Source: an uncultured Clostridia bacterium (GTDB lineage: Bacteria > Bacillota > Clostridia > Christensenellales > Borkfalkiaceae). Taken from it: DNA of 53,325 bases. Under the pieces are notes generated by a model. That model searched no databases, had not been told where the DNA came from, and was given only the letters and a program-made list of their open reading frames with translations. The stretch is taken from NCBI GenBank assembly GCA_947625245.1, contig CANQNO010000003.1:65915-119239 (forward strand), written 5' to 3'. A program made the position numbers and the translations under genes. Positions 1 to 53,325 of the stretch are shown one piece after another. Within the stretch, counting starts at the first letter, position 1, and the number at the start of each line of letters is the position of its first letter.

Positions 1-735
1 TATACCTTTGCGCTGTTTACCGCCGCTTATTTTTCGGCAAACGCCAAAAAAGTTAAAACGGTTAAAGGCGTTCTGCCCGTCCTCGGGGTGGGGCTGGTGT
101 TTTGCGTTCTGATAATAGCCGAACCGAACATGTCCATTACCATGTGCGTGGGGCTTTTAATGCTCGCCCTCATATTTTTGAGCGGCGCAAACCTCAAAAC
201 TTTTTTGGTAATTTTAATACCGTTCGTCGTCGCCGTTCCCGTTCTAATAATCCTTGAACCGTACCGCCTTAAAAGGCTTTCGGCTTTTATCGACCCGTGG
301 GCGTCGCCGAAGGACGAGGGATATCAGCTGATACAGTCGCTGTATGCGCTCGGCAACGGCGGGCTGTTCGGCAAGGGGCTTTTCAATTCCACCCAAAAGT
401 ACAGATTTTTGCCGTTTGCCGAAAGCGACTTTATCCTTGCCATAATGGGCGAAGAGCTCGGCTTTTTCGGTTTGATGATCTTTTTCGCGGCATGCGCGTT
501 TATAATCTGGCGGGGAATACGCATAGCCGTAAACTGCAAAGACAGGTTCGGCTTTTTGCTTGCTTCGGGGTTTACGCTTGTTTACGGAATACAGGTAATC
601 ATCAACGCTCTTGTTGTAAGCGGGGCGATCCCGCCCACGGGTTTGCCGTTGCCGTTGATTTCAAGCGGAAACACTTCGCTTATAATAACAATGTCTTCAA
701 TGGGGGTGCTATACAACATATCGAGGCGCAATTAA
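1..735 (+). CDS. ftsW: FtsW, SEDS-family septal peptidoglycan glycosyltransferase (5' truncated)
   Basis: The reading frame is open from base 1, so the start lies outside the window and about 244 residues of the C-terminal half are seen. It is a polytopic membrane protein. SEDS hallmarks are visible: EPNMSIT, the loop with FAESDFILAIMGEELGFFG, and the late PTGLPLPLISSGNTS motif. FtsW polymerises glycan strands at the septum with its partner PBP. A RodA/SpoVE paralogue is possible from sequence alone, but the following murA-ftsQ-ftsA-ftsZ genes favour FtsW. It ends 56 nt before murA with no terminator between, so the two are probably cotranscribed. Confidence 0.9.
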   Translation, partial: YTFALFTAAYFSANAKKVKTVKGVLPVLGVGLVFCVLIIAEPNMSITMCVGLLMLALIFLSGANLKTFLVILIPFVVAVPVLIILEPYRLKRLSAFIDPWASPKDEGYQLIQSLYALGNGGLFGKGLFNSTQKYRFLPFAESDFILAIMGEELGFFGLMIFFAACAFIIWRGIRIAVNCKDRFGFLLASGFTLVYGIQVIINALVVSGAIPPTGLPLPLISSGNTSLIITMSSMGVLYNISRRN

Positions 736-791
736 CAATAAAATCTCCGTCCGCCATATAATAAAGTATATTTTACTACTCGGAGTCAAAA

Positions 792-2048
792 ATGGAAAAA
801 TACGTTATAAACGGAGGAAACAAGCTGTATGGGAGCGTAAAAATTCAATCTGCCAAAAATTCGGTGCTTCCCATATTGGCTGCGGCGGTTCTTACGGACG
901 GTGAAGTGACTTTGTTGAACGTGCCCGAAATCACCGACGTAAAAAATATGGTAAAAATACTTGTTCGGCTGGGTTGCAAGGCAAATTTCAGCGGGGACAA
1001 TCTTATAATAAACAGTTCGTCGGCGAACAATTTTGAAATTCCAAGCGAACTTGCGCACGAATTGCGTTCGTCGGTGTTTTTGTTGGGTTCGTTGGTTTCG
1101 CGTTTCAAAATGGCTAAAATAGCTTTCCCGGGCGGGTGCGACATAGGGCTCAGACCTGTGGATTTGCACCTTGCGGGGCTAAAACGGTTGGGAGTGGAGA
1201 TAACCGAAAAAAACGGATACATACTTTGCAAATGCGAAAAACTTACGGGCAATGAAATAATGCTCGACTGCCCGAGCGTCGGTGCCACCGAAAATATAAT
1301 GCTCGCCGCGGTAAAGGCGGAGGGCGTCACGATTATACAAAACGCCGCGCGCGAGCCCGAAATCACCGATTTACAGAGATTTTTGAATTCCATAGGCGCA
1401 AAGGTGAACGGGGCGGGGAGCAGCACGATAACGGTAGAGGGTGTAAAAACGCTCGGCGGCGCGGTGTTCAGACCCATAAGCGACCGCATCGAAGCGGGAA
1501 CTTTTCTCGTTGCAACGGCAATGTGCGGGGGGAAAGTCGTCCTCGAATGCGCCTGCGCGGAAAATCTAATATCTCTTATACATAAACTTAGGGAAAACGG
1601 TTGCAAAATCGATATAAAAAATGATAAAATAATTTTAGAGAGTTCAAGGCGGCTCACTTCGGTAAAGTCAATCGAAACTCAACCTTATCCCGGGTTTCCC
1701 ACCGACTTGCAGGCGCAGATCACGGCTTTGTGCTGTATTTGCAAAGGACAGTCGATAATAACCGAAAACCTGTTCGAAACCCGCTTCAAGTACGTGCCCG
1801 AACTGAGAAAAATGGGCGCGGACATAACAGTGATAAACAGAAGCGCGTTCGTGAGAGGGGTTGATAAATTCAAAGGCGCCACCGTGGTTGCGCATGATTT
1901 ACGGGGCGGCGCGGCGCTCGTTTCGGCGGCGCTTGCGGCTGAAGGGAAAAGCGAAGTCCTTGACATTTCACATATAGACAGGGGATACGGCCGTTTCGAA
2001 TATAAGCTGAGAGACCTCGGCGGAGATATCGTGAGAGCGGCTGTATAG
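792..2048 (+). CDS. murA: UDP-N-acetylglucosamine 1-carboxyvinyltransferase
   Basis: This cytosolic enzyme makes the first committed step of peptidoglycan synthesis, moving enolpyruvate from PEP to UDP-GlcNAc. The 418-residue length is typical. The N-terminal KIQSAKNSVLPILAAAVL substrate-binding segment is present, as is the catalytic loop PGGCDIGLRPVDLH. Its Cys116 is the residue fosfomycin alkylates, so the enzyme is of the Cys, drug-sensitive type rather than the Cys-to-Asp type. The ATG is preceded by GGAG at 782-785. It sits between ftsW and ftsQ in the division cluster. Some Bacillota carry two copies (MurAA/MurAB); only this one is seen. Confidence 0.95.
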   Translation: MEKYVINGGNKLYGSVKIQSAKNSVLPILAAAVLTDGEVTLLNVPEITDVKNMVKILVRLGCKANFSGDNLIINSSSANNFEIPSELAHELRSSVFLLGSLVSRFKMAKIAFPGGCDIGLRPVDLHLAGLKRLGVEITEKNGYILCKCEKLTGNEIMLDCPSVGATENIMLAAVKAEGVTIIQNAAREPEITDLQRFLNSIGAKVNGAGSSTITVEGVKTLGGAVFRPISDRIEAGTFLVATAMCGGKVVLECACAENLISLIHKLRENGCKIDIKNDKIILESSRRLTSVKSIETQPYPGFPTDLQAQITALCCICKGQSIITENLFETRFKYVPELRKMGADITVINRSAFVRGVDKFKGATVVAHDLRGGAALVSAALAAEGKSEVLDISHIDRGYGRFEYKLRDLGGDIVRAAV

Positions 2049-2056
2049 ACGGACAA

Positions 2057-2818
2057 ATGAAACATATAAGCAAAATAATCTGGCTTGTGATCGCCGTAAT
2101 TTTCATCGCGTCGGTAATTATCGGTCTCGGCGTGATTTTCGCCGTTAAAAACGTGAACGTTTCGCTCGTGAGCTATACATATAATAGCTGGGAGGAAATG
2201 TCCGACGACCAAAAGGCGGACGCGCAGAATTTGATAGACGGCTTCAAAACGCAGGTTTTAAGCGAATACCGCGGCAAACTTATGGGCTCCGTTTCCGAAG
2301 AAAAAATAAAAAAATGCTTCGATGGAACGGATTACGTGCTTGAAGGTTTTCAAAAGGATTATCCCTGTACGCTGAACATTACGCTTAAAGAGCGGCGAGA
2401 GACTTTTGCTATATTTTCTTCCGACGGCTATAAGGTATACGATTCGGACGGGGAATTTTTCAGGATGAAGCCCAACCTCGAAAACAACGTGGACGGCGCG
2501 CTAAACGTGCTTGCCGAAGTTTCCGAAGAGAGGATAAAGGATGTGGCGTACGTCGCCAGATTGTTTGCCGACAGTTTTTCGGCATTGCGTTCCATGGTGG
2601 AAAGAATTTCCATTGACAGAACGGACGCCGACAATATGACTTTTATGTTGAGATGCGGCTTAAAAATACGCGTTATAGACTATGAAAATCTCACCGAAGC
2701 AAAAATAAGCGCGGCGGTTGCCGGCTTTGAAAAACTTTCGGGCGAGCAAAAACTCCGCGGCGTGATACGCGCCGATGTGTCGGGCGGTTCCGCTGTTGCG
2801 ATATATCTACCTGCTTGA
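2057..2818 (+). CDS. ftsQ: FtsQ/DivIB cell division protein
   Basis: A 253-residue bitopic membrane protein: short cytoplasmic tail, one transmembrane helix at about residues 6-29, then an extracytoplasmic region. The part after the helix (VKNVNVSLVSYTYNSW) fits the start of a POTRA domain, followed by a beta domain as in DivIB. The family scaffolds the divisome with FtsL/DivIC and regulates septal synthesis. Overall conservation is low, as is usual for FtsQ, and the position between murA and ftsA supports the call. It starts 8 nt after murA and is closed by a strong terminator, so it probably ends the ftsW-murA-ftsQ transcript. Confidence 0.8.
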   Translation: MKHISKIIWLVIAVIFIASVIIGLGVIFAVKNVNVSLVSYTYNSWEEMSDDQKADAQNLIDGFKTQVLSEYRGKLMGSVSEEKIKKCFDGTDYVLEGFQKDYPCTLNITLKERRETFAIFSSDGYKVYDSDGEFFRMKPNLENNVDGALNVLAEVSEERIKDVAYVARLFADSFSALRSMVERISIDRTDADNMTFMLRCGLKIRVIDYENLTEAKISAAVAGFEKLSGEQKLRGVIRADVSGGSAVAIYLPA

Positions 2819-2831
2819 TTTACAACTTAAC

Positions 2832-2861
2832 AAAAAAGCGGCGCATATGCGCCGCTTTTTT
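2832..2861 (+). terminator. Intrinsic terminator after ftsQ
   Basis: GCGGCGCA/TGCGCCGC is an 18-base palindrome at 2838-2855. It is preceded by six A and followed by six T, so it can act on both strands. It separates the ftsQ end from the new ftsA promoter. Confidence 0.9.
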
Positions 2862-2872
2862 GCTTCAATCTG

Positions 2873-2901
2873 TTGACTTTTATAATTCTTTATTATATAA
2901 T
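2873..2901 (+). promoter_or_regulatory. SigA-type promoter for ftsA-ftsZ
   Basis: TTGACT at 2873-2878, a 17-nt spacer, then TATAAT at 2896-2901. It lies just after the terminator and 33 nt before the ftsA start. AAGGA at 2922-2926 is the ribosome site. Confidence 0.85.
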
Positions 2902-2933
2902 CAATTATATAATAATGTTTTAAGGATTTTATT

Positions 2934-4064
2934 ATGGTTACGCGTTCGGGCTATGTGGCGGTGCTTGACATCCGTTCTTCCGAAATGACTGCGGTTGTCG
3001 GGGAAAGGGGCGTTAACAACACTTTTATAATAAAAAGCAAATTTACCTGCTCGTACGACGGCTATGCCGAGGGCGAATTGCTCGATCCGGCTAACTTCGT
3101 TTCCGCCGTTTCGGGGCTTGTGCGCAACACGCTTGCGTCGTCGGGCGGCATTAAAACTTTTTATATCGGTATACCCGGCGAATTTCTTAAAACGGTAAAT
3201 TCCGAAAAGGTCATAACCTTCCAGTCGGCAAAAAAAATTCACAAGTCTGATGTGCAGACGCTCGTCGCCCTGTCGACGCCGGAACGCGAACAGGAGTGGC
3301 GTACCATACGCAACAGTTGCGCATATTACGTGCTTTCGGACAAGCGTAAGCTCATAAATCCCGTCGGGGCGGTTTCGGACAGCTTGCAAGGCAAATTCAG
3401 CTTTTTCAAGTGCAAAAATTCCTTTATAGACTGTCTTACGAAAGCCTTTAAAAAGTTTGAAAACATACGGGATTTGAATTTACTCCCTTCGCCGCTCGCC
3501 CAGGCGCTGTATCTTATTGAACCTGAAAAACGCGACGAATGTGCCGTTTTGTTTGATTTGGGCTATATTTCTTCGACTTACAGCGTGGTTTTGGGCAACG
3601 GGATTTTATACAGCGAATCGTTTTCGGTGGGTATAGGGCATGTGGCTTTTTATCTGATGGACGAGCTGGATATTCCCTTCGAAGTGGCGACTACTTTTCT
3701 TTCGACGGTCAATCTCAACGCGAAAGAGAAGCTTGAAAGCATGGAAGAGTGCATTTATGACGGAAAGACGTACAGCTTTTCCACACAGACCCTGCGCGAC
3801 AAAATGCGGGAGGGGCTTGACCTTATCTGCGAGACTATAGAAGTTTGCAGGCAGAATTTCCCCGGCAGAAACATAGATTCCAAACCGCTTTTGATAACTG
3901 GTGAGGGCGTAAAAACCGTGAGGGGTGCCGTCGACCATATTTCGGGCAGGCTCGTTAAGAGCGTTGAAATAATTTCGCCCAAAGTTCCTTATTACGATAA
4001 ACCGCAATTTTCGTCCCTTTTCAGCCTTTTGGATATGGCTTTGACGGACGGACGCAACAATTAA
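2934..4064 (+). CDS. ftsA: Divergent FtsA-like actin-fold division protein
   Basis: A 376-residue actin-fold protein placed directly before ftsZ; FtsA normally tethers FtsZ to the membrane. Traces of the ATPase motifs remain but are altered. The first phosphate loop reads LDIRSSEM instead of DIGTxK. The second reads VLFDLGYISSTYSVV where FtsA has DIGGGTTD. A late LLITGEGVKTVRGA matches the adenosine motif. The protein ends soon after FSSLFSLLDMALTDGRNN, with no visible linker or C-terminal amphipathic membrane helix, and is shorter than the usual 400-440 residues. It could be a degenerate FtsA or a different FtsZ partner. The family assignment rests on fold traces and position. Confidence 0.75.
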   Translation: MVTRSGYVAVLDIRSSEMTAVVGERGVNNTFIIKSKFTCSYDGYAEGELLDPANFVSAVSGLVRNTLASSGGIKTFYIGIPGEFLKTVNSEKVITFQSAKKIHKSDVQTLVALSTPEREQEWRTIRNSCAYYVLSDKRKLINPVGAVSDSLQGKFSFFKCKNSFIDCLTKAFKKFENIRDLNLLPSPLAQALYLIEPEKRDECAVLFDLGYISSTYSVVLGNGILYSESFSVGIGHVAFYLMDELDIPFEVATTFLSTVNLNAKEKLESMEECIYDGKTYSFSTQTLRDKMREGLDLICETIEVCRQNFPGRNIDSKPLLITGEGVKTVRGAVDHISGRLVKSVEIISPKVPYYDKPQFSSLFSLLDMALTDGRNN

Positions 4065-4098
4065 GAATATACTTTATTTACATTTTCGGAGGTCACTG

Positions 4099-5511
4099 AT
4101 GTTTAACGACTACGGCAATACATATAATTCCAACCCCAATCCCGCACCCGCGGAAAACGGCGGGCAGTTCGGCAGAGCCAGAATTAAGGTAATAGGCGTG
4201 GGCGGCGCGGGCAACAATGCCGTCAACAGAATGATAGAGGCTGGCATAACCAGCGCCGAATACTATGTTGTGAATACCGACAGCCAGATACTTGCGCTGT
4301 CGCTTTGCAAGAACAAAATACAGATAGGCGCGGCTTTGACTAAAGGTCTCGGCGCGGGCGCCGATCCCGAAGTGGGTCGCGCGGCGGCGGAAGAGAGCAA
4401 GGAAGCTTTGGCGGAAGCCGTAAAGGATACCGACCTGCTGTTTATTACGGCGGGCATGGGCGGCGGCACGGGCACCGGAGCCGCGCCCGTTATAGCAAAA
4501 CTTGCAAGGGATTTAAAAATTTTAACCGTTGCGGTTGTCACGGAACCGTTCAGTTTCGAGGGCAGAACGCGTATGGCGAATACCGCAAAGGGTCTCGACA
4601 ACCTTAAAAAATATGTGGATACGCTCATAGTTATCCCCAACGACAAGCTCAAAACCGTCGTTGCGAGAAATACGCCTATGGGCGAAGCGTTGCGCATTGC
4701 CGACGAAATTTTAAAGCAGGGCATACGCGGAATAGCCGAACTCATTGTAAACCCTGCGTTGATAAACCTCGATTTCGCGGATGTAAAGACAATTTTGAAG
4801 GACAAGGGGATAGCCCATCTCGGAGTGGGCGTTGCAAAGGGCGACAACCGCATTGTGGAAGCCGTTCGCCTTGCCATAAGCTGTCCTCTTTTGCAAACCA
4901 CTATAGAGGGTGCAAAGGGAGTTATACTCAACGTTTGCGGCGGACAGGATTTGACCTTTGACGAAGTTTCGGACGCTGCCGAGCTTGTAAAGGGAGTTGT
5001 CGCCGCCGACGCAAATATAATTTTCGGTGCAAGAATCGACCCCAATGTGCATGACGAAGTGGAAATCACAGTTATAGCCACGGGCTTTCCCGGTTTTGAA
5101 AACAAGCAGATAGAAGCCCGCGCATTGAGAAGCGGAACCCCTTATGAGGCTTCGGGAAGAGATTTGTTTGTATCTGACCAGCCCGCGGCACAATACGGCG
5201 CGCCCGTGCAGGGCGGGAGGATGTCGGTAAACGAACCCTATTATCCCAACCGTCCCGTAGAACAGCCGCAGTACAGGCAACCTTCGCAGCCCGATTACCA
5301 GCAGTATGCGCCGCAGAATATGCAGCCGCCTTACTATCAACAGCCCGTACGCAACGTTCCGCCCGTGCAACCCCAGCCTGCACCGCAACCCCAGCAACCG
5401 CCCGTCCAGCCTGCGCCCGACGAGGCGATAGAGCGCCCTACCGAAAAGGAAATACCCAAATTCATACAGGTGCTTAAAGGTTTCGGAAGAAAAAACAACA
5501 ACCAGGATTGA
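4099..5511 (+). CDS. ftsZ: FtsZ tubulin-like cell division GTPase
   Basis: It forms the cytokinetic ring. An unstructured N-terminus of about 27 residues precedes the GTPase core, which begins at RIKVIGVGGAGNNAVNRM. The tubulin signature GGGTGTGAAP is at residues 121-130, and the T7 region NPALINLDFADVKTI is intact. After about residue 345 comes a Pro/Gln/Tyr-rich linker, then a C-terminal peptide EIPKFIQVLKGFGRK that would bind FtsA-type anchors. The ATG has a strong GGAGG at 4088-4092. It is cotranscribed with ftsA (34-nt gap) and followed by a terminator. Confidence 0.98.
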   Translation: MFNDYGNTYNSNPNPAPAENGGQFGRARIKVIGVGGAGNNAVNRMIEAGITSAEYYVVNTDSQILALSLCKNKIQIGAALTKGLGAGADPEVGRAAAEESKEALAEAVKDTDLLFITAGMGGGTGTGAAPVIAKLARDLKILTVAVVTEPFSFEGRTRMANTAKGLDNLKKYVDTLIVIPNDKLKTVVARNTPMGEALRIADEILKQGIRGIAELIVNPALINLDFADVKTILKDKGIAHLGVGVAKGDNRIVEAVRLAISCPLLQTTIEGAKGVILNVCGGQDLTFDEVSDAAELVKGVVAADANIIFGARIDPNVHDEVEITVIATGFPGFENKQIEARALRSGTPYEASGRDLFVSDQPAAQYGAPVQGGRMSVNEPYYPNRPVEQPQYRQPSQPDYQQYAPQNMQPPYYQQPVRNVPPVQPQPAPQPQQPPVQPAPDEAIERPTEKEIPKFIQVLKGFGRKNNNQD

Positions 5512-5530
5512 TTTTTAGAATAAAATATTA

Positions 5531-5576
5531 AAACCAACAAAAAAGCGTTCCGTGCGGAACGCTTTTTTGTTGGTTT
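5531..5576. terminator. Bidirectional terminator between ftsZ and spoVG
   Basis: Bases 5531-5552 and 5555-5576 are a perfect 22-bp inverted repeat, with core GCGTTCCG/CGGAACGC flanked by A and T runs. It lies between convergent genes, so it can end both transcripts. Confidence 0.92.
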
Positions 5577-5614
5577 TGTTACTTTATTATGCGCGACTGT
5601 CAAAATAATTGGTT

Positions 5615-5890
5615 TTACTGTTCAAACGCTTTTTCGAGTTCTTCTTCATAAGCTGTCAAAATAGCTTTTTTCAATATCTCGCGGGTCTCGGTATTCAGAG
5701 GGTGCGCAATATCTTTATACTCGCCGTCGTTGGTCTTTCTGCTGGGCATTGCGATAAATGCGCCTTCGGTAGAATCGATAACTTTTATGTCGTGTACCAC
5801 AAAGCATTCGTCAAAAGTCACCGAAGCTACGGCTTTCAATTTGCTGTCATCCTTAGTTACAAGTCTGATTCGTACATCTGAAATTTTCAT
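5615..5890 (-). CDS. spoVG: SpoVG RNA-binding regulator
   Basis: A 91-residue protein beginning [27 protein letters not shown], the SpoVG signature. It also contains the FIAMPSRK motif and the DIAHPLN segment. SpoVG is a small site-specific nucleic-acid-binding regulator widespread in Bacillota, including non-sporulating ones. An upstream in-frame ATG at 5932 would add 14 residues, but the 5890 ATG has the ribosome site GGAAGGTGG and matches the family start. It is a single-gene unit, convergent with ftsZ. Confidence 0.93.
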
Positions 5891-5923
5891 AATCCACCTT
5901 CCGATAATACTTTCAATGTAACC

Positions 5924-5952
5924 ATTATACATTAAAAGTTATTTGATTTCAA
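5924..5952 (-). promoter_or_regulatory. SigA-type promoter for spoVG
   Basis: On the minus strand TTGAAA (5947-5952), a 17-nt spacer and TATAAT (5924-5929), with TG just before the -10. It sits 34 nt ahead of the chosen spoVG start and overlaps the rejected upstream ATG, which supports that start. Confidence 0.8.
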
Positions 5953-6046
5953 TACCTTAATAAAAAATTTCTTTAAAATTTACCAAAAAATTTAAAAAAA
6001 TTATTTTTTTCGTGCTAGATTTGCTTTTTACTTAATAAAATTTAGT

Positions 6047-7381
6047 ATGTACAGCAGTTTGCTTAAAAATTTCGGCAGCTTTTATTTTATAGGAATCGGC
6101 GGCGTGAGTATGAGCGCGCTTGCCAAATATCTCGCCGATTGCGGTAAAACCGTGGCGGGAAGCGACGTTTGCGACAGCGCGTACGTGCGCGATTTAAAGA
6201 ATATGAATATAAAAGTGTGCCTCGACAGCCGCAGGGAGAGCGTGGCGGATTTCGAAGCGGTGGTGTATACCGACGCCATACGCGAAAACGACGTGCAGCT
6301 CTGCGAAGCCCGCGCTCTCGGCAAATGCGTTGTTTCGAGAGGTCAGTTGTTATATGAAATCAGCCGCAATTTCAAAAAAGTCATAGCCGTATCGGGCTGT
6401 CACGGCAAAACCACCTGCACGGCGATGCTTGCGCATATTTTCCGCGCGGCGGGTAAAAATTTCACCGCGCACGTGGGCGGCAGGGATCCCGGCTTCGGGA
6501 ATTACCTAAATTGCGGGAGCGACTGTTTTATAACCGAAGCCTGCGAGTACAAAAAAAATTTTCTTTTGCTTAAACCGGACTGCGCGGTTGTTTTAAACAG
6601 CAGTCCCGACCATCTCGAATGTTACGGAAGCGAGGAAAATTTAAAACAGAGTTATATACAATTCAAAAGTTCTGCGGAAATCAAAGTAGGGCTTTACGGC
6701 GATTTGGAAAAGGACGGGCTTTCGTTCGGTTTTGATAAAAACGCCGACTATCATGCGGGAAATATTGCCGAAACGGACGGATTTTACACGTTTACGGCAT
6801 ACGAAAAGGGTAAGCCGCTGGGTAAAATCGCCATGCGCGTTTACGGTAAGCACAATATTTTAAACGCGCTCGCCGCCATTGCCGTGTCGAGGAGCTTCGG
6901 GATATCTTTCGAGGAGATTTGCGAAGGTATAGCAAGCTTTGCGGGGGTGGAAAGGCGGTTCGAAACACTTTGCGTCAAAAACGGTGTTTCTTATGTGGCG
7001 GACTATGCGCACCATCCCGAAGAAATACGCGCGGCAGTCCGTACTGCCAAAAAAATTGCGCGCGGCAAGTTGTTTGTGGTATTTCAGCCGCACACTTATT
7101 CCCGCACGAAAATGTTGATTAAACAGTTTGTAAAAGTGCTATCGCCGTTGAATAACCTAATGGTTTACCGTACTTTCGCGGCGAGGGAGTATTACGACGA
7201 CGCGGGCAGCGCGCTGACGCTTTCGCAAAAGCTGAGACGTTCGCGTTACGGCGACGCCGTGCAGGACATATCCGATTTTATATCGGGCGCGTCGGACGGG
7301 GATTTTGTGCTGTTTCTCGGGGCGGGCGACATATACGACATCGCAAAGTCGGTATGCCGCAACGACTGTACGGCACGGTAA
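6047..7381 (+). CDS. murC: UDP-N-acetylmuramate--L-alanine ligase
   Basis: It adds L-alanine to UDP-MurNAc using ATP, the first amino-acid step of the peptidoglycan stem. The 444 residues carry the N-terminal FIGIGGVSMSALA dinucleotide-fold loop, the Mur-ligase P-loop GCHGKTT at residues 117-123, the central HNILNALAAIAV motif and the C-terminal DYAHHPEEIRA. No good Shine-Dalgarno precedes the ATG, but the distance from this ATG to FIGIGG matches the family. The 156-nt upstream gap is very AT-rich and gave no convincing promoter on this strand. Confidence 0.95.
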   Translation: MYSSLLKNFGSFYFIGIGGVSMSALAKYLADCGKTVAGSDVCDSAYVRDLKNMNIKVCLDSRRESVADFEAVVYTDAIRENDVQLCEARALGKCVVSRGQLLYEISRNFKKVIAVSGCHGKTTCTAMLAHIFRAAGKNFTAHVGGRDPGFGNYLNCGSDCFITEACEYKKNFLLLKPDCAVVLNSSPDHLECYGSEENLKQSYIQFKSSAEIKVGLYGDLEKDGLSFGFDKNADYHAGNIAETDGFYTFTAYEKGKPLGKIAMRVYGKHNILNALAAIAVSRSFGISFEEICEGIASFAGVERRFETLCVKNGVSYVADYAHHPEEIRAAVRTAKKIARGKLFVVFQPHTYSRTKMLIKQFVKVLSPLNNLMVYRTFAAREYYDDAGSALTLSQKLRRSRYGDAVQDISDFISGASDGDFVLFLGAGDIYDIAKSVCRNDCTAR

Positions 7382-7399
7382 AAGCGGGTACTAAATATA

Positions 7400-7424
7400 A
7401 AGGCGGGCGGCAGCCCGTCTTTTT
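7400..7424 (+). terminator. Probable terminator after murC
   Basis: The stem CGGGC/GCCCG (7404-7408, 7413-7417) has a GGCA loop and is extended by weaker pairs. A T-rich run follows. It is shorter than the other terminators in the window. Confidence 0.65.
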
Positions 7425-7467
7425 ATATATAATATATATAAAAAATTTATTTACCGCGTTCAATTTG

Positions 7468-7496
7468 TTGTTATTTTTTTTTATAAATGGTATAAT
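7468..7496 (+). promoter_or_regulatory. Promoter for the ftsK-to-nadE run
   Basis: TTGTTA at 7468-7473, a 17-nt spacer and TATAAT at 7491-7496 with an extended -10 TGG. It lies 44 nt before the ftsK start. Confidence 0.75.
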
Positions 7497-7540
7497 TAAA
7501 AAGTATTCAAAAGTTTACCAAAATTTATCGGAGTAATAAA

Positions 7541-10500
7541 GTGTCGTCTAAAAAACAACGGAAAACAGGCAGAGTTTCTTACATATTCACGAAAGAGACG
7601 ATAGGCGTTACGGTTATTTTGTTCAGCGCCATAGTTTTCTTGATTTTGTTGACCCGTTCTGCGGTGTTTGCGGGATTGGGTACGGAAATCTGCAATTTTA
7701 TGTACGGCGCGTTCGGTTACGGCGCCGTGCTGTTGACGCTGTATACAGCATATTTGGGCATAAAACTTGCGTTCGGCAAGAGATTTAATTTCAGCTTAAA
7801 GTACGTGCTGACTATTACGGCGGCTTTGGCTATATTGTTCTTTTTGTTCCATGCGGTTACGACCCGCGATATTTCCCTCGCTTCGTACGGCGGATATCTC
7901 AAAGGCTGTTATACCAGCGCGCGCGGCGGCTGGGGCGGCTATACCACCGGAGGCGCCGTTTGCGGTTTGATTGTTTACCCCGTTGCAAAACTCACTACTT
8001 TTGTGGGCGCGTACGTTATTTTTTCGGCGCTTTTCCTGCTGTGCTGTTTTTCGGTATTCATGCTCGCGCGCAAAAAGAAACATATCGCGCAAGATACGGA
8101 TAAACCGCAGGAGAGCGGTGCGGTGGCGGACGGTAAGCCGCTGCCCGCACATGCGGATTATGTTCCCGAAAGCGCCGACGACAGGCTTTATAAGGTAAAC
8201 GCCAACCAGGAAATAATCGAAAATAATCCGCGCGGTTACGGTCAGGGCGCGCGCGAAGCCGCAAACGCCGATGCGTCGGGAACAGGAGACAAGCCCGAAA
8301 ACAAGAGCCGGAGCAGAAAAATTCTGTTTGAAAACGGCGAATTCGACGCGGAAAGCTACCGCAGGAATATGATTTTCAGCGAGGACAGCTATTTTAATCA
8401 CCCTAAGGACGGCGTTCAGTCGTATTTGAGTAATTATAAAGTAAATAACGCGCAGCAAGGCGAACAGCAGCCCGCAGAGACAGCGCAAAGTTATACGGAA
8501 AGCTACCAAAACGAGGTCATGGAGCGCGACGAGCGCGAAGCGCCGTCCAATTATGTTTACGGCGACAAACCCGTTGAAAATTTAAACGGCTATACCATGC
8601 GCGAACCCGAAAACAGATACGGTGCGCCTGCAGACGAAGAGACCGTGCAACGCGACGAGCCGTTCGGGAAACAGCCTGCGGAGGAGCCGTCGGATATCCG
8701 CGAAAGTGCGGTTGAGCCGGAGGAAGAACCTGAAATATTCAGGCGCGCTCCCGAAAACCGCGATTTGCGGGGAGACAGTGAAGCGTTCGGCAGAAGAACA
8801 GAAGAATTCGGCGCGGGCAGAATTTCCGAACAGGAGAGAGGTTTCAACTTTGACGAAAGCCGCGGCGAAGAGCATAGCGGCGACGAAGAAAAGCCGCGAA
8901 ACATACTTTCCTCGCTGTTCGGCGGCGAAGCTCGCCGCGAAATTCCCGAAACTGAGCGCAGAAGCGAGCGTGATGACTCCAAAATCAATATATTCGACGA
9001 CGACAACGATACGGACGACGATGCTTTCGGCAGCCGCGACCGCATAGTTTCCCCGCGCGAGCAGACGGATCTGGGGAGAGGTTTGAGAGACGGCGGGGAT
9101 GAGCCGCCCCGCGCCATGCGCGACAGAAGCCCGTCGTTCGGCATGCCCGAAAGAAAAATGGGATTTTCAGAACCCAAACCCGAGCCGCCGCAAGAGGAAA
9201 AGCCCAAACACGTATGGAAAAAATACGTGCGCCCGTCGCTCGATCTTTTGGACGATTATCCCGAAAACAACAACGTAAACTCGGGGGAAATAGAGGATAA
9301 TAAGCGTGTAATAGTAGAAACGCTCCAAAAATTCAAAATCGAGAGCGAAGTTGCGAACGTCACTATCGGTCCCGCAATCACCCGTTACGACGTAATTATA
9401 GAGGACAGAACCAATATAAAGCGTTCGCTGAGTTACAGGGATGAAATCGCAATCGCGCTTATGAAAAACAACGTAAACGCGTATCTGAATTATGCAAAGG
9501 GCGCGCTTTCAATAGAAATTCCCAACAACAAGAGGGCGATTGTAGGTCTTAAAACCATGCTTGCCAGCCCGCAATTTATCAACTGCAAACCCAATTCCCT
9601 GACTTTCGGTTTGGGCAAGAGCGTGGACGGAGAAGTCGTTTGCCCCAATATCACCAAAATGCCGCACTTGCTTGTTGCTGGTACCACGGGCAGCGGTAAA
9701 AGTATCTGTTTAAACACTTTGCTTATAAGCCTTTTGTATAAATACGGTCCCGAAGAATTGAGGCTTATTCTCGTCGACCCCAAACAGGCGGAATTTATTC
9801 CCTTTGCGCGTTTGCCCCATCTTATGATCAACGAAATCCTTTACGACGTGGACAAGGTCATAAAGGCGCTGAATTGGGCAATAAAAGAGATGGAGCGGAG
9901 ATACACGTTGTTCAAAGAGATGACCGAGAGCGGCAATGCCACCAAAAATCTCGACGAATACAACGCGCATTTGCCCGAGGGCGAGGAAAAACTCCCCAAA
10001 ATATTGATAGTGTTAGACGAATTCAGCGACCTTATGATGCAGGCAAAGAAGGAAATAGAGTTCAAAATCATAAGACTTGCACAAAAGGCGCGCGCCTGCG
10101 GCATACACTTGATTCTCGCTACGCAGCGTCCTTCGGTCGACTGCATAACCGGATTAATTAAATCGAATTTGCCGTCGAGAATAGGTTTTAAAGTCAATTC
10201 GTTTGAAGACTCGCGTATAATCTTCGATATCGGCGGCGCGGAAAAGCTCCTCGGGATGGGCGATATGTATTTCCGTTCACCCGAAAATACAGAGCTTGAA
10301 AGAATACAGGGTTGCTTTATCGATTCGCACGAGGTGCAAAAAGTAACCGATTTCATAAGGGCGAACAACGAAACCTATTTCGATAAAGAAGCTTCGGAAT
10401 TTATCAACAAAGTAGACGAGCCCGAAGCGCCGCAGGCTGTCGGCGACGCGGGCGACGACGCGGGCGACGGCAAAATGGACGACACCTATTTAAAGGCTTT

Positions 10501-10699
10501 AAAATACTGCGTCGCTTCCAATCAGGCGTCCGTTTCCATGATCCAGCGGCGGTTCCCCGTGGGCTATATAAAAGCTTGCAAGATAATCGACTGGATGGAA
10601 AAAATGAATTACATTACCCAGTCCGAAGGTTCCAAGCCGAGAAAAGTGCTAATGACTATGGACGAATTTACTAATACATACGGTGAGGTCGATGACTGA
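7541..10699 (+). CDS. ftsK: FtsK/SpoIIIE DNA translocase
   Basis: A 1052-residue septal DNA pump that moves chromosome ends out of the closing septum. The GTG start follows CGGAG at about 7529. About four transmembrane helices occupy residues 15-180. A roughly 360-residue, highly charged linker rich in Glu, Arg and Asp follows. The RecA-like motor has Walker A GTTGSGKS at 714-721, Walker B ILIVLDEFSDL, and the ATQRPSVDCITGLIK segment. The end is the winged-helix gamma domain (SMIQRRFPVGYIKACKIIDWME) that reads polar KOPS/SRS sites. The linker is longer than in B. subtilis SpoIIIE. It overlaps rimO by 8 nt. Confidence 0.95.
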   Translation: MSSKKQRKTGRVSYIFTKETIGVTVILFSAIVFLILLTRSAVFAGLGTEICNFMYGAFGYGAVLLTLYTAYLGIKLAFGKRFNFSLKYVLTITAALAILFFLFHAVTTRDISLASYGGYLKGCYTSARGGWGGYTTGGAVCGLIVYPVAKLTTFVGAYVIFSALFLLCCFSVFMLARKKKHIAQDTDKPQESGAVADGKPLPAHADYVPESADDRLYKVNANQEIIENNPRGYGQGAREAANADASGTGDKPENKSRSRKILFENGEFDAESYRRNMIFSEDSYFNHPKDGVQSYLSNYKVNNAQQGEQQPAETAQSYTESYQNEVMERDEREAPSNYVYGDKPVENLNGYTMREPENRYGAPADEETVQRDEPFGKQPAEEPSDIRESAVEPEEEPEIFRRAPENRDLRGDSEAFGRRTEEFGAGRISEQERGFNFDESRGEEHSGDEEKPRNILSSLFGGEARREIPETERRSERDDSKINIFDDDNDTDDDAFGSRDRIVSPREQTDLGRGLRDGGDEPPRAMRDRSPSFGMPERKMGFSEPKPEPPQEEKPKHVWKKYVRPSLDLLDDYPENNNVNSGEIEDNKRVIVETLQKFKIESEVANVTIGPAITRYDVIIEDRTNIKRSLSYRDEIAIALMKNNVNAYLNYAKGALSIEIPNNKRAIVGLKTMLASPQFINCKPNSLTFGLGKSVDGEVVCPNITKMPHLLVAGTTGSGKSICLNTLLISLLYKYGPEELRLILVDPKQAEFIPFARLPHLMINEILYDVDKVIKALNWAIKEMERRYTLFKEMTESGNATKNLDEYNAHLPEGEEKLPKILIVLDEFSDLMMQAKKEIEFKIIRLAQKARACGIHLILATQRPSVDCITGLIKSNLPSRIGFKVNSFEDSRIIFDIGGAEKLLGMGDMYFRSPENTELERIQGCFIDSHEVQKVTDFIRANNETYFDKEASEFINKVDEPEAPQAVGDAGDDAGDGKMDDTYLKALKYCVASNQASVSMIQRRFPVGYIKACKIIDWMEKMNYITQSEGSKPRKVLMTMDEFTNTYGEVDD

Positions 10700-12023
10700 T
10701 TTTACGGGCAAAAAGTTTGGGATGATTTCTCTCGGCTGCGACAAAAACCGTGTTGACAGCGAAAAGCTTTTGGCGGAAATCGCAAAAAGAGGCGGAGTTA
10801 TAACCGACGACGTTTCAAATGCGCAGGTTCTGGTGATAAACACTTGTGCGTTTTTAAACGCTTCCCGCAAAGAAGCTATCGAAACAATAATCGAAAATGC
10901 GGCGTATAAAGAAGGAAATCTCGAAAAACTTGTGGTTACGGGTTGTCTTCCTCAAAAGTTTTCTTCGGAAATTTTTGAAAATTTAACCGAAGCCGACGTA
11001 ATATTGGGTACAAACGACTACGGGAATTTCTTCGACGCGCTTGAAAAGTCGTACGGCGGAGAAAGGGTTGATTATGTGGGTAAAGGCGGAGAACTTCCCA
11101 CGGACAGGCTCGTCACAACCCCGCTTCACTATGCGTATCTTAAAATCGCGGACGGCTGCGACAACCGTTGCACATACTGTCTTATACCCAAAATCCGCGG
11201 CAGATACCAAAGCGTTTCAGAGGAGCGGCTCATAGGCGAAGCCGAAAAACTCGGCGATATAGCCGAACTTATTTTAGTGGCGCAGGACGTCACGCGCTAC
11301 GGCACCGATTTATACGGCAAAAGCGCGCTGTGCGGACTGTTGAAAAAACTTACGGCTCTCCCGAATATAGGTTCAATACGGTTGCTGTATTGCTATCCCG
11401 AAGCGATCGACGGGGAACTTATAGCCGAAATCCGCGACAACCAAAAAATAATCAAATATCTCGATATTCCGCTCCAACACAGCGAGGACGGGATATTAAA
11501 GCTTATGAACAGAAAAGGTACGCGGGATAGTTATTTAAAACTTATCGGTGCTTTGCGAAAAACTATTCCCGGCATAGCCTTGCGCTCCACGTTTATTGCG
11601 GGATTCCCCGGCGAAAGCGGGCGCGACTTTGAAGGGCTTTGTGATTTTTTGAAGGAAGCTAAGCTCGATAATTGCGGGTTTTTCGCGTACTCGCGCGAGC
11701 CCGGTACTGCGGCTTACAATTTAAAAGGTCAAATAAGTTATTCAGTAAAAAAATCCCGCGTAAAGCAGCTATATGCGGTCCAGCGGGAAATTTCGCGCGA
11801 AAATCTGCAAAGATATACGGGCAAGAAAATAAAAGTTTTGTGCGACGGCATAGATTACGACAAAAATTGTTTTTACGGCAGGGCGTATTTTCAGGCGCCC
11901 GACATAGACGGGAAAGTATATTTTAACGCGCCTTGTGCCGTTCAGGGAAAATATTACGATATAAAAATCGAAAGGTGCGACAGTTACGATCTGTACGGGA
12001 GCACGGAGGATTACGACCAATGA
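10692..12023 (+). CDS. rimO: Ribosomal protein S12 methylthiotransferase
   Basis: A radical-SAM methylthiotransferase that modifies an Asp of ribosomal protein S12. The N-terminal UPF0004 domain has MISLGCDKNRVDSE. The radical-SAM cluster motif is DGCDNRCTYCLIP, where Cys-x3-Cys-x2-Cys holds 4Fe-4S. A C-terminal TRAM domain follows. SLGCDKNRVDSE and the ending YDLYGS separate it from MiaB, a paralogue found at 32.2 kb. The ATG at 10692 is chosen over an in-frame GTG at 10683, which lies inside the GGTGAGG ribosome site. It overlaps the ftsK end by 8 nt. Confidence 0.93.
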   Translation: MTDFTGKKFGMISLGCDKNRVDSEKLLAEIAKRGGVITDDVSNAQVLVINTCAFLNASRKEAIETIIENAAYKEGNLEKLVVTGCLPQKFSSEIFENLTEADVILGTNDYGNFFDALEKSYGGERVDYVGKGGELPTDRLVTTPLHYAYLKIADGCDNRCTYCLIPKIRGRYQSVSEERLIGEAEKLGDIAELILVAQDVTRYGTDLYGKSALCGLLKKLTALPNIGSIRLLYCYPEAIDGELIAEIRDNQKIIKYLDIPLQHSEDGILKLMNRKGTRDSYLKLIGALRKTIPGIALRSTFIAGFPGESGRDFEGLCDFLKEAKLDNCGFFAYSREPGTAAYNLKGQISYSVKKSRVKQLYAVQREISRENLQRYTGKKIKVLCDGIDYDKNCFYGRAYFQAPDIDGKVYFNAPCAVQGKYYDIKIERCDSYDLYGSTEDYDQ

Positions 12024-12670
12024 TCGAAACCGATAAAAACAGCCGTCTCTACAAATTCGTATCGGGAAACGGCGGCATGAATCTTCCAAACAAGCTGACT
12101 ATAAGCCGCGTTGTGATGATTCCAGTATTTATAGCCCTTTTTTACGTGAATTTCAAAGGGCATTATTTTGCCGCGCTCGCCGTCTTTTTGATAGCGAGCT
12201 TAACCGATTTGCTCGACGGAAAAATCGCCCGCAAGTATAATCTGGTCACAAATCTCGGAAAATTTCTCGACCCGATAGCGGATAAGATTTTGGTGCTTTC
12301 CGCGCTGGTAGTCATGTTGACCGTTCCGGATATTTTTACCGCCTGGACGGGGCGTTGGGCGATTACCGCGGCAGGTTGCGGCGTAGCCGTAATACTTGCG
12401 AGAGAAATTATAGTAAGCGGTTTCAGAATGGTTGCCGCAGGCAGCGGTACGGTGATAGCAGCCGATATTTTCGGTAAATACAAGACGGTTGCACAGGATT
12501 TGGCGGTTATAATTTTACTTACCGCCGCAGGCATTTCTGAATTTTTAAACAACGTCGCCTGCAAAGCGATAAATTACGCGGGGTTAGTATTATTTGCCTA
12601 TTCGGTAATCCTGACGGTTTTGTCGGGCGTCAACTATCTTGTCAAAAACAGAGAAGTCCTTAAAAAATGA
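12020..12670 (+). CDS. pgsA: CDP-diacylglycerol--glycerol-3-phosphate 3-phosphatidyltransferase
   Basis: An integral membrane enzyme that makes phosphatidylglycerol phosphate. The CDP-alcohol phosphotransferase motif DGKIARKYNLVTNLGKFLD with the downstream PIADK supplies the metal-binding aspartates. About five hydrophobic helices follow. The ATG at 12020 overlaps the rimO stop as ATGA and has GGAGG at 12005-12009. An internal ATG at 12077 (MNLPNKLTISR) matches the usual family N-terminus, so the first 19 residues may be an extension or untranslated. It is translationally coupled to rimO and to cinA. Confidence 0.9.
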   Translation: MIETDKNSRLYKFVSGNGGMNLPNKLTISRVVMIPVFIALFYVNFKGHYFAALAVFLIASLTDLLDGKIARKYNLVTNLGKFLDPIADKILVLSALVVMLTVPDIFTAWTGRWAITAAGCGVAVILAREIIVSGFRMVAAGSGTVIAADIFGKYKTVAQDLAVIILLTAAGISEFLNNVACKAINYAGLVLFAYSVILTVLSGVNYLVKNREVLKK

Positions 12671-13746
12671 ATTTGAAAAACAGTCTTATAATTTTTCGGA
12701 ACAAAAAGAATAACGACTTTGAAGATTACGTAAAACTCATAAAGTATTTTGCATCCGAAAACATATATTTTTGCAACCTTTCTTATTGCGCTTTCGACGA
12801 TTCCGAAGAGATCGTCAAAATTCTCGGCGCTTGCAAAGATAATTATGACAATGTAATGACGGTTTGCCCCGCGGCTATGGAAAATACCGTTAAGGACTTT
12901 GTGGAGAAACTTTTCGGGGCGAAATTTGACGGCGCGGGGGTACTGCACGGCGAAAGGACGTCGGTGTTCGTTTTACGTGCGGACGGCACGGGCGCGTTTG
13001 CGGCGGCGAAAGCGGCAGTTGAAATTTACAACGCGCGTTATTCGTCGGGCGCGGGCAGGGCGTATCTTAAAACGGCCGGCGCGACGGTTCGCGAAATAAA
13101 TGCGGCGTTGTCCGAAGCCAAATCGTTGTGCGAAGAGTGCGAATTTAACGTTACCGACAGCTTTTCGGACGGCACGGTGGAAATTGTCTATCCCAAAAAT
13201 CTGCCCAAAGACGTTTTCGACGGGGTTTACCGTTCGCTCTTAAAAAATCTAAACGATTATGTTTACGCAATGGAAAACATATCGCTTGCGGAAAGGCTTT
13301 TTCAGCTTTTGAAACTCCGCCGCATGAAAATTTCTGTTGCGGAATCCTTTACGGGCGGAGGCATAGCCAAACGGCTTGTGGAAGTTCCGGGCATCAGCGA
13401 GGTCTATTGCGAGGGCTTGAACACCTATTCGAACCAATCGAAGATGAGACGGCTCGGCGTAAATGAGCTTACCTTAAAACAATACGGCGCCGTTTCCGAA
13501 CAAACCGCTTTCGAAATGGCGGAAGGGCTTTTAAAAACGGGTGAATGCGACCTTGCGGTTTCCACTACGGGCATTGCGGGTCCCAAATCCGATTCTACGT
13601 CAAAACCCGTCGGGCTGATTTATATAGGCGTAGGCACTGCGGAAAGTATTTCCGTATATAAGTACGAACTTAAAGGCAGCAGGGAGCAGATCACCGAAAC
13701 TGCAATAAATCTTGCGCTTTTTTTGGCATTTAAAAAGATAAAATAG
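12667..13746 (+). CDS. cinA: CinA-family protein with a divergent N-terminus
   Basis: The C-terminal 160 residues are a clear CinA / nicotinamide-nucleotide amidase domain: SVAESFTGGGIAKRL, VYCEGLNTYSNQSK and STTGIAGPKSD. This domain deamidates NMN in pyridine-nucleotide recycling. The middle part resembles the linking domain of full-length CinA. The first 150 residues lack the usual MoaB-like motifs (GTELLxG and GGLGPT), so the ADP-ribose pyrophosphatase part appears lost or beyond recognition. The start overlaps pgsA by ATGA. recA follows after 9 nt, the classic cinA-recA arrangement in Bacillota. Confidence 0.85.
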   Translation: MNLKNSLIIFRNKKNNDFEDYVKLIKYFASENIYFCNLSYCAFDDSEEIVKILGACKDNYDNVMTVCPAAMENTVKDFVEKLFGAKFDGAGVLHGERTSVFVLRADGTGAFAAAKAAVEIYNARYSSGAGRAYLKTAGATVREINAALSEAKSLCEECEFNVTDSFSDGTVEIVYPKNLPKDVFDGVYRSLLKNLNDYVYAMENISLAERLFQLLKLRRMKISVAESFTGGGIAKRLVEVPGISEVYCEGLNTYSNQSKMRRLGVNELTLKQYGAVSEQTAFEMAEGLLKTGECDLAVSTTGIAGPKSDSTSKPVGLIYIGVGTAESISVYKYELKGSREQITETAINLALFLAFKKIK

Positions 13747-13755
13747 GAGAAAACC

Positions 13756-14763
13756 ATGAACGAAGAAAAACTTAAAGCTCTTAACTCCACAATCGCTCTG
13801 ATCGAAAAGCAGTACGGCAAGGGTTCGATTATGAAGCTCGGCGACACCAACGTCAACACCGAAATCGAAGTTATCCCTACGGGCTGTCTTTCGCTGGATC
13901 TTGCGTTGGGCGTGGGAGGAGTGCCCCGCGGCAGGATAATCGAAATTTTCGGACCCGAATCTTCGGGCAAAACCACCGTGGCGCTTCATATCATTGCCGA
14001 AACACAGAAGTCGGGCGGCGTTGCGGCTTTTATCGACGCCGAACACGCGCTCGACGCGCAGTATGCACACGCGCTCGGCGTTGACACAAACGAGCTTTAT
14101 CTTTCCCAACCCGATACGGGCGAGCAGGCGTTGGATATTTGCGAATCGCTTGTAAGATCGAGCGCCGTAGACGTAATAGTAGTGGACTCGGTAGCCGCGC
14201 TCACGCCGAAAGCCGAAATCGAGGGCGATATGGGCGACACGCACGTGGGGCTTCTTGCAAGGCTTATGTCTCAGGCATTGAGAAAGCTTACCGCAATTAC
14301 CAACCGTTCCAAAACCTGTGTAATATTCATAAACCAGCTCCGCGAAAAAGTTGGCATAATGTTCGGTAATCCCGAAACGACCCCGGGCGGCAAGGCGTTG
14401 AAATACTTTGCCTCTATTCGTCTCGACATAAGAAAGACCGACGCCTTGAAGAACGACGGCGAAATAATCGGCAACGGCGCAAAGTGTAAAGTAGTTAAAA
14501 ACAAAGTTGCGCCCCCTTTCAAAGTTGCCGAATTCGATATAATTTACGGTGAGGGAATTTCGCAGGAAGGGTGCCTTATTGACCTCGGCGTTCAGTACAA
14601 CGTGCTTTCAAAGAGCGGTTCCTGGTTTATCTACAACGACAATAAATTGGCACAAGGCAGAGAAAAGATGCGCGATTATCTTAAAGCCAACCCCGAATTC
14701 AAAGCCGAACTCGATTCAAAGATAAGGGAAGCGCACAAAGCTTCTCTCCAGAAGAAGGACTAA
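13756..14763 (+). CDS. recA: RecA recombinase
   Basis: A DNA strand-exchange ATPase and co-protease for LexA. The 335 residues include Walker A GPESSGKT at 66-73, the [22 protein letters not shown] segment and the L2 loop with [22 protein letters not shown]. The protein ends shortly after the core, without a long acidic tail. AGGAGA lies just before the ATG. It is cotranscribed from upstream and abuts nadE with no gap. I saw no LexA-type operator immediately upstream, in keeping with its place inside an operon. Confidence 0.98.
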
Positions 14764-16677
14764 ATGCAATACGGGTTTGTAAAAGTATGCGCGGCGACTG
14801 TGCCCATTAAAGTTGCCGACGTAAAATTCAATACTCGGAATATAATTTCCGCCATTGCCGAAAGCCATGCTTCGGGTAGCCGTTTGACCGTTTTCTCCGA
14901 ATTGTGCATATGCGGCTACACCTGCGGCGATCTCTTTAACCAATCCGCGCTTATCGATGCGGTAAATTCAGCGTTAGGGGAAATTTGCGCCGCAACTAAT
15001 GGCATAAAGACCCTTGTGTTTGTAGGTGCGCCCGTGGTTTGCGGCGGGCGGCTATATAACTGTGCGGTTGCATTTTGCGACGGTAAAATTTTGGGCGTAG
15101 TGCCTAAAACGCATATTCCGAATTATTGCGAATTCTATGAAAAACGGCATTTTACTGCTTCACCCGCGGAAAATACCGTAATTACGGTCGCCGGGCAATC
15201 TGTGCCTTTCGGCGCAAAAATAATATTCAAAGCCTTCAACATGCCGCAGTTTACCGTTGCGGCGGAAATCTGCGAGGACTTATGGGCGCCCGTTTCGCCA
15301 TCGCTTTATCACGCGGGCGCGGGCGCGCACATAATAGTAAATCTATCTTGCAGCGACGAAACTGTCGGAAAAGCCGGATACAGGCGCGACCTTGTAAAAA
15401 TGCAGTCGGGGAAGCTTGTCTGCACATACGTCTATTCCGACGCAGGCGACGGCGAAAGCACCACCGATATGGTTTATGCGGGGCATAACATCATTGCCGA
15501 AAACGGTTCGGCGCTCTGTGAAACCAAGTTGTTTGAAAACGGGTTGCTGTATGCCGATACCGATCTGGAACTTCTCGAAAACGAACGCCGCCGCATGGCG
15601 GGAAGTTTTTACGGTTCCGTCGCGGAAGGATATACGGAAGTAAATTTCCGGACCTTCGACCGCGATACCGAAATCAGTCGAGTTTTCCCCAAACTGCCTT
15701 TCGTACCCGACGAAGGGAGCGAACTTTGCGGCAGGGCGGAGACTATATTGTCCATACAGTCAAAAGGGCTGGAAAAGCGTCTTGCCCATACCAACGCAAA
15801 AACCGCCGTTATAGGCGTTTCGGGCGGGTTGGATTCCGCTCTTGCGCTTTTGGTTACCGCCCGTGCGTTTAAATCGTTACAAAAAGACCCCGCGGACATC
15901 AAGGCGATAACGATGCCGGGTTTCGGCACGACCGATAAGACAAAAAATAACTCGCTTTTGCTTATAAAAGAAATAGGGGCGTCCGCAATGACTGTTCCTA
16001 TAGCCCAAAGCGTTTTGCGGCATTTTGAGGATATAGGGCACGACCCCGCGGTATACGACGTGACATATGAAAACGCACAGGCGCGTACGCGTACGCTCAT
16101 ATTGATGGATATTGCCAACAAGACGGGCGGGCTTGTGATAGGCACGGGCGATTTAAGCGAACTTGCCCTCGGCTGGGCTACTTATAACGGCGACCATATG
16201 TCCATGTATGCCGTAAATTCATCCGTGCCCAAAACTCTTGTAAAGCACCTTGTAAAATACGAGGCGGAGAGGCTGGGCGGAAACGCGGAAAAAGTTTTAA
16301 AGGATATTTTGAATACCGAAATAAGTCCCGAACTATTGCCGCCCGACAAAGAGGGGAAGATATCGCAAAAGACCGAAGATCTTGTAGGACCTTATGTCTT
16401 GCACGACTTTTTCCTGTATTACGCCGTGCGGCGAGGCTTTTCGCCCGATAAAATTTATTTTATGGCAAAGCGCGCTTTTAAGGGCGAATTTACGGAAGAA
16501 ATAATTTTGAAATGGCTTAAAAACTTTTACAAAAGATTTTTTGCCCAACAATTCAAGCGTTCCTGCATACCCGACGGGGTAAAAGTGGGTTCCGTGACCC
16601 TGTCTCCGCGCGGCGATTGGAGAATGCCTTCCGACGCGGTTGCCGCCGTGTGGCTCGAAAAGCTTGAAAATTTATAA
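14764..16677 (+). CDS. nadE: Glutamine-dependent NAD+ synthetase
   Basis: It makes NAD+ from deamido-NAD+, with ammonia taken from glutamine. The N-terminal nitrilase-type glutaminase has the triad Glu46 (FSELCICGY), Lys115 (VPKTHIPNY) and Cys170 (AAEICEDLWAP). The C-terminal synthetase has the PP-loop SGGLDSALALL and GTGDLSELALGW. The 637 residues fit the long two-domain form. The ATG follows the recA stop directly. Together with the CinA amidase, this operon holds two pyridine-nucleotide enzymes around recA, though the link may be positional only. A terminator closes the run. Confidence 0.95.
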   Translation: MQYGFVKVCAATVPIKVADVKFNTRNIISAIAESHASGSRLTVFSELCICGYTCGDLFNQSALIDAVNSALGEICAATNGIKTLVFVGAPVVCGGRLYNCAVAFCDGKILGVVPKTHIPNYCEFYEKRHFTASPAENTVITVAGQSVPFGAKIIFKAFNMPQFTVAAEICEDLWAPVSPSLYHAGAGAHIIVNLSCSDETVGKAGYRRDLVKMQSGKLVCTYVYSDAGDGESTTDMVYAGHNIIAENGSALCETKLFENGLLYADTDLELLENERRRMAGSFYGSVAEGYTEVNFRTFDRDTEISRVFPKLPFVPDEGSELCGRAETILSIQSKGLEKRLAHTNAKTAVIGVSGGLDSALALLVTARAFKSLQKDPADIKAITMPGFGTTDKTKNNSLLLIKEIGASAMTVPIAQSVLRHFEDIGHDPAVYDVTYENAQARTRTLILMDIANKTGGLVIGTGDLSELALGWATYNGDHMSMYAVNSSVPKTLVKHLVKYEAERLGGNAEKVLKDILNTEISPELLPPDKEGKISQKTEDLVGPYVLHDFFLYYAVRRGFSPDKIYFMAKRAFKGEFTEEIILKWLKNFYKRFFAQQFKRSCIPDGVKVGSVTLSPRGDWRMPSDAVAAVWLEKLENL

Positions 16678-16685
16678 TACCGTTT

Positions 16686-16715
16686 AAAAAAAAGGCGTTT
16701 TTGACGCCTTTTTTT
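16686..16715 (+). terminator. Terminator after nadE
   Basis: An eight-A run, stem GGCGT/ACGCC with a short T-rich loop, then seven T. The A and T runs extend the stem. Confidence 0.85.
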
Positions 16716-16745
16716 CATATCTTCAAAACTTATTATTTTATTAAT

Positions 16746-16774
16746 TTGACATTTACGGCGCACAGTAGTAAAAT
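16746..16774 (+). promoter_or_regulatory. SigA-type promoter for rny
   Basis: A perfect TTGACA (16746-16751), a 17-nt spacer and TAAAAT (16769-16774). The predicted 5' UTR is about 65 nt. Confidence 0.85.
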
Positions 16775-16795
16775 ATATACAGGATATAAACAATT

Positions 16796-16807
16796 CCCCG
16801 AAAGGGG
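16796..16807 (+). promoter_or_regulatory. Small GNRA hairpin in the rny 5' UTR
   Basis: CCCC-GAAA-GGGG forms a compact GAAA-tetraloop hairpin about 15 nt after the predicted transcription start. It could protect the 5' end of the RNase Y message from decay. That role is inference. Confidence 0.45.
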
Positions 16808-16845
16808 TATCGTATATATTTAATCATATTTTTCAGGAGGCTTAA

Positions 16846-18462
16846 ATGAACTATTCGGCATTAAGCAGCCTGTTTCTTGTTTCGAACGGCGTGTTTTACG
16901 GCGTTTTGATACCGCTTGCGGTATTGCTCGTCGTCGCCGCCGTTGTAAGCTATTTTGTCGGTTCTTATATCAAACAGAAGAACATCGATAAACGGTTGGG
17001 CGAAGTTGAACAACGCGCCTCGAAGATGATTGAGGAAGCTTCGCTTGAATGTAAGGCATTGAAAAAAGAGGCTTTGGTAGAGGCTAAGGAACAGGGACTG
17101 CAACTCAGGAACGAGCTTGAAAGGGAGAACAAAGAAAAGAAATCCGAACTGCAAAAGCAGGAACAAAGGCTCGTACAGAAGGAAGACATTTTAGACAAAA
17201 AGGAAGAAGCGCTTTTAAAACAGTCAAATGCGCTCGAACAGCAAAAGCGCGACCTTGACGCCCGCAACGAGGAGATCAAGCAAACGCAGGACAAGGTAAA
17301 CCGCCAGCACCAGCTTATGGTTGAGGAACTTGAAAAAGTCGCCCAGCTGACGAAAGACGAAGCCAAAAAGCTTTTGACCGAAGAAATACTCGAAGAGACC
17401 CGCCACGACGTTGCGTTGCAGGTAAGAAATATCGAGCAGACGGCAAAAGAAGAGGCTACAAACGAAGCAAAAAAAATTGTTTCGTTGGCGATACAGCGTT
17501 GTGCCGCCGACCATACTTCGGAGATTACTGTTTCGGTAGTTCCCATACCGAGCGATGATATGAAGGCAAGGCTTATCGGGCGCGAGGGCAGAAATATCCG
17601 TGCCATAGAAAACGCGACGGGCATAGAGCTTATAATCGACGATACGCCTGAAGTAGTCATAGTATCGGGATTTGACCCCGTACGCCGCGAAATTGCAAGG
17701 CTTTCGCTCGAAAAATTGATTGCCGACGGCAGAATTCATCCGGCAAGAATAGAAGAGACGGTTGAAAAAGTCAAAAAGGAACTTGACGCCGAAATCAAGC
17801 AAGCCGGCGAAAGCGCAATGTTCGAAGTGGGAATTTTCGGATTGCACCCCGAACTCATAAAGCTTTTGGGCAGGCTTAAATACAGAACAAGCTTCGGGCA
17901 GAACGTGTACCAGCACTCAATAGAAGTTGCACGGCTTGCGGGGCTTATGGCTCAGGAGCTGGGTTTGGACGTAAATCTTGCCAAACGCGCGGGTCTCTTG
18001 CACGATATAGGCAAGGCTGTAGACCATGAGCAGGAAGGCACCCATATACAGCTCGGTGCGGATCTTGCCAAAAAGTATCGCGAGAGCAACAATGTGGTAA
18101 ACGCCATCGCCGCACACCACGGCGACGTAGAACCCAAAACCGTTGAAGCGGTACTCGTTGCCGCCGCCGACGCCATATCCGGTTCGAGACCGGGGGCAAG
18201 GCGTGAAACGGGCACCAACTATGTAAAGCGTCTTGAAAAGCTCGAAGAGCTTGCAAGCAGTTTCAACGGCGTTGACAAGAGCTATGCAATACAGGCGGGC
18301 AGAGAGGTAAGGGTTATAGTCAAACCCGAACAAATCGACGACGCCCAGGCAGTATTTTTGGCAAAAGACATCGCCAAAAAAATCGAAAGCGAGCTTGAAT
18401 ATCCCGGTCAGATTAAAGTTAACGTAATTAGGGAATTCAGGGCAAGCGAGTTTGCAAAATAA
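16846..18462 (+). CDS. rny: Ribonuclease Y
   Basis: A membrane-anchored endoribonuclease that starts mRNA decay in Bacillota. The 538 residues have an N-terminal transmembrane helix (about 15-40) and a long Lys/Glu-rich coiled coil to about residue 210. A KH RNA-binding domain follows ([22 protein letters not shown]), then an HD phosphohydrolase domain with [12 protein letters not shown]. The ATG has a perfect AGGAGG at 16835-16840. It is a single-gene unit with its own promoter and terminator. The recA-nadE-rny order is close to the common recA-rny linkage. Confidence 0.97.
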
Positions 18463-18477
18463 AAATTTCAATAGATA

Positions 18478-18512
18478 AACTCCCTGCGGGATTGACCCGC
18501 AGGGAGTTTTTA
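18478..18512. terminator. Terminator between rny and the flavodoxin gene
   Basis: A 13-bp stem AACTCCCTGCGGG (18478-18490) pairs with 18496-18508 around loop ATTGA, with T following on the plus strand. It lies between convergent units and probably serves mainly rny. Confidence 0.88.
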
Positions 18513-18534
18513 TCGTTAGACCTTGTTTTAAAGT

Positions 18535-19008
18535 TTAATTATTTTTGCTTATGCAACTGTTGTGTTTTTCTATCACCTTATTCATAAACGCCCTTGCTTC
18601 GTCCAAATCGGCGTCGTCGGGGTGACCTTTGGATACGCCGCCGACCAAAGCGAATATAAACCATTTGCAAAATCCCTTGCTCGCAAAACTGCCCAGCACG
18701 TTTTTGCAGTTGCTGTTTAAATATGCTTCAAGTTCGGCATTATAGCTTATTTTGCCCTTTGCGCTCGTAGTAAATATAAAGACGTTACTCAAATCCTTGA
18801 TATGTTCTGCAATGTAACCGAATAATTTTTTTCCGACTTTTCCGCCGTAAATCCCACTGCCAAAGCCAACTATGTCGTATTGCATCAAATCGGCGTTTCC
18901 CGCGTCGTCTATGCTGCGTACGTCGGCGCCCGCCGTTTCTGCCATGGCTTCGGCTATTTTTAAAGTGTTGTTCTTATGTTTTGAATTTACGATTATCAGA
19001 ATTTTCAT
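18535..19008 (-). CDS. Flavodoxin-like protein
   Basis: A 157-residue protein starting MKILIIVNSKHKNNTLKIAEAMA, the flavodoxin-fold phosphate-binding loop (Ser-x-x-x-Asn-Thr rather than the strict T-x-T-G-x-T). GFGSGIYGGKVGKKL and FIFTTSAKG are the later FMN-site loops. Such proteins carry electrons through FMN or act as small FMN reductases; the partner is unknown. It begins 1 nt after the stop of the upstream PadR-like gene, so the two form one operon and the regulator may control it. Confidence 0.8.
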   Translation of the reverse strand: MKILIIVNSKHKNNTLKIAEAMAETAGADVRSIDDAGNADLMQYDIVGFGSGIYGGKVGKKLFGYIAEHIKDLSNVFIFTTSAKGKISYNAELEAYLNSNCKNVLGSFASKGFCKWFIFALVGGVSKGHPDDADLDEARAFMNKVIEKHNSCISKNN

Positions 19009-19009
19009 A

Positions 19010-20533
19010 TCAACGCCTGCTGAAAAGGTAGAGGAGAAGTCCGAAAACGGCTATATTCAACGATACAAGACAGGGAATAAAGATTTTTGCCATAATGTCG
19101 CCCGCAAAGGCGAAGTTGGGTGAAAGCAGCAATGCCACGACTACTATAATAAGCACGATTATCAAATTGATTATCACGCATGCGGATAAATACACCGAGG
19201 CAGAGGGCTTTGCGCTCTTTCCGACTCCCGCAAGATACAGCGTACCGAATAAAAGAACCTGAGCTATGTCTATTGCAAGAATTACAAAAGGATATGCAAG
19301 CGGCAACTGTTTGCCGGGAGCAGTTCCCAAACTGCCTCTGAAAATAAGGCAGAGCGCAAATTCGAGAAGCATGATCACGCCGACGATCAGCGAGCATTTA
19401 AGCATTGCGCTTCCCAAATTATATCTCTTTTTGCGCATCTCTACGTTAAAGCCGTCTGCAGTGTTTACCGAAAGCCCGTCTTCGCGCGCCTTGCTCGAAG
19501 CGTCCTCAACGCGCACGGTTTCAGTAAAGGCATATCGCGGTTCGGGTTGCTTTGCCGCGGGCGCAGGGGGGGGCGCGGAAGGTTTGGGAGCCGGCGTTTC
19601 CTGCTTGACTGTTCTGACATAAAGATTATTTATCAAATTTTTATAATCGCGTTCTGTTTCCGGGCGGTTATTGTATATCAGCTTTTCCGTGTCTACCATG
19701 TCGGCGTACGGAGTTTCGGCGGTTTCTTCCTTAGAGCGTACGGGTTCGGATATTAGCTTAAGATAATTTTCATGCAATATCCTGCGCTGTTCGCTTTCGG
19801 GATCCGGAGCGGGCGTTTCCGTTTCAACTTCGCCTTCGGCATTATCTTCGGGAATTATAATTTCACGCACGTCCGCCGGCTCTTCGGAGCGTTGGGGAAG
19901 GGGTTCGGAAGTTTCCGCTTCTTCAACGTCATTGCCGTCTTTTTCTCCGACAATTATATCCGTCGCTTCGGAGCGGTCGATTTCAACAACCTGTTCCTGT
20001 TCCGGTTCGTCGTATTTAACTTCGCGTTCTTCTTCGTCCTTGACGGCAGGTACGCGCGAAGTGGAGTTTTTTAAAATTTTAAAATCGACTGCGGAGGGGG
20101 GAGGTTGAGTAAAATCGAAATTTCTGTCCGAAATGAGATTATCGATTACCGTTCTCGAATATTCCCATTCGGCTTGATTTTTTTCGGTAATTTCACGTCC
20201 GCTGTCGGTCAAAGTATAGTATTTTCTTCTTCCGCCCTGCGACACTTCGTCGTTGCGCCAATAAGCGTTTATGTAGCCCTGACTTTCCAGACGTTTAAGC
20301 GCGCTGTACAAGGTGGGTTGCTTTAAGGAATATTGCCCATGGCTTTTGGCTTCTATTTCTTCGATGATTTCGTATCCGTATTTATCGCGTTCATAGAGAG
20401 TGCGAAGAATAATCGTATTTATATGTCCGCGGATAAGGTCGGCGCTTATACCGCTTTTTGTTTCCGCGTCGGCAGAAGAGTCGTTTTCGTTCTCTTCGCG
20501 TTCGGGTTCAAGCATATCGTCTTCCAAAATCAT
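19010..20533 (-). CDS. PadR-type regulator fused to a C-terminal membrane domain
   Basis: A 507-residue fusion. Residues of about 28-140 are a PadR winged helix: RGHINTIILRTLYERDKYGYEI, QPTLYSALKRLESQGYI, then GGRRKYYTLTDSGRE. About 220 residues of acidic, proline-containing linker follow. The end (about 375-505) is hydrophobic with about four transmembrane helices. PadR proteins are normally soluble and 100-180 residues long, so this would be a membrane-held repressor. GGAGG at 20536-20540 is only 2 nt from the ATG. The in-frame TTG at 20527 is better spaced, so the start may be there. A palindrome upstream is a likely self-operator. The linker contains a run of eight C. Confidence 0.82.
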   Translation of the reverse strand: MILEDDMLEPEREENENDSSADAETKSGISADLIRGHINTIILRTLYERDKYGYEIIEEIEAKSHGQYSLKQPTLYSALKRLESQGYINAYWRNDEVSQGGRRKYYTLTDSGREITEKNQAEWEYSRTVIDNLISDRNFDFTQPPPSAVDFKILKNSTSRVPAVKDEEEREVKYDEPEQEQVVEIDRSEATDIIVGEKDGNDVEEAETSEPLPQRSEEPADVREIIIPEDNAEGEVETETPAPDPESEQRRILHENYLKLISEPVRSKEETAETPYADMVDTEKLIYNNRPETERDYKNLINNLYVRTVKQETPAPKPSAPPPAPAAKQPEPRYAFTETVRVEDASSKAREDGLSVNTADGFNVEMRKKRYNLGSAMLKCSLIVGVIMLLEFALCLIFRGSLGTAPGKQLPLAYPFVILAIDIAQVLLFGTLYLAGVGKSAKPSASVYLSACVIINLIIVLIIVVVALLLSPNFAFAGDIMAKIFIPCLVSLNIAVFGLLLYLFSRR

Positions 20534-20552
20534 TTCCTCCGTATTTGGTTTT

Positions 20553-20581
20553 ATTTTACCATATTATGTATAAAATGTCAA
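20553..20581 (-). promoter_or_regulatory. Promoter for the PadR-flavodoxin operon
   Basis: On the minus strand TTGACA (20576-20581), a 17-nt spacer and TAAAAT (20553-20558). The spacer contains ATTATGT on the plus strand (20563-20569), a half-site identical to that of the nearby palindrome. Confidence 0.8.
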
Positions 20582-20601
20582 TGTTTTGACTTATAAAAAG
20601 T

Positions 20602-20618
20602 ATTATGTCACACATAAT
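20602..20618. promoter_or_regulatory. Candidate PadR operator
   Basis: ATTATGT-CAC-ACATAAT is a perfect 7-bp inverted repeat around 3 nt. It lies between the divergent PadR and thioesterase promoters. PadR regulators commonly bind ATGT...ACAT palindromes, so autoregulation is likely, with possible control of the divergent genes. Confidence 0.65.
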
Positions 20619-20642
20619 TTGACGTTTTTTTATTAATTATAA

Positions 20643-20671
20643 TGGACATTTTTTCATAAAAGTGTTAAAAT
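20643..20671 (+). promoter_or_regulatory. Promoter for the thioesterase operon
   Basis: TGGACA (20643-20648), a 17-nt spacer and TAAAAT (20666-20671), 27 nt before the chosen start. It is divergent from the PadR promoter. Confidence 0.6.
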
Positions 20672-20698
20672 CCGATTATAAAAGATGTGCGGTGGCTT

Positions 20699-21427
20699 AT
20701 GTACAGAAATATAAAAAAATATGAATTAAAATTTACCGACGTTGATGCATACGACAATATGAAGCCCTCATCGCTCTTGTCTTTTACGGAAGAGTCGGCG
20801 TGCGCGTCTGCCGACGAGCTGGGTTTCGGGTACGGCGATATTATGCCGCTCGGTTTGGGATTCATTATTACAAATTGTTATTTTGAATTCAACCGTGCGG
20901 TTAAACTCGGTGAAACGCTGGAAGTCCATACCTGGCCGTTGAGACCTAAACATCTGATATTTTTCAGGGATTACGAATTTTATTGCGGCGGAGTGAAAGT
21001 GGGCGCGGGTACTACGCGCTGGTGCATGATCAATACCGAAACTTATTCCATGGCTCTGGCTTCGGTATATTTTAAAGAGAGTGATTTCGATAATTACAAC
21101 ACCGAACGGAGCATCGCTTTTTGCGACTGGAAATTGCCGCCCGTCGAAGGGAATTCCGTATTTTCCAGAACCGTCGGCTTTTCCGATTACGACCATTACT
21201 TTCACGTCAACAACACAAAATACGCCGAATTCTTGCTCGACGCCTTTACTTTGGGGGAGTTGAAGGGCAAATTCATTAAAAAATTGCAGATCTCTTTCAT
21301 AAAGCAATGCAAGATAGGCGATATAATAGATTTTTACAGAAAGAGCGAAGGAAACGTCTTTTATTTGGAAGGCAGGGTTGCGGGGGAGCCGCGCGTAAGA
21401 TATATGGTGGAAACAGATGAAATATAA
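20699..21427 (+). CDS. Acyl-ACP thioesterase (FatA/FatB-like, double hotdog)
   Basis: A 242-residue thioesterase with two hotdog folds, expected to release fatty acids from acyl carrier protein in the cytosol. The first repeat has FTDVDAYDNMKPSSLLSFTEE with a helix, and VHTWPLRPKHLIFFRDYEF. The second has RTVGFSDYDHYFHVNNTKYAEF, where the Asn-x-His-type active-site cluster sits. The start at 20699 (MYRNIKKYEL) follows GGTGG; an in-frame GTG at 20687 would add four residues. It overlaps the next gene by 11 nt. The divergent PadR operator may control it. Confidence 0.85.
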   Translation: MYRNIKKYELKFTDVDAYDNMKPSSLLSFTEESACASADELGFGYGDIMPLGLGFIITNCYFEFNRAVKLGETLEVHTWPLRPKHLIFFRDYEFYCGGVKVGAGTTRWCMINTETYSMALASVYFKESDFDNYNTERSIAFCDWKLPPVEGNSVFSRTVGFSDYDHYFHVNNTKYAEFLLDAFTLGELKGKFIKKLQISFIKQCKIGDIIDFYRKSEGNVFYLEGRVAGEPRVRYMVETDEI

Positions 21428-22055
21428 ATACGATATCATACGTTCCCAGCGCAATAGCATGTCTGTCTCCATTTCTGGCGAAAACAGGATAACCGTACGC
21501 TGTTCCTGGAGCATGCCCGCGGAGAAAATCGAAAAATTTTTGGACGCCAAAGCGGAGTGGATAGATAGAATAATTATGCGGAACGCCAAACGTCTTGCCG
21601 CCAACGACGACGTAATCGAATTCAGGAAAATCTATTTCGACGGCGAACAGTTGCCGCTTGTAGTTGGGGATTGCAACAAAGTTACCTCCGAAGCCGTCTA
21701 TGTGAAAAGTTTTGACGATATCGAAAAATTATACATAGACACCTGTTCGGCGGAATTTACGGGCGCGGTTTACAAAGCCGCCGAAGTGGCGAAACTATAC
21801 CCGAACTCCGTATCGGTAAAAAAATACAGGGGAAGATGGGGGTGTTGCGACGCGAAGAACAATCTTGTTTTCAACTATCTTCTGTTTATGTTACCGCCGC
21901 CCGTAAGGCATTATGTGATAATCCACGAACTTTGCCATACGCTCTGCCATAACCACTCGCCCGCGTTCTGGAAACTTGTCTCCGATTATGAACCCGACTA
22001 CAAAAATCTGAAAAAGCAACTTACCGCTTTCGATTTTTTGACTTCCCTATATTGA
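21417..22055 (+). CDS. YgjP/SprT-like zinc metallopeptidase
   Basis: A 212-residue protein of the YgjP (DUF45, M48-like) family. The zinc motif is HELCHTLCHNHSPAFW: HExxH plus a third ligand downstream. A preceding RGRWGCCDAKNNLVFNYLLFMLPP matches the conserved Arg-Trp-Gly-x-Cys segment of the family. Its substrates are not established. It overlaps the thioesterase end by 11 nt, so translation is probably coupled, although the functions have no obvious link. Confidence 0.85.
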   Translation: MKYKYDIIRSQRNSMSVSISGENRITVRCSWSMPAEKIEKFLDAKAEWIDRIIMRNAKRLAANDDVIEFRKIYFDGEQLPLVVGDCNKVTSEAVYVKSFDDIEKLYIDTCSAEFTGAVYKAAEVAKLYPNSVSVKKYRGRWGCCDAKNNLVFNYLLFMLPPPVRHYVIIHELCHTLCHNHSPAFWKLVSDYEPDYKNLKKQLTAFDFLTSLY

Positions 22056-22065
22056 TTTAAATTGC

Positions 22066-22094
22066 TTGACTTGTATATGTATTTGCTATATAAT
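22066..22094 (+). promoter_or_regulatory. SigA-type promoter for the carA operon
   Basis: TTGACT (22066-22071), a 17-nt spacer and TATAAT (22089-22094). The predicted start near 22101 leaves about 300 nt of leader before carA. Confidence 0.85.
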
Positions 22095-22151
22095 ATATAA
22101 GATTAAAAAGCTTGACAGCCGTCGGGCATAAACGGAGATTGCGTAAAGTAT

Positions 22152-22322
22152 ATGTTCGCACAAAACCGGGCTCTGTTTTCAACCGAAAACGCCCCGTTCA
22201 AAACTTGTTATAGTAAAAACGCAAACAAGCGCGTTCAATCGCGGATTTCCGCTTTCGTTGAAAAATTTATTTACGGTGAGTTTACCGGAATTTCAAGGGA
22301 CATTGTTTCCTTTTTTGACTGA
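22152..22322 (+). CDS. Possible 56-residue leader ORF
   Basis: It is open from ATG 22152 to TGA 22320-22322, starting MFAQNRALFSTENAPFK and ending SRDIVSFFD. The stop falls inside the left arm of the attenuator hairpin, the geometry expected for translation-coupled attenuation. Evidence against it: the nearest Shine-Dalgarno (GGAG, 22134-22137) is 14 nt away, I know no homologue, and a chance ORF of this length is plausible. Confidence 0.25.
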   Translation: MFAQNRALFSTENAPFKTCYSKNANKRVQSRISAFVEKFIYGEFTGISRDIVSFFD

Positions 22323-22349
22323 TTTATTTTTTAAATCAGTCTTTCTTTT
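22317..22349 (+). terminator. Attenuator-like hairpin before carA
   Basis: GACTGATTTA (22317-22326) and TAAATCAGTC (22332-22341) form a perfect 10-bp stem around five T. TTTCTTTT follows. It stands 52 nt upstream of carA and downstream of the operon promoter, so it would stop transcription early unless prevented. Confidence 0.65.
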
Positions 22350-22401
22350 AGTTTGGGGGAATTCGGTAACCGGAAGACCGTAAAAGGTATAAGGGAAAAA
22401 G

Positions 22402-23478
22402 ATGAACAAAGGTAAAGTGTATTTAACTCTTCAAAACGGCAAAGTGTTTCAGGGTACGCGCTTCGGTGCGGACGGGGAAACCGTGGGCGAGCTGGTGTTC
22501 ACTACGGGCATGACGGGATATATCGAAACGCTTACCGATCCGAGCTATTACGGGCAGATCGTAACTCAAACCTTTCCGCTAATAGGCAATTACGGCATGA
22601 TAAGCGCCGACGCGGAGAGCGGCAAGAGCTGTGTTTCTGCATATATCGTACGAGAAAAATGCGATTATCCATCCAATTTCAGGTGCGAAACTACGCTGGA
22701 CGATTACCTTAAACGTAACAATATTATCGGAATCTACGGCATAGATACCCGTGAACTCACCAAAATTGTGCGCGAAGCGGGGGTAATGAACGCCGCTATC
22801 ACTTCTAAACCCGTAGCCGACTTTAAGGAAATCAACGCATATACCGTTAAAAACGCCGTTCGAAGCGTAACTTGCGAAAAAGTGGGATATTACGGAAATC
22901 CCGATGGCTTAAAGGTTGCGGTGTGGGATTTCGGCGCAAAGAGAAATATTGTTCGCGAACTCGTAAAACGCGGTTGTTACTGTATGGTAGTGCCGTCGTT
23001 TTATACTGCGGAGCAGATCCTTGCCCTTAAACCCGACGGTTTAATGCTTACAAACGGTCCGGGCGATCCCGCCGAAAACGTTGAAATTATAGAAAATATC
23101 AAAAAAATTGCTGGTAAACTGCCCATTTTCGGAATTTGTCTCGGGCACCAGCTGTTGGCGCTTGCCATGGGCGGAAAGACGGGCAAGATGAAGTACGGGC
23201 ACAGGGGAGGAAACCAGCCCGTAAAAGAACTTGCAACCGGCAGGGTATATATTTCAAGCCAGAACCATGGCTATGAGGTGATATCTTCAAGCCTGAAAAA
23301 CGTAGGAAATCTTACCTTCGTCAATGCCAACGACAACACCTGCGAGGGCTTCGAATACCCTCAAATAAACGCCTTCACCGTGCAGTTCCACCCCGAAGCT
23401 TGCGGTGGACCGCAGGACGCGTCTTTCCTTTTTGATAAATTCATTGCAAAAATAAAGGAGGACAAGCGCAATGCCTAA
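22402..23478 (+). CDS. carA: Carbamoyl-phosphate synthase small (glutaminase) subunit
   Basis: It hydrolyses glutamine and channels ammonia to CarB for arginine and pyrimidine synthesis. The N-terminal CPSase domain begins GKVYLTLQNGKVFQGTRFG. The C-terminal class I amidotransferase has the nucleophile elbow FGICLGHQLLAL with its Cys, and the HPEA His-Glu pair near the end. The 358 residues are typical. It overlaps carB by 8 nt. The attenuator-like leader upstream suggests control at transcription elongation. Confidence 0.96.
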   Translation: MNKGKVYLTLQNGKVFQGTRFGADGETVGELVFTTGMTGYIETLTDPSYYGQIVTQTFPLIGNYGMISADAESGKSCVSAYIVREKCDYPSNFRCETTLDDYLKRNNIIGIYGIDTRELTKIVREAGVMNAAITSKPVADFKEINAYTVKNAVRSVTCEKVGYYGNPDGLKVAVWDFGAKRNIVRELVKRGCYCMVVPSFYTAEQILALKPDGLMLTNGPGDPAENVEIIENIKKIAGKLPIFGICLGHQLLALAMGGKTGKMKYGHRGGNQPVKELATGRVYISSQNHGYEVISSSLKNVGNLTFVNANDNTCEGFEYPQINAFTVQFHPEACGGPQDASFLFDKFIAKIKEDKRNA

Positions 23479-26400
23479 GAGAGAAGATATCAAAAAAGTA
23501 CTTGTCATCGGCTCAGGCCCCATTGTAATAGGGCAAGCCGCCGAATTCGACTATGCGGGCGCACAGGCTTGCCGCGTTTTGAAAGACGCGGGCGTGAACG
23601 TCGTTTTGTGCAATTCGAACCCCGCAACCATTATGACAGACAAGGCGCTTGCGGACGAAATTTATCTCGAACCGTTGACTACCGACACGCTCAAAAGAAT
23701 TATCATTAAAGAAAAGCCCGACAGCCTTTTGGCGTCGCTCGGCGGGCAGACGGGGCTTACTTTGGGCTGCCAGCTCGCAAAGTCGGGATTTTTGGAAGAG
23801 CACGGAGTAAAACTTATAGGCGTAAACCTCGAATCTATAGACAGGGCGGAGGACAGGGAACTCTTTAAAGAGACCATGCAGAAGATAAACCAGCCCGTTG
23901 TTCCGTCCGATATAGCCTATTCTGTAGACGAGTGCGTGGCAATAGCCGAAAAAATAGGCTATCCCGTGATCGTGCGCCCCGCATATACGCTGGGCGGCGC
24001 GGGCGGCGGGGTTGCTCACGACGAAAAAGAACTCCGCCTTATTTCCCATAACGGGCTAATGCTTTCGCCTATCACTCAGGTTCTTATAGAAAAGTACATA
24101 GGCGGTTGGAAAGAAATCGAATTCGAAGTGCTGCGCGACGGGGCGGGCAATGTTCTAACCGTCTGCTCTATGGAGAATTTCGACCCCGTTGGAATTCACA
24201 CGGGCGATTCCATCGTAATCGCCCCCGCGGTGACGCTTTCTGACAAAGAGTACCAGATGCTCCGCACGGCGTCTTTAAAAATTATCAGCGAACTGAAAAT
24301 AGAGGGCGGGTGCAACTGCCAGTTTGCCCTCAATCCAGATTCTTTCGAATATTCTGTTATCGAGGTCAACCCGAGAGTTTCCCGTTCTTCTGCGCTGGCG
24401 TCGAAAGCCACGGGCTACCCGATTGCAAAAGTCGCAACCAAAATAGCCCTCGGCTATACTCTCGATGAAATCAAAAACGACGTTACCGGCAAAACTTATG
24501 CTTGTTTTGAACCGACGCTCGATTATGTAGTAGTAAAGTTGCCCAAATGGCCTTTCGATAAATTTTTGTATGCAAAGCGCAATCTCGGCACACGCATGAA
24601 GGCGACGGGCGAGGTTATGGCTATCGGAACGAGTTTCGAAATGGCAATAATGAAGGCAGTGCGCGGCGCCGAAATTTCGGCGGGTACGCTCAATATGCCC
24701 AAAATGGCTGAACTTTCCGACGCGGAAATCTCGGACAAACTGCACGAAATGACGGACGAAAGGCTGTTTGTCGTATACCAGGCAATAAAGCGCGGTACGC
24801 CGATAGAGGAAATTTACAAAATCACGAAAATCGACCAATGGTTCCTGCATAAACTTAAAAATCTTGCCGATTTCGAAAGGGAAATTGAGGGCAAACCCAT
24901 AACCCGCAGCCAATATCTACACGGAAAAAAACTCGGCTATCCAGATAAAGAGCTTGAAAAGCTCTCCCGTAACAAGCTTCCCATGCACCGCAACGCGGTA
25001 TTCAAAATGGTTGACACCTGCGGCGCGGAGTTTGCGGCTCAAACGCCCTATTTCTATTCCACTTATGACGAAAAAGAACATGACGAAGCGCGGCCATTTG
25101 TAGCAAAGAGCAAAAAACGCCGCATTATAGTTATAGGTTCGGGTCCCATAAGAATAGGGCAGGGCATAGAATTCGACTATTCTTCGGTGCACTGCGTATG
25201 GGCGCTGAAACGCCTTGGCTATGAAGTAATAATTATCAACAACAACCCCGAAACGGTTTCCACCGACTTCGACACAGCCGACAGGCTTTATTTCGAAGCG
25301 CTTACGCCGGAGGACGTGCAAAACGTCATAGACATGGAAAAGCCGTACGGCGTGGTAATAACTTTCGGCGGGCAGACGGCAATAAAACTATGCGGTTATC
25401 TCGATAAAAAGGGAGTCAGGATACTCGGCACCCCAGCGGACAGCGTGGACCTTGCAGAGGACAGGGAACGTTTTGACGAGCTTTTGGAACAGTTCGGCAT
25501 AGCCCGCCCGAAGGGCTTGACCGTTATGAGCAAAGAGGACGCCGTAAAAGCCGCCGAAACTTTGGGCTATCCCGTGCTTTTGAGACCTTCGTACGTAATA
25601 GGCGGTCAGAATATGACCATTGCCTTTACGCAGAACGATATCGAAAGGTATATGGACGTAATATTAGCCCAAAAGATAGAAAACCCCGTGCTGTGCGACA
25701 AATATCTGATGGGCACTGAGCTTGAAGTGGACGCCATATCGGACGGCACGGATGTGCTTATCCCCGGCATAATGCAGCACATAGAGCGCGCGGGAGTGCA
25801 CAGCGGTGACTCCATTGCAGTTTATCCGCCGTACAATCTGAGCGACGCAATGCTTAAAAAAGTTGTCGACGTTTCCGAAAAACTCGCCATTGCGCTTAAA
25901 ACCAAAGGTCTAATAAATATACAGTACCTGATTTACCAGAACAGGCTGTATGTAATAGAGGTCAACCCCCGTGCGTCGCGCACTATCCCGTACATTTCCA
26001 AAGTAACGGGAGTGCCCATGGTGGACCTTGCCACAAAAATCCTCGTCGGAGCCAAACTTAAAAAATTGGGCTACGGCACCGGTTTATATCCTTATTCGCC
26101 CTATGTTGCGGTAAAAGTACCCGTATTTTCCTTTGAAAAATTAAACGACGTAAATTCGCAGCTCGGACCCGAAATGAAATCCACGGGCGAAGTGCTCGGA
26201 ATTGGTAAAACGATAGAGGAAGCGCTTTTCAAAGGGCTTGTTTCGGCAGGCTTCAATATGAAGCACCCCGACAAAAATTCCGCAGGAATATACTTTACCA
26301 TAAACGATCAGGACAAGCCTGAAATTGTAAACATTGTAAAAAAATTCGCCGATTTGGGCTTGAATTTGTATGCCACTAAGGGCACGGCGGAGGTTATCAG

Positions 26401-27517
26401 AAGCGTAGGGCTCGATTGCACGGACGTTGCGCGTCTTTCTTCCAACGAAGAAATTTTCAAACTTATGGACGAGGGGAAGATAGACTATGTGGTTTATACG
26501 GGCAAAACGGATGTGGAGTCCATAACAAACTATATAAGTTTACATCACCATGCGATCCTGCTCGGAATAACCGTGCTCACTTCTCTGGATACCGCCAACG
26601 CGCTTGCCGACTGCATTGCGGGCAGGTACAACCAGTTTAACACCGAACTTGTGGATATCAATAATTTGAGAAAGGAAAAATTGAAGCTTAAATTCTGTAA
26701 AATGCAGAGTTGCGGCAACGATTATATCTTTTTCAATAACATGGACGGCGCCATAACTTGCCCCGAATCGCTTGCGATCAACTTTACCGACAGGCACTTT
26801 GCGATAGGCGGCGACGGGATAGTTTTAATAGAAAGATCCGGTATTGCGGACGCCAAAATCAAACTTTTCAACGTCGACGGAAGCGACGGCGGATTTGCGG
26901 CAAATCCCGTCCGGTGCGTCGCAAAATATCTGTACGACAACAAAATGGTGAATTCCGACAGCGTCACGGTGGAAATGTGCAACGGCGTAAAGACGCTGAA
27001 TATCAAGTCTTTCAACGACAAAGCCAGCTCGGTTTCGGTAAACCTCAAAATTTTTGATATAAAATCTCGTGACGAAATTTGCAAAGAAAAGCGGCAAAGT
27101 CCGCTTATGGGCGAGTTGAAAACCTGCAAAGGTTTTTCCGAAGTCAACCTCGGCAACAGGCATTTCGTTATATTCTGCGATAAGGTGGACGATATAAATA
27201 TACAAGCGTTGGGTTTACGCCTTATTGAAGAGGGATTTATCAACAGCGGCGATTATGTCGAACTTGTAAGAACGGTAAACCGCATAACTTTGAAAATGCG
27301 CGTCTGGGAAAAGCGGATGGGCGAAACGCTTTCCTGCGGCACGGCTGCCGTAGCGGCGGCTGTTGCGGCTATCGAAGAGGGTTATTGCGTTAAAAATGCA
27401 ACCATTACAGTTAAACTGAACGGCGGGGATCTGTTTGTAAACTGCCCCGAAAATAACAATGAAGCGGAGCTTGACGGTCCCGTTAAACTTTCGTTCGAAG
27501 GTTCTATAGAAATATAA
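23471..27517 (+). CDS. carB: Carbamoyl-phosphate synthase large subunit fused to a DapF-like domain
   Basis: Residues 1 to about 1065 are CarB: two ATP-grasp halves ([40 protein letters not shown]) and a C-terminal MGS-like regulatory domain. Residues of about 1071-1348 are a complete diaminopimelate-epimerase fold ([44 protein letters not shown]). Normal CarB is about 1070 residues, so this is a fusion in one open frame. The second catalytic Cys is present (1289). The first is not: the usual CGNxxRC reads AANPVRC, with Ala1143. Racemase activity by the two-Cys mechanism is therefore doubtful. An in-frame TTG at 26681 after AAAGGA (26671-26676) could start a separate DapF-like protein. Confidence 0.93.
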   Translation: [1348 protein letters not shown]

Positions 27518-28644
27518 TGATTTACCTTGACAATGCCGCGACTTCCAAACCCGACGAGGAGTGTTTGAAACGCGCGGAAAAATATCTGTATGACTTTTAT
27601 TATAATCCTTCCGCGCTGTATGCGGAAGGTTATAATATTCAGCTCGAAATACGCGCTGCGCGCAAAAACATTTTGTCGCTTTTGGCGTCGAGCGAAAATT
27701 ACGAGCTGATATTTACTTCCTGCGGTACGGAAGCCGACAATCAGGCAGTGTTCGGCGCGGGAAAACGCGGGAACGTCGTTACGACTTCGGGAGAACACTC
27801 GGCAGTGTATTCGGCGGTAAACCAATTGCGTACCCGCGGCGTCGAAGTGCGGTTTGCCGCCCTCAATCCGGACGGAAGCGTAAATGCAGACGACTTAATA
27901 AATCTGGTTGACGATAAAACTTCCCTTGTTTCCGTCATACACGTCGGAAACGAAACGGGCGCGGTGAACGATATAGAAAAAATCGCCGCGGCGGTAAAAA
28001 GAAAAAATCCGCATGCGGTTTTTCACTCGGACGGAGTGCAGGCGTTCGGCAAAATCCCTTTCAGGCTGTCAAAAGACATAGATCTGTATTCGGTGAGCGC
28101 GCACAAAATCGGCGGGATCAAGGGTTGCGGCGCGCTTATCAAGCGGAAATCGCTTGCTTTAAGCCCTTATATTTTCGGCGGCGGGCAGGAGAGCGGTGCG
28201 AGAAGCGGCACCGAAAACGTTTTCGGAATAAAAAATTTTGAGTACGCCGCTTTAAAGCGGTTTGAAAAGTCGGACGTAAATTATAAAAATGCCCGTATTT
28301 TAAACGATTTAATGTGGGAAAAGCTGGATAAATCGCTTTTTTCGCGTATTTCGCCCGTAAACAATTCGCCGTATATTCTTACGGTAGGCGCGGAGGGCGT
28401 ACGTGGCGAAACTATTTTGCACGAAGCGGACGATATGGGGCTTGTTATCGGTACCGGTTCGGCATGCGCTTCCAACGAAAAAAAGCGTTATTCACGGGTA
28501 ATTCTTGCCTGCGGCGTGAAAGAGAGTCTTGCCGACGGAATTTTGCGGCTAAGCTTTTCGCCCGAAAACAGCAGGGAAGAGATTGAAAAAGCCGCTTTTA
28601 TATTAAACGGCATAGTAAAAAACAGAAAAAACACAATGGCGTGA
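27517..28644 (+). CDS. Cysteine desulfurase (NifS/IscS-like) paired with ThiI
   Basis: A PLP enzyme that removes sulfur from cysteine as a persulfide. The 375 residues include the PLP lysine in SVSAHKIGGIKGCG, the substrate motif GGGQESGARSGTENV, and the active-site Cys loop GTGSACASNEKKRYS. It resembles the class that feeds ThiI (NifZ in B. subtilis) more than general IscS, and thiI follows after 1 nt. The ATG overlaps the carB-dapF stop by one base. Its expected role is 4-thiouridine formation in tRNA, and possibly thiamine sulfur. Confidence 0.9.
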   Translation: MIYLDNAATSKPDEECLKRAEKYLYDFYYNPSALYAEGYNIQLEIRAARKNILSLLASSENYELIFTSCGTEADNQAVFGAGKRGNVVTTSGEHSAVYSAVNQLRTRGVEVRFAALNPDGSVNADDLINLVDDKTSLVSVIHVGNETGAVNDIEKIAAAVKRKNPHAVFHSDGVQAFGKIPFRLSKDIDLYSVSAHKIGGIKGCGALIKRKSLALSPYIFGGGQESGARSGTENVFGIKNFEYAALKRFEKSDVNYKNARILNDLMWEKLDKSLFSRISPVNNSPYILTVGAEGVRGETILHEADDMGLVIGTGSACASNEKKRYSRVILACGVKESLADGILRLSFSPENSREEIEKAAFILNGIVKNRKNTMA

Positions 28645-28645
28645 A

Positions 28646-29800
28646 ATGGAAAAGGTAATTATAATCAGATATTCCGAAATACACCTTAAAGGCAAAAACC
28701 GCGGCTATTTTGAGCGGGTTTTCGGAATAAATATGGAAAAATCGCTAAAGGGGATAATGCACGAAATCCATCGTCAGAGCGGCAGATATCTTATTGAAGA
28801 GTTCGACGCCAAAGATGAAGAAGCGATTTTGGAGCGTCTGAGCAAAATTTTCGGAATACACTCATACAGCGTAGGCTTAAAAGTTCCTACCGATATGGGC
28901 GAAATTTTTAAAGCTGCTGAAGCGGTTTGTTCGGAGAGCGGCACGTTTAAAGTAGTTACGCACCGTGCCGACAAAAATTTTGCCCTCAACTCCATGCAAA
29001 TAAGCGCCGAAATAGGCGGAAGGTTGCTTTCGGTAAACAGAAATATCAAAGTCGACGTTCACGATCCTCAATTTATCATAAATATCGACTTGCGCGAAAA
29101 CGGCACAACTCTCGTGTTCAATAAATTCATAAAAGGCGCGGGTGGGATGCCCGTCGGTACTTCCGGCAAAGGCCTTTTGCTAATTTCGGGCGGTATCGAC
29201 AGCCCGGTTGCGGGGCATATGATAGCAAAGCGTGGCATGAATATCGAGTGCCTGCATTTTCACAGCTATCCTTATACCAATTTACAGGCAAAGGACAAGG
29301 TAATAGAACTTGCAAGTCTGCTTTCTGGCTATGCCTGCGGAATTAAATTGAACATAATTTCGGTGACCCATATTCAGGAAGAGATCCATAAAAAGTGCAA
29401 CGGCGAATATATGGTTACGCTTTTAAGGCGGTTTATGATGCGGATAGCCGAAAAAGTTGCGTTGAAATGCGGCGCGCAATGTTTAATTACGGGCGAAAGT
29501 TTAGGGCAGGTTGCCAGCCAGACGATAGAGGGAATGACCTCATCAAACGCCGTAGTAAGCAAGTTGCCCGTTTTGCGACCGCTTTGCGGTTTCGATAAGG
29601 ACGAAATAATAGAGCGGAGCAGGGCAATGGGCGCATACGAAATTTCCATCCGCCCGTACGAGGACTGCTGCACGGTATTTCTTCCGAGGCATCCCATAAT
29701 CAGGCCAACGCTCGCCGCGGTGGAAGAAGAAGAGGCTAAACTCGACGTGGATAGCTTGATAAACGAAGCTTTGAAAACCGTTGAAACATATAATTTATGA
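28646..29800 (+). CDS. thiI: tRNA 4-thiouridine synthetase
   Basis: It adenylates and thiolates U8 of tRNA. The N-terminal ferredoxin-like and THUMP domains (about 1-165) bind tRNA. The PP-loop is ISGGIDSPVAGHM, with later conserved LITGESLGQVASQT and DCCTVFLPRHP. At 384 residues it lacks the C-terminal rhodanese domain of the E. coli enzyme, as in Bacillus. The adjacent cysteine desulfurase would supply the sulfur directly. It is the last gene of the car operon and is followed by a strong terminator. Confidence 0.94.
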   Translation: MEKVIIIRYSEIHLKGKNRGYFERVFGINMEKSLKGIMHEIHRQSGRYLIEEFDAKDEEAILERLSKIFGIHSYSVGLKVPTDMGEIFKAAEAVCSESGTFKVVTHRADKNFALNSMQISAEIGGRLLSVNRNIKVDVHDPQFIINIDLRENGTTLVFNKFIKGAGGMPVGTSGKGLLLISGGIDSPVAGHMIAKRGMNIECLHFHSYPYTNLQAKDKVIELASLLSGYACGIKLNIISVTHIQEEIHKKCNGEYMVTLLRRFMMRIAEKVALKCGAQCLITGESLGQVASQTIEGMTSSNAVVSKLPVLRPLCGFDKDEIIERSRAMGAYEISIRPYEDCCTVFLPRHPIIRPTLAAVEEEEAKLDVDSLINEALKTVETYNL

Positions 29801-29804
29801 CATT

Positions 29805-29842
29805 AAAATAACCGCGCACTTTTTAAAGTGCGCGGTTATTTT
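29805..29842. terminator. Bidirectional terminator between thiI and the PBP gene
   Basis: A perfect 18-bp inverted repeat (29805-29822 and 29825-29842) with core CCGCGCACTTT/AAAGTGCGCGG and A/T ends. It lies between convergent genes; the PBP stop codon touches its edge. Confidence 0.92.
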
Positions 29843-32061
29843 TATAAATCGTACCAATCTTTTTTTGCAATGTCGGGGATTTCCGTTTGCGGACTTTTTA
29901 TGCCGCCTCCTATCTTAACGTTGCTTAGTATTATTTCCTCGCCCAAAAACTTGTTTGTGCCGTCGCTGTAGTACGGCAAAACAGTATAGGTATAAATTCC
30001 ATCCTCTGGTTTGTCTATAATGCTGTCTTTCCATTTACCGTCAAAAATAACTGTATTTGTGCCGTTTTTAGTACGTTTTATTAAGTATGAATAGTACTTC
30101 GTCTGACATAATTGAATATTTACGGTATCATTTTTTACCGAAATTTGCGGCCGCGACACTTTTGGGTGGGTAAAGCGGTCGGTCTTTTCTTTGGGTTCGT
30201 TGCCCTTTAAAGTTTTGATTTTTAAGATATTGAGTTTGGGGGAATTGTCGTCCGCGAGCACCGTTTTGTCGTTTTTGTAATATTCTTCAGCGTCGATTTC
30301 CGCTTCCGACGTTCCCGCGTTTTTTTCAAGATTTTCGGGCGGGAGAGAGAAGTACAGGCGTGAAAGCAATTTTTCGGCTATTTCGCAGCAATCCTTTCCT
30401 CCCGTGACGCTTAACCTGTTGTTTTGCTTGTCGCCGAGCCAAACGCCTATGGTGTGTTTGCTCGTATAGCTTATCGTATATGCGTCGGTATTGCCTTCTT
30501 CATTTCCGCAAGTGCCCGTTTTGCTGGCGACATCGAAACTTAAATTTTTCAGTTTTTTTGCGGTTCCGCTTTTTGAAGTCTCCGCCAGCATTTCGTTCAT
30601 GAGCGAGCAGGTGCCTTCGGAAAATACTCTCGTCTCCGATTTGTAGTCTTCGTAAACTGTTCTGCCTTTTCCGTCAACTATTTTTTTTATGAATCTCGAG
30701 GGGGAGTATAACCCCGAATTCGCAAAAGCGGTATAGCAGTCGGCAATCTGTTTGAGCGTCATGCCGTTTTCCATGCCGCCCAGTGCGAGGGAGAGGTTCT
30801 TTTCGTTGTCGCCGAGTGTGATGCCCATTTTATTGAGATATTTTTCTGATTTTTCAAGAGTAAGCGAATTGAGGGTTTTGACGGCGGGAACGTTGTAACT
30901 CATCTTAATGCAGTCCGCAACCGTGACCTGACCGTGATATCTTTTGTCTGCGTTTTCGGGCGAATATCCGGCAAAATCGATTTTTTCGTCGTTTATACGG
31001 GTGTAAGGGCTTAACAGTTTTTCCTCGATTGCCGGCGCGTATACCGCAAGGGGCTTTATGGTAGAGCCGGGTTGGCGCCTTGCATTGCCGATATTGCTTT
31101 TAAACGCACACGCCTTTCCGGAATTTTCGGTTATTATGACCGAGTAGTCGCAGGGATATTCTGTCTCTTCGAGCATGTCCTGCGCGTCGCGGTTGAGATA
31201 GGTGTAAATTTTACAGCCGTCCGTAAGCTCGTTTCTTGTAAAAATATCCCCGATTTCTTCAAAAGCGGCGTTAAGATAATCGCCGTATTTTTCGCCGGAA
31301 ATGCCTCCGGACAGGTTTATGGGGGAATTTATTGCCTCTTCGCAACGCTTTTGGGTAATATAGCCGCAGTCTCTCATGGCTTTTAAAACAAGGTTTCTGC
31401 GTTCGGCGCTCTTTAAAGGATTTTTATAGGGCGAGTAATTGTTGGGCGAGGCGAGCAGACCTACCAAAACCGCGCTCTCTTCAAGCGACAGATTTTCGGC
31501 GCTTTTGTCAAAATAAAATTCCGCAGCGCTTTCCAACCCGAAGCAATTGTGCCCGAAGTAAATGGTATTCAGATACATTTCGAGTATTTCGTCTTTGGGG
31601 TATTTTTTTTCGAGTTGTAAAGTCAGCTTGATTTCGTTCAGTTTTCTCGAAATAGTCTTGTCGCCCGAAAGGTGTGTGTTTTTTATAAGTTGCTGGCTTA
31701 TGGTCGAAGCGCCTTCCTTAAAGGAGCGTGAGACCATATTTTTATATGCCGCTTTTAAAATTCTTTTGAAATTAAGTCCGTTATGATTATAAAAATTTCT
31801 GTCCTCTGAAGCAATAAAGGCTTCGATTGTATGCCTTTGCAGATTTTCTATTTCAACGCTTTTGCGGCCGTTTGAAAGGTTAGCGCCCGCAATTTCGGCG
31901 CCGTCCGCGTCGAACACGGCGATATTGCCGCCGACGGACAGTAGTTTTTCCTCGTCGAGCGACGCGTTTTTAGTAATTATAAAAAAGCCTGCAAATCCCG
32001 CCGCGACAAGAATCAACAAGGCAAAAAGGCAGATTGCGGAAATTTTCAAAAAAGTTTTCAT
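29842..32061 (-). CDS. Class A penicillin-binding protein (transglycosylase-transpeptidase)
   Basis: A bifunctional peptidoglycan synthase of 739 residues anchored by an N-terminal helix (about 5-29). The GT51 transglycosylase motif is IASEDRNFYNHNG, with Glu86-Asp87; EGASTISQQLIKN and LEMYLNTIYFG follow. The transpeptidase has the nucleophile motif STIK at 333-336, SYN at 388-390 and KTGT at 514-517. The last 85 residues look like a fibronectin-III or similar beta domain. It is PBP1A/PonA-like. No clear Shine-Dalgarno precedes the ATG. It is divergent from miaB and transcribed alone. Confidence 0.93.
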   Translation of the reverse strand: MKTFLKISAICLFALLILVAAGFAGFFIITKNASLDEEKLLSVGGNIAVFDADGAEIAGANLSNGRKSVEIENLQRHTIEAFIASEDRNFYNHNGLNFKRILKAAYKNMVSRSFKEGASTISQQLIKNTHLSGDKTISRKLNEIKLTLQLEKKYPKDEILEMYLNTIYFGHNCFGLESAAEFYFDKSAENLSLEESAVLVGLLASPNNYSPYKNPLKSAERRNLVLKAMRDCGYITQKRCEEAINSPINLSGGISGEKYGDYLNAAFEEIGDIFTRNELTDGCKIYTYLNRDAQDMLEETEYPCDYSVIITENSGKACAFKSNIGNARRQPGSTIKPLAVYAPAIEEKLLSPYTRINDEKIDFAGYSPENADKRYHGQVTVADCIKMSYNVPAVKTLNSLTLEKSEKYLNKMGITLGDNEKNLSLALGGMENGMTLKQIADCYTAFANSGLYSPSRFIKKIVDGKGRTVYEDYKSETRVFSEGTCSLMNEMLAETSKSGTAKKLKNLSFDVASKTGTCGNEEGNTDAYTISYTSKHTIGVWLGDKQNNRLSVTGGKDCCEIAEKLLSRLYFSLPPENLEKNAGTSEAEIDAEEYYKNDKTVLADDNSPKLNILKIKTLKGNEPKEKTDRFTHPKVSRPQISVKNDTVNIQLCQTKYYSYLIKRTKNGTNTVIFDGKWKDSIIDKPEDGIYTYTVLPYYSDGTNKFLGEEIILSNVKIGGGIKSPQTEIPDIAKKDWYDL

Positions 32062-32105
32062 TTGAATTTAGTATTTATAAATTTTGATTATTATTGCTTA
32101 ATCGT

Positions 32106-32134
32106 TTGAAAAAATCCGATAAAAATTATATAAT
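32106..32134 (+). promoter_or_regulatory. SigA-type promoter for miaB-mutSL-miaA-ynbB
   Basis: TTGAAA (32106-32111), a 17-nt spacer and TATAAT (32129-32134), 19 nt before the miaB ATG, so the leader is very short. Confidence 0.8.
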
Positions 32135-32153
32135 TATTATGGAATAGATTTTT

Positions 32154-33473
32154 ATGGGCAAATATTATCACATAACAACGTACGGTTGTCAGATGAACGT
32201 ACACGAATCCGAAAAGATTGCGGGAATTTTAAGCGAATTGGGCTATTCCCCCTGTGAAAACATAAATGACGCCGACATTGCAGTTTTTAATACCTGCTGT
32301 ATAAGGGAAAACGCCGAAAACCACGCATTCGGCAATATAGGCATGCTTAAAAAACTGAAAGCGCATAAAAAGGATATGATTATCGCCGTAGGCGGCTGTC
32401 TTACCCAGCAGATCGGAAAGGCGGACGTGCTGCATAAAAAATTCCCGTACGTGGACATAATTTTCGGCACCCATAACCTGAACAATTTAAAAGAGTTGGT
32501 GCAAAAAAAACTCAAAAGCAAAAAAGCCGTTATAGAGATAGAGGACGGCGACGGCAATATCTGCGAAGAGGGCAAGGCGTTGAGGACAAGCTATCCCAAC
32601 GCCTGGATAAACATAACTTACGGCTGCGACAATTTTTGCAGTTATTGCATTGTGCCCTATGTGCGGGGCAGGGAGAGAAGCAGGCGTTCCGCGGACGTTT
32701 TAGCCGAAGCGCAATCGCTGGTTTGCGACGGCTATAAAGAAATTACCCTTTTGGGGCAGAACGTCAATTCGTATGCGAAAGGCGGCGAAGATATTTCTTT
32801 TCCCGAACTTCTCAGACAAACCGCCGAAATTGCGGGCAAATTTCGTCTGCGCTTTATGACGAGCCATCCCAAAGATTTTTCGGAAGAGCTGGCTAAGGTC
32901 ATATCGGAAAATCCAAAGATATGCAATTGTGTGCACTTGCCCGTGCAAAGCGGTTCTAACGCCATACTTAAAGCCATGAACAGGCGCTATACGGTGGAGG
33001 ATTATCTCAAAAAAATTGAAATTTTAAAAAAATACGTACCCGACTGCGCGGTTACCACAGATATTATAGTTGGATTTCCGGGAGAAACCGAAAAGGATTT
33101 TACCGATACGCTCGAGCTTGTAAAAAAAGTGGGTTTTTCTTCGGCTTTTACCTTTGTCTATTCAAAGAGAGAGGGAACGGTAGCGGCGAAAATGGACGGT
33201 CAGATCCCCGAAGAAGTTTCAAAAGATCGCATAATGCGGCTTGTCGAACTCGTCAATTCACAGACAAGGGAACAGTCTGCAAAGTACGTGGGCAAAACCG
33301 TTGAAATTCTGTGCGAGGACTACGATAAAAAGAGGAATTTGTATCTCGGCAGAGACGAATACGGCAGGATGGCGTATTTTAAGAGCGATTTAAACGTAAT
33401 AGGCGAATTTCTAAATATAAAAATAGACTCGGCAAACGGCATTTCACTGTTCGGCGAGGTAATAAAGGGTTAA
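32154..33473 (+). CDS. miaB: tRNA-2-methylthio-N6-dimethylallyladenosine synthase
   Basis: A radical-SAM enzyme that adds a methylthio group to i6A37 of tRNA, acting after MiaA, which lies in the same operon. YGCQMNVHESEKIAG holds the first cluster Cys of the UPF0004 domain. The radical-SAM motif is YGCDNFCSYCIVPYVRGRERSR. A TRAM domain ends the 439 residues. The close link with mutS, mutL and miaA is common in Bacillota. The ribosome site is weak (GGAATAG). Confidence 0.95.
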   Translation: MGKYYHITTYGCQMNVHESEKIAGILSELGYSPCENINDADIAVFNTCCIRENAENHAFGNIGMLKKLKAHKKDMIIAVGGCLTQQIGKADVLHKKFPYVDIIFGTHNLNNLKELVQKKLKSKKAVIEIEDGDGNICEEGKALRTSYPNAWINITYGCDNFCSYCIVPYVRGRERSRRSADVLAEAQSLVCDGYKEITLLGQNVNSYAKGGEDISFPELLRQTAEIAGKFRLRFMTSHPKDFSEELAKVISENPKICNCVHLPVQSGSNAILKAMNRRYTVEDYLKKIEILKKYVPDCAVTTDIIVGFPGETEKDFTDTLELVKKVGFSSAFTFVYSKREGTVAAKMDGQIPEEVSKDRIMRLVELVNSQTREQSAKYVGKTVEILCEDYDKKRNLYLGRDEYGRMAYFKSDLNVIGEFLNIKIDSANGISLFGEVIKG

Positions 33474-33477
33474 ATTT

Positions 33478-36048
33478 ATGTCTCTTTCGCAAATGATGAA
33501 ACATTATGTTTCCGTCAAAGAAAAATACAAGGACTGCCTCGTGTTTTACAGGCTGGGGGATTTTTACGAAATGTTTTTCGAGGACGCGGTAAAGGCGTCT
33601 AAAATCCTCGATCTTACTTTGACGGGCAGAGACTGCGGGCTTCCCGAAAGAGCGCCCATGTGCGGCGTTCCCTATCATGCGGTCGATACGTATATTGCAA
33701 AGCTTGTTGCCGCGGGCGAAAAGGTTGCGATCTGCGAACAGCTCGAAGATCCTGCCGCGGCAAAGGGGATAGTTTCCCGCGGGGTCGTCAGGGTCGTCAC
33801 GGCGGGAACGGTGATTTCCGATTCCGGGTTGGACGAAAAAACAAATAATTACATAAGCTGCGCTTTCAAGTCGGAGAATTGCACGGCGCTTGCCTGGGCG
33901 GATATAACGACGGGCGAGCTGTTCGCAACGGAATATTCCTCCGACGACGGCGTGGATAAATGTATTGCACAAATGGTGAAATTGGGCGTAAAGGAAATAA
34001 TTTGCAACGACGAAATGCTGTTTGCGTCAAAGGACCGCCGTGAAATTGCGTCGGGCGTTCTGCCGCATTTTTCGAGTTTCCCCGCATGGGCTTTCGGCTA
34101 TACCGCCGCAGAGCGCGCGCTTATGGATCAATTTTCGGTAAAATCGCTTGCCGCTTATAAAATATCGGGGCACAAAAACGCCGTATCGGCTGCGGGCGCG
34201 CTTTTGGAATATCTGAAAGAAACCCAGATGCACGCCTTAAAAAACATTGACGACGTAAAGTATTTCGCATCCGAAAAGTACATGCAGCTTGACGGCGCCG
34301 CTTTGAAAAATCTTGAAATTTTCAAAACCTCAGGCGGCGGAACTTATGGTTCGCTCTTATGGGCTTTGGATAAAACAAAGACGGGCATGGGCGCAAGACG
34401 GTTGAATTCCGCGCTTTTGTATCCCCTTTGCGAAGAGGATAAAATCAATTACAGGTTAGACGGCGTTGAAGAGCTGTTCGGCTCGACAGTTATAAGGGTC
34501 GCCGTCAAAGAACTTCTTTCGTCGATAAAGGATATCGAAAGGATAGCGGGCAAAATCAGCAACGGCAATATCATGCCTAAAGATTGCCTTGCGCTTTCGG
34601 CTTCGCTTGCCGTAATACCGAATTTAAAAATGCAGCTTGCGGGGTTTAATTCCCCTATAATCCGTAAAATTTCGGAAGACCTCATTGATTTTTCCGAAAT
34701 AGTAAATCTACTCGACTCCGCAATCGCACCCGAACCTCCCGTGCAACTTAAAGACGGCGGCTATATCAGAACGGGCTTTGATGCGGGGCTGGACGAACTG
34801 AGGGATATAAAAAAGCGCGGCGGGGATATGCTTGTGGCAATGGAGTGCCGCGAGCGCGACGCGACGGGCATAAGAAATCTTAAAATCAAATTCAATAAAG
34901 TATTCGGGTACTACATAGAGGTTACCAAATCTTTTAAAGACAAAGTGCCTATTTCATATCAACGCAGACAGACTGTGGCAAATGCGGAAAGATACACGAC
35001 GGACGAACTGAAAGAACTCGAAGAAAAAATTCTCAACAGCGAGGATCGTGCGCTGAAACTTGAAGCCGAGCTGTACGAAAAGATAAAAGAGACGCTTTCG
35101 AAACATATCGATAAATTCAAGAGCGCCGCATCTGCGGTCGGGCTTTTGGACATGCTTACGGCTTTTGCCGAGGTTTCCAAATCAAACAGATACGTCCGCC
35201 CCGAAATCGTTTCGAGTTCAAGTCCTTTGGAGATAAAAGAGGGTAGACACCCCGTAATAGAGCTTGTCTCAAAGGAAAAGTTTATTCCCAACGACACGCT
35301 TCTCGATGAAGGTGAAAACAGGACTATGATAATCACCGGTCCTAATATGGCGGGCAAAAGCACCTATATGCGGCAGACCGCGCTTATAGTTTTAATGGCG
35401 CACATAGGATGCTTTGTGCCGGCAAAGTCCGCCCGAATACCCGTTACGGACAGAATATTTACGCGCGTTGGGGCAAGCGATAACCTTATTTCCGATCAAA
35501 GCACGTTTATGGTGGAGATGATAGAAGTTGCCGCAATCACCCGTAACGCTACAAAAAACAGTCTTTTGATACTCGACGAAGTGGGCAGGGGCACAAGCAC
35601 TTACGACGGACTCAGCATTGCATGGGCGGTTATAGAATACCTTACCGAAAAAATCGGCGCAAAGACAATGTTTGCTACCCATTACCATGAACTGTGCGAT
35701 CTGGAAAATACGATCGACGGTATAAAGAATTATAAAATTGCAGTGCGCGAAATGGGAGGCGGGATCGTCTTCCTGAGAAAAATAATGCGCGGCGGCGCTA
35801 ACAAGAGCTTCGGAATAGAAGTTGCTTCGCTTGCAGGTGTGCCTTCGGAAATTACCGAAAGGGCAAAACAGATTTTAAAAAAGGTTGAAAAAGGGGACAA
35901 ATCTCGCGTTGTCTGCGAGGAGACCGAACAAAAGCAAAGCGAAACCGAAAAAATTCTTCTCGAAACAGATGTGAACAACTTATCGCCCATGCAGGCGTTC
36001 ATGCTGGTCGGCGACCTTGTGGAGAAACTGAAAAATGAAAAGAATTAA
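33478..36048 (+). CDS. mutS: DNA mismatch repair protein MutS
   Basis: Mismatch-recognition ATPase. The N-terminal DNA reader motif is RLGDFYEMFFEDA, with the Phe-x-Glu wedge. Connector, lever and clamp domains follow. The ATPase has Walker A TGPNMAGKSTYMRQ, then STFMVEM and LLILDEVGRGTSTYDG. The 856 residues are the MutS1 length, not MutS2. It ends with a short acidic stretch and overlaps mutL by 14 nt. Confidence 0.98.
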   Translation: MSLSQMMKHYVSVKEKYKDCLVFYRLGDFYEMFFEDAVKASKILDLTLTGRDCGLPERAPMCGVPYHAVDTYIAKLVAAGEKVAICEQLEDPAAAKGIVSRGVVRVVTAGTVISDSGLDEKTNNYISCAFKSENCTALAWADITTGELFATEYSSDDGVDKCIAQMVKLGVKEIICNDEMLFASKDRREIASGVLPHFSSFPAWAFGYTAAERALMDQFSVKSLAAYKISGHKNAVSAAGALLEYLKETQMHALKNIDDVKYFASEKYMQLDGAALKNLEIFKTSGGGTYGSLLWALDKTKTGMGARRLNSALLYPLCEEDKINYRLDGVEELFGSTVIRVAVKELLSSIKDIERIAGKISNGNIMPKDCLALSASLAVIPNLKMQLAGFNSPIIRKISEDLIDFSEIVNLLDSAIAPEPPVQLKDGGYIRTGFDAGLDELRDIKKRGGDMLVAMECRERDATGIRNLKIKFNKVFGYYIEVTKSFKDKVPISYQRRQTVANAERYTTDELKELEEKILNSEDRALKLEAELYEKIKETLSKHIDKFKSAASAVGLLDMLTAFAEVSKSNRYVRPEIVSSSSPLEIKEGRHPVIELVSKEKFIPNDTLLDEGENRTMIITGPNMAGKSTYMRQTALIVLMAHIGCFVPAKSARIPVTDRIFTRVGASDNLISDQSTFMVEMIEVAAITRNATKNSLLILDEVGRGTSTYDGLSIAWAVIEYLTEKIGAKTMFATHYHELCDLENTIDGIKNYKIAVREMGGGIVFLRKIMRGGANKSFGIEVASLAGVPSEITERAKQILKKVEKGDKSRVVCEETEQKQSETEKILLETDVNNLSPMQAFMLVGDLVEKLKNEKN

Positions 36049-37990
36049 TATTCTTCCTAAGAGCGTTTATAACAGAATAGCGGCGGGCGAGGTGGTGGAC
36101 AGACCTTATTCGGCTGTAAAAGAGCTTGTGGAAAACAGCATAGACGCCGGCGCCGACGAAATAGAAATTTATATCGAAAACGGCGGCAAACAGCTTATAA
36201 AAGTCGTGGATAACGGCAGCGGAATACATAAAGACGACTTAAAATCGGCTTTCTTGCCACACGCTACAAGCAAGATATCTACCGCGTCCGACTTGGACAA
36301 CATACTTACGCTTGGTTTCCGCGGAGAGGCGCTCGCAAGCATTTCCGCCGTTGCGCGGGTAAGAATAATCTCGGTAACCGAAGGCAACGCGGCTTATAAA
36401 ATAACCTGCGAAGGCGGAATTATCGGCGAAAGGGAAGAAGCTGCTTTGGAAAAGGGAACGGAAATCACCGTAAGAAATCTCTTTTACAACACACCTGTGC
36501 GGGCAAGATTTTTAAAGCCCGATAAAAAGGAAGAGACAGATATTACGAGTTTCGTGGCGCGCTTTATTTTAAGCAAACCTCACATAAAATTCAAATATTT
36601 TGCCGACGGGAAACTGCTTTTGCAATCGTACGGCGGCGGACTTGAGGAAGCGGTTGCGCAAATTTACGGCGCAAAAACTCTTTCGCAATGCCTGAAAATA
36701 GACGCCGAAGCCGCCAAGTTGCACATTTACGGGTTTATCGGCAACCAAAATTTTTTCAAACCAAATAAGAGCTACCAAAGCTTGTTTTTAAACGGAAGGT
36801 ATATAGTAAACAATACCATATCCACGGCGATATCCAACGCGTATTCGAGTTATGCCATGAAGAGGCAGTTTCCCTTTTACGTTTTGAACGTCGATGTGCC
36901 GGGCGATATTGTAGATGTAAACGTTCATCCCAATAAAGCCGATGTTCGCTTCATCGACAACAGATTTATCTTCGGTACGGTTTATAAAGTTATATCATCC
37001 GTTTTGGACGGTACGGCTTCGGCGGCGGAGTTTGTCGCCGAAAGCTTAAGAATACCAGAAATCAAGTCAACATACGACAAAAATAACTCGCAAGGCAGTA
37101 TTCAGCCCGTACAACAGATAAATATTTCCGCCGAACTTATCGAAAAATACAAGCCGCAGCAAAATATCGCTTTCCCCGAAGCCGTTTTGCAGGGCGGCGG
37201 AAATACGGAAAAAATTTCCGAAAACAAGCCGTTCGATATCGAAAAAGAATTGCCTTTGCATGAATTTTTTCAAGCCGACCGAGACGCGGGCAATTCGGGT
37301 TTAATGCGTTTGGGAGAGGTTGAAAAGGTGGCGGACAACTCGCTCGAAGCCGCCGCCGAACGGGTAAAGGAGTTTGAAAAGCGTTATTTTGAAAGAAAGC
37401 AACAGCGCATGGATTACGAAACCTGCACCTATTGCGGTACGCTTTTCAATACATATCTCATATACGAAAACCACGATTCTGCATACATTATCGATCAACA
37501 CGCTGCGCATGAAAGGCTTTTATACGATAAACTCAAAAAGAAGATAAGGGAACGCAAAGTCGCCGCTCAGCCCCTTTTATACCCGTATGTTTTTGAAGTA
37601 AATAACGAAGAATTGCGCTTTATCGAAAAAAATTTGACAGCTTTTTCCGAAATAGGATTTTCGGTTGCTCCGTTCGGCAATAATGCTTTAAGGGTAGACG
37701 AAGTTCCCGCAGATTTGAGCGGCATGAATTTAAAAGAATTTTTCGGTGAAGTTTTAAAGGATTTAAACAGTTTTAAAGAAATAAAACTTGAAGATATTTT
37801 AAAAGACAAGCTTGCCACGACTGCTTGCAAACATGCCGTAAAGGGCGGTATGAAGCTGTCCGAACAGGAAGTTGACGCTCTTTTTAAGATGCTGGACGGG
37901 GATTCGGGATTGAAGTGCCCGCACGGCAGACCCGTTTGTCTTACGCTTACGAGAACAGAAGTCGAAAAAATGTTCAAAAGGATAGTCTGA
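36035..37990 (+). CDS. mutL: DNA mismatch repair protein MutL
   Basis: A GHKL ATPase that acts downstream of MutS. The N-terminus has GEVVDRPYSAVKELVENSIDAGA, DNGSGI and GFRGEALASI. A variable linker joins it to the C-terminal dimerisation and nicking domain. The endonuclease motif is DQHAAHERLLYD, with Asp in place of the last Glu. ACKHAVKGG and CPHGRP support a working metal site, as expected in a bacterium without MutH. Translation is coupled to mutS. Confidence 0.97.
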   Translation: MKRINILPKSVYNRIAAGEVVDRPYSAVKELVENSIDAGADEIEIYIENGGKQLIKVVDNGSGIHKDDLKSAFLPHATSKISTASDLDNILTLGFRGEALASISAVARVRIISVTEGNAAYKITCEGGIIGEREEAALEKGTEITVRNLFYNTPVRARFLKPDKKEETDITSFVARFILSKPHIKFKYFADGKLLLQSYGGGLEEAVAQIYGAKTLSQCLKIDAEAAKLHIYGFIGNQNFFKPNKSYQSLFLNGRYIVNNTISTAISNAYSSYAMKRQFPFYVLNVDVPGDIVDVNVHPNKADVRFIDNRFIFGTVYKVISSVLDGTASAAEFVAESLRIPEIKSTYDKNNSQGSIQPVQQINISAELIEKYKPQQNIAFPEAVLQGGGNTEKISENKPFDIEKELPLHEFFQADRDAGNSGLMRLGEVEKVADNSLEAAAERVKEFEKRYFERKQQRMDYETCTYCGTLFNTYLIYENHDSAYIIDQHAAHERLLYDKLKKKIRERKVAAQPLLYPYVFEVNNEELRFIEKNLTAFSEIGFSVAPFGNNALRVDEVPADLSGMNLKEFFGEVLKDLNSFKEIKLEDILKDKLATTACKHAVKGGMKLSEQEVDALFKMLDGDSGLKCPHGRPVCLTLTRTEVEKMFKRIV

Positions 37991-37991
37991 T

Positions 37992-38900
37992 TTGGGCAAG
38001 CTGCTTATAATTTGCGGCGCAACGGCTTCGGGAAAGACGGGTCTTGCAATACGGTGCGCAAAAAAATTAAATACCGAAATAATTTCAGCCGATTCCCAGC
38101 TTGTATACAAAGGGCTCGATATCGGAACGGCAAAGCCCGATACGGCGGAAAGGCAGGGAATAACGCATTATCTTATCGACCTTGCCGATCCCCGTCGGGA
38201 CTTCAGCGTGTTCGACTATAAAAATGCGGCTGTTCCTATTGTGGATAGGCTTTTATCGGAGGGAAAAACTCCTATAATTTGCGGCGGCACGGGATTTTAT
38301 ATCAACGCGATTTTGTTCGAACGCTCATACGGCAATGCTGGCGCGGATAAGTCGGTAAGAGAGAAGTATGCCGCACTGCTCGAAGAAAAGGGGAAAGAAT
38401 ATCTCTATTCGATGCTCATAAAAGCCGATAGAGAAACAGCGGAAAAATTGCACGTAAACGACGTGAAGCGGGTTATACGCGCTTTGGAAATTTACGAGAC
38501 AAGCGGAATAAAAAAATCCGACCAGCACGACGGGTTTACTCCCAAATACGATTACCTCGCCGTTGCGATTAATTATCCGAGAGAGGAGCTGTACGCGCGT
38601 ATCGACAGGCGCGTCGACGATATGTTCGAAAGGGGATTATTAGAAGAAGTAGAAAATCTAATTGCAAGCGGGATAGACGAAAATTGCCAATGTATGCAGG
38701 CGATAGGGTATAAAGAAGTAATTAAATGCCTGAAAAACGGCGATAATCAGAGTACTATGCGTGACATAATCAAGATAAATACCCGTCATTATGCTAAAAG
38801 GCAGATAACGTTTTTTAAAAAACTGCCCAATTTGGTTTGGCTTTCGCCGCGCGACGCCACCACCGAAAAAATAGAGGAATTGCTAAACGATGGACAATAA
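37992..38900 (+). CDS. miaA: tRNA dimethylallyltransferase
   Basis: It attaches a dimethylallyl group to A37 of tRNA, making the substrate for MiaB. The P-loop GATASGKTGLAI, DSQLVYKGLDIGTAKP and GGTGFYINAILF are diagnostic, and the 302 residues are typical. The start is TTG, 1 nt after the mutL stop, with AAAGGA at 37978-37983; no ATG fits the conserved N-terminus. It overlaps the next gene by 11 nt. Confidence 0.95.
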   Translation: MGKLLIICGATASGKTGLAIRCAKKLNTEIISADSQLVYKGLDIGTAKPDTAERQGITHYLIDLADPRRDFSVFDYKNAAVPIVDRLLSEGKTPIICGGTGFYINAILFERSYGNAGADKSVREKYAALLEEKGKEYLYSMLIKADRETAEKLHVNDVKRVIRALEIYETSGIKKSDQHDGFTPKYDYLAVAINYPREELYARIDRRVDDMFERGLLEEVENLIASGIDENCQCMQAIGYKEVIKCLKNGDNQSTMRDIIKINTRHYAKRQITFFKKLPNLVWLSPRDATTEKIEELLNDGQ

Positions 38901-40107
38901 AAAATTTATTGAAAACTGCGAAAAAAAACTCTCCGATAAATTTGCGGAGATTGAAGAAAATGCATACTTTAATCAGGTTAAGGTATTAAAGGCATTCGAA
39001 GAATGCAGAGTCGCGCTCCGTCATTTTAGCGGAACAACGGGATACGGCTACGGCGACGAGGGGCGTGATACCCTCGGTAAGCTGTACGCCGCGGCTTTTG
39101 GAGCCGAAGCGGGAATAGTTTCGCCGCACCTTCTTTCGGGAACGCACGCCTTGACGGTTGCGCTTTTCGGACTTTTGCGCCCGGGCGACGGGCTTTTATG
39201 CGTAAGCGGTATGCCTTACGACACAATAAGGGGAGTTATTTTCGGCGAAAATAACGGTTCATTAAAGGATTTCGGCATAAAATTTGACTATTGCGAGTTG
39301 AAAACCGACAAATTCGACTTTGAAGCGGTTAAAAACAAACTTAATTCCGAAGTAAAGGTCGTATATATCCAGCGTTCGCGCGGATACGAATTGAGGGATG
39401 CTTTTTCCTGCGACGAAATAGAAAAAATATGCGGTTTTGTTCGCGGTTGCGGCTTTAAGGGCTGTATTTTCGTCGATAACTGCTACGGCGAATTTGTGGA
39501 AAAGCGTGAACCCGTCGAAGTGGGTGCAGACATTATGGCGGGTTCGCTCATTAAAAACGCGGGCGGCGGGCTTGCGCCGAACGGCGGATATATTTGCGGT
39601 AAACAATATTATATAGATATGATTGGAAAACGTTTAACCGCGCCTTCGCTGGGACTCGAAGTCGGTTCTTATGCGGGCGGCTACCAATATTTTTACCAAG
39701 GGTTGTTTATGGCGCCGCATACGGTGGAACAGGCGCTCAAATGTTCGCTTTTAATCGGTCAGGCTATGAGCGAGCTGGGCTATAAAAACTATCCCGAGAT
39801 GAGCACCCCCCCCTATGACATTACCCGCGCGATAGAATTTGACGACGCCAAAAAAATGACGGAATTTATAAGAGAAATTCAATACGCTTCACCAATAGAC
39901 GGTTTCGTTACGTGCGAGGCGTGGGATATGCCGGGCTACGACGACAAAATTATAATGGCGGCGGGTACGTTTGTTTCGGGCGCTTCGATTGAACTTTCCG
40001 CCGACGGACCCGTAAAACCGCCGTATATCGCATATTTTCAGGGCGGATTGACTTATGAACACGGCAAATACGCGCTTGAAAGAATATTGAATAAGCTGAA
40101 TAAATAA
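38890..40107 (+). CDS. ynbB: YnbB-type PLP enzyme (methionine gamma-lyase-like, 'aluminum resistance' family)
   Basis: A 405-residue fold-type I PLP protein. GYGYGDEGRDTLGKLYAAAFGAE and SPHLLSGTHALTVALFGLLRPGD mark the YnbB family. ADIMAGSLIKNAGGGLAP carries the PLP lysine. The family is often annotated as cystathionine gamma-lyase-like or aluminum resistance; its true substrate is unknown. It commonly lies next to miaA in Bacillota, as here. A run of eight C (39806-39813) inside the frame is a possible slippage site. It ends the operon. Confidence 0.88.
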   Translation: MDNKKFIENCEKKLSDKFAEIEENAYFNQVKVLKAFEECRVALRHFSGTTGYGYGDEGRDTLGKLYAAAFGAEAGIVSPHLLSGTHALTVALFGLLRPGDGLLCVSGMPYDTIRGVIFGENNGSLKDFGIKFDYCELKTDKFDFEAVKNKLNSEVKVVYIQRSRGYELRDAFSCDEIEKICGFVRGCGFKGCIFVDNCYGEFVEKREPVEVGADIMAGSLIKNAGGGLAPNGGYICGKQYYIDMIGKRLTAPSLGLEVGSYAGGYQYFYQGLFMAPHTVEQALKCSLLIGQAMSELGYKNYPEMSTPPYDITRAIEFDDAKKMTEFIREIQYASPIDGFVTCEAWDMPGYDDKIIMAAGTFVSGASIELSADGPVKPPYIAYFQGGLTYEHGKYALERILNKLNK

Positions 40108-40114
40108 TTTTTTA

Positions 40115-40158
40115 AACGAAAAAGCCGTCTGCGGATTCCGCGGACGGCTTTTTCGTTA
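40115..40158 (+). terminator. Terminator after ynbB
   Basis: A stem of about 20 bp: 40115-40134 pairs with 40138-40157 (core GAAAAAGCCGTC/GACGGCTTTTTC, one G-T pair) around loop ATT. Confidence 0.92.
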
Positions 40159-40189
40159 TTTATTAAGTATGAAAAAATACTCAATTTGC

Positions 40190-40218
40190 TTGCAAGTGAA
40201 TTTTAATTGTGCTAAAAT
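40190..40218 (+). promoter_or_regulatory. Promoter for the 40.2-kb structured RNA
   Basis: TTGCAA (40190-40195), a 17-nt spacer, then TAAAAT (40213-40218) with the extended -10 TGC. The predicted start is near 40225, exactly where the long outer stem begins. Confidence 0.75.
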
Positions 40219-40224
40219 AATCGA

Positions 40225-40392
40225 GCCTAATAATTTATTTGGGGAAATTTTTCTTCCCGATATTGCGGATACTACTATGGCATAGTTGTATCCTTATTTC
40301 TCTGTATCCATAAATCGGGAAGAGATAAATTATTAGGCAAACGACAAGGATACGCCGTGCGGGCATCCTTTGTCGGATGCCCTTATTTTTTT
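40225..40392 (+). ncRNA. Riboswitch-like structured leader or small RNA
   Basis: A nested fold: a perfect 14-bp outer stem GCCTAATAATTTAT (40225-40238) with 40325-40338; a 9-bp stem CTTCCCGAT (40253-40261) with ATCGGGAAG (40314-40322); and an inner hairpin GGATAC-T-ACTAT-GGC-ATAGT-T-GTATCC (40267-40293). GGATAC recurs at 40348-40353 and GTATCC at 40304-40309, so partner exchange is possible. CGACAAGGAT (40342-40351) can pair with ATCCTTTGTCG (40365-40375), excluding the terminator at 40361-40382. This is the logic of a riboswitch or attenuator. I recognise no known class core. A self-standing small RNA is also possible. Confidence 0.55.
40361..40392 (+). terminator. Terminator ending the structured leader
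   Basis: GGGCATCC (40361-40368) and GGATGCCC (40375-40382) form an 8-bp GC-rich stem with a 6-nt loop, then TTATTTTTTT. It is 33 nt upstream of the zinc-ribbon gene and competes with the alternative hairpin 40342-40375. Confidence 0.8.
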
Positions 40393-40425
40393 ATCCCGAT
40401 TTTTTTGTGTAGAGGAGGTTTATTT

Positions 40426-42423
40426 ATGCACAAATGTTTAAAATGCGGAACCGAATTTGACGGCAAATTTTGCCCGAATTGCGGTTCGGAATGGGAGGAG
40501 AACAAAATCTGTCCCAAATGCGGAGCCAATCTTCCCGGTGAGGCGCGGTTTTGTACACAATGCGGTTATTCCTTTGCGGGGAAGGCGGCGGAGAACGCAA
40601 TAAAACCGCAATCGGTTATGCCGCAAAAGGTGTTTTCGGCGTTGCGGTTCCTTCCTTTTGCGGCTTTGGCGCTGTTTTCCGTTTTGCTGTTTGCCTTTTT
40701 TGCGGCGCCCGTTGCAGAAATGGTTATGGGCGCGGGCTTTCCGAATGTAAGTTTAGGCAACGTCTATTCGATGCAATCGGGAATTTTAAGCGAATTGCCC
40801 CAACTTAACGGCTCGCTCGTTTCGTTGATTTTCTTTACGGTAATTGCGTTTTTATATGCCTGCGCGTTCGGCGCGGTTCATTTTGTCCGCGGATATGAAT
40901 TTAAAAGAATTAAAATAGCAAAGTTTGAAATATCTCTCGCTTCGCTTTTGGACTATGTTTCGTTTATATTTTATTTGATTGTATTTATAATAGGCGTTAC
41001 CGTAATGGGTATGATATCCTCCGCGGACGAGGGAATGGGCTTGCTGGTTTCGGGAGCCTGCCCAATACTTTTGATGGTATTTTCAATTGTATTCGCTCTG
41101 CTTGCGGCGGGTTCGCTTGTCGCACGGTTCTTGCTTGCAAAAAAATACCCCGAACTTGCTCGTGAAGAAAAAATGCGTAAAGAAAGGTACATTCAAGCCG
41201 AAACAGAGCGAAAAGCGCAGTACTATGCCACGCATACCGCGCCCGTTCCGCCCATAATGACAGGTCAACCTAAAAAAGAATATAATAGGTCGGCTGTAAT
41301 TTATAGGCACGATAAGCGCAGATACGACAAGGCAAAGGAAGGCAAGACGCCTGCGGCGGTAATTTGGATAGATTTACATATGGCTGCGGTGTTGTCGGTT
41401 GTCGCAATTTTATTGGTTGCAATTATATTAATAAGTGTTCTCGTTCCCATATTTACAAATAAATTCCGCATATCGGTGGTAGAAAAAATTAACCTCGGCG
41501 ATAACCGCGAACAGGTTATTAAAATTTTAGGCGAACCGAACGAAACTTTGTACAATGACACATGCTGGCAATATTACAGCGACGAATATACCTCCATACA
41601 AGAAAAAATAACAAAAAGTATTGAAAAACAAGAGCAGGCAATCGAAAAAGGCGACGAAAAAATGTTGCTACGGCTTGCCGACGAAGAATTAAAGCTCGAA
41701 GAACAACTACAAACTGTTAAATATGATTTTATTGAAATAGAATTTACTGTTAAAAATGAGAACGAATTATCGGTTTCAAGCGTATTTTTTGAAAAAAACA
41801 GATGTGACAGCGCCACCGAATCTACTAAATCAGTAATGCAATTAAAATTATCAGATAAGGTTGGCTATTATTTGGACAAAACGGGCGTTCAAACACAGGT
41901 AAAAATTATAGATTATGATGAAATTAAAGCAGATTCGATTTTTTATACTGCATATTTCACTGACGGTTCACTTTACCGAACTTATTTTTCAGATAAAGCA
42001 GTTCAACTAAATAACGAAAAATATATAAGTTGGTCTGACAGATATTCGAATTACAGTTCATCGATAAATCAAATGGTTGAAGTAGGTGAAATCAATAAAG
42101 CTGGTGAATGGTATTCTCAATATAAAAATTTTAAATCAATATTTATACCAGAAAATGTAACTTCTATCGGACGGTGGTCTTTTAATGGTTGCGAAAGCCT
42201 TGAAAGTATTACGGTTTCTGATGGCAATACGGCATTTGCAAGCCAGGACGGAATTTTATATAACAAAGATAAAACCGAATTTGTACATATACCGCGAGCT
42301 ATAAAAGGTTCAGTAACTATACCCGAAAGCGTAACTTCTATCAGTGATAGTGCGTTCAATAGGATTAGGGATACAGTAAAAAATCAAAAAAATCTATTAA
42401 AACGGTCATTAAGCAGAGCATGA
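40426..42423 (+). CDS. Zinc-ribbon membrane protein with BamE-like and leucine-rich-repeat parts
   Basis: 665 residues from an ATG with AGAGGAGG at 40411-40418; the longer upstream frame reads through the terminator and is rejected. Two CxxC zinc-ribbon pairs come first (CLKCGTEFDGKFCPNCG; CPKCGANLPGEARFCTQCG). Four or so transmembrane helices lie between about residues 75 and 255, with one more near 340-365. INLGDNREQVIKILGEPNETLY resembles a BamE/SmpA-type repeat. The end has BspA-like leucine-rich repeats (SIFIPENVTSIGRWSFNGCESLESI; SVTIPESVTSISDSAFN) that stop abruptly, followed by a basic tail, so the C-terminus may be truncated. The function is unknown; sensing at the cell surface is a guess. 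Confidence 0.85.
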   Translation: MHKCLKCGTEFDGKFCPNCGSEWEENKICPKCGANLPGEARFCTQCGYSFAGKAAENAIKPQSVMPQKVFSALRFLPFAALALFSVLLFAFFAAPVAEMVMGAGFPNVSLGNVYSMQSGILSELPQLNGSLVSLIFFTVIAFLYACAFGAVHFVRGYEFKRIKIAKFEISLASLLDYVSFIFYLIVFIIGVTVMGMISSADEGMGLLVSGACPILLMVFSIVFALLAAGSLVARFLLAKKYPELAREEKMRKERYIQAETERKAQYYATHTAPVPPIMTGQPKKEYNRSAVIYRHDKRRYDKAKEGKTPAAVIWIDLHMAAVLSVVAILLVAIILISVLVPIFTNKFRISVVEKINLGDNREQVIKILGEPNETLYNDTCWQYYSDEYTSIQEKITKSIEKQEQAIEKGDEKMLLRLADEELKLEEQLQTVKYDFIEIEFTVKNENELSVSSVFFEKNRCDSATESTKSVMQLKLSDKVGYYLDKTGVQTQVKIIDYDEIKADSIFYTAYFTDGSLYRTYFSDKAVQLNNEKYISWSDRYSNYSSSINQMVEVGEINKAGEWYSQYKNFKSIFIPENVTSIGRWSFNGCESLESITVSDGNTAFASQDGILYNKDKTEFVHIPRAIKGSVTIPESVTSISDSAFNRIRDTVKNQKNLLKRSLSRA

Positions 42424-42425
42424 AG

Positions 42426-42455
42426 GGCTTCGGGGAATAACGCGAAGCCTTTTTC
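42426..42455 (+). terminator. Terminator after the zinc-ribbon gene
   Basis: GGCTTCG (42426-42432) and CGAAGCC (42443-42449) pair around a 10-nt loop, then five T. Confidence 0.75.
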
Positions 42456-42512
42456 TTATCAAAGTTCGTCTGTTATATTTGAAATGTTTGTCGAGTGGTA
42501 TAGTTGTAGCCC

Positions 42513-42541
42513 TTGCTTTTCTTCTTGAAATATGCTATAAT
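42513..42541 (+). promoter_or_regulatory. Promoter for the AlbA_2 regulator
   Basis: TTGCTT (42513-42518), a 17-nt spacer and TATAAT (42536-42541) with extended -10 TGC, 29 nt before the start. Confidence 0.75.
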
Positions 42542-42570
42542 GTAATCATTCTCATAAGGGGCGTGTGGAC

Positions 42571-43899
42571 ATGGAAAACGCTTATACCGAGTACAAAAGA
42601 GAATTGACGGACGGCTTGGAAAAGGAAGTCGTTGCCTTTTTGAATACACTCGGCGGGGATATTTTAATCGGCGTAGAGGACAACGGCGAAGTCGTGGGGA
42701 TTGATGCCCCCGACGATATTAGCCTGAAAGTTGCGGACCGTTTGAAAAACAATATCAGCCCGTCCGTCATCGGGCTTTTCCAAATCGATATTTTGGGTGA
42801 GCAGAAGAAATACATCAAAATCTCCGTTGCAGGCGGCTTGGAGAAACCCTATTATATCAAAAAATACGGCATGAGCCCCAAAGGTTGTTTTGTGCGCATC
42901 GGAACGCAGAGTACGCCGATGGAACAAGCGCAGATCGAAACCTTATTTTCGCACAGAGTCAACCGTACTTTGAGTACAATCATATCCCCTCGGCAAGATC
43001 TGACGTTTACTCAACTTCGGATTTTTTACGAAGAAAACGGCTTTGATACGAGCGGAGATCATTTCTTTCGCAACTTGGGGATGTACACCTCGGATGGTAG
43101 ATTTAATTATTTCGCCATGCTCCTGTCTGACCAAAACGATGTTACTATGAAAGTGGCGCGGTTTAAGGGTACGGACAAGAATGAAATCATTACAAGCAAA
43201 GAATTCGGCTATTGCTGTATTCTGAAAAGCGTCTACAACATCCTTGCCTACCTGGACAATTATAACTTGCCGTCCGTGGAAATTACCTATCCCAAGCGGG
43301 TGGAAAAGTTTTTGGTCGATAAAGTTGCCCTGCGTGAAGCCGTTATCAATGCCATCGTTCACAACGATTATATCAGCGGCGGTGCGCCTCTCTTTGAGAT
43401 ATACGATGACCGTATCACAGTTGTTTCTTACGGTGGGCTTGTGGGCGGATTGACGCAGGAGGAATTTTTCAGCGGACGGTCCATGCCGAGAAACAGAGAG
43501 CTGATGCGGGTATTCCGCGATATGGAGTTTGTAGAAAACTTCGGCTCGGGGATCCAACGCATTTTGCGTGTCTATGACCGAAGCATCTTCCAAATTTCCG
43601 ACAACTTTATCATTACCGAGTTCAAATACGATCCCGAAGTCTTAAAGAAAGTGCGGAACGCGGTCGTTCACGGTGAGCCTGTAAATGTTCCTGTAAATGA
43701 GCCTGTAAAATTGACCGCCACGGCGCAAAAAGTATTGGTGCTCATTGCCGAGCAGAGCAATATTACCCTTGAAATTTTGACCGAAAGGATCGGCGTTTCA
43801 AGAGAAACCGTTAAGCGCGCGATCAAACAGTTAAAACAAAACGGCTACATTGAGCGCGTTGGTCCGGATAAAACGGGTTATTGGAAGATATTGGAATAA
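42571..43899 (+). CDS. AlbA_2 (Schlafen-type) domain transcriptional regulator
   Basis: A 442-residue COG2865-type protein. The N-terminal AlbA_2 domain contains TEYKRELTDGLEKEVVAFLNTLGGDILIGVEDNGEVVGID. A GHKL-like module has LREAVINAIVHNDYISGGAPLFEIYDDRITVVSYGGL and NFGSGIQRIL. A C-terminal winged helix follows a VNVPVNEPVK linker (ILTERIGVSRETVKRAIKQLKQNGYIERVG). Such proteins are numerous in accessory regions and are presumed regulators; the signal is unknown. The ATG at 42571 follows AAGGGG; a GTG at 42565 is also in frame. It stands at the upstream edge of the AT-rich operon and is not clearly cotranscribed with it. Confidence 0.88.
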   Translation: MENAYTEYKRELTDGLEKEVVAFLNTLGGDILIGVEDNGEVVGIDAPDDISLKVADRLKNNISPSVIGLFQIDILGEQKKYIKISVAGGLEKPYYIKKYGMSPKGCFVRIGTQSTPMEQAQIETLFSHRVNRTLSTIISPRQDLTFTQLRIFYEENGFDTSGDHFFRNLGMYTSDGRFNYFAMLLSDQNDVTMKVARFKGTDKNEIITSKEFGYCCILKSVYNILAYLDNYNLPSVEITYPKRVEKFLVDKVALREAVINAIVHNDYISGGAPLFEIYDDRITVVSYGGLVGGLTQEEFFSGRSMPRNRELMRVFRDMEFVENFGSGIQRILRVYDRSIFQISDNFIITEFKYDPEVLKKVRNAVVHGEPVNVPVNEPVKLTATAQKVLVLIAEQSNITLEILTERIGVSRETVKRAIKQLKQNGYIERVGPDKTGYWKILE

Positions 43900-43952
43900 G
43901 AAACGATGTCGAAGGAAATTATGGGTTTTTAAATAGAAAAATTTCCAAATGC

Positions 43953-43981
43953 TTGTAATCGCTGCAGTTCTGTGCTATAAT
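43953..43981 (+). promoter_or_regulatory. Promoter of the 44-52 kb accessory operon
   Basis: TTGTAA (43953-43958), a 17-nt spacer and TATAAT (43976-43981) with extended -10 TGC. No terminator was found between here and 52.1 kb, so this may drive all eight genes. Confidence 0.75.
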
Positions 43982-44042
43982 TATTCTTGTAAATAGGAAA
44001 AGTAATCACTAGTTTTAGGTATAAAGTTACTTGAGGATAAAA

Positions 44043-44891
44043 ATGACATTTTCATCGTTAGGAAAACAACGCAGATTAAATAAATTATTCACTAATGGGA
44101 AAACATTAGTTGTTCCCGTGGACGATAGTTTGATATTTGGGCCCAAAGAAGGATTGTTTGATTTAGATAGCACTTTGTACGAAATTCTTTCCGCTCAACC
44201 CAATGCCATATTGGGTTACAAACGAGATTTGGAGTTTGTAAATCAGCATCGTATCAATACAGCGTTTATATATAACTTAACCGCTAGTACAGTACTTAGT
44301 GCCCATACCCAAAAAACTGTTATTGCGAGTGTAGAAAACGCATTGTCTGCTGGTGCGGAGTGCGTTGCAGCGCATATCAATTTTAGTAGCCGGTATGAGA
44401 ATGAAATGTTACACAATTTTGCTTTGATTGCAAACGAATGTGATAAATTGGGGATGCCATTATTAGCAATAGCTTATCCTCGCAAGGAGAATGCCGATGG
44501 CACCGATTATAATTATGAAGATTTGAAAGGCCAAGACCATATGGCTTTTGCTGAACTTGTTTCGCATTGTACAAGAGTAGCCTGTGAGCTTGGGGCAGAT
44601 ATAATTAAAACTTACTATACAGGAGATATCGAATCATTTAAGAATGTTACGAAATCTGCCTGTGGTAAGCCGGTCATAATCGCTGGTGGACCGAAAGTGC
44701 CCGTAGAAAAATCATTAGAGAGTGCATATAACGCAATTCTTGCAGGGGCTGCTGGAACGAGTTTCGGTAGGAATGTTTTTAATGCGGATCACATTATGGA
44801 ATATATAACTGCATTAAAGAACATTATCTTTGGCGGAGCAACATTGGATCATGCTTTAGAAGCGTATAAAATTGCCGTTGGGGAAAATTAA
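44043..44891 (+). CDS. DhnA/LsrF-type class I aldolase
   Basis: A 282-residue TIM-barrel aldolase of the archaeal FBA / ADTH-synthase (AroA') / LsrF family. The Schiff-base lysine is Lys189 in GADIIKTYYTGD, the acid-base Tyr is in AIAYPRKE (145), and the phosphate site is IIAGGPKVP and GTSFGRNVF. Relatives join dihydroxyacetone-phosphate-like donors to aldehydes, in shikimate-like or secondary pathways (for example GriI). The substrate here is unknown. The ATG has GAGG six bases upstream; a TTG at 44031 is also in frame. It is the first gene of the AT-rich operon. The adjoining SDRs suggest its product is reduced or oxidised next. Confidence 0.85.
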   Translation: MTFSSLGKQRRLNKLFTNGKTLVVPVDDSLIFGPKEGLFDLDSTLYEILSAQPNAILGYKRDLEFVNQHRINTAFIYNLTASTVLSAHTQKTVIASVENALSAGAECVAAHINFSSRYENEMLHNFALIANECDKLGMPLLAIAYPRKENADGTDYNYEDLKGQDHMAFAELVSHCTRVACELGADIIKTYYTGDIESFKNVTKSACGKPVIIAGGPKVPVEKSLESAYNAILAGAAGTSFGRNVFNADHIMEYITALKNIIFGGATLDHALEAYKIAVGEN

Positions 44892-45638
44892 ATGGGAAAG
44901 TTGGAGAAAAAAATCGCTCTTGTAACAGGATCTTCTGTCGGTATAGGCAGTGCTATTGCAGAGTCTTTTGCTGCTGAGGGGGCGGAGGTTATAATTGTAT
45001 CTCACCGGACGGTATTAGAAGGACAAGCAGTTGCGCAAGGGATTAATAATAATGGCGGGAAAGCTTTATATGTTTGCGCAGATTTATCCTCGCAAAAAGG
45101 TGTGGAGGCGCTGTTTAATGAAATCATAAAACATTACTCAACAATTGATATTCTTGTTAATAATGTAGGACATTCGTTTAGTACACCATTAGACGAGCTT
45201 TCCGAAGAAACACTTATGCGCGATTTAAAGAGTAATTTTATATCAACCGTTCTTTGCTCTAAGAAGGTACTGAGTTACATGCCAGAAGGAGGTCACATAA
45301 TTAATACATCTTCGATACGAGGAATTGATTATGCTGGCAGAGTACCACTTATAGGATATTGTGCTGGGAAGGCTGCGGTTAATAGTTTTACAAAAAATTT
45401 TGCATTACATTGCGCTCCTAAAATTTTTGTAAATGCTGTCGCGCCTGGATTTGTATGGACGGAGGCGTTAAGTAAAACAGATCAGACCTTGCTCAGTAGA
45501 TGGCTTAAAGATGTGCCCATTAAACGTTTTATAAAACCATCGGAACTGGCAGAACTATATATTTTATTAGCAACAACACAAATACTTACAGGCGTAATTT
45601 TATCTGCAGATGGCGGATATACAATTTTGGAGAAATAA
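44892..45638 (+). CDS. Short-chain dehydrogenase/reductase (first of two)
   Basis: A classical SDR of 248 residues. The cofactor motif is TGSSVGIG (14-21), with VNNVG later. The catalytic Ser is in NTSSIRG and the Tyr-x3-Lys is YCAGK. It ends GVILSADGGYTI, the FabG-type C-terminus. It would use NAD(P)H on a carbonyl or alcohol, probably on the product of the preceding aldolase. Its ATG follows the aldolase stop directly. Codon use is AT-rich, unlike the core genes upstream. Confidence 0.9.
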   Translation: MGKLEKKIALVTGSSVGIGSAIAESFAAEGAEVIIVSHRTVLEGQAVAQGINNNGGKALYVCADLSSQKGVEALFNEIIKHYSTIDILVNNVGHSFSTPLDELSEETLMRDLKSNFISTVLCSKKVLSYMPEGGHIINTSSIRGIDYAGRVPLIGYCAGKAAVNSFTKNFALHCAPKIFVNAVAPGFVWTEALSKTDQTLLSRWLKDVPIKRFIKPSELAELYILLATTQILTGVILSADGGYTILEK

Positions 45639-45642
45639 AAAT

Positions 45643-46464
45643 ATGGTGAATCGGCAATCAGTATGGGCGGATATGCAGAAGTGGGAATTCGTTCTTCCTC
45701 CTTCTAGGCCTACGGTAGCGGAGTTAAGTCGAATTACAGAAGTTTTAGGGGACATAGATAGAAAGGCTCCTATTGCAGTTCTTGGAAGTACTCCAGAGTT
45801 CCGAGAAATGCTTTATCGTTTAGGTTTTATAAATATTTATGTCTTTGATAAAGATGATAATTTTTATAGGCTTACTACAAATTTGATACCATATAGAGTT
45901 AACGAGCATTTTATACATGGGGATTGGCTCAGTTCATTGTCTGATTTCAATCATTTTTTTAGAATTATATTGTCGGATCTGACAATGGGTAACATATCAT
46001 ATAAGGACAGGAAGCTATTTTATGATAATATAGGTAAGGCACTTTGCGGCAGTGGATTGTTTATAGATAAGGCACTAATAATAGATTTTCCGTTGCTTAA
46101 ATTAGAGGATTTATATGAAAAATATAATCGGCTACCAATTAATTTACGGACTATAAATAATTTCTCGTGTGAATTTTTATTCTGTAGCGAATTGCTCTCA
46201 ATCAATGAAATAGTAGATAGTAGCCGCTTTTATGATTTTATTTATGAAAATTGTGGCTCAGAAAAAATTCGATTTTTTTGCGAAAAGTCTCAACTTATGA
46301 TAACACCAAGAAATTTTTATTGGTATTATGGAAAGAGTTGGGATGAATTAAAGGAAAATTATTTTGCGCCATTCTCAAAAGAATATGAAGTATTTATAGA
46401 TGCTGATGAAAAGAGCCCATATTATAAAAAAGCAAAACAATTTTTTTTGAAAAAAGGGAGGTGA
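45643..46464 (+). CDS. SAM-methyltransferase-like protein
   Basis: A 273-residue protein with a class I Rossmann pattern: APIAVLGSTPEFREMLYRLGF (motif I loop at about 44-52), the acidic residues in YVFDKDDNFYRL at the second strand, then HGDWLSSL and FRIILSDLTMGNISYKDR, matching motifs III-IV. Methyltransferase is therefore likely, but the substrate cannot be read. The C-terminal 100 residues are unfamiliar. The ATG at 45643 is chosen; an upstream in-frame ATG at 45610 lies inside the SDR. It is sandwiched between two SDR genes. Confidence 0.65.
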   Translation: MVNRQSVWADMQKWEFVLPPSRPTVAELSRITEVLGDIDRKAPIAVLGSTPEFREMLYRLGFINIYVFDKDDNFYRLTTNLIPYRVNEHFIHGDWLSSLSDFNHFFRIILSDLTMGNISYKDRKLFYDNIGKALCGSGLFIDKALIIDFPLLKLEDLYEKYNRLPINLRTINNFSCEFLFCSELLSINEIVDSSRFYDFIYENCGSEKIRFFCEKSQLMITPRNFYWYYGKSWDELKENYFAPFSKEYEVFIDADEKSPYYKKAKQFFLKKGR

Positions 46465-46466
46465 CT

Positions 46467-47210
46467 ATGATTATTATTACTGGTGCAGGAAGCGGCATGG
46501 GTGAGGCTACGACGGAACTTCTTGCCCAAAAAGGATATGATGTAGCCTTAATTGGTAGGTCAAAGCAAAAATTATCCAAACTTAAACAACGACTTGACAA
46601 CTCCATAACGGCCATTGAACAGGAGTTGGATGTATCAAATGCCGCTGAAACTTATTCAGTATTTGAAGAGTTGTTTAAAAATTTTTCTATTGAAGGGCTG
46701 ATTCATTGTGCTGGTATCATTTCCTGTCGAGAAGAGAAGTTTTTATCGGATGTTAATAACGAAGAAAGCTTGAGAATAATTTCAACGAATATTATTGGTA
46801 CATTGAATGTAAACAGGGCGTTTATAAGAAACGCTCTTAACAATTCGCTGAAATGCAGTATTGTAAATATAGCGTCAATCAGTGCAACCTTTGATTCTGC
46901 CGACTTTCCCTCATATAGTTTATCTAAAGGGGCAATTATTTCATTGACAAAGTCTTTGGCAATGCGTTACGGTGAGAAAGGAATAAGGGTAAACTGTGTT
47001 TCTCCTGGCGTAGTAAAAACACCCATGTCATATATAGAGACCCCTGATTTTGATGATTATATAGATGAACTGAATCAATATCACCCGTTAGGGCGTATCG
47101 GCGCACCTATTGATGTGGCAAAATTGCTTTGTTTTTTAGTATCAAAAGATTCCGAATGGATTACAGGGCAAAATTTTGTAATAGACGGCGGATATACTTT
47201 AAGCAAGTAA
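46467..47210 (+). CDS. Short-chain dehydrogenase/reductase (second of two)
   Basis: A 247-residue classical SDR: cofactor loop TGAGSGMG, then HCAGI, catalytic Ser in NIASIS, YSLSK and the FVIDGGYTLS end. It is clearly different from the first SDR, so the pair suggests two separate redox steps rather than a recent duplication. The start ATG has GGGAGG five bases upstream; the GTG at 46461 overlaps that site. The NACHT gene follows after 7 nt. Confidence 0.9.
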   Translation: MIIITGAGSGMGEATTELLAQKGYDVALIGRSKQKLSKLKQRLDNSITAIEQELDVSNAAETYSVFEELFKNFSIEGLIHCAGIISCREEKFLSDVNNEESLRIISTNIIGTLNVNRAFIRNALNNSLKCSIVNIASISATFDSADFPSYSLSKGAIISLTKSLAMRYGEKGIRVNCVSPGVVKTPMSYIETPDFDDYIDELNQYHPLGRIGAPIDVAKLLCFLVSKDSEWITGQNFVIDGGYTLSK

Positions 47211-47217
47211 GGGATTT

Positions 47218-49650
47218 ATGGGATACAACGAATCAGATTTTAATCTTTTTGGTAGCACAGACCATAACGAATATTATAGCCTCTTGAAAAGCGATATAAA
47301 ATTCGAGTCGATAAATCAATTGACAGATGGCGATAGCGCTTTCATGTCTTTGTATGTTCGTATTGATGTTTTAGGCACGGCAAAGCAAGAATTAAGGGGA
47401 TATGGCAGAAGTTACTATGATTCCAAAAATGGACGAGAAGAGCTTTTGGAGAAAATATTCAAAAGCGAAGCGGATGGGAGAAAGGCAATATTGCTATATG
47501 GTGATGTCGGCGCGGGTAAATCAACGGCGTTGAATTATATTTTGTCTCAGTATATCAATATGGCAAAAAGATTGGTTTTAAAAATCAATTTAAAAGATTG
47601 CGTGTTTAACAGCGCTTCATTTGATAATATAGATGCCGTTTTACAGATATTTAAAAATGATATCATGAGGAGATGGTTGGCGCAGAGACATTCTGAAATT
47701 GAAGTCACTAAATTGAATGCGATTTTACAGGCAATAAGGAAAGATTTAAGCGGTGCAATAGTTCTTGTGGATGGGTTTGATGAATTAGCCTATGAATATC
47801 GTGAGGGCTTTTTTGCTTGGTACAAAAAATTAGTTCAATTTGCCAACAATGAGATTACTATGGTTTTAACATCCAGAACTTACGAAACGGAAAAAATTGC
47901 AGAGAATATAACGGAGATTGAATTTGTACGATTGGCTGATTTTAGCGAGGAACAAATTCTTTCCTTTCTCAATAAGCAATTCCAAAGTAAATATCCGTCT
48001 TTGAGGCAAGATGATATAGAACAAAAAAGTCAAAACCTGTTCAACCTAGTACAGAGGAATGAAAAAATACGGGATTTATCGCTTAATCCCTTGATGCTAC
48101 TTTTAATTTGTACGGCATATGTGGAAAACGGTGAACAACTTGTAGCTAAAAATAAGGTTCAGCTTTATCGGTTTGTAATAGAGTTTTTAATAAATAAAAG
48201 AAAAACTTCGGATAAAATTGACATAGATAATCAAAAAATAGTTAACTTCCTTGAAAAATTTTCGTTTTTCTTGGTACAGCAACCCGATCCAGATTCGGAT
48301 TTTAGTTTAAGCCAATTCAGTCTTTCATTACTATATGAATTTAGAGATTATCCCAAATTATGGGAGCTAACGCAGTTTTTATATAAAAGCTGTGGGCTAA
48401 TTCGCATTACCCAAGAAGAACAAAATCATGGGACGTGGAAAGATCCAAATTTGACTTTCATTCATAAATCATTTAGAGAATATTTAGCGGCCTGTTATAT
48501 CATTAAACATCAAGAAGAAGTTGATATAATGTCGATTTTTAATAATGACAAACATAAAATCTATGTAGTATTTAATTTTTATTTGGGCTTATTATCGGAG
48601 GGCTGTAATAGTGATTTATTAATATCAGGAATGGTAAGTGTAAGTTCGGATGAGTCCTGCATTGTATTGGGACAAGCCATATATGAATATTCCATACGGA
48701 TTTTGTCCCAAACGAGAGAAGTGCTATTTAATAGATTAAAAAATATTATCTCCAATAAAGGACTATCAATCGACATTAAAATAGAGGCTTGTGATGTGTG
48801 CGCGAGGCTGGAAATGTATAGCGGATTGCCCATGCAAAGCGTAACGAACTACATTTCCTGTTGCGGGTGCAAAATTCCAGATATTGAGTGGGTGAAAGTG
48901 CCAGTACAAGGCGGGCAAGATTTCTATATAAGTAAATATCCTATTACGAACAGCCAATTCCGGCTATTTGTTGAGGCTGACGGGTACAATCGGTCCGACT
49001 TTTGGAGCGAAAACGGAGCAAGACAATGGAACTCAGGGGATGGGTTAAATTTTCTTACAGATATCGGGTATACTGAAGAACGTCTGGAGCTATATACTTC
49101 ATGGTTGAAATCAAGGGTCGGCGAGAGAAAGAAAAAACCCTTTTGGTTTAACATTGAACCCTGGGGGAATTCGCTTCATCCGGTAGTCGGAATTACTTGG
49201 TATGAAGCAGTAGCATTTACAAAATGGATGGACACATTCAGCAATGATGGATATGAAATTGGCTTGCCCACCTTAAACGAATGGGAATTAGCGGCTAATT
49301 TAAATGGAAACTATTCAAATTGGAGTTGGATTGGAGAATGGCAAGATAATTTTTGCAACACGAATGAAAGTAAAATACGTAAAACTTCACCCGTCGGTAT
49401 TTACTGTATTAAAACTGCCCTTGGTATAGAAGATTTAACGGGCAATGTATACGAATGGGTAAATGACGGCTATACCGATGCGGTGTGCCATGACGGCCTT
49501 GACAAAGAAGCGTTGGGCTTAAAACTTGTGAAGGGAGGAGCTTGGAATTTCAGTAAAAACGAGGCCGAAAATTCAGACAATAATTGGGATTATCCATTTA
49601 TTTTTGATCAAAATACAGGATTTAGAATTGTGATGAGGAAAAAGAAATGA
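47218..49650 (+). CDS. NACHT-type STAND NTPase with C-terminal FGE-sulfatase fold
   Basis: An 810-residue signal-transduction NTPase. Walker A is GDVGAGKST (95-103), Walker B AIVLVDGFDELA (180-191), and a sensor Arg lies in MVLTSRT (215-221), as in NACHT proteins. A helical middle follows. Residues of about 560-810 are an FGE-sulfatase / C-type-lectin-like fold (WVKVPVQGGQDFYISKYPITNSQF, GITWYEAVAFTKWM, LPTLNEWELAANLNG, DLTGNVYEWVND, GFRIVM). The Cys-x-x-x-Arg signature of true formylglycine-generating enzymes is absent (KGGAWNFSKNEAENSD), so this end probably binds a ligand. Bacterial NACHT proteins often act in phage defence. Here it sits within a metabolic-looking operon. Confidence 0.87.
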   Translation: MGYNESDFNLFGSTDHNEYYSLLKSDIKFESINQLTDGDSAFMSLYVRIDVLGTAKQELRGYGRSYYDSKNGREELLEKIFKSEADGRKAILLYGDVGAGKSTALNYILSQYINMAKRLVLKINLKDCVFNSASFDNIDAVLQIFKNDIMRRWLAQRHSEIEVTKLNAILQAIRKDLSGAIVLVDGFDELAYEYREGFFAWYKKLVQFANNEITMVLTSRTYETEKIAENITEIEFVRLADFSEEQILSFLNKQFQSKYPSLRQDDIEQKSQNLFNLVQRNEKIRDLSLNPLMLLLICTAYVENGEQLVAKNKVQLYRFVIEFLINKRKTSDKIDIDNQKIVNFLEKFSFFLVQQPDPDSDFSLSQFSLSLLYEFRDYPKLWELTQFLYKSCGLIRITQEEQNHGTWKDPNLTFIHKSFREYLAACYIIKHQEEVDIMSIFNNDKHKIYVVFNFYLGLLSEGCNSDLLISGMVSVSSDESCIVLGQAIYEYSIRILSQTREVLFNRLKNIISNKGLSIDIKIEACDVCARLEMYSGLPMQSVTNYISCCGCKIPDIEWVKVPVQGGQDFYISKYPITNSQFRLFVEADGYNRSDFWSENGARQWNSGDGLNFLTDIGYTEERLELYTSWLKSRVGERKKKPFWFNIEPWGNSLHPVVGITWYEAVAFTKWMDTFSNDGYEIGLPTLNEWELAANLNGNYSNWSWIGEWQDNFCNTNESKIRKTSPVGIYCIKTALGIEDLTGNVYEWVNDGYTDAVCHDGLDKEALGLKLVKGGAWNFSKNEAENSDNNWDYPFIFDQNTGFRIVMRKKK

Positions 49651-50288
49651 GCGATAAAAACTACAGAAAAATAATAATAATTATTTCCATATTGCTTTCA
49701 ATCGTATTACTAGGTAGTGTTTTTTTTAACATTACACTTAATCTCGTTAATTTGACGGCCACAACTGATTGGGTGGGATTTTGGGGTAATGTCATAGGTA
49801 CTATTGCTGGTATGCTCGGCTCTTTCCTTATATTAATAATAACCCTTACAGCAAACGATAAGCAGAATGAAAAGCAGAACAAATTGTCGGCGCAATTATC
49901 GGTTAAGCTTGAGGATATAAAACATATAGAAGCGGCTTTGGAAGAAAATCTCAAATTCTTTGCTGGAAATGTAATTTTCGATCTATTTGTAAATGAACCC
50001 GATATAGGGAATTGCATTAAAAAGTCCATAATCCATGTTGAAATAAATAAGAGGAATTTTGAGATCTTGAAATTTCATTACTTCAACGATGCGCATTTTG
50101 CTGATGGTATTTTCGAAGCGCACAATAAACTTATGATTTTGCTAAACGATATTATGGTTCAGCGATTTGACCAAAGAAGGGCTTTTGAAATATTGAAGGA
50201 TGAATTATTTGAACTATACAAAAAAGTAAGTGACTGTTCCTACAAGATTATAGATAAGATAAGGGAAGGTTTGAGCAGAGATGTCTAG
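49647..50288 (+). CDS. Two-helix membrane protein of unknown function
   Basis: 213 residues. The first transmembrane helix is at about 8-31 and the second (DWVGFWGNVIGTIAGMLGSFLILIIT) at about 41-67. A helical, charged cytoplasmic part follows, probably partly coiled coil (NDKQNEKQNKLSAQLSVKLEDIKHIEAALEEN). The DWxGFWG-x-G pattern recurs in small membrane proteins of phage and accessory regions; no function is assigned. The ATG overlaps the NACHT stop as ATGA, so the two are probably translated together and may interact. Confidence 0.75.
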   Translation: MSDKNYRKIIIIISILLSIVLLGSVFFNITLNLVNLTATTDWVGFWGNVIGTIAGMLGSFLILIITLTANDKQNEKQNKLSAQLSVKLEDIKHIEAALEENLKFFAGNVIFDLFVNEPDIGNCIKKSIIHVEINKRNFEILKFHYFNDAHFADGIFEAHNKLMILLNDIMVQRFDQRRAFEILKDELFELYKKVSDCSYKIIDKIREGLSRDV

Positions 50289-51222
50289 TGTTCTTAAAAA
50301 AAGTGAATGCGGGTTTGTCGATACTGATTCCGTATACAAAATCTATTATGAATGCTATGGAAATCCTTCTGGGTATCCCATTTTTATCTTTCATGGCGGA
50401 CCTGGATATGGAATGGATCTCGATGTTCTGAGTGCTTTTAGCGAAGATTGGAAAATTATCTTTGTTGACCAACGCGGATGTGGAAAATCAATTCCCATAG
50501 GTGAAACAAAGGATAATAACACATCTAAATTAATTGAAGATGTTGATCGAGTGGCAAAATTTCTTGGAATAGAGCAGTTCTCTATAAAAGGACATTCATG
50601 GGGCAGCTTATTGGCACTATTATATGCACAAAAATCCCCGCAACGGGTAAGATCGTTAATTTTGACGGGTGTTTTCCTGGGGGACGACAGAGGCACATTA
50701 ATTGGCAAACAGGGTGGTTTTCAAATGTTCTATCCAGAATTGTTTGATAAACTGCAAGAAACTCTGTCGAGTAAGAATGATAATTTCTATGAAATCTGTG
50801 CTGATAAGGTTTTGAACGGTTCATTTAAAGAAAGAAGAAGCATTTCACGAGCATTAGTTTTTTTGGAGTGTTTTCTTGAGAACAATGGAAAAGATATTGA
50901 GGCAATTAATGAATATTGTCAGTCAGTTGATTGTGAAAGCATAGCAAAAATAGAAACATATTATACAATCAATAATTTTTTTATTAATGAAGATGAAGTC
51001 TTAAACAATCTTAAACTGATAAGGGACATTCCCATTTCGATTTTGCATGGGCGCAGAGATTTGATTGTTCCTATACAATCAGCATGGAAACTGCATAAAA
51101 TGTTACCCAATAGTCAATTAACAATTGCTGAAACGGGTGGGCATTGCGAGACTGAAGGTGAAATGCTTGAAAAGTTAAAAAAACTCATTGAAAGTCACAA
51201 GAAGTATTGGAGGTGCAATTAA
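50281..51222 (+). CDS. Alpha/beta hydrolase, proline-iminopeptidase-like (S33)
   Basis: A 313-residue hydrolase. The oxyanion motif FHGGPGYG and FVDQRGCGKS are typical of the S33 prolyl aminopeptidase group. The nucleophile elbow is GHSWG with Ser106, the acid lies in HGRRDLIVP, and the His is in TGGHCETEG. It could cleave an N-terminal amino acid, an amide or an ester from the product of this operon. Strict Pro-specificity cannot be read from sequence. It overlaps the membrane-protein gene by 8 nt. Confidence 0.88.
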   Translation: MSSVLKKSECGFVDTDSVYKIYYECYGNPSGYPIFIFHGGPGYGMDLDVLSAFSEDWKIIFVDQRGCGKSIPIGETKDNNTSKLIEDVDRVAKFLGIEQFSIKGHSWGSLLALLYAQKSPQRVRSLILTGVFLGDDRGTLIGKQGGFQMFYPELFDKLQETLSSKNDNFYEICADKVLNGSFKERRSISRALVFLECFLENNGKDIEAINEYCQSVDCESIAKIETYYTINNFFINEDEVLNNLKLIRDIPISILHGRRDLIVPIQSAWKLHKMLPNSQLTIAETGGHCETEGEMLEKLKKLIESHKKYWRCN

Positions 51223-51224
51223 TT

Positions 51225-52115
51225 ATGCTGTGCGAATTGATTTCGTTTCATAATGATTCGGGCCTTAAATTAGACGGATTACTTTTTAGATCTTTAGAAA
51301 AACCCATTGCCACAGTAATACATATTCATGGGAGTTTCGGTAATTTTTATAATAATGATTTTATAAAATCAATGGCAAATATATATTGCGCCAATAACAT
51401 AAATTTTGTTACTTTTAATTTAACTGCGCATGATGGTATCGCTGAATCCGTTAGAGAAATTAACGGTGTAAAAAGTTGGGAGTATGTCGGCTACAGTATT
51501 TCAGAATTCCAGTCTTGCATTGATGATATCAATGGGGCAATTAGATTTGCAAACAAATTTGGTGTACCGATAATTTTGCAAGGACATAGTTTAGGCTGTG
51601 ATAGAATTATTTATTATTTTTTAAAAAGCGGAAGAAGTTACGATTCGATTTTGCTGAGTCCAAGCGATCAAAAAAATATTCAGGAAGAATGGATATATCC
51701 CGAAACGATATCGGAACAAATAGCCAGATTAAAATTCAATCAAGATACTAATTTTTTATTGCCTTTTTCAGAATATGGCGTTAAGACCACTCATTCGGTT
51801 ATTAATGATGCCATTGATAATTGTCCGTTTATTCCAATCAGCAAGAAGGCTTTATTATCGCTTTTGGAAAGTGAATGTTTTACATTTTGGTCTTCTTTGC
51901 GTGAATGCAATTTTTATTATCCGATTAATGTATTTATATATATTGGTGGAAAAGATGAGTACAATTCAAAAGGTAAAGAATTGGTAACTGGGTTCAATAG
52001 AAATGTAAGGTCGTTAACGCTACATTATATAGAAGAGGGAAACCACCATTTTCAAGGTTTTGAAACGCCTTTATATATAGAAATTATAAGCTGGATACAT
52101 AAAGTTGTTTCATGA
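51225..52115 (+). CDS. Alpha/beta hydrolase (second, different subfamily)
   Basis: A 296-residue hydrolase unlike the previous one. It has VIHIHGSFGNFYNN as oxyanion region, the nucleophile elbow GHSLG (Ser122), YIGGKDEYNS for the acid, and EGNHHFQGFE for the His. It resembles DUF1749-type esterases. The ATG at 51225 with GGAGG at 51209-51213 is preferred over an in-frame TTG at 51207. It is the last AT-rich gene; its stop forms ATGA with the next frame, where base composition changes abruptly. Confidence 0.85.
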   Translation: MLCELISFHNDSGLKLDGLLFRSLEKPIATVIHIHGSFGNFYNNDFIKSMANIYCANNINFVTFNLTAHDGIAESVREINGVKSWEYVGYSISEFQSCIDDINGAIRFANKFGVPIILQGHSLGCDRIIYYFLKSGRSYDSILLSPSDQKNIQEEWIYPETISEQIARLKFNQDTNFLLPFSEYGVKTTHSVINDAIDNCPFIPISKKALLSLLESECFTFWSSLRECNFYYPINVFIYIGGKDEYNSKGKELVTGFNRNVRSLTLHYIEEGNHHFQGFETPLYIEIISWIHKVVS

Positions 52116-53325
52116 GAATAATTAATTTGCAAAATATTCCCATGCGCAGAGGGTATCGGATATTGTCGGTCGAGGCGGCGGACATATATAAGAACGAACA
52201 GGAGAACGGCGCGGTCGTCGGGTATAAATTGCCCGAAAAGGGCGACGCGCGTTTTCGGCTGTTCAAGATACTCTTGGACGATTCTCTTGATTCCAAAGAG
52301 CTTGAAAGGGCATATACGCGCATTTGCCGCAGGAAGTTCGCTTTTCAAGACGAGTACGAAAACGCCTACACCCTCGCCGTCGTCAACGTCAAATTTAATT
52401 ATATCTACAAGCCCGAGGACGGAAAACCCGTCAAGATAAAAGAATTGCGGGAGCATTTCTATGAAAACGGCTTCTGCGTGGACGGCGTTCGGTATGTGAG
52501 ATACAAGCGGAGCGCGGGCAGCTCCCGCGAGGGCAAGTGTCTTTTTATAGACGAGCGGCTCTCCCGCGCTATGTCCAAATGGAGCGAGTGCGGCTTGAAA
52601 CCCAAAGCAGACCTCGCGTCGTGGGAATCGTATAAAGCACTCTCTTTGAGCAGTATCAAGGGAACGATAGAAATACCGCTCAACGGCATCCTCTTTGTGC
52701 CGGACTATCAAAGCACATTTACGGAAGAAGTCGTATCCGTCGAGATCGAGGGCGGAAAGCTCGCCGCGCACACAAAAGAAACGCAAATCACAAACGATAT
52801 ATGGGACGGAGAAAGCTTGTTGGACGAGAGCCTGTTTGCGGGGGAATACGCGGACAGACACATGATGCTTCTCCGAAATAAGTTTTTCAAGTCGTGCGCG
52901 TTCAAAACCAAACTCCAAAAATGGATCAAGGATAAGAATATCACGCTCGCGGAACTGAAAGCGCGAGGCTTTGTCACGCTTGCGGACGACGTAACGAAGA
53001 TCGTCATGGCGACAACGCCGAACAGTTTGAAATATCTCAAATTCGCAGGCGGGCTGTCCGAGAAGAATATCAAAAAATGGACGGAGAACGCGGACGGCGC
53101 GTTTGGCGTGGTGAAATGGGATAAACCCACCCGCTTCTTCCACGGGGGAATGGTACAGAGCAGTTATCAGCTTCTGAACACTCTCGGACTTTCCGAGGAA
53201 CAGACCGCCCGACTTTTACAGCCAAGTATAGATTATATTTCCCTTTTGCGCGGCGACATAGACTTTATGCGCTACCACTTCACGGACGCATTTGCGCGGG
53301 AGAAAGACGGCGAAACGGAACGGCA
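52112..53325 (+). CDS. RNA-dependent-RNA-polymerase-like protein, N-terminal part (runs off the window)
   Basis: An open frame from the ATG at 52112 (or 52142) to the window end, with more than 400 residues visible. Its order of motifs resembles bacterial homologues of eukaryotic-type RdRPs: VRYVRYKRSAGSSREGKC with LFIDERL, then NDIWDGESLLDESLF, MMLLRNKFFKSCAF, and later HGGMVQSSYQLLNTLG and LQPSIDYISLLRGDIDF. The catalytic DxDGD of the double-psi beta-barrel would lie beyond the edge and is unseen. Codons are GC-richer than in the operon before it. Such genes are often carried by mobile elements of Clostridia. Family assignment is from recall and is moderate; the coding call is firm. Confidence 0.6.
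   Translation, partial: MRIINLQNIPMRRGYRILSVEAADIYKNEQENGAVVGYKLPEKGDARFRLFKILLDDSLDSKELERAYTRICRRKFAFQDEYENAYTLAVVNVKFNYIYKPEDGKPVKIKELREHFYENGFCVDGVRYVRYKRSAGSSREGKCLFIDERLSRAMSKWSECGLKPKADLASWESYKALSLSSIKGTIEIPLNGILFVPDYQSTFTEEVVSVEIEGGKLAAHTKETQITNDIWDGESLLDESLFAGEYADRHMMLLRNKFFKSCAFKTKLQKWIKDKNITLAELKARGFVTLADDVTKIVMATTPNSLKYLKFAGGLSEKNIKKWTENADGAFGVVKWDKPTRFFHGGMVQSSYQLLNTLGLSEEQTARLLQPSIDYISLLRGDIDFMRYHFTDAFAREKDGETER

Follow-up and report, generated by a model that had tools for sequence, protein, structure and literature searches.

The window, a 53,325-nucleotide stretch of an uncultured Clostridia bacterium genome (contig CANQNO010000003.1), contains a cluster of eight adjacent, touching or overlapping genes, g1-g8 (44043-52115, plus strand). 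The features of the locus are the following:

42565..43899, plus strand: g0, AlbA_2/Schlafen-type protein with a winged helix, 131 bp upstream of the cluster
43953..43981, plus strand: sigma-70-type promoter-like site, TTGTAA-17-TATAAT with an extended -10, 10/12 consensus
44043..44891, plus strand: g1, DhnA-type class I (Schiff-base) aldolase, DeoC/LacD, 282 aa (Pfam and NCBIfam scans)
44892..45638, plus strand: g2, short-chain dehydrogenase/reductase (SDR), 70% identical to the SDR adjoining the L014 aldolase
45643..46464, plus strand: g3, predicted class I SAM-methyltransferase-fold protein with no Pfam family, the cassette marker gene
46461..47210, plus strand: g4, second SDR (Pfam scan)
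47218..49650, plus strand: g5, NACHT-FGE protein, 810 aa (Pfam scan and motifs)
49647..50288, plus strand: g6, membrane protein; hydropathy gives two hydrophobic helices (aa 9-27 and 49-67), followed by a 146-aa tail
50281..51222, plus strand: g7, prolyl-aminopeptidase-type alpha/beta hydrolase, under the NCBIfam cut-off
51207..52115, plus strand: g8, alpha/beta hydrolase conserved with the cassette, start TTG 51207 or ATG 51225
52112..53325, plus strand: right-hand neighbor, truncated at the edge of the window; 853 aa in G014; possible starts 52112 and 52142

All eight genes of the families named in the initial annotation were found on the plus strand, and their close packing was borne out, with neighbors spaced by -8 to +7 bases when g3 is started at 45646 and g8 at 51219. 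Better starts than those of the ORF list are ATG 44043 for g1 (GAGG upstream; in agreement with the L014 homologue) and 45643 for g3 (in agreement with P0001), the latter giving a g2-g3 spacing of 4; for g8, the listed TTG 51207 gives an overlap of 16 with g7, and ATG 51225 a gap of 2. The GC content of g1-g8 is 0.32-0.39 (GC3, 0.26-0.36), against 0.44-0.50 (GC3, 0.48-0.59) in seven of the eight genes measured farther left, the eighth (40357-42423) being AT-richer (0.397/0.374); the GC/GC3 values are 0.461/0.564 for g0 and 0.505/0.646 for the right-hand gene. The cluster thus differs in composition from most of the flanking genes and, as had been proposed, looks acquired.

The promoter placed ahead of the cluster in the initial annotation corresponds to the promoter-like site at 43953-43981, which sits in the only gap of any size, 131 bp. 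The region has no excess of sites of this kind over shuffled sequences (39, vs a mean of 34.9 and an sd of 5.0), and equal scores are reached by eight sites on the minus strand. Terminator-like sites number 12 (8.4 in shuffles, sd 3.1); the eight on the plus strand all fall within ORFs and none at a gene junction, in agreement with the claim that no terminator is internal to the cluster. We predict that g1-g8 form a single transcript, which may extend beyond 52115 given that the right-hand ORF touches or nearly touches g8. A possible regulator is g0; in locus L006, a homologue of g0 is found 3.9 kb upstream of the aldolase.

The aldolase g1 belongs to the same family as the ADH synthase MJ0400, LsrF and the GriI/FevI/BagB aldolases and has the same three catalytic positions: D31, Y149 and K193 (numbered from TTG 44031, not ATG 44043) align with D33, Y153 and K184 of MJ0400, where we take Tyr153 to be a catalytic residue. 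Nevertheless, g1 scores under every curated cut-off for these proteins, with 213.4 bits against the ADH synthase equivalog TIGR01949 (cut-off 299.45), 228.1 bits against subfamily NF005556 (cut-off 241) and 128.8 bits against the NCBIfam BagB/FevI model (cut-off 500). These known aldolases have a His after the catalytic Asp, whereas an Asp replaces it in all ten cassette aldolases; a further difference from MJ0400, GriI, FevI and BagB is that DHQ synthase II is absent beside g1. Asp33 and Lys184 of MJ0400 are given as catalytic positions in PMC4162585. The L014 aldolase, from a Bacteroidales host, is 62% identical to g1.

The predicted structure of g3 (pLDDT 94.4) has a Rossmann-like methyltransferase fold and matches 1147 PDB chains at E <= 0.001; the 50 matches listed are mostly methyltransferases, with TM-scores to the query of 0.38-0.60, the best row being 3iv6, titled putative alcohol dehydrogenase. 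Motif I of methyltransferases is usually GxGxG, and the corresponding motif in g3 is LGSTPE. By its modeled fold, g3 is a candidate class I SAM methyltransferase. Its homologues in metagenome contigs number 334. In a class-wide profile search of 391 genomes, full-length g3 was detected in its own genome only; partial matches in 11 other genomes (62-127 of 266 profile positions, E 2e-5 to 7e-4) were excluded from the count.

The two hydrolases differ in their conservation. The score of g7 against TIGR01249 is 229.4 bits (NCBIfam cut-off 259.75), and no relative of g7 was found among the ORFs of the ten other loci described below. In contrast, Ser124, Asp246 and His276 of g8 are invariant in all ten rows of its alignment (A3). 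As judged from the alignments, the catalytic residues of the aldolase and the hydrolase are intact. The roles suggested in the initial annotation, trimming or detoxification by the hydrolases and sensing or response by the NACHT-FGE protein, are tentative.

In g5, a NACHT domain (27.5 bits; Pfam cut-off 26.7) with Walker A (GDVGAGKS, aa 95-102) and Walker B (IVLVDGFDE, aa 181-189) motifs is followed by an FGE domain (aa 567-805; 120.5 bits, cut-off 23.3), and the first 56 residues matched no family in the Pfam scan. The FGE/SUMF1 proteins have a catalytic cysteine pair close to the C terminus; g5 contains no Cys between GGAW (773) and GFR (803). No known Avs/bNACHT model was matched by g5, and its score against NCBIfam EruA is 24.7 bits (cut-off 1000); the weak PADLOC hits of g5-g7 are mad8 (0.0072), 2TM (0.0044) and C3a206 (6e-6), respectively. 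Diversification of the FGE domain by a DGR was considered and rejected. The RVT_1 profile for reverse transcriptases hit nothing in the 26 contigs of the own genome (94% complete), and neither a template-like repeat nor another copy of the FGE 3' end (49300-49650) was found, other matches being at most 24 bases long, so that there is no sign of retroelement diversification.

A search of a one-genome-per-species collection with the g3 profile yielded ten other loci, none of which was dropped before counting. In nine of these, from five phyla, g3 is accompanied by a DhnA-type aldolase and the last hydrolase (g8 family), in cassettes of neighboring genes; the remaining locus is on a contig of 3.3 kb. 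The enzyme core (aldolase, methyltransferase-like protein and last hydrolase) is, by this recurrence, a real conserved unit in five phyla, and the chance assembly entertained in the initial annotation is ruled out. The co-occurrence of homologues, set as a test beforehand, thus held for the enzyme core and failed for the NACHT gene (0/10): blastp of g5 against the ORFs of the ten loci gave no hit at 1e-4 and an FGE protein is present in one cassette, that of L014, alongside a membrane protein of the type described next, so the idea of a conserved NACHT-FGE and aldolase pair was rejected. SnoaL-, GNAT- or PNPOx-like enzymes are also found in other loci. No PADLOC model matched g1-g4 or g8 at 0.01, and none of the papers listed by searches of open-license PMC articles describes the g1-g8 set.

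In eight of the ten other loci, the membrane protein combines hydrophobic helices with a predicted phospholipase-D-like (PLD-like) fold devoid of the HKD motif; the sugar-binding domain of TrmB is one of the domains that this fold resembles. By simple hydropathy, five of the eight have two helices, those of L006 and L007 have one and that of L014 has three; a membrane protein is present in every locus whose contig exceeds 4.1 kb. That g6 is a shortened form of this protein is unsupported, no significant relation being detected (hhalign probability 2%). A search for membrane-PLD proteins in four genomes of the genus, run without a positive control, was empty. Comparison of the gene contents indicates a local substitution by the NACHT gene, the enzymes and a membrane protein being constant and the sensing part variable.

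No copies of g3 were found in plasmids, phages or viral contigs, and none of the membrane-PLD or g8 profiles in viral contigs. The aldolase matched one viral contig (L061, 33% identity) and 275 plasmid records, all at less than 60% identity; neither of the two plasmid records inspected is this cassette. The single plasmid match of g8 is partial (61% of the query, 30.7% identity) and has neighbor genes that differ from those of the cassette.

The right-hand neighbor also occurs in the defense islands of three genomes of the same genus (two scanned, one assessed by eye; the flank genes of G030 were compared by eye alone). One relative abuts a full-length DSR2, and TIR and mad8-like genes are found close to another. 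By-eye reading of the flanks of L008, L010, L012 and L015 revealed no clear defense gene, and L007 adjoins genes that appear, by eye, to be of the surface-sugar type. Among ten flank proteins chosen for PADLOC analysis for their defense-like appearance, six, including TIR-TPR and NACHT-LRR proteins, had no match at 1e-5. Proteins of 836/837 aa in G051/G028 read by eye as TIR, methyltransferase and helical regions; as Pfam finds no TIR domain in them, they were not used as TIR evidence. An attempt to define an empty site through the left-flank gene megL failed, because different genes follow megL in G014, G030 and G465, where it lies apart from the right-hand neighbor gene. The cassette likely resides in a defense island; of the earlier guess of a defense system, the island setting stands as likely, and the defense role itself is suggested by context alone.

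The reading that we favor, at slightly less than an even chance, is that the enzymes of the cluster make a small methylated intracellular signal for the NACHT-FGE and two-helix membrane proteins of a predicted anti-phage cassette. The aldolase would join a phosphosugar-type donor to an aldehyde via Schiff-base chemistry, one or both SDRs would reduce or oxidize the product and the methyltransferase would methylate it; in other loci, the SnoaL-, GNAT- or PNPOx-like enzymes would tailor the product. Given that no transporter was recognized in any cassette, the product is proposed to stay intracellular. In the common form, it would bind the PLD-like domain and switch the membrane protein, and the membrane would be damaged or depolarized. 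In the window, the slot between the methyltransferase and the hydrolase contains the NACHT-FGE protein and g6, a membrane protein that has no PLD-like domain; the FGE domain, which is lectin-like and probably non-catalytic, would therefore act as the sensor and ATP-driven NACHT assembly would switch g6. The serine hydrolase g8 would complete or destroy the signal, which is proposed to reset the system. Extended to all loci, this becomes a more tentative and rather doubtful scenario, namely a five-phylum family of immune cassettes in which an aldolase-built, methylated non-nucleotide messenger is read at the membrane by receptors that can be exchanged: most lineages would use a PLD-like membrane protein, and in the window the role would fall to a NACHT-FGE switch paired with a bare two-helix pore.

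DhnA-type aldolases of this sort catalyze the first step of known natural-product pathways, g1 has some similarity to BagB/FevI (128.8 bits against a cut-off of 500) and a Klebsiella michiganensis plasmid carries an annotated cluster of an aldolase, a DHQ synthase II and an MFS transporter. The cassette could accordingly be a specialized-metabolite cluster making a secreted antimicrobial, siderophore-like or signaling compound, with the membrane protein providing immunity or sensing. We consider this unlikely, given that the cassettes of the window and the ten loci have no recognizable exporter, carrier protein or assembly-line enzyme, that DHQ synthase II is missing from the eight genes of the window and that several loci are located among defense genes. 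An island for cell-surface sugar or lipid modification, in which an unusual envelope sugar is made by a pathway anchored through the membrane protein, would fit the phosphosugar substrates of ADH-synthase-type aldolases, as described in PMC4162585, and the position of L007 after genes that look, by eye, like those of sugar biosynthesis; however, on by-eye reading this is the only sugar-type flank among the ten loci, and no glycosyltransferase, nucleotidyltransferase or flippase was recognized in the cassettes, which makes this explanation improbable.

A single transcript could also carry two systems, namely the conserved metabolic genes g1-g4 and g8 and, inserted among them, an unrelated NACHT-FGE/2TM pair. 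The relatives of g5 and g7 are absent from the ORFs of the ten loci, and 19 of 40 protein-database homologues of g5 carry NACHT and FGE together, which indicates that this architecture exists independently, although the gene context of these proteins is not given. This arrangement is nevertheless quite unlikely: in L014, an FGE and a two-helix protein again follow an aldolase (62% identity to g1) and an SDR (70% identity to g2), g5-g6 occupy the methyltransferase-g8 slot held by the membrane-PLD protein in most other loci, and the GC and GC3 of g5-g6 match those of g1-g4 and g7-g8.

CBASS, Pycsar and Thoeris consist of a signal synthase and an effector. As proposed here for the cassette, an operon-made small molecule switches an interchangeable, often membrane-bound effector. 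To our knowledge, known signal-based bacterial immune systems use nucleotide-derived messengers; CBASS, Pycsar and Thoeris employ nucleotide-signal synthases, whereas the signal of the window would come from a multi-enzyme carbon pathway, and no CD-NTase, cyclase or TIR signal maker was detected when g0-g8 were scanned with Pfam, PADLOC and NCBIfam. If the favored reading is correct, such a pathway coupled to an exchangeable receptor would represent a new immune-signaling chemistry; should the defense reading fail, the cassette would be an undescribed five-phylum pathway with a testable product, its core tied to an apparently non-catalytic PLD-like membrane protein. The Walker A/B NACHT and C-terminal FGE domains of g5 are shared with Avs/bacterial NACHT and STAND-CLec/FGE proteins. 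PMC10907252 describes STAND proteins that end in a CLec or FGE domain as putative antigen sensors; unlike these, g5 is embedded in a biosynthetic cassette, and the proposed sensor class would, if the reading holds, gain a candidate small-molecule ligand. The own genome contains a second cassette, the 212-aa protein of which, like g6, weakly resembles the SLATT/2TM effectors of SMODS and SLOG systems, with weak matches to PADLOC '2TM' and to SLATT_4, the SLATT_4 scores being far under the curated cut-offs (19.9 bits vs 55, for g6 with NF033632, and 18.9 vs 27).

The enzyme core of the cluster is a real, conserved unit. The initial annotation described eight same-strand genes that touch or overlap and are AT-rich, all of which is borne out: an ORF scan recovers g1-g8 at 44031-52115 on the + strand, with gaps of -8 to +7 given the chosen start codons, GC of 0.32-0.39 and GC3 of 0.26-0.36. 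Pfam and NCBIfam scans assign g1 to the DeoC/LacD aldolases (126.9 bits), g2 and g4 to the SDR family, g5 to NACHT (27.5 bits; cut-off 26.7) and FGE (120.5 bits; cut-off 23.3), and g7 to Abhydrolase_1, near prolyl aminopeptidase; in the same scans, the methyltransferase-like g3 has no significant family, and neither the two-helix membrane protein g6 nor the hydrolase-like g8 matches a family above cut-off. Among eight genes measured further left, seven have GC of 0.44-0.50 and GC3 of 0.48-0.59, the eighth being AT-richer. Two of the genes on the left of the cluster are listed here:

40357-42423: zinc-ribbon protein with BspA-type leucine-rich repeats, the AT-richer gene (GC 0.397, GC3 0.374)
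42565-43899: g0, AlbA_2/Schlafen protein that has a winged helix, immediately ahead of the cluster (GC 0.461, GC3 0.564)

The AT-rich stretch may start with the former, directly after methionine gamma-lyase. The window ends where contig C3 ends, leaving 1.2 kb visible on the right.

The search with g3 yielded 334 proteins, the window's own included. A profile built from 31 of these was run against 84,980 species, each represented by a single genome; 52 stretches fit a pattern, and 10 of these encode a relative (loci L006 to L015). Two of the hosts are Lachnospiraceae and three belong to other Bacillota; two more are Bacteroidota, and Planctomycetota, Nitrospirota and Pseudomonadota supply one each. 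Gene maps drawn for all 10 loci place an aldolase in nine, adjoining g3 in seven, separated from it by one gene in L008 and lying 5 kb upstream in the Bacteroidales locus L014. A g8-type hydrolase is likewise present in nine. L009 lacks both genes, but its contig ends 119 bases from the start of g3 and leaves only 2.3 kb visible downstream. Blastp clustering shows further recurrent members, among them an SDR in 6 of the 10 loci. A SnoaL-like protein occurs in 4, passing the Pfam cut-off in L010 and missing it in L006; a PNPOx-like protein also occurs in 4, with a Pfam match in L011, where its gene has the opposite orientation; and a GNAT occurs in 3, passing the Pfam cut-off in L010 and narrowly missing it in L006. 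Full-length g3 was found in the window's own genome only, both among 61 relatives and among 391 class members searched, and cassette GC is 0.03-0.14 under that of the flanks in 6 of the 8 loci whose flanks could be used; in L014 the two are equal, and in L007 the cassette is higher. The distribution is sporadic and the cassette probably mobile.

The catalytic residues of the aldolase and of the hydrolase g8 are conserved. g1 aligns to MJ0400 (E = 3e-45), and D33, Y153 and K184 of the latter correspond to D31, Y149 and K193 of g1; none of the three varies among the 10 cassette aldolases, g1 being one of them. Tyr153 is presumably a catalytic position. The roles of Asp33 and Lys184 in MJ0400 are covered in an excerpt of PMC4162585. 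The catalytic Asp is followed by another Asp in all 10 cassette aldolases, whereas MJ0400 and LsrF have His there; this Asp is a subfamily mark. In g8, the Ser, Asp and His are kept in 10 of 10 alignment rows, with distant resemblance to dienelactone hydrolase (E = 5e-4). The structure model of g3 (pLDDT 94.4) matches mostly class I methyltransferases among its best hits, at moderate TM-scores (0.38-0.60), the top match being titled putative alcohol dehydrogenase; a class I methyltransferase fold is predicted, with putative SAM binding.

L012 (Pseudomonadota) and L015 (Bacillota) pair in the trees of the aldolase (99/97), g3 (83/83) and g8 (98/97), as expected of a unit travelling together; L006 and L007 pair as well, but both come from Lachnospiraceae. 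The placement of L014 is mixed: its aldolase groups with that of the window (96/95) and its SDR shares 70% identity with g2, whereas its g8 clusters with those of L006, L007 and L010 (100/100), and its g3 is placed outside a group made up of the window, L009, L006 and L007 (95/93). Because several rows have long branches, the trees are relied on for these limited points only.

The window differs from the other loci in what lies between g3 and g8: the SDR g4, the NACHT-FGE protein g5, g6, which has two helices without a PLD-like domain, and the hydrolase g7. Among the 10 loci, an FGE protein followed by a two-helix protein recurs only in L014 (FGE match E = 2e-10; hhalign probability 96.2 across the FGE part), directly after the aldolase and SDR closest to g1 and g2; the FGE protein of L014 has no recognisable NACHT domain. 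In g5, the Walker motifs are intact. Its FGE domain has no Cys from GGAW to GFR, the interval in which true FGE enzymes have their catalytic Cys pair, and therefore probably binds a ligand in the manner of a lectin. Nothing pointed to a diversity-generating retroelement.

The genomic setting was examined through the gene right of the cluster and the flanks of the relatives:

52112 or 52142 to 53325, cut by the window end: right gene, complete as L046:10794-13355 (853 aa)
L014:11165-14851: full-length DSR2 (defence-associated sirtuin 2; PADLOC, 1293.7 bits), in convergent orientation to the cassette of this Bacteroidales locus, with 54 bp between them

Among 61 genomes of the genus, own included, the right gene has long DNA matches in three others, G014 (92% identity), G030 (75%) and G465 (74%), leaving out fragments of up to 46 bases in three further genomes. 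The 853-aa protein, which has no Pfam, PADLOC or meaningful PDB match, adjoins different defence systems in these relatives: its homologue is preceded by bSEFIR, REase_III-type, DrmD-like helicase and TmtA-like genes in G014 and adjoins SduA, type III restriction-modification and a DrmD-like helicase in G465, with a serine-recombinase-like ORF on the other side (by eye); the neighbour in G030 appears the same by eye. The 853-aa protein contains NGCDYDSDTM, which may be reminiscent of the DxDxD motif in two-barrel RNA polymerases. Of ten flank proteins chosen for defence-like appearance, four match PADLOC at 1e-5: DSR2, a mad8-like ATPase in L013 and one candidate-system (PDC) match each in L006 and L011. 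The other six, without a match at that threshold, include a TIR-TPR protein in L013, which also carries an integrase, and a NACHT-LRR protein 0.4 kb past the L007 cassette (both Pfam). By eye, L007 adjoins sugar-biosynthesis-type genes and the flanks of L008, L010, L012 and L015 have no clear defence gene. A defence setting is therefore well supported at some of the loci and possible at the others.

What stays constant is the enzyme pathway, together with a serine hydrolase and a membrane protein; what varies is the sensing domain. We regard it as very likely that the cassette is truly conserved, makes a metabolite and has a membrane partner. In the simplest account, the pathway would make a messenger that stays inside the cell and is sensed by a membrane effector, and in the window NACHT-FGE would stand in as the receptor. 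No transporter was recognised in any of the cassettes, that of the window or those of the 10 loci, which counts against a secreted product. Such signal-driven defence is a tentative reading, and specialised metabolism, two independent systems on one transcript and envelope sugars share the remaining probability. PADLOC gives nothing for g1-g4 or g8 at 0.01, nor, at 0.1, for ten scanned cassette proteins of relatives, including the FGE and two-helix proteins of L014, and none of the open-licence PMC papers listed by the searches describes the gene set.

An aldolase cluster on a Klebsiella michiganensis plasmid (L063:7647-13580; aldolase annotated ADH synthase, DHQ synthase II, epimerase, MFS transporter, adenylating enzyme) is, by its gene content, not this cassette; it presumably represents a GriHI-type aminohydroxybenzoate pathway. 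A distant relative of g3 belongs to another cassette in the window's own genome (L049:8679-11831, contig C11), in which a 212-aa membrane-type protein (weak SLATT_4 similarity), a 364-aa protein without family, the methyltransferase-like protein and a serine hydrolase touch; an aldehyde dehydrogenase, a radical-SAM-like protein and another methyltransferase are nearby. The same methyltransferase-like domain lies mid-protein in 836/837-aa proteins of G051 (L003:907-3417) and G028 (L004:329-2842), whose N-terminal part is TIR-like by eye, with no Pfam match, and whose C-terminal part resembles, by eye, the 364-aa protein. Homologues of g0 lie upstream of the L006 cassette and, in G051, immediately before the 836-aa fusion (L050:30-1376).
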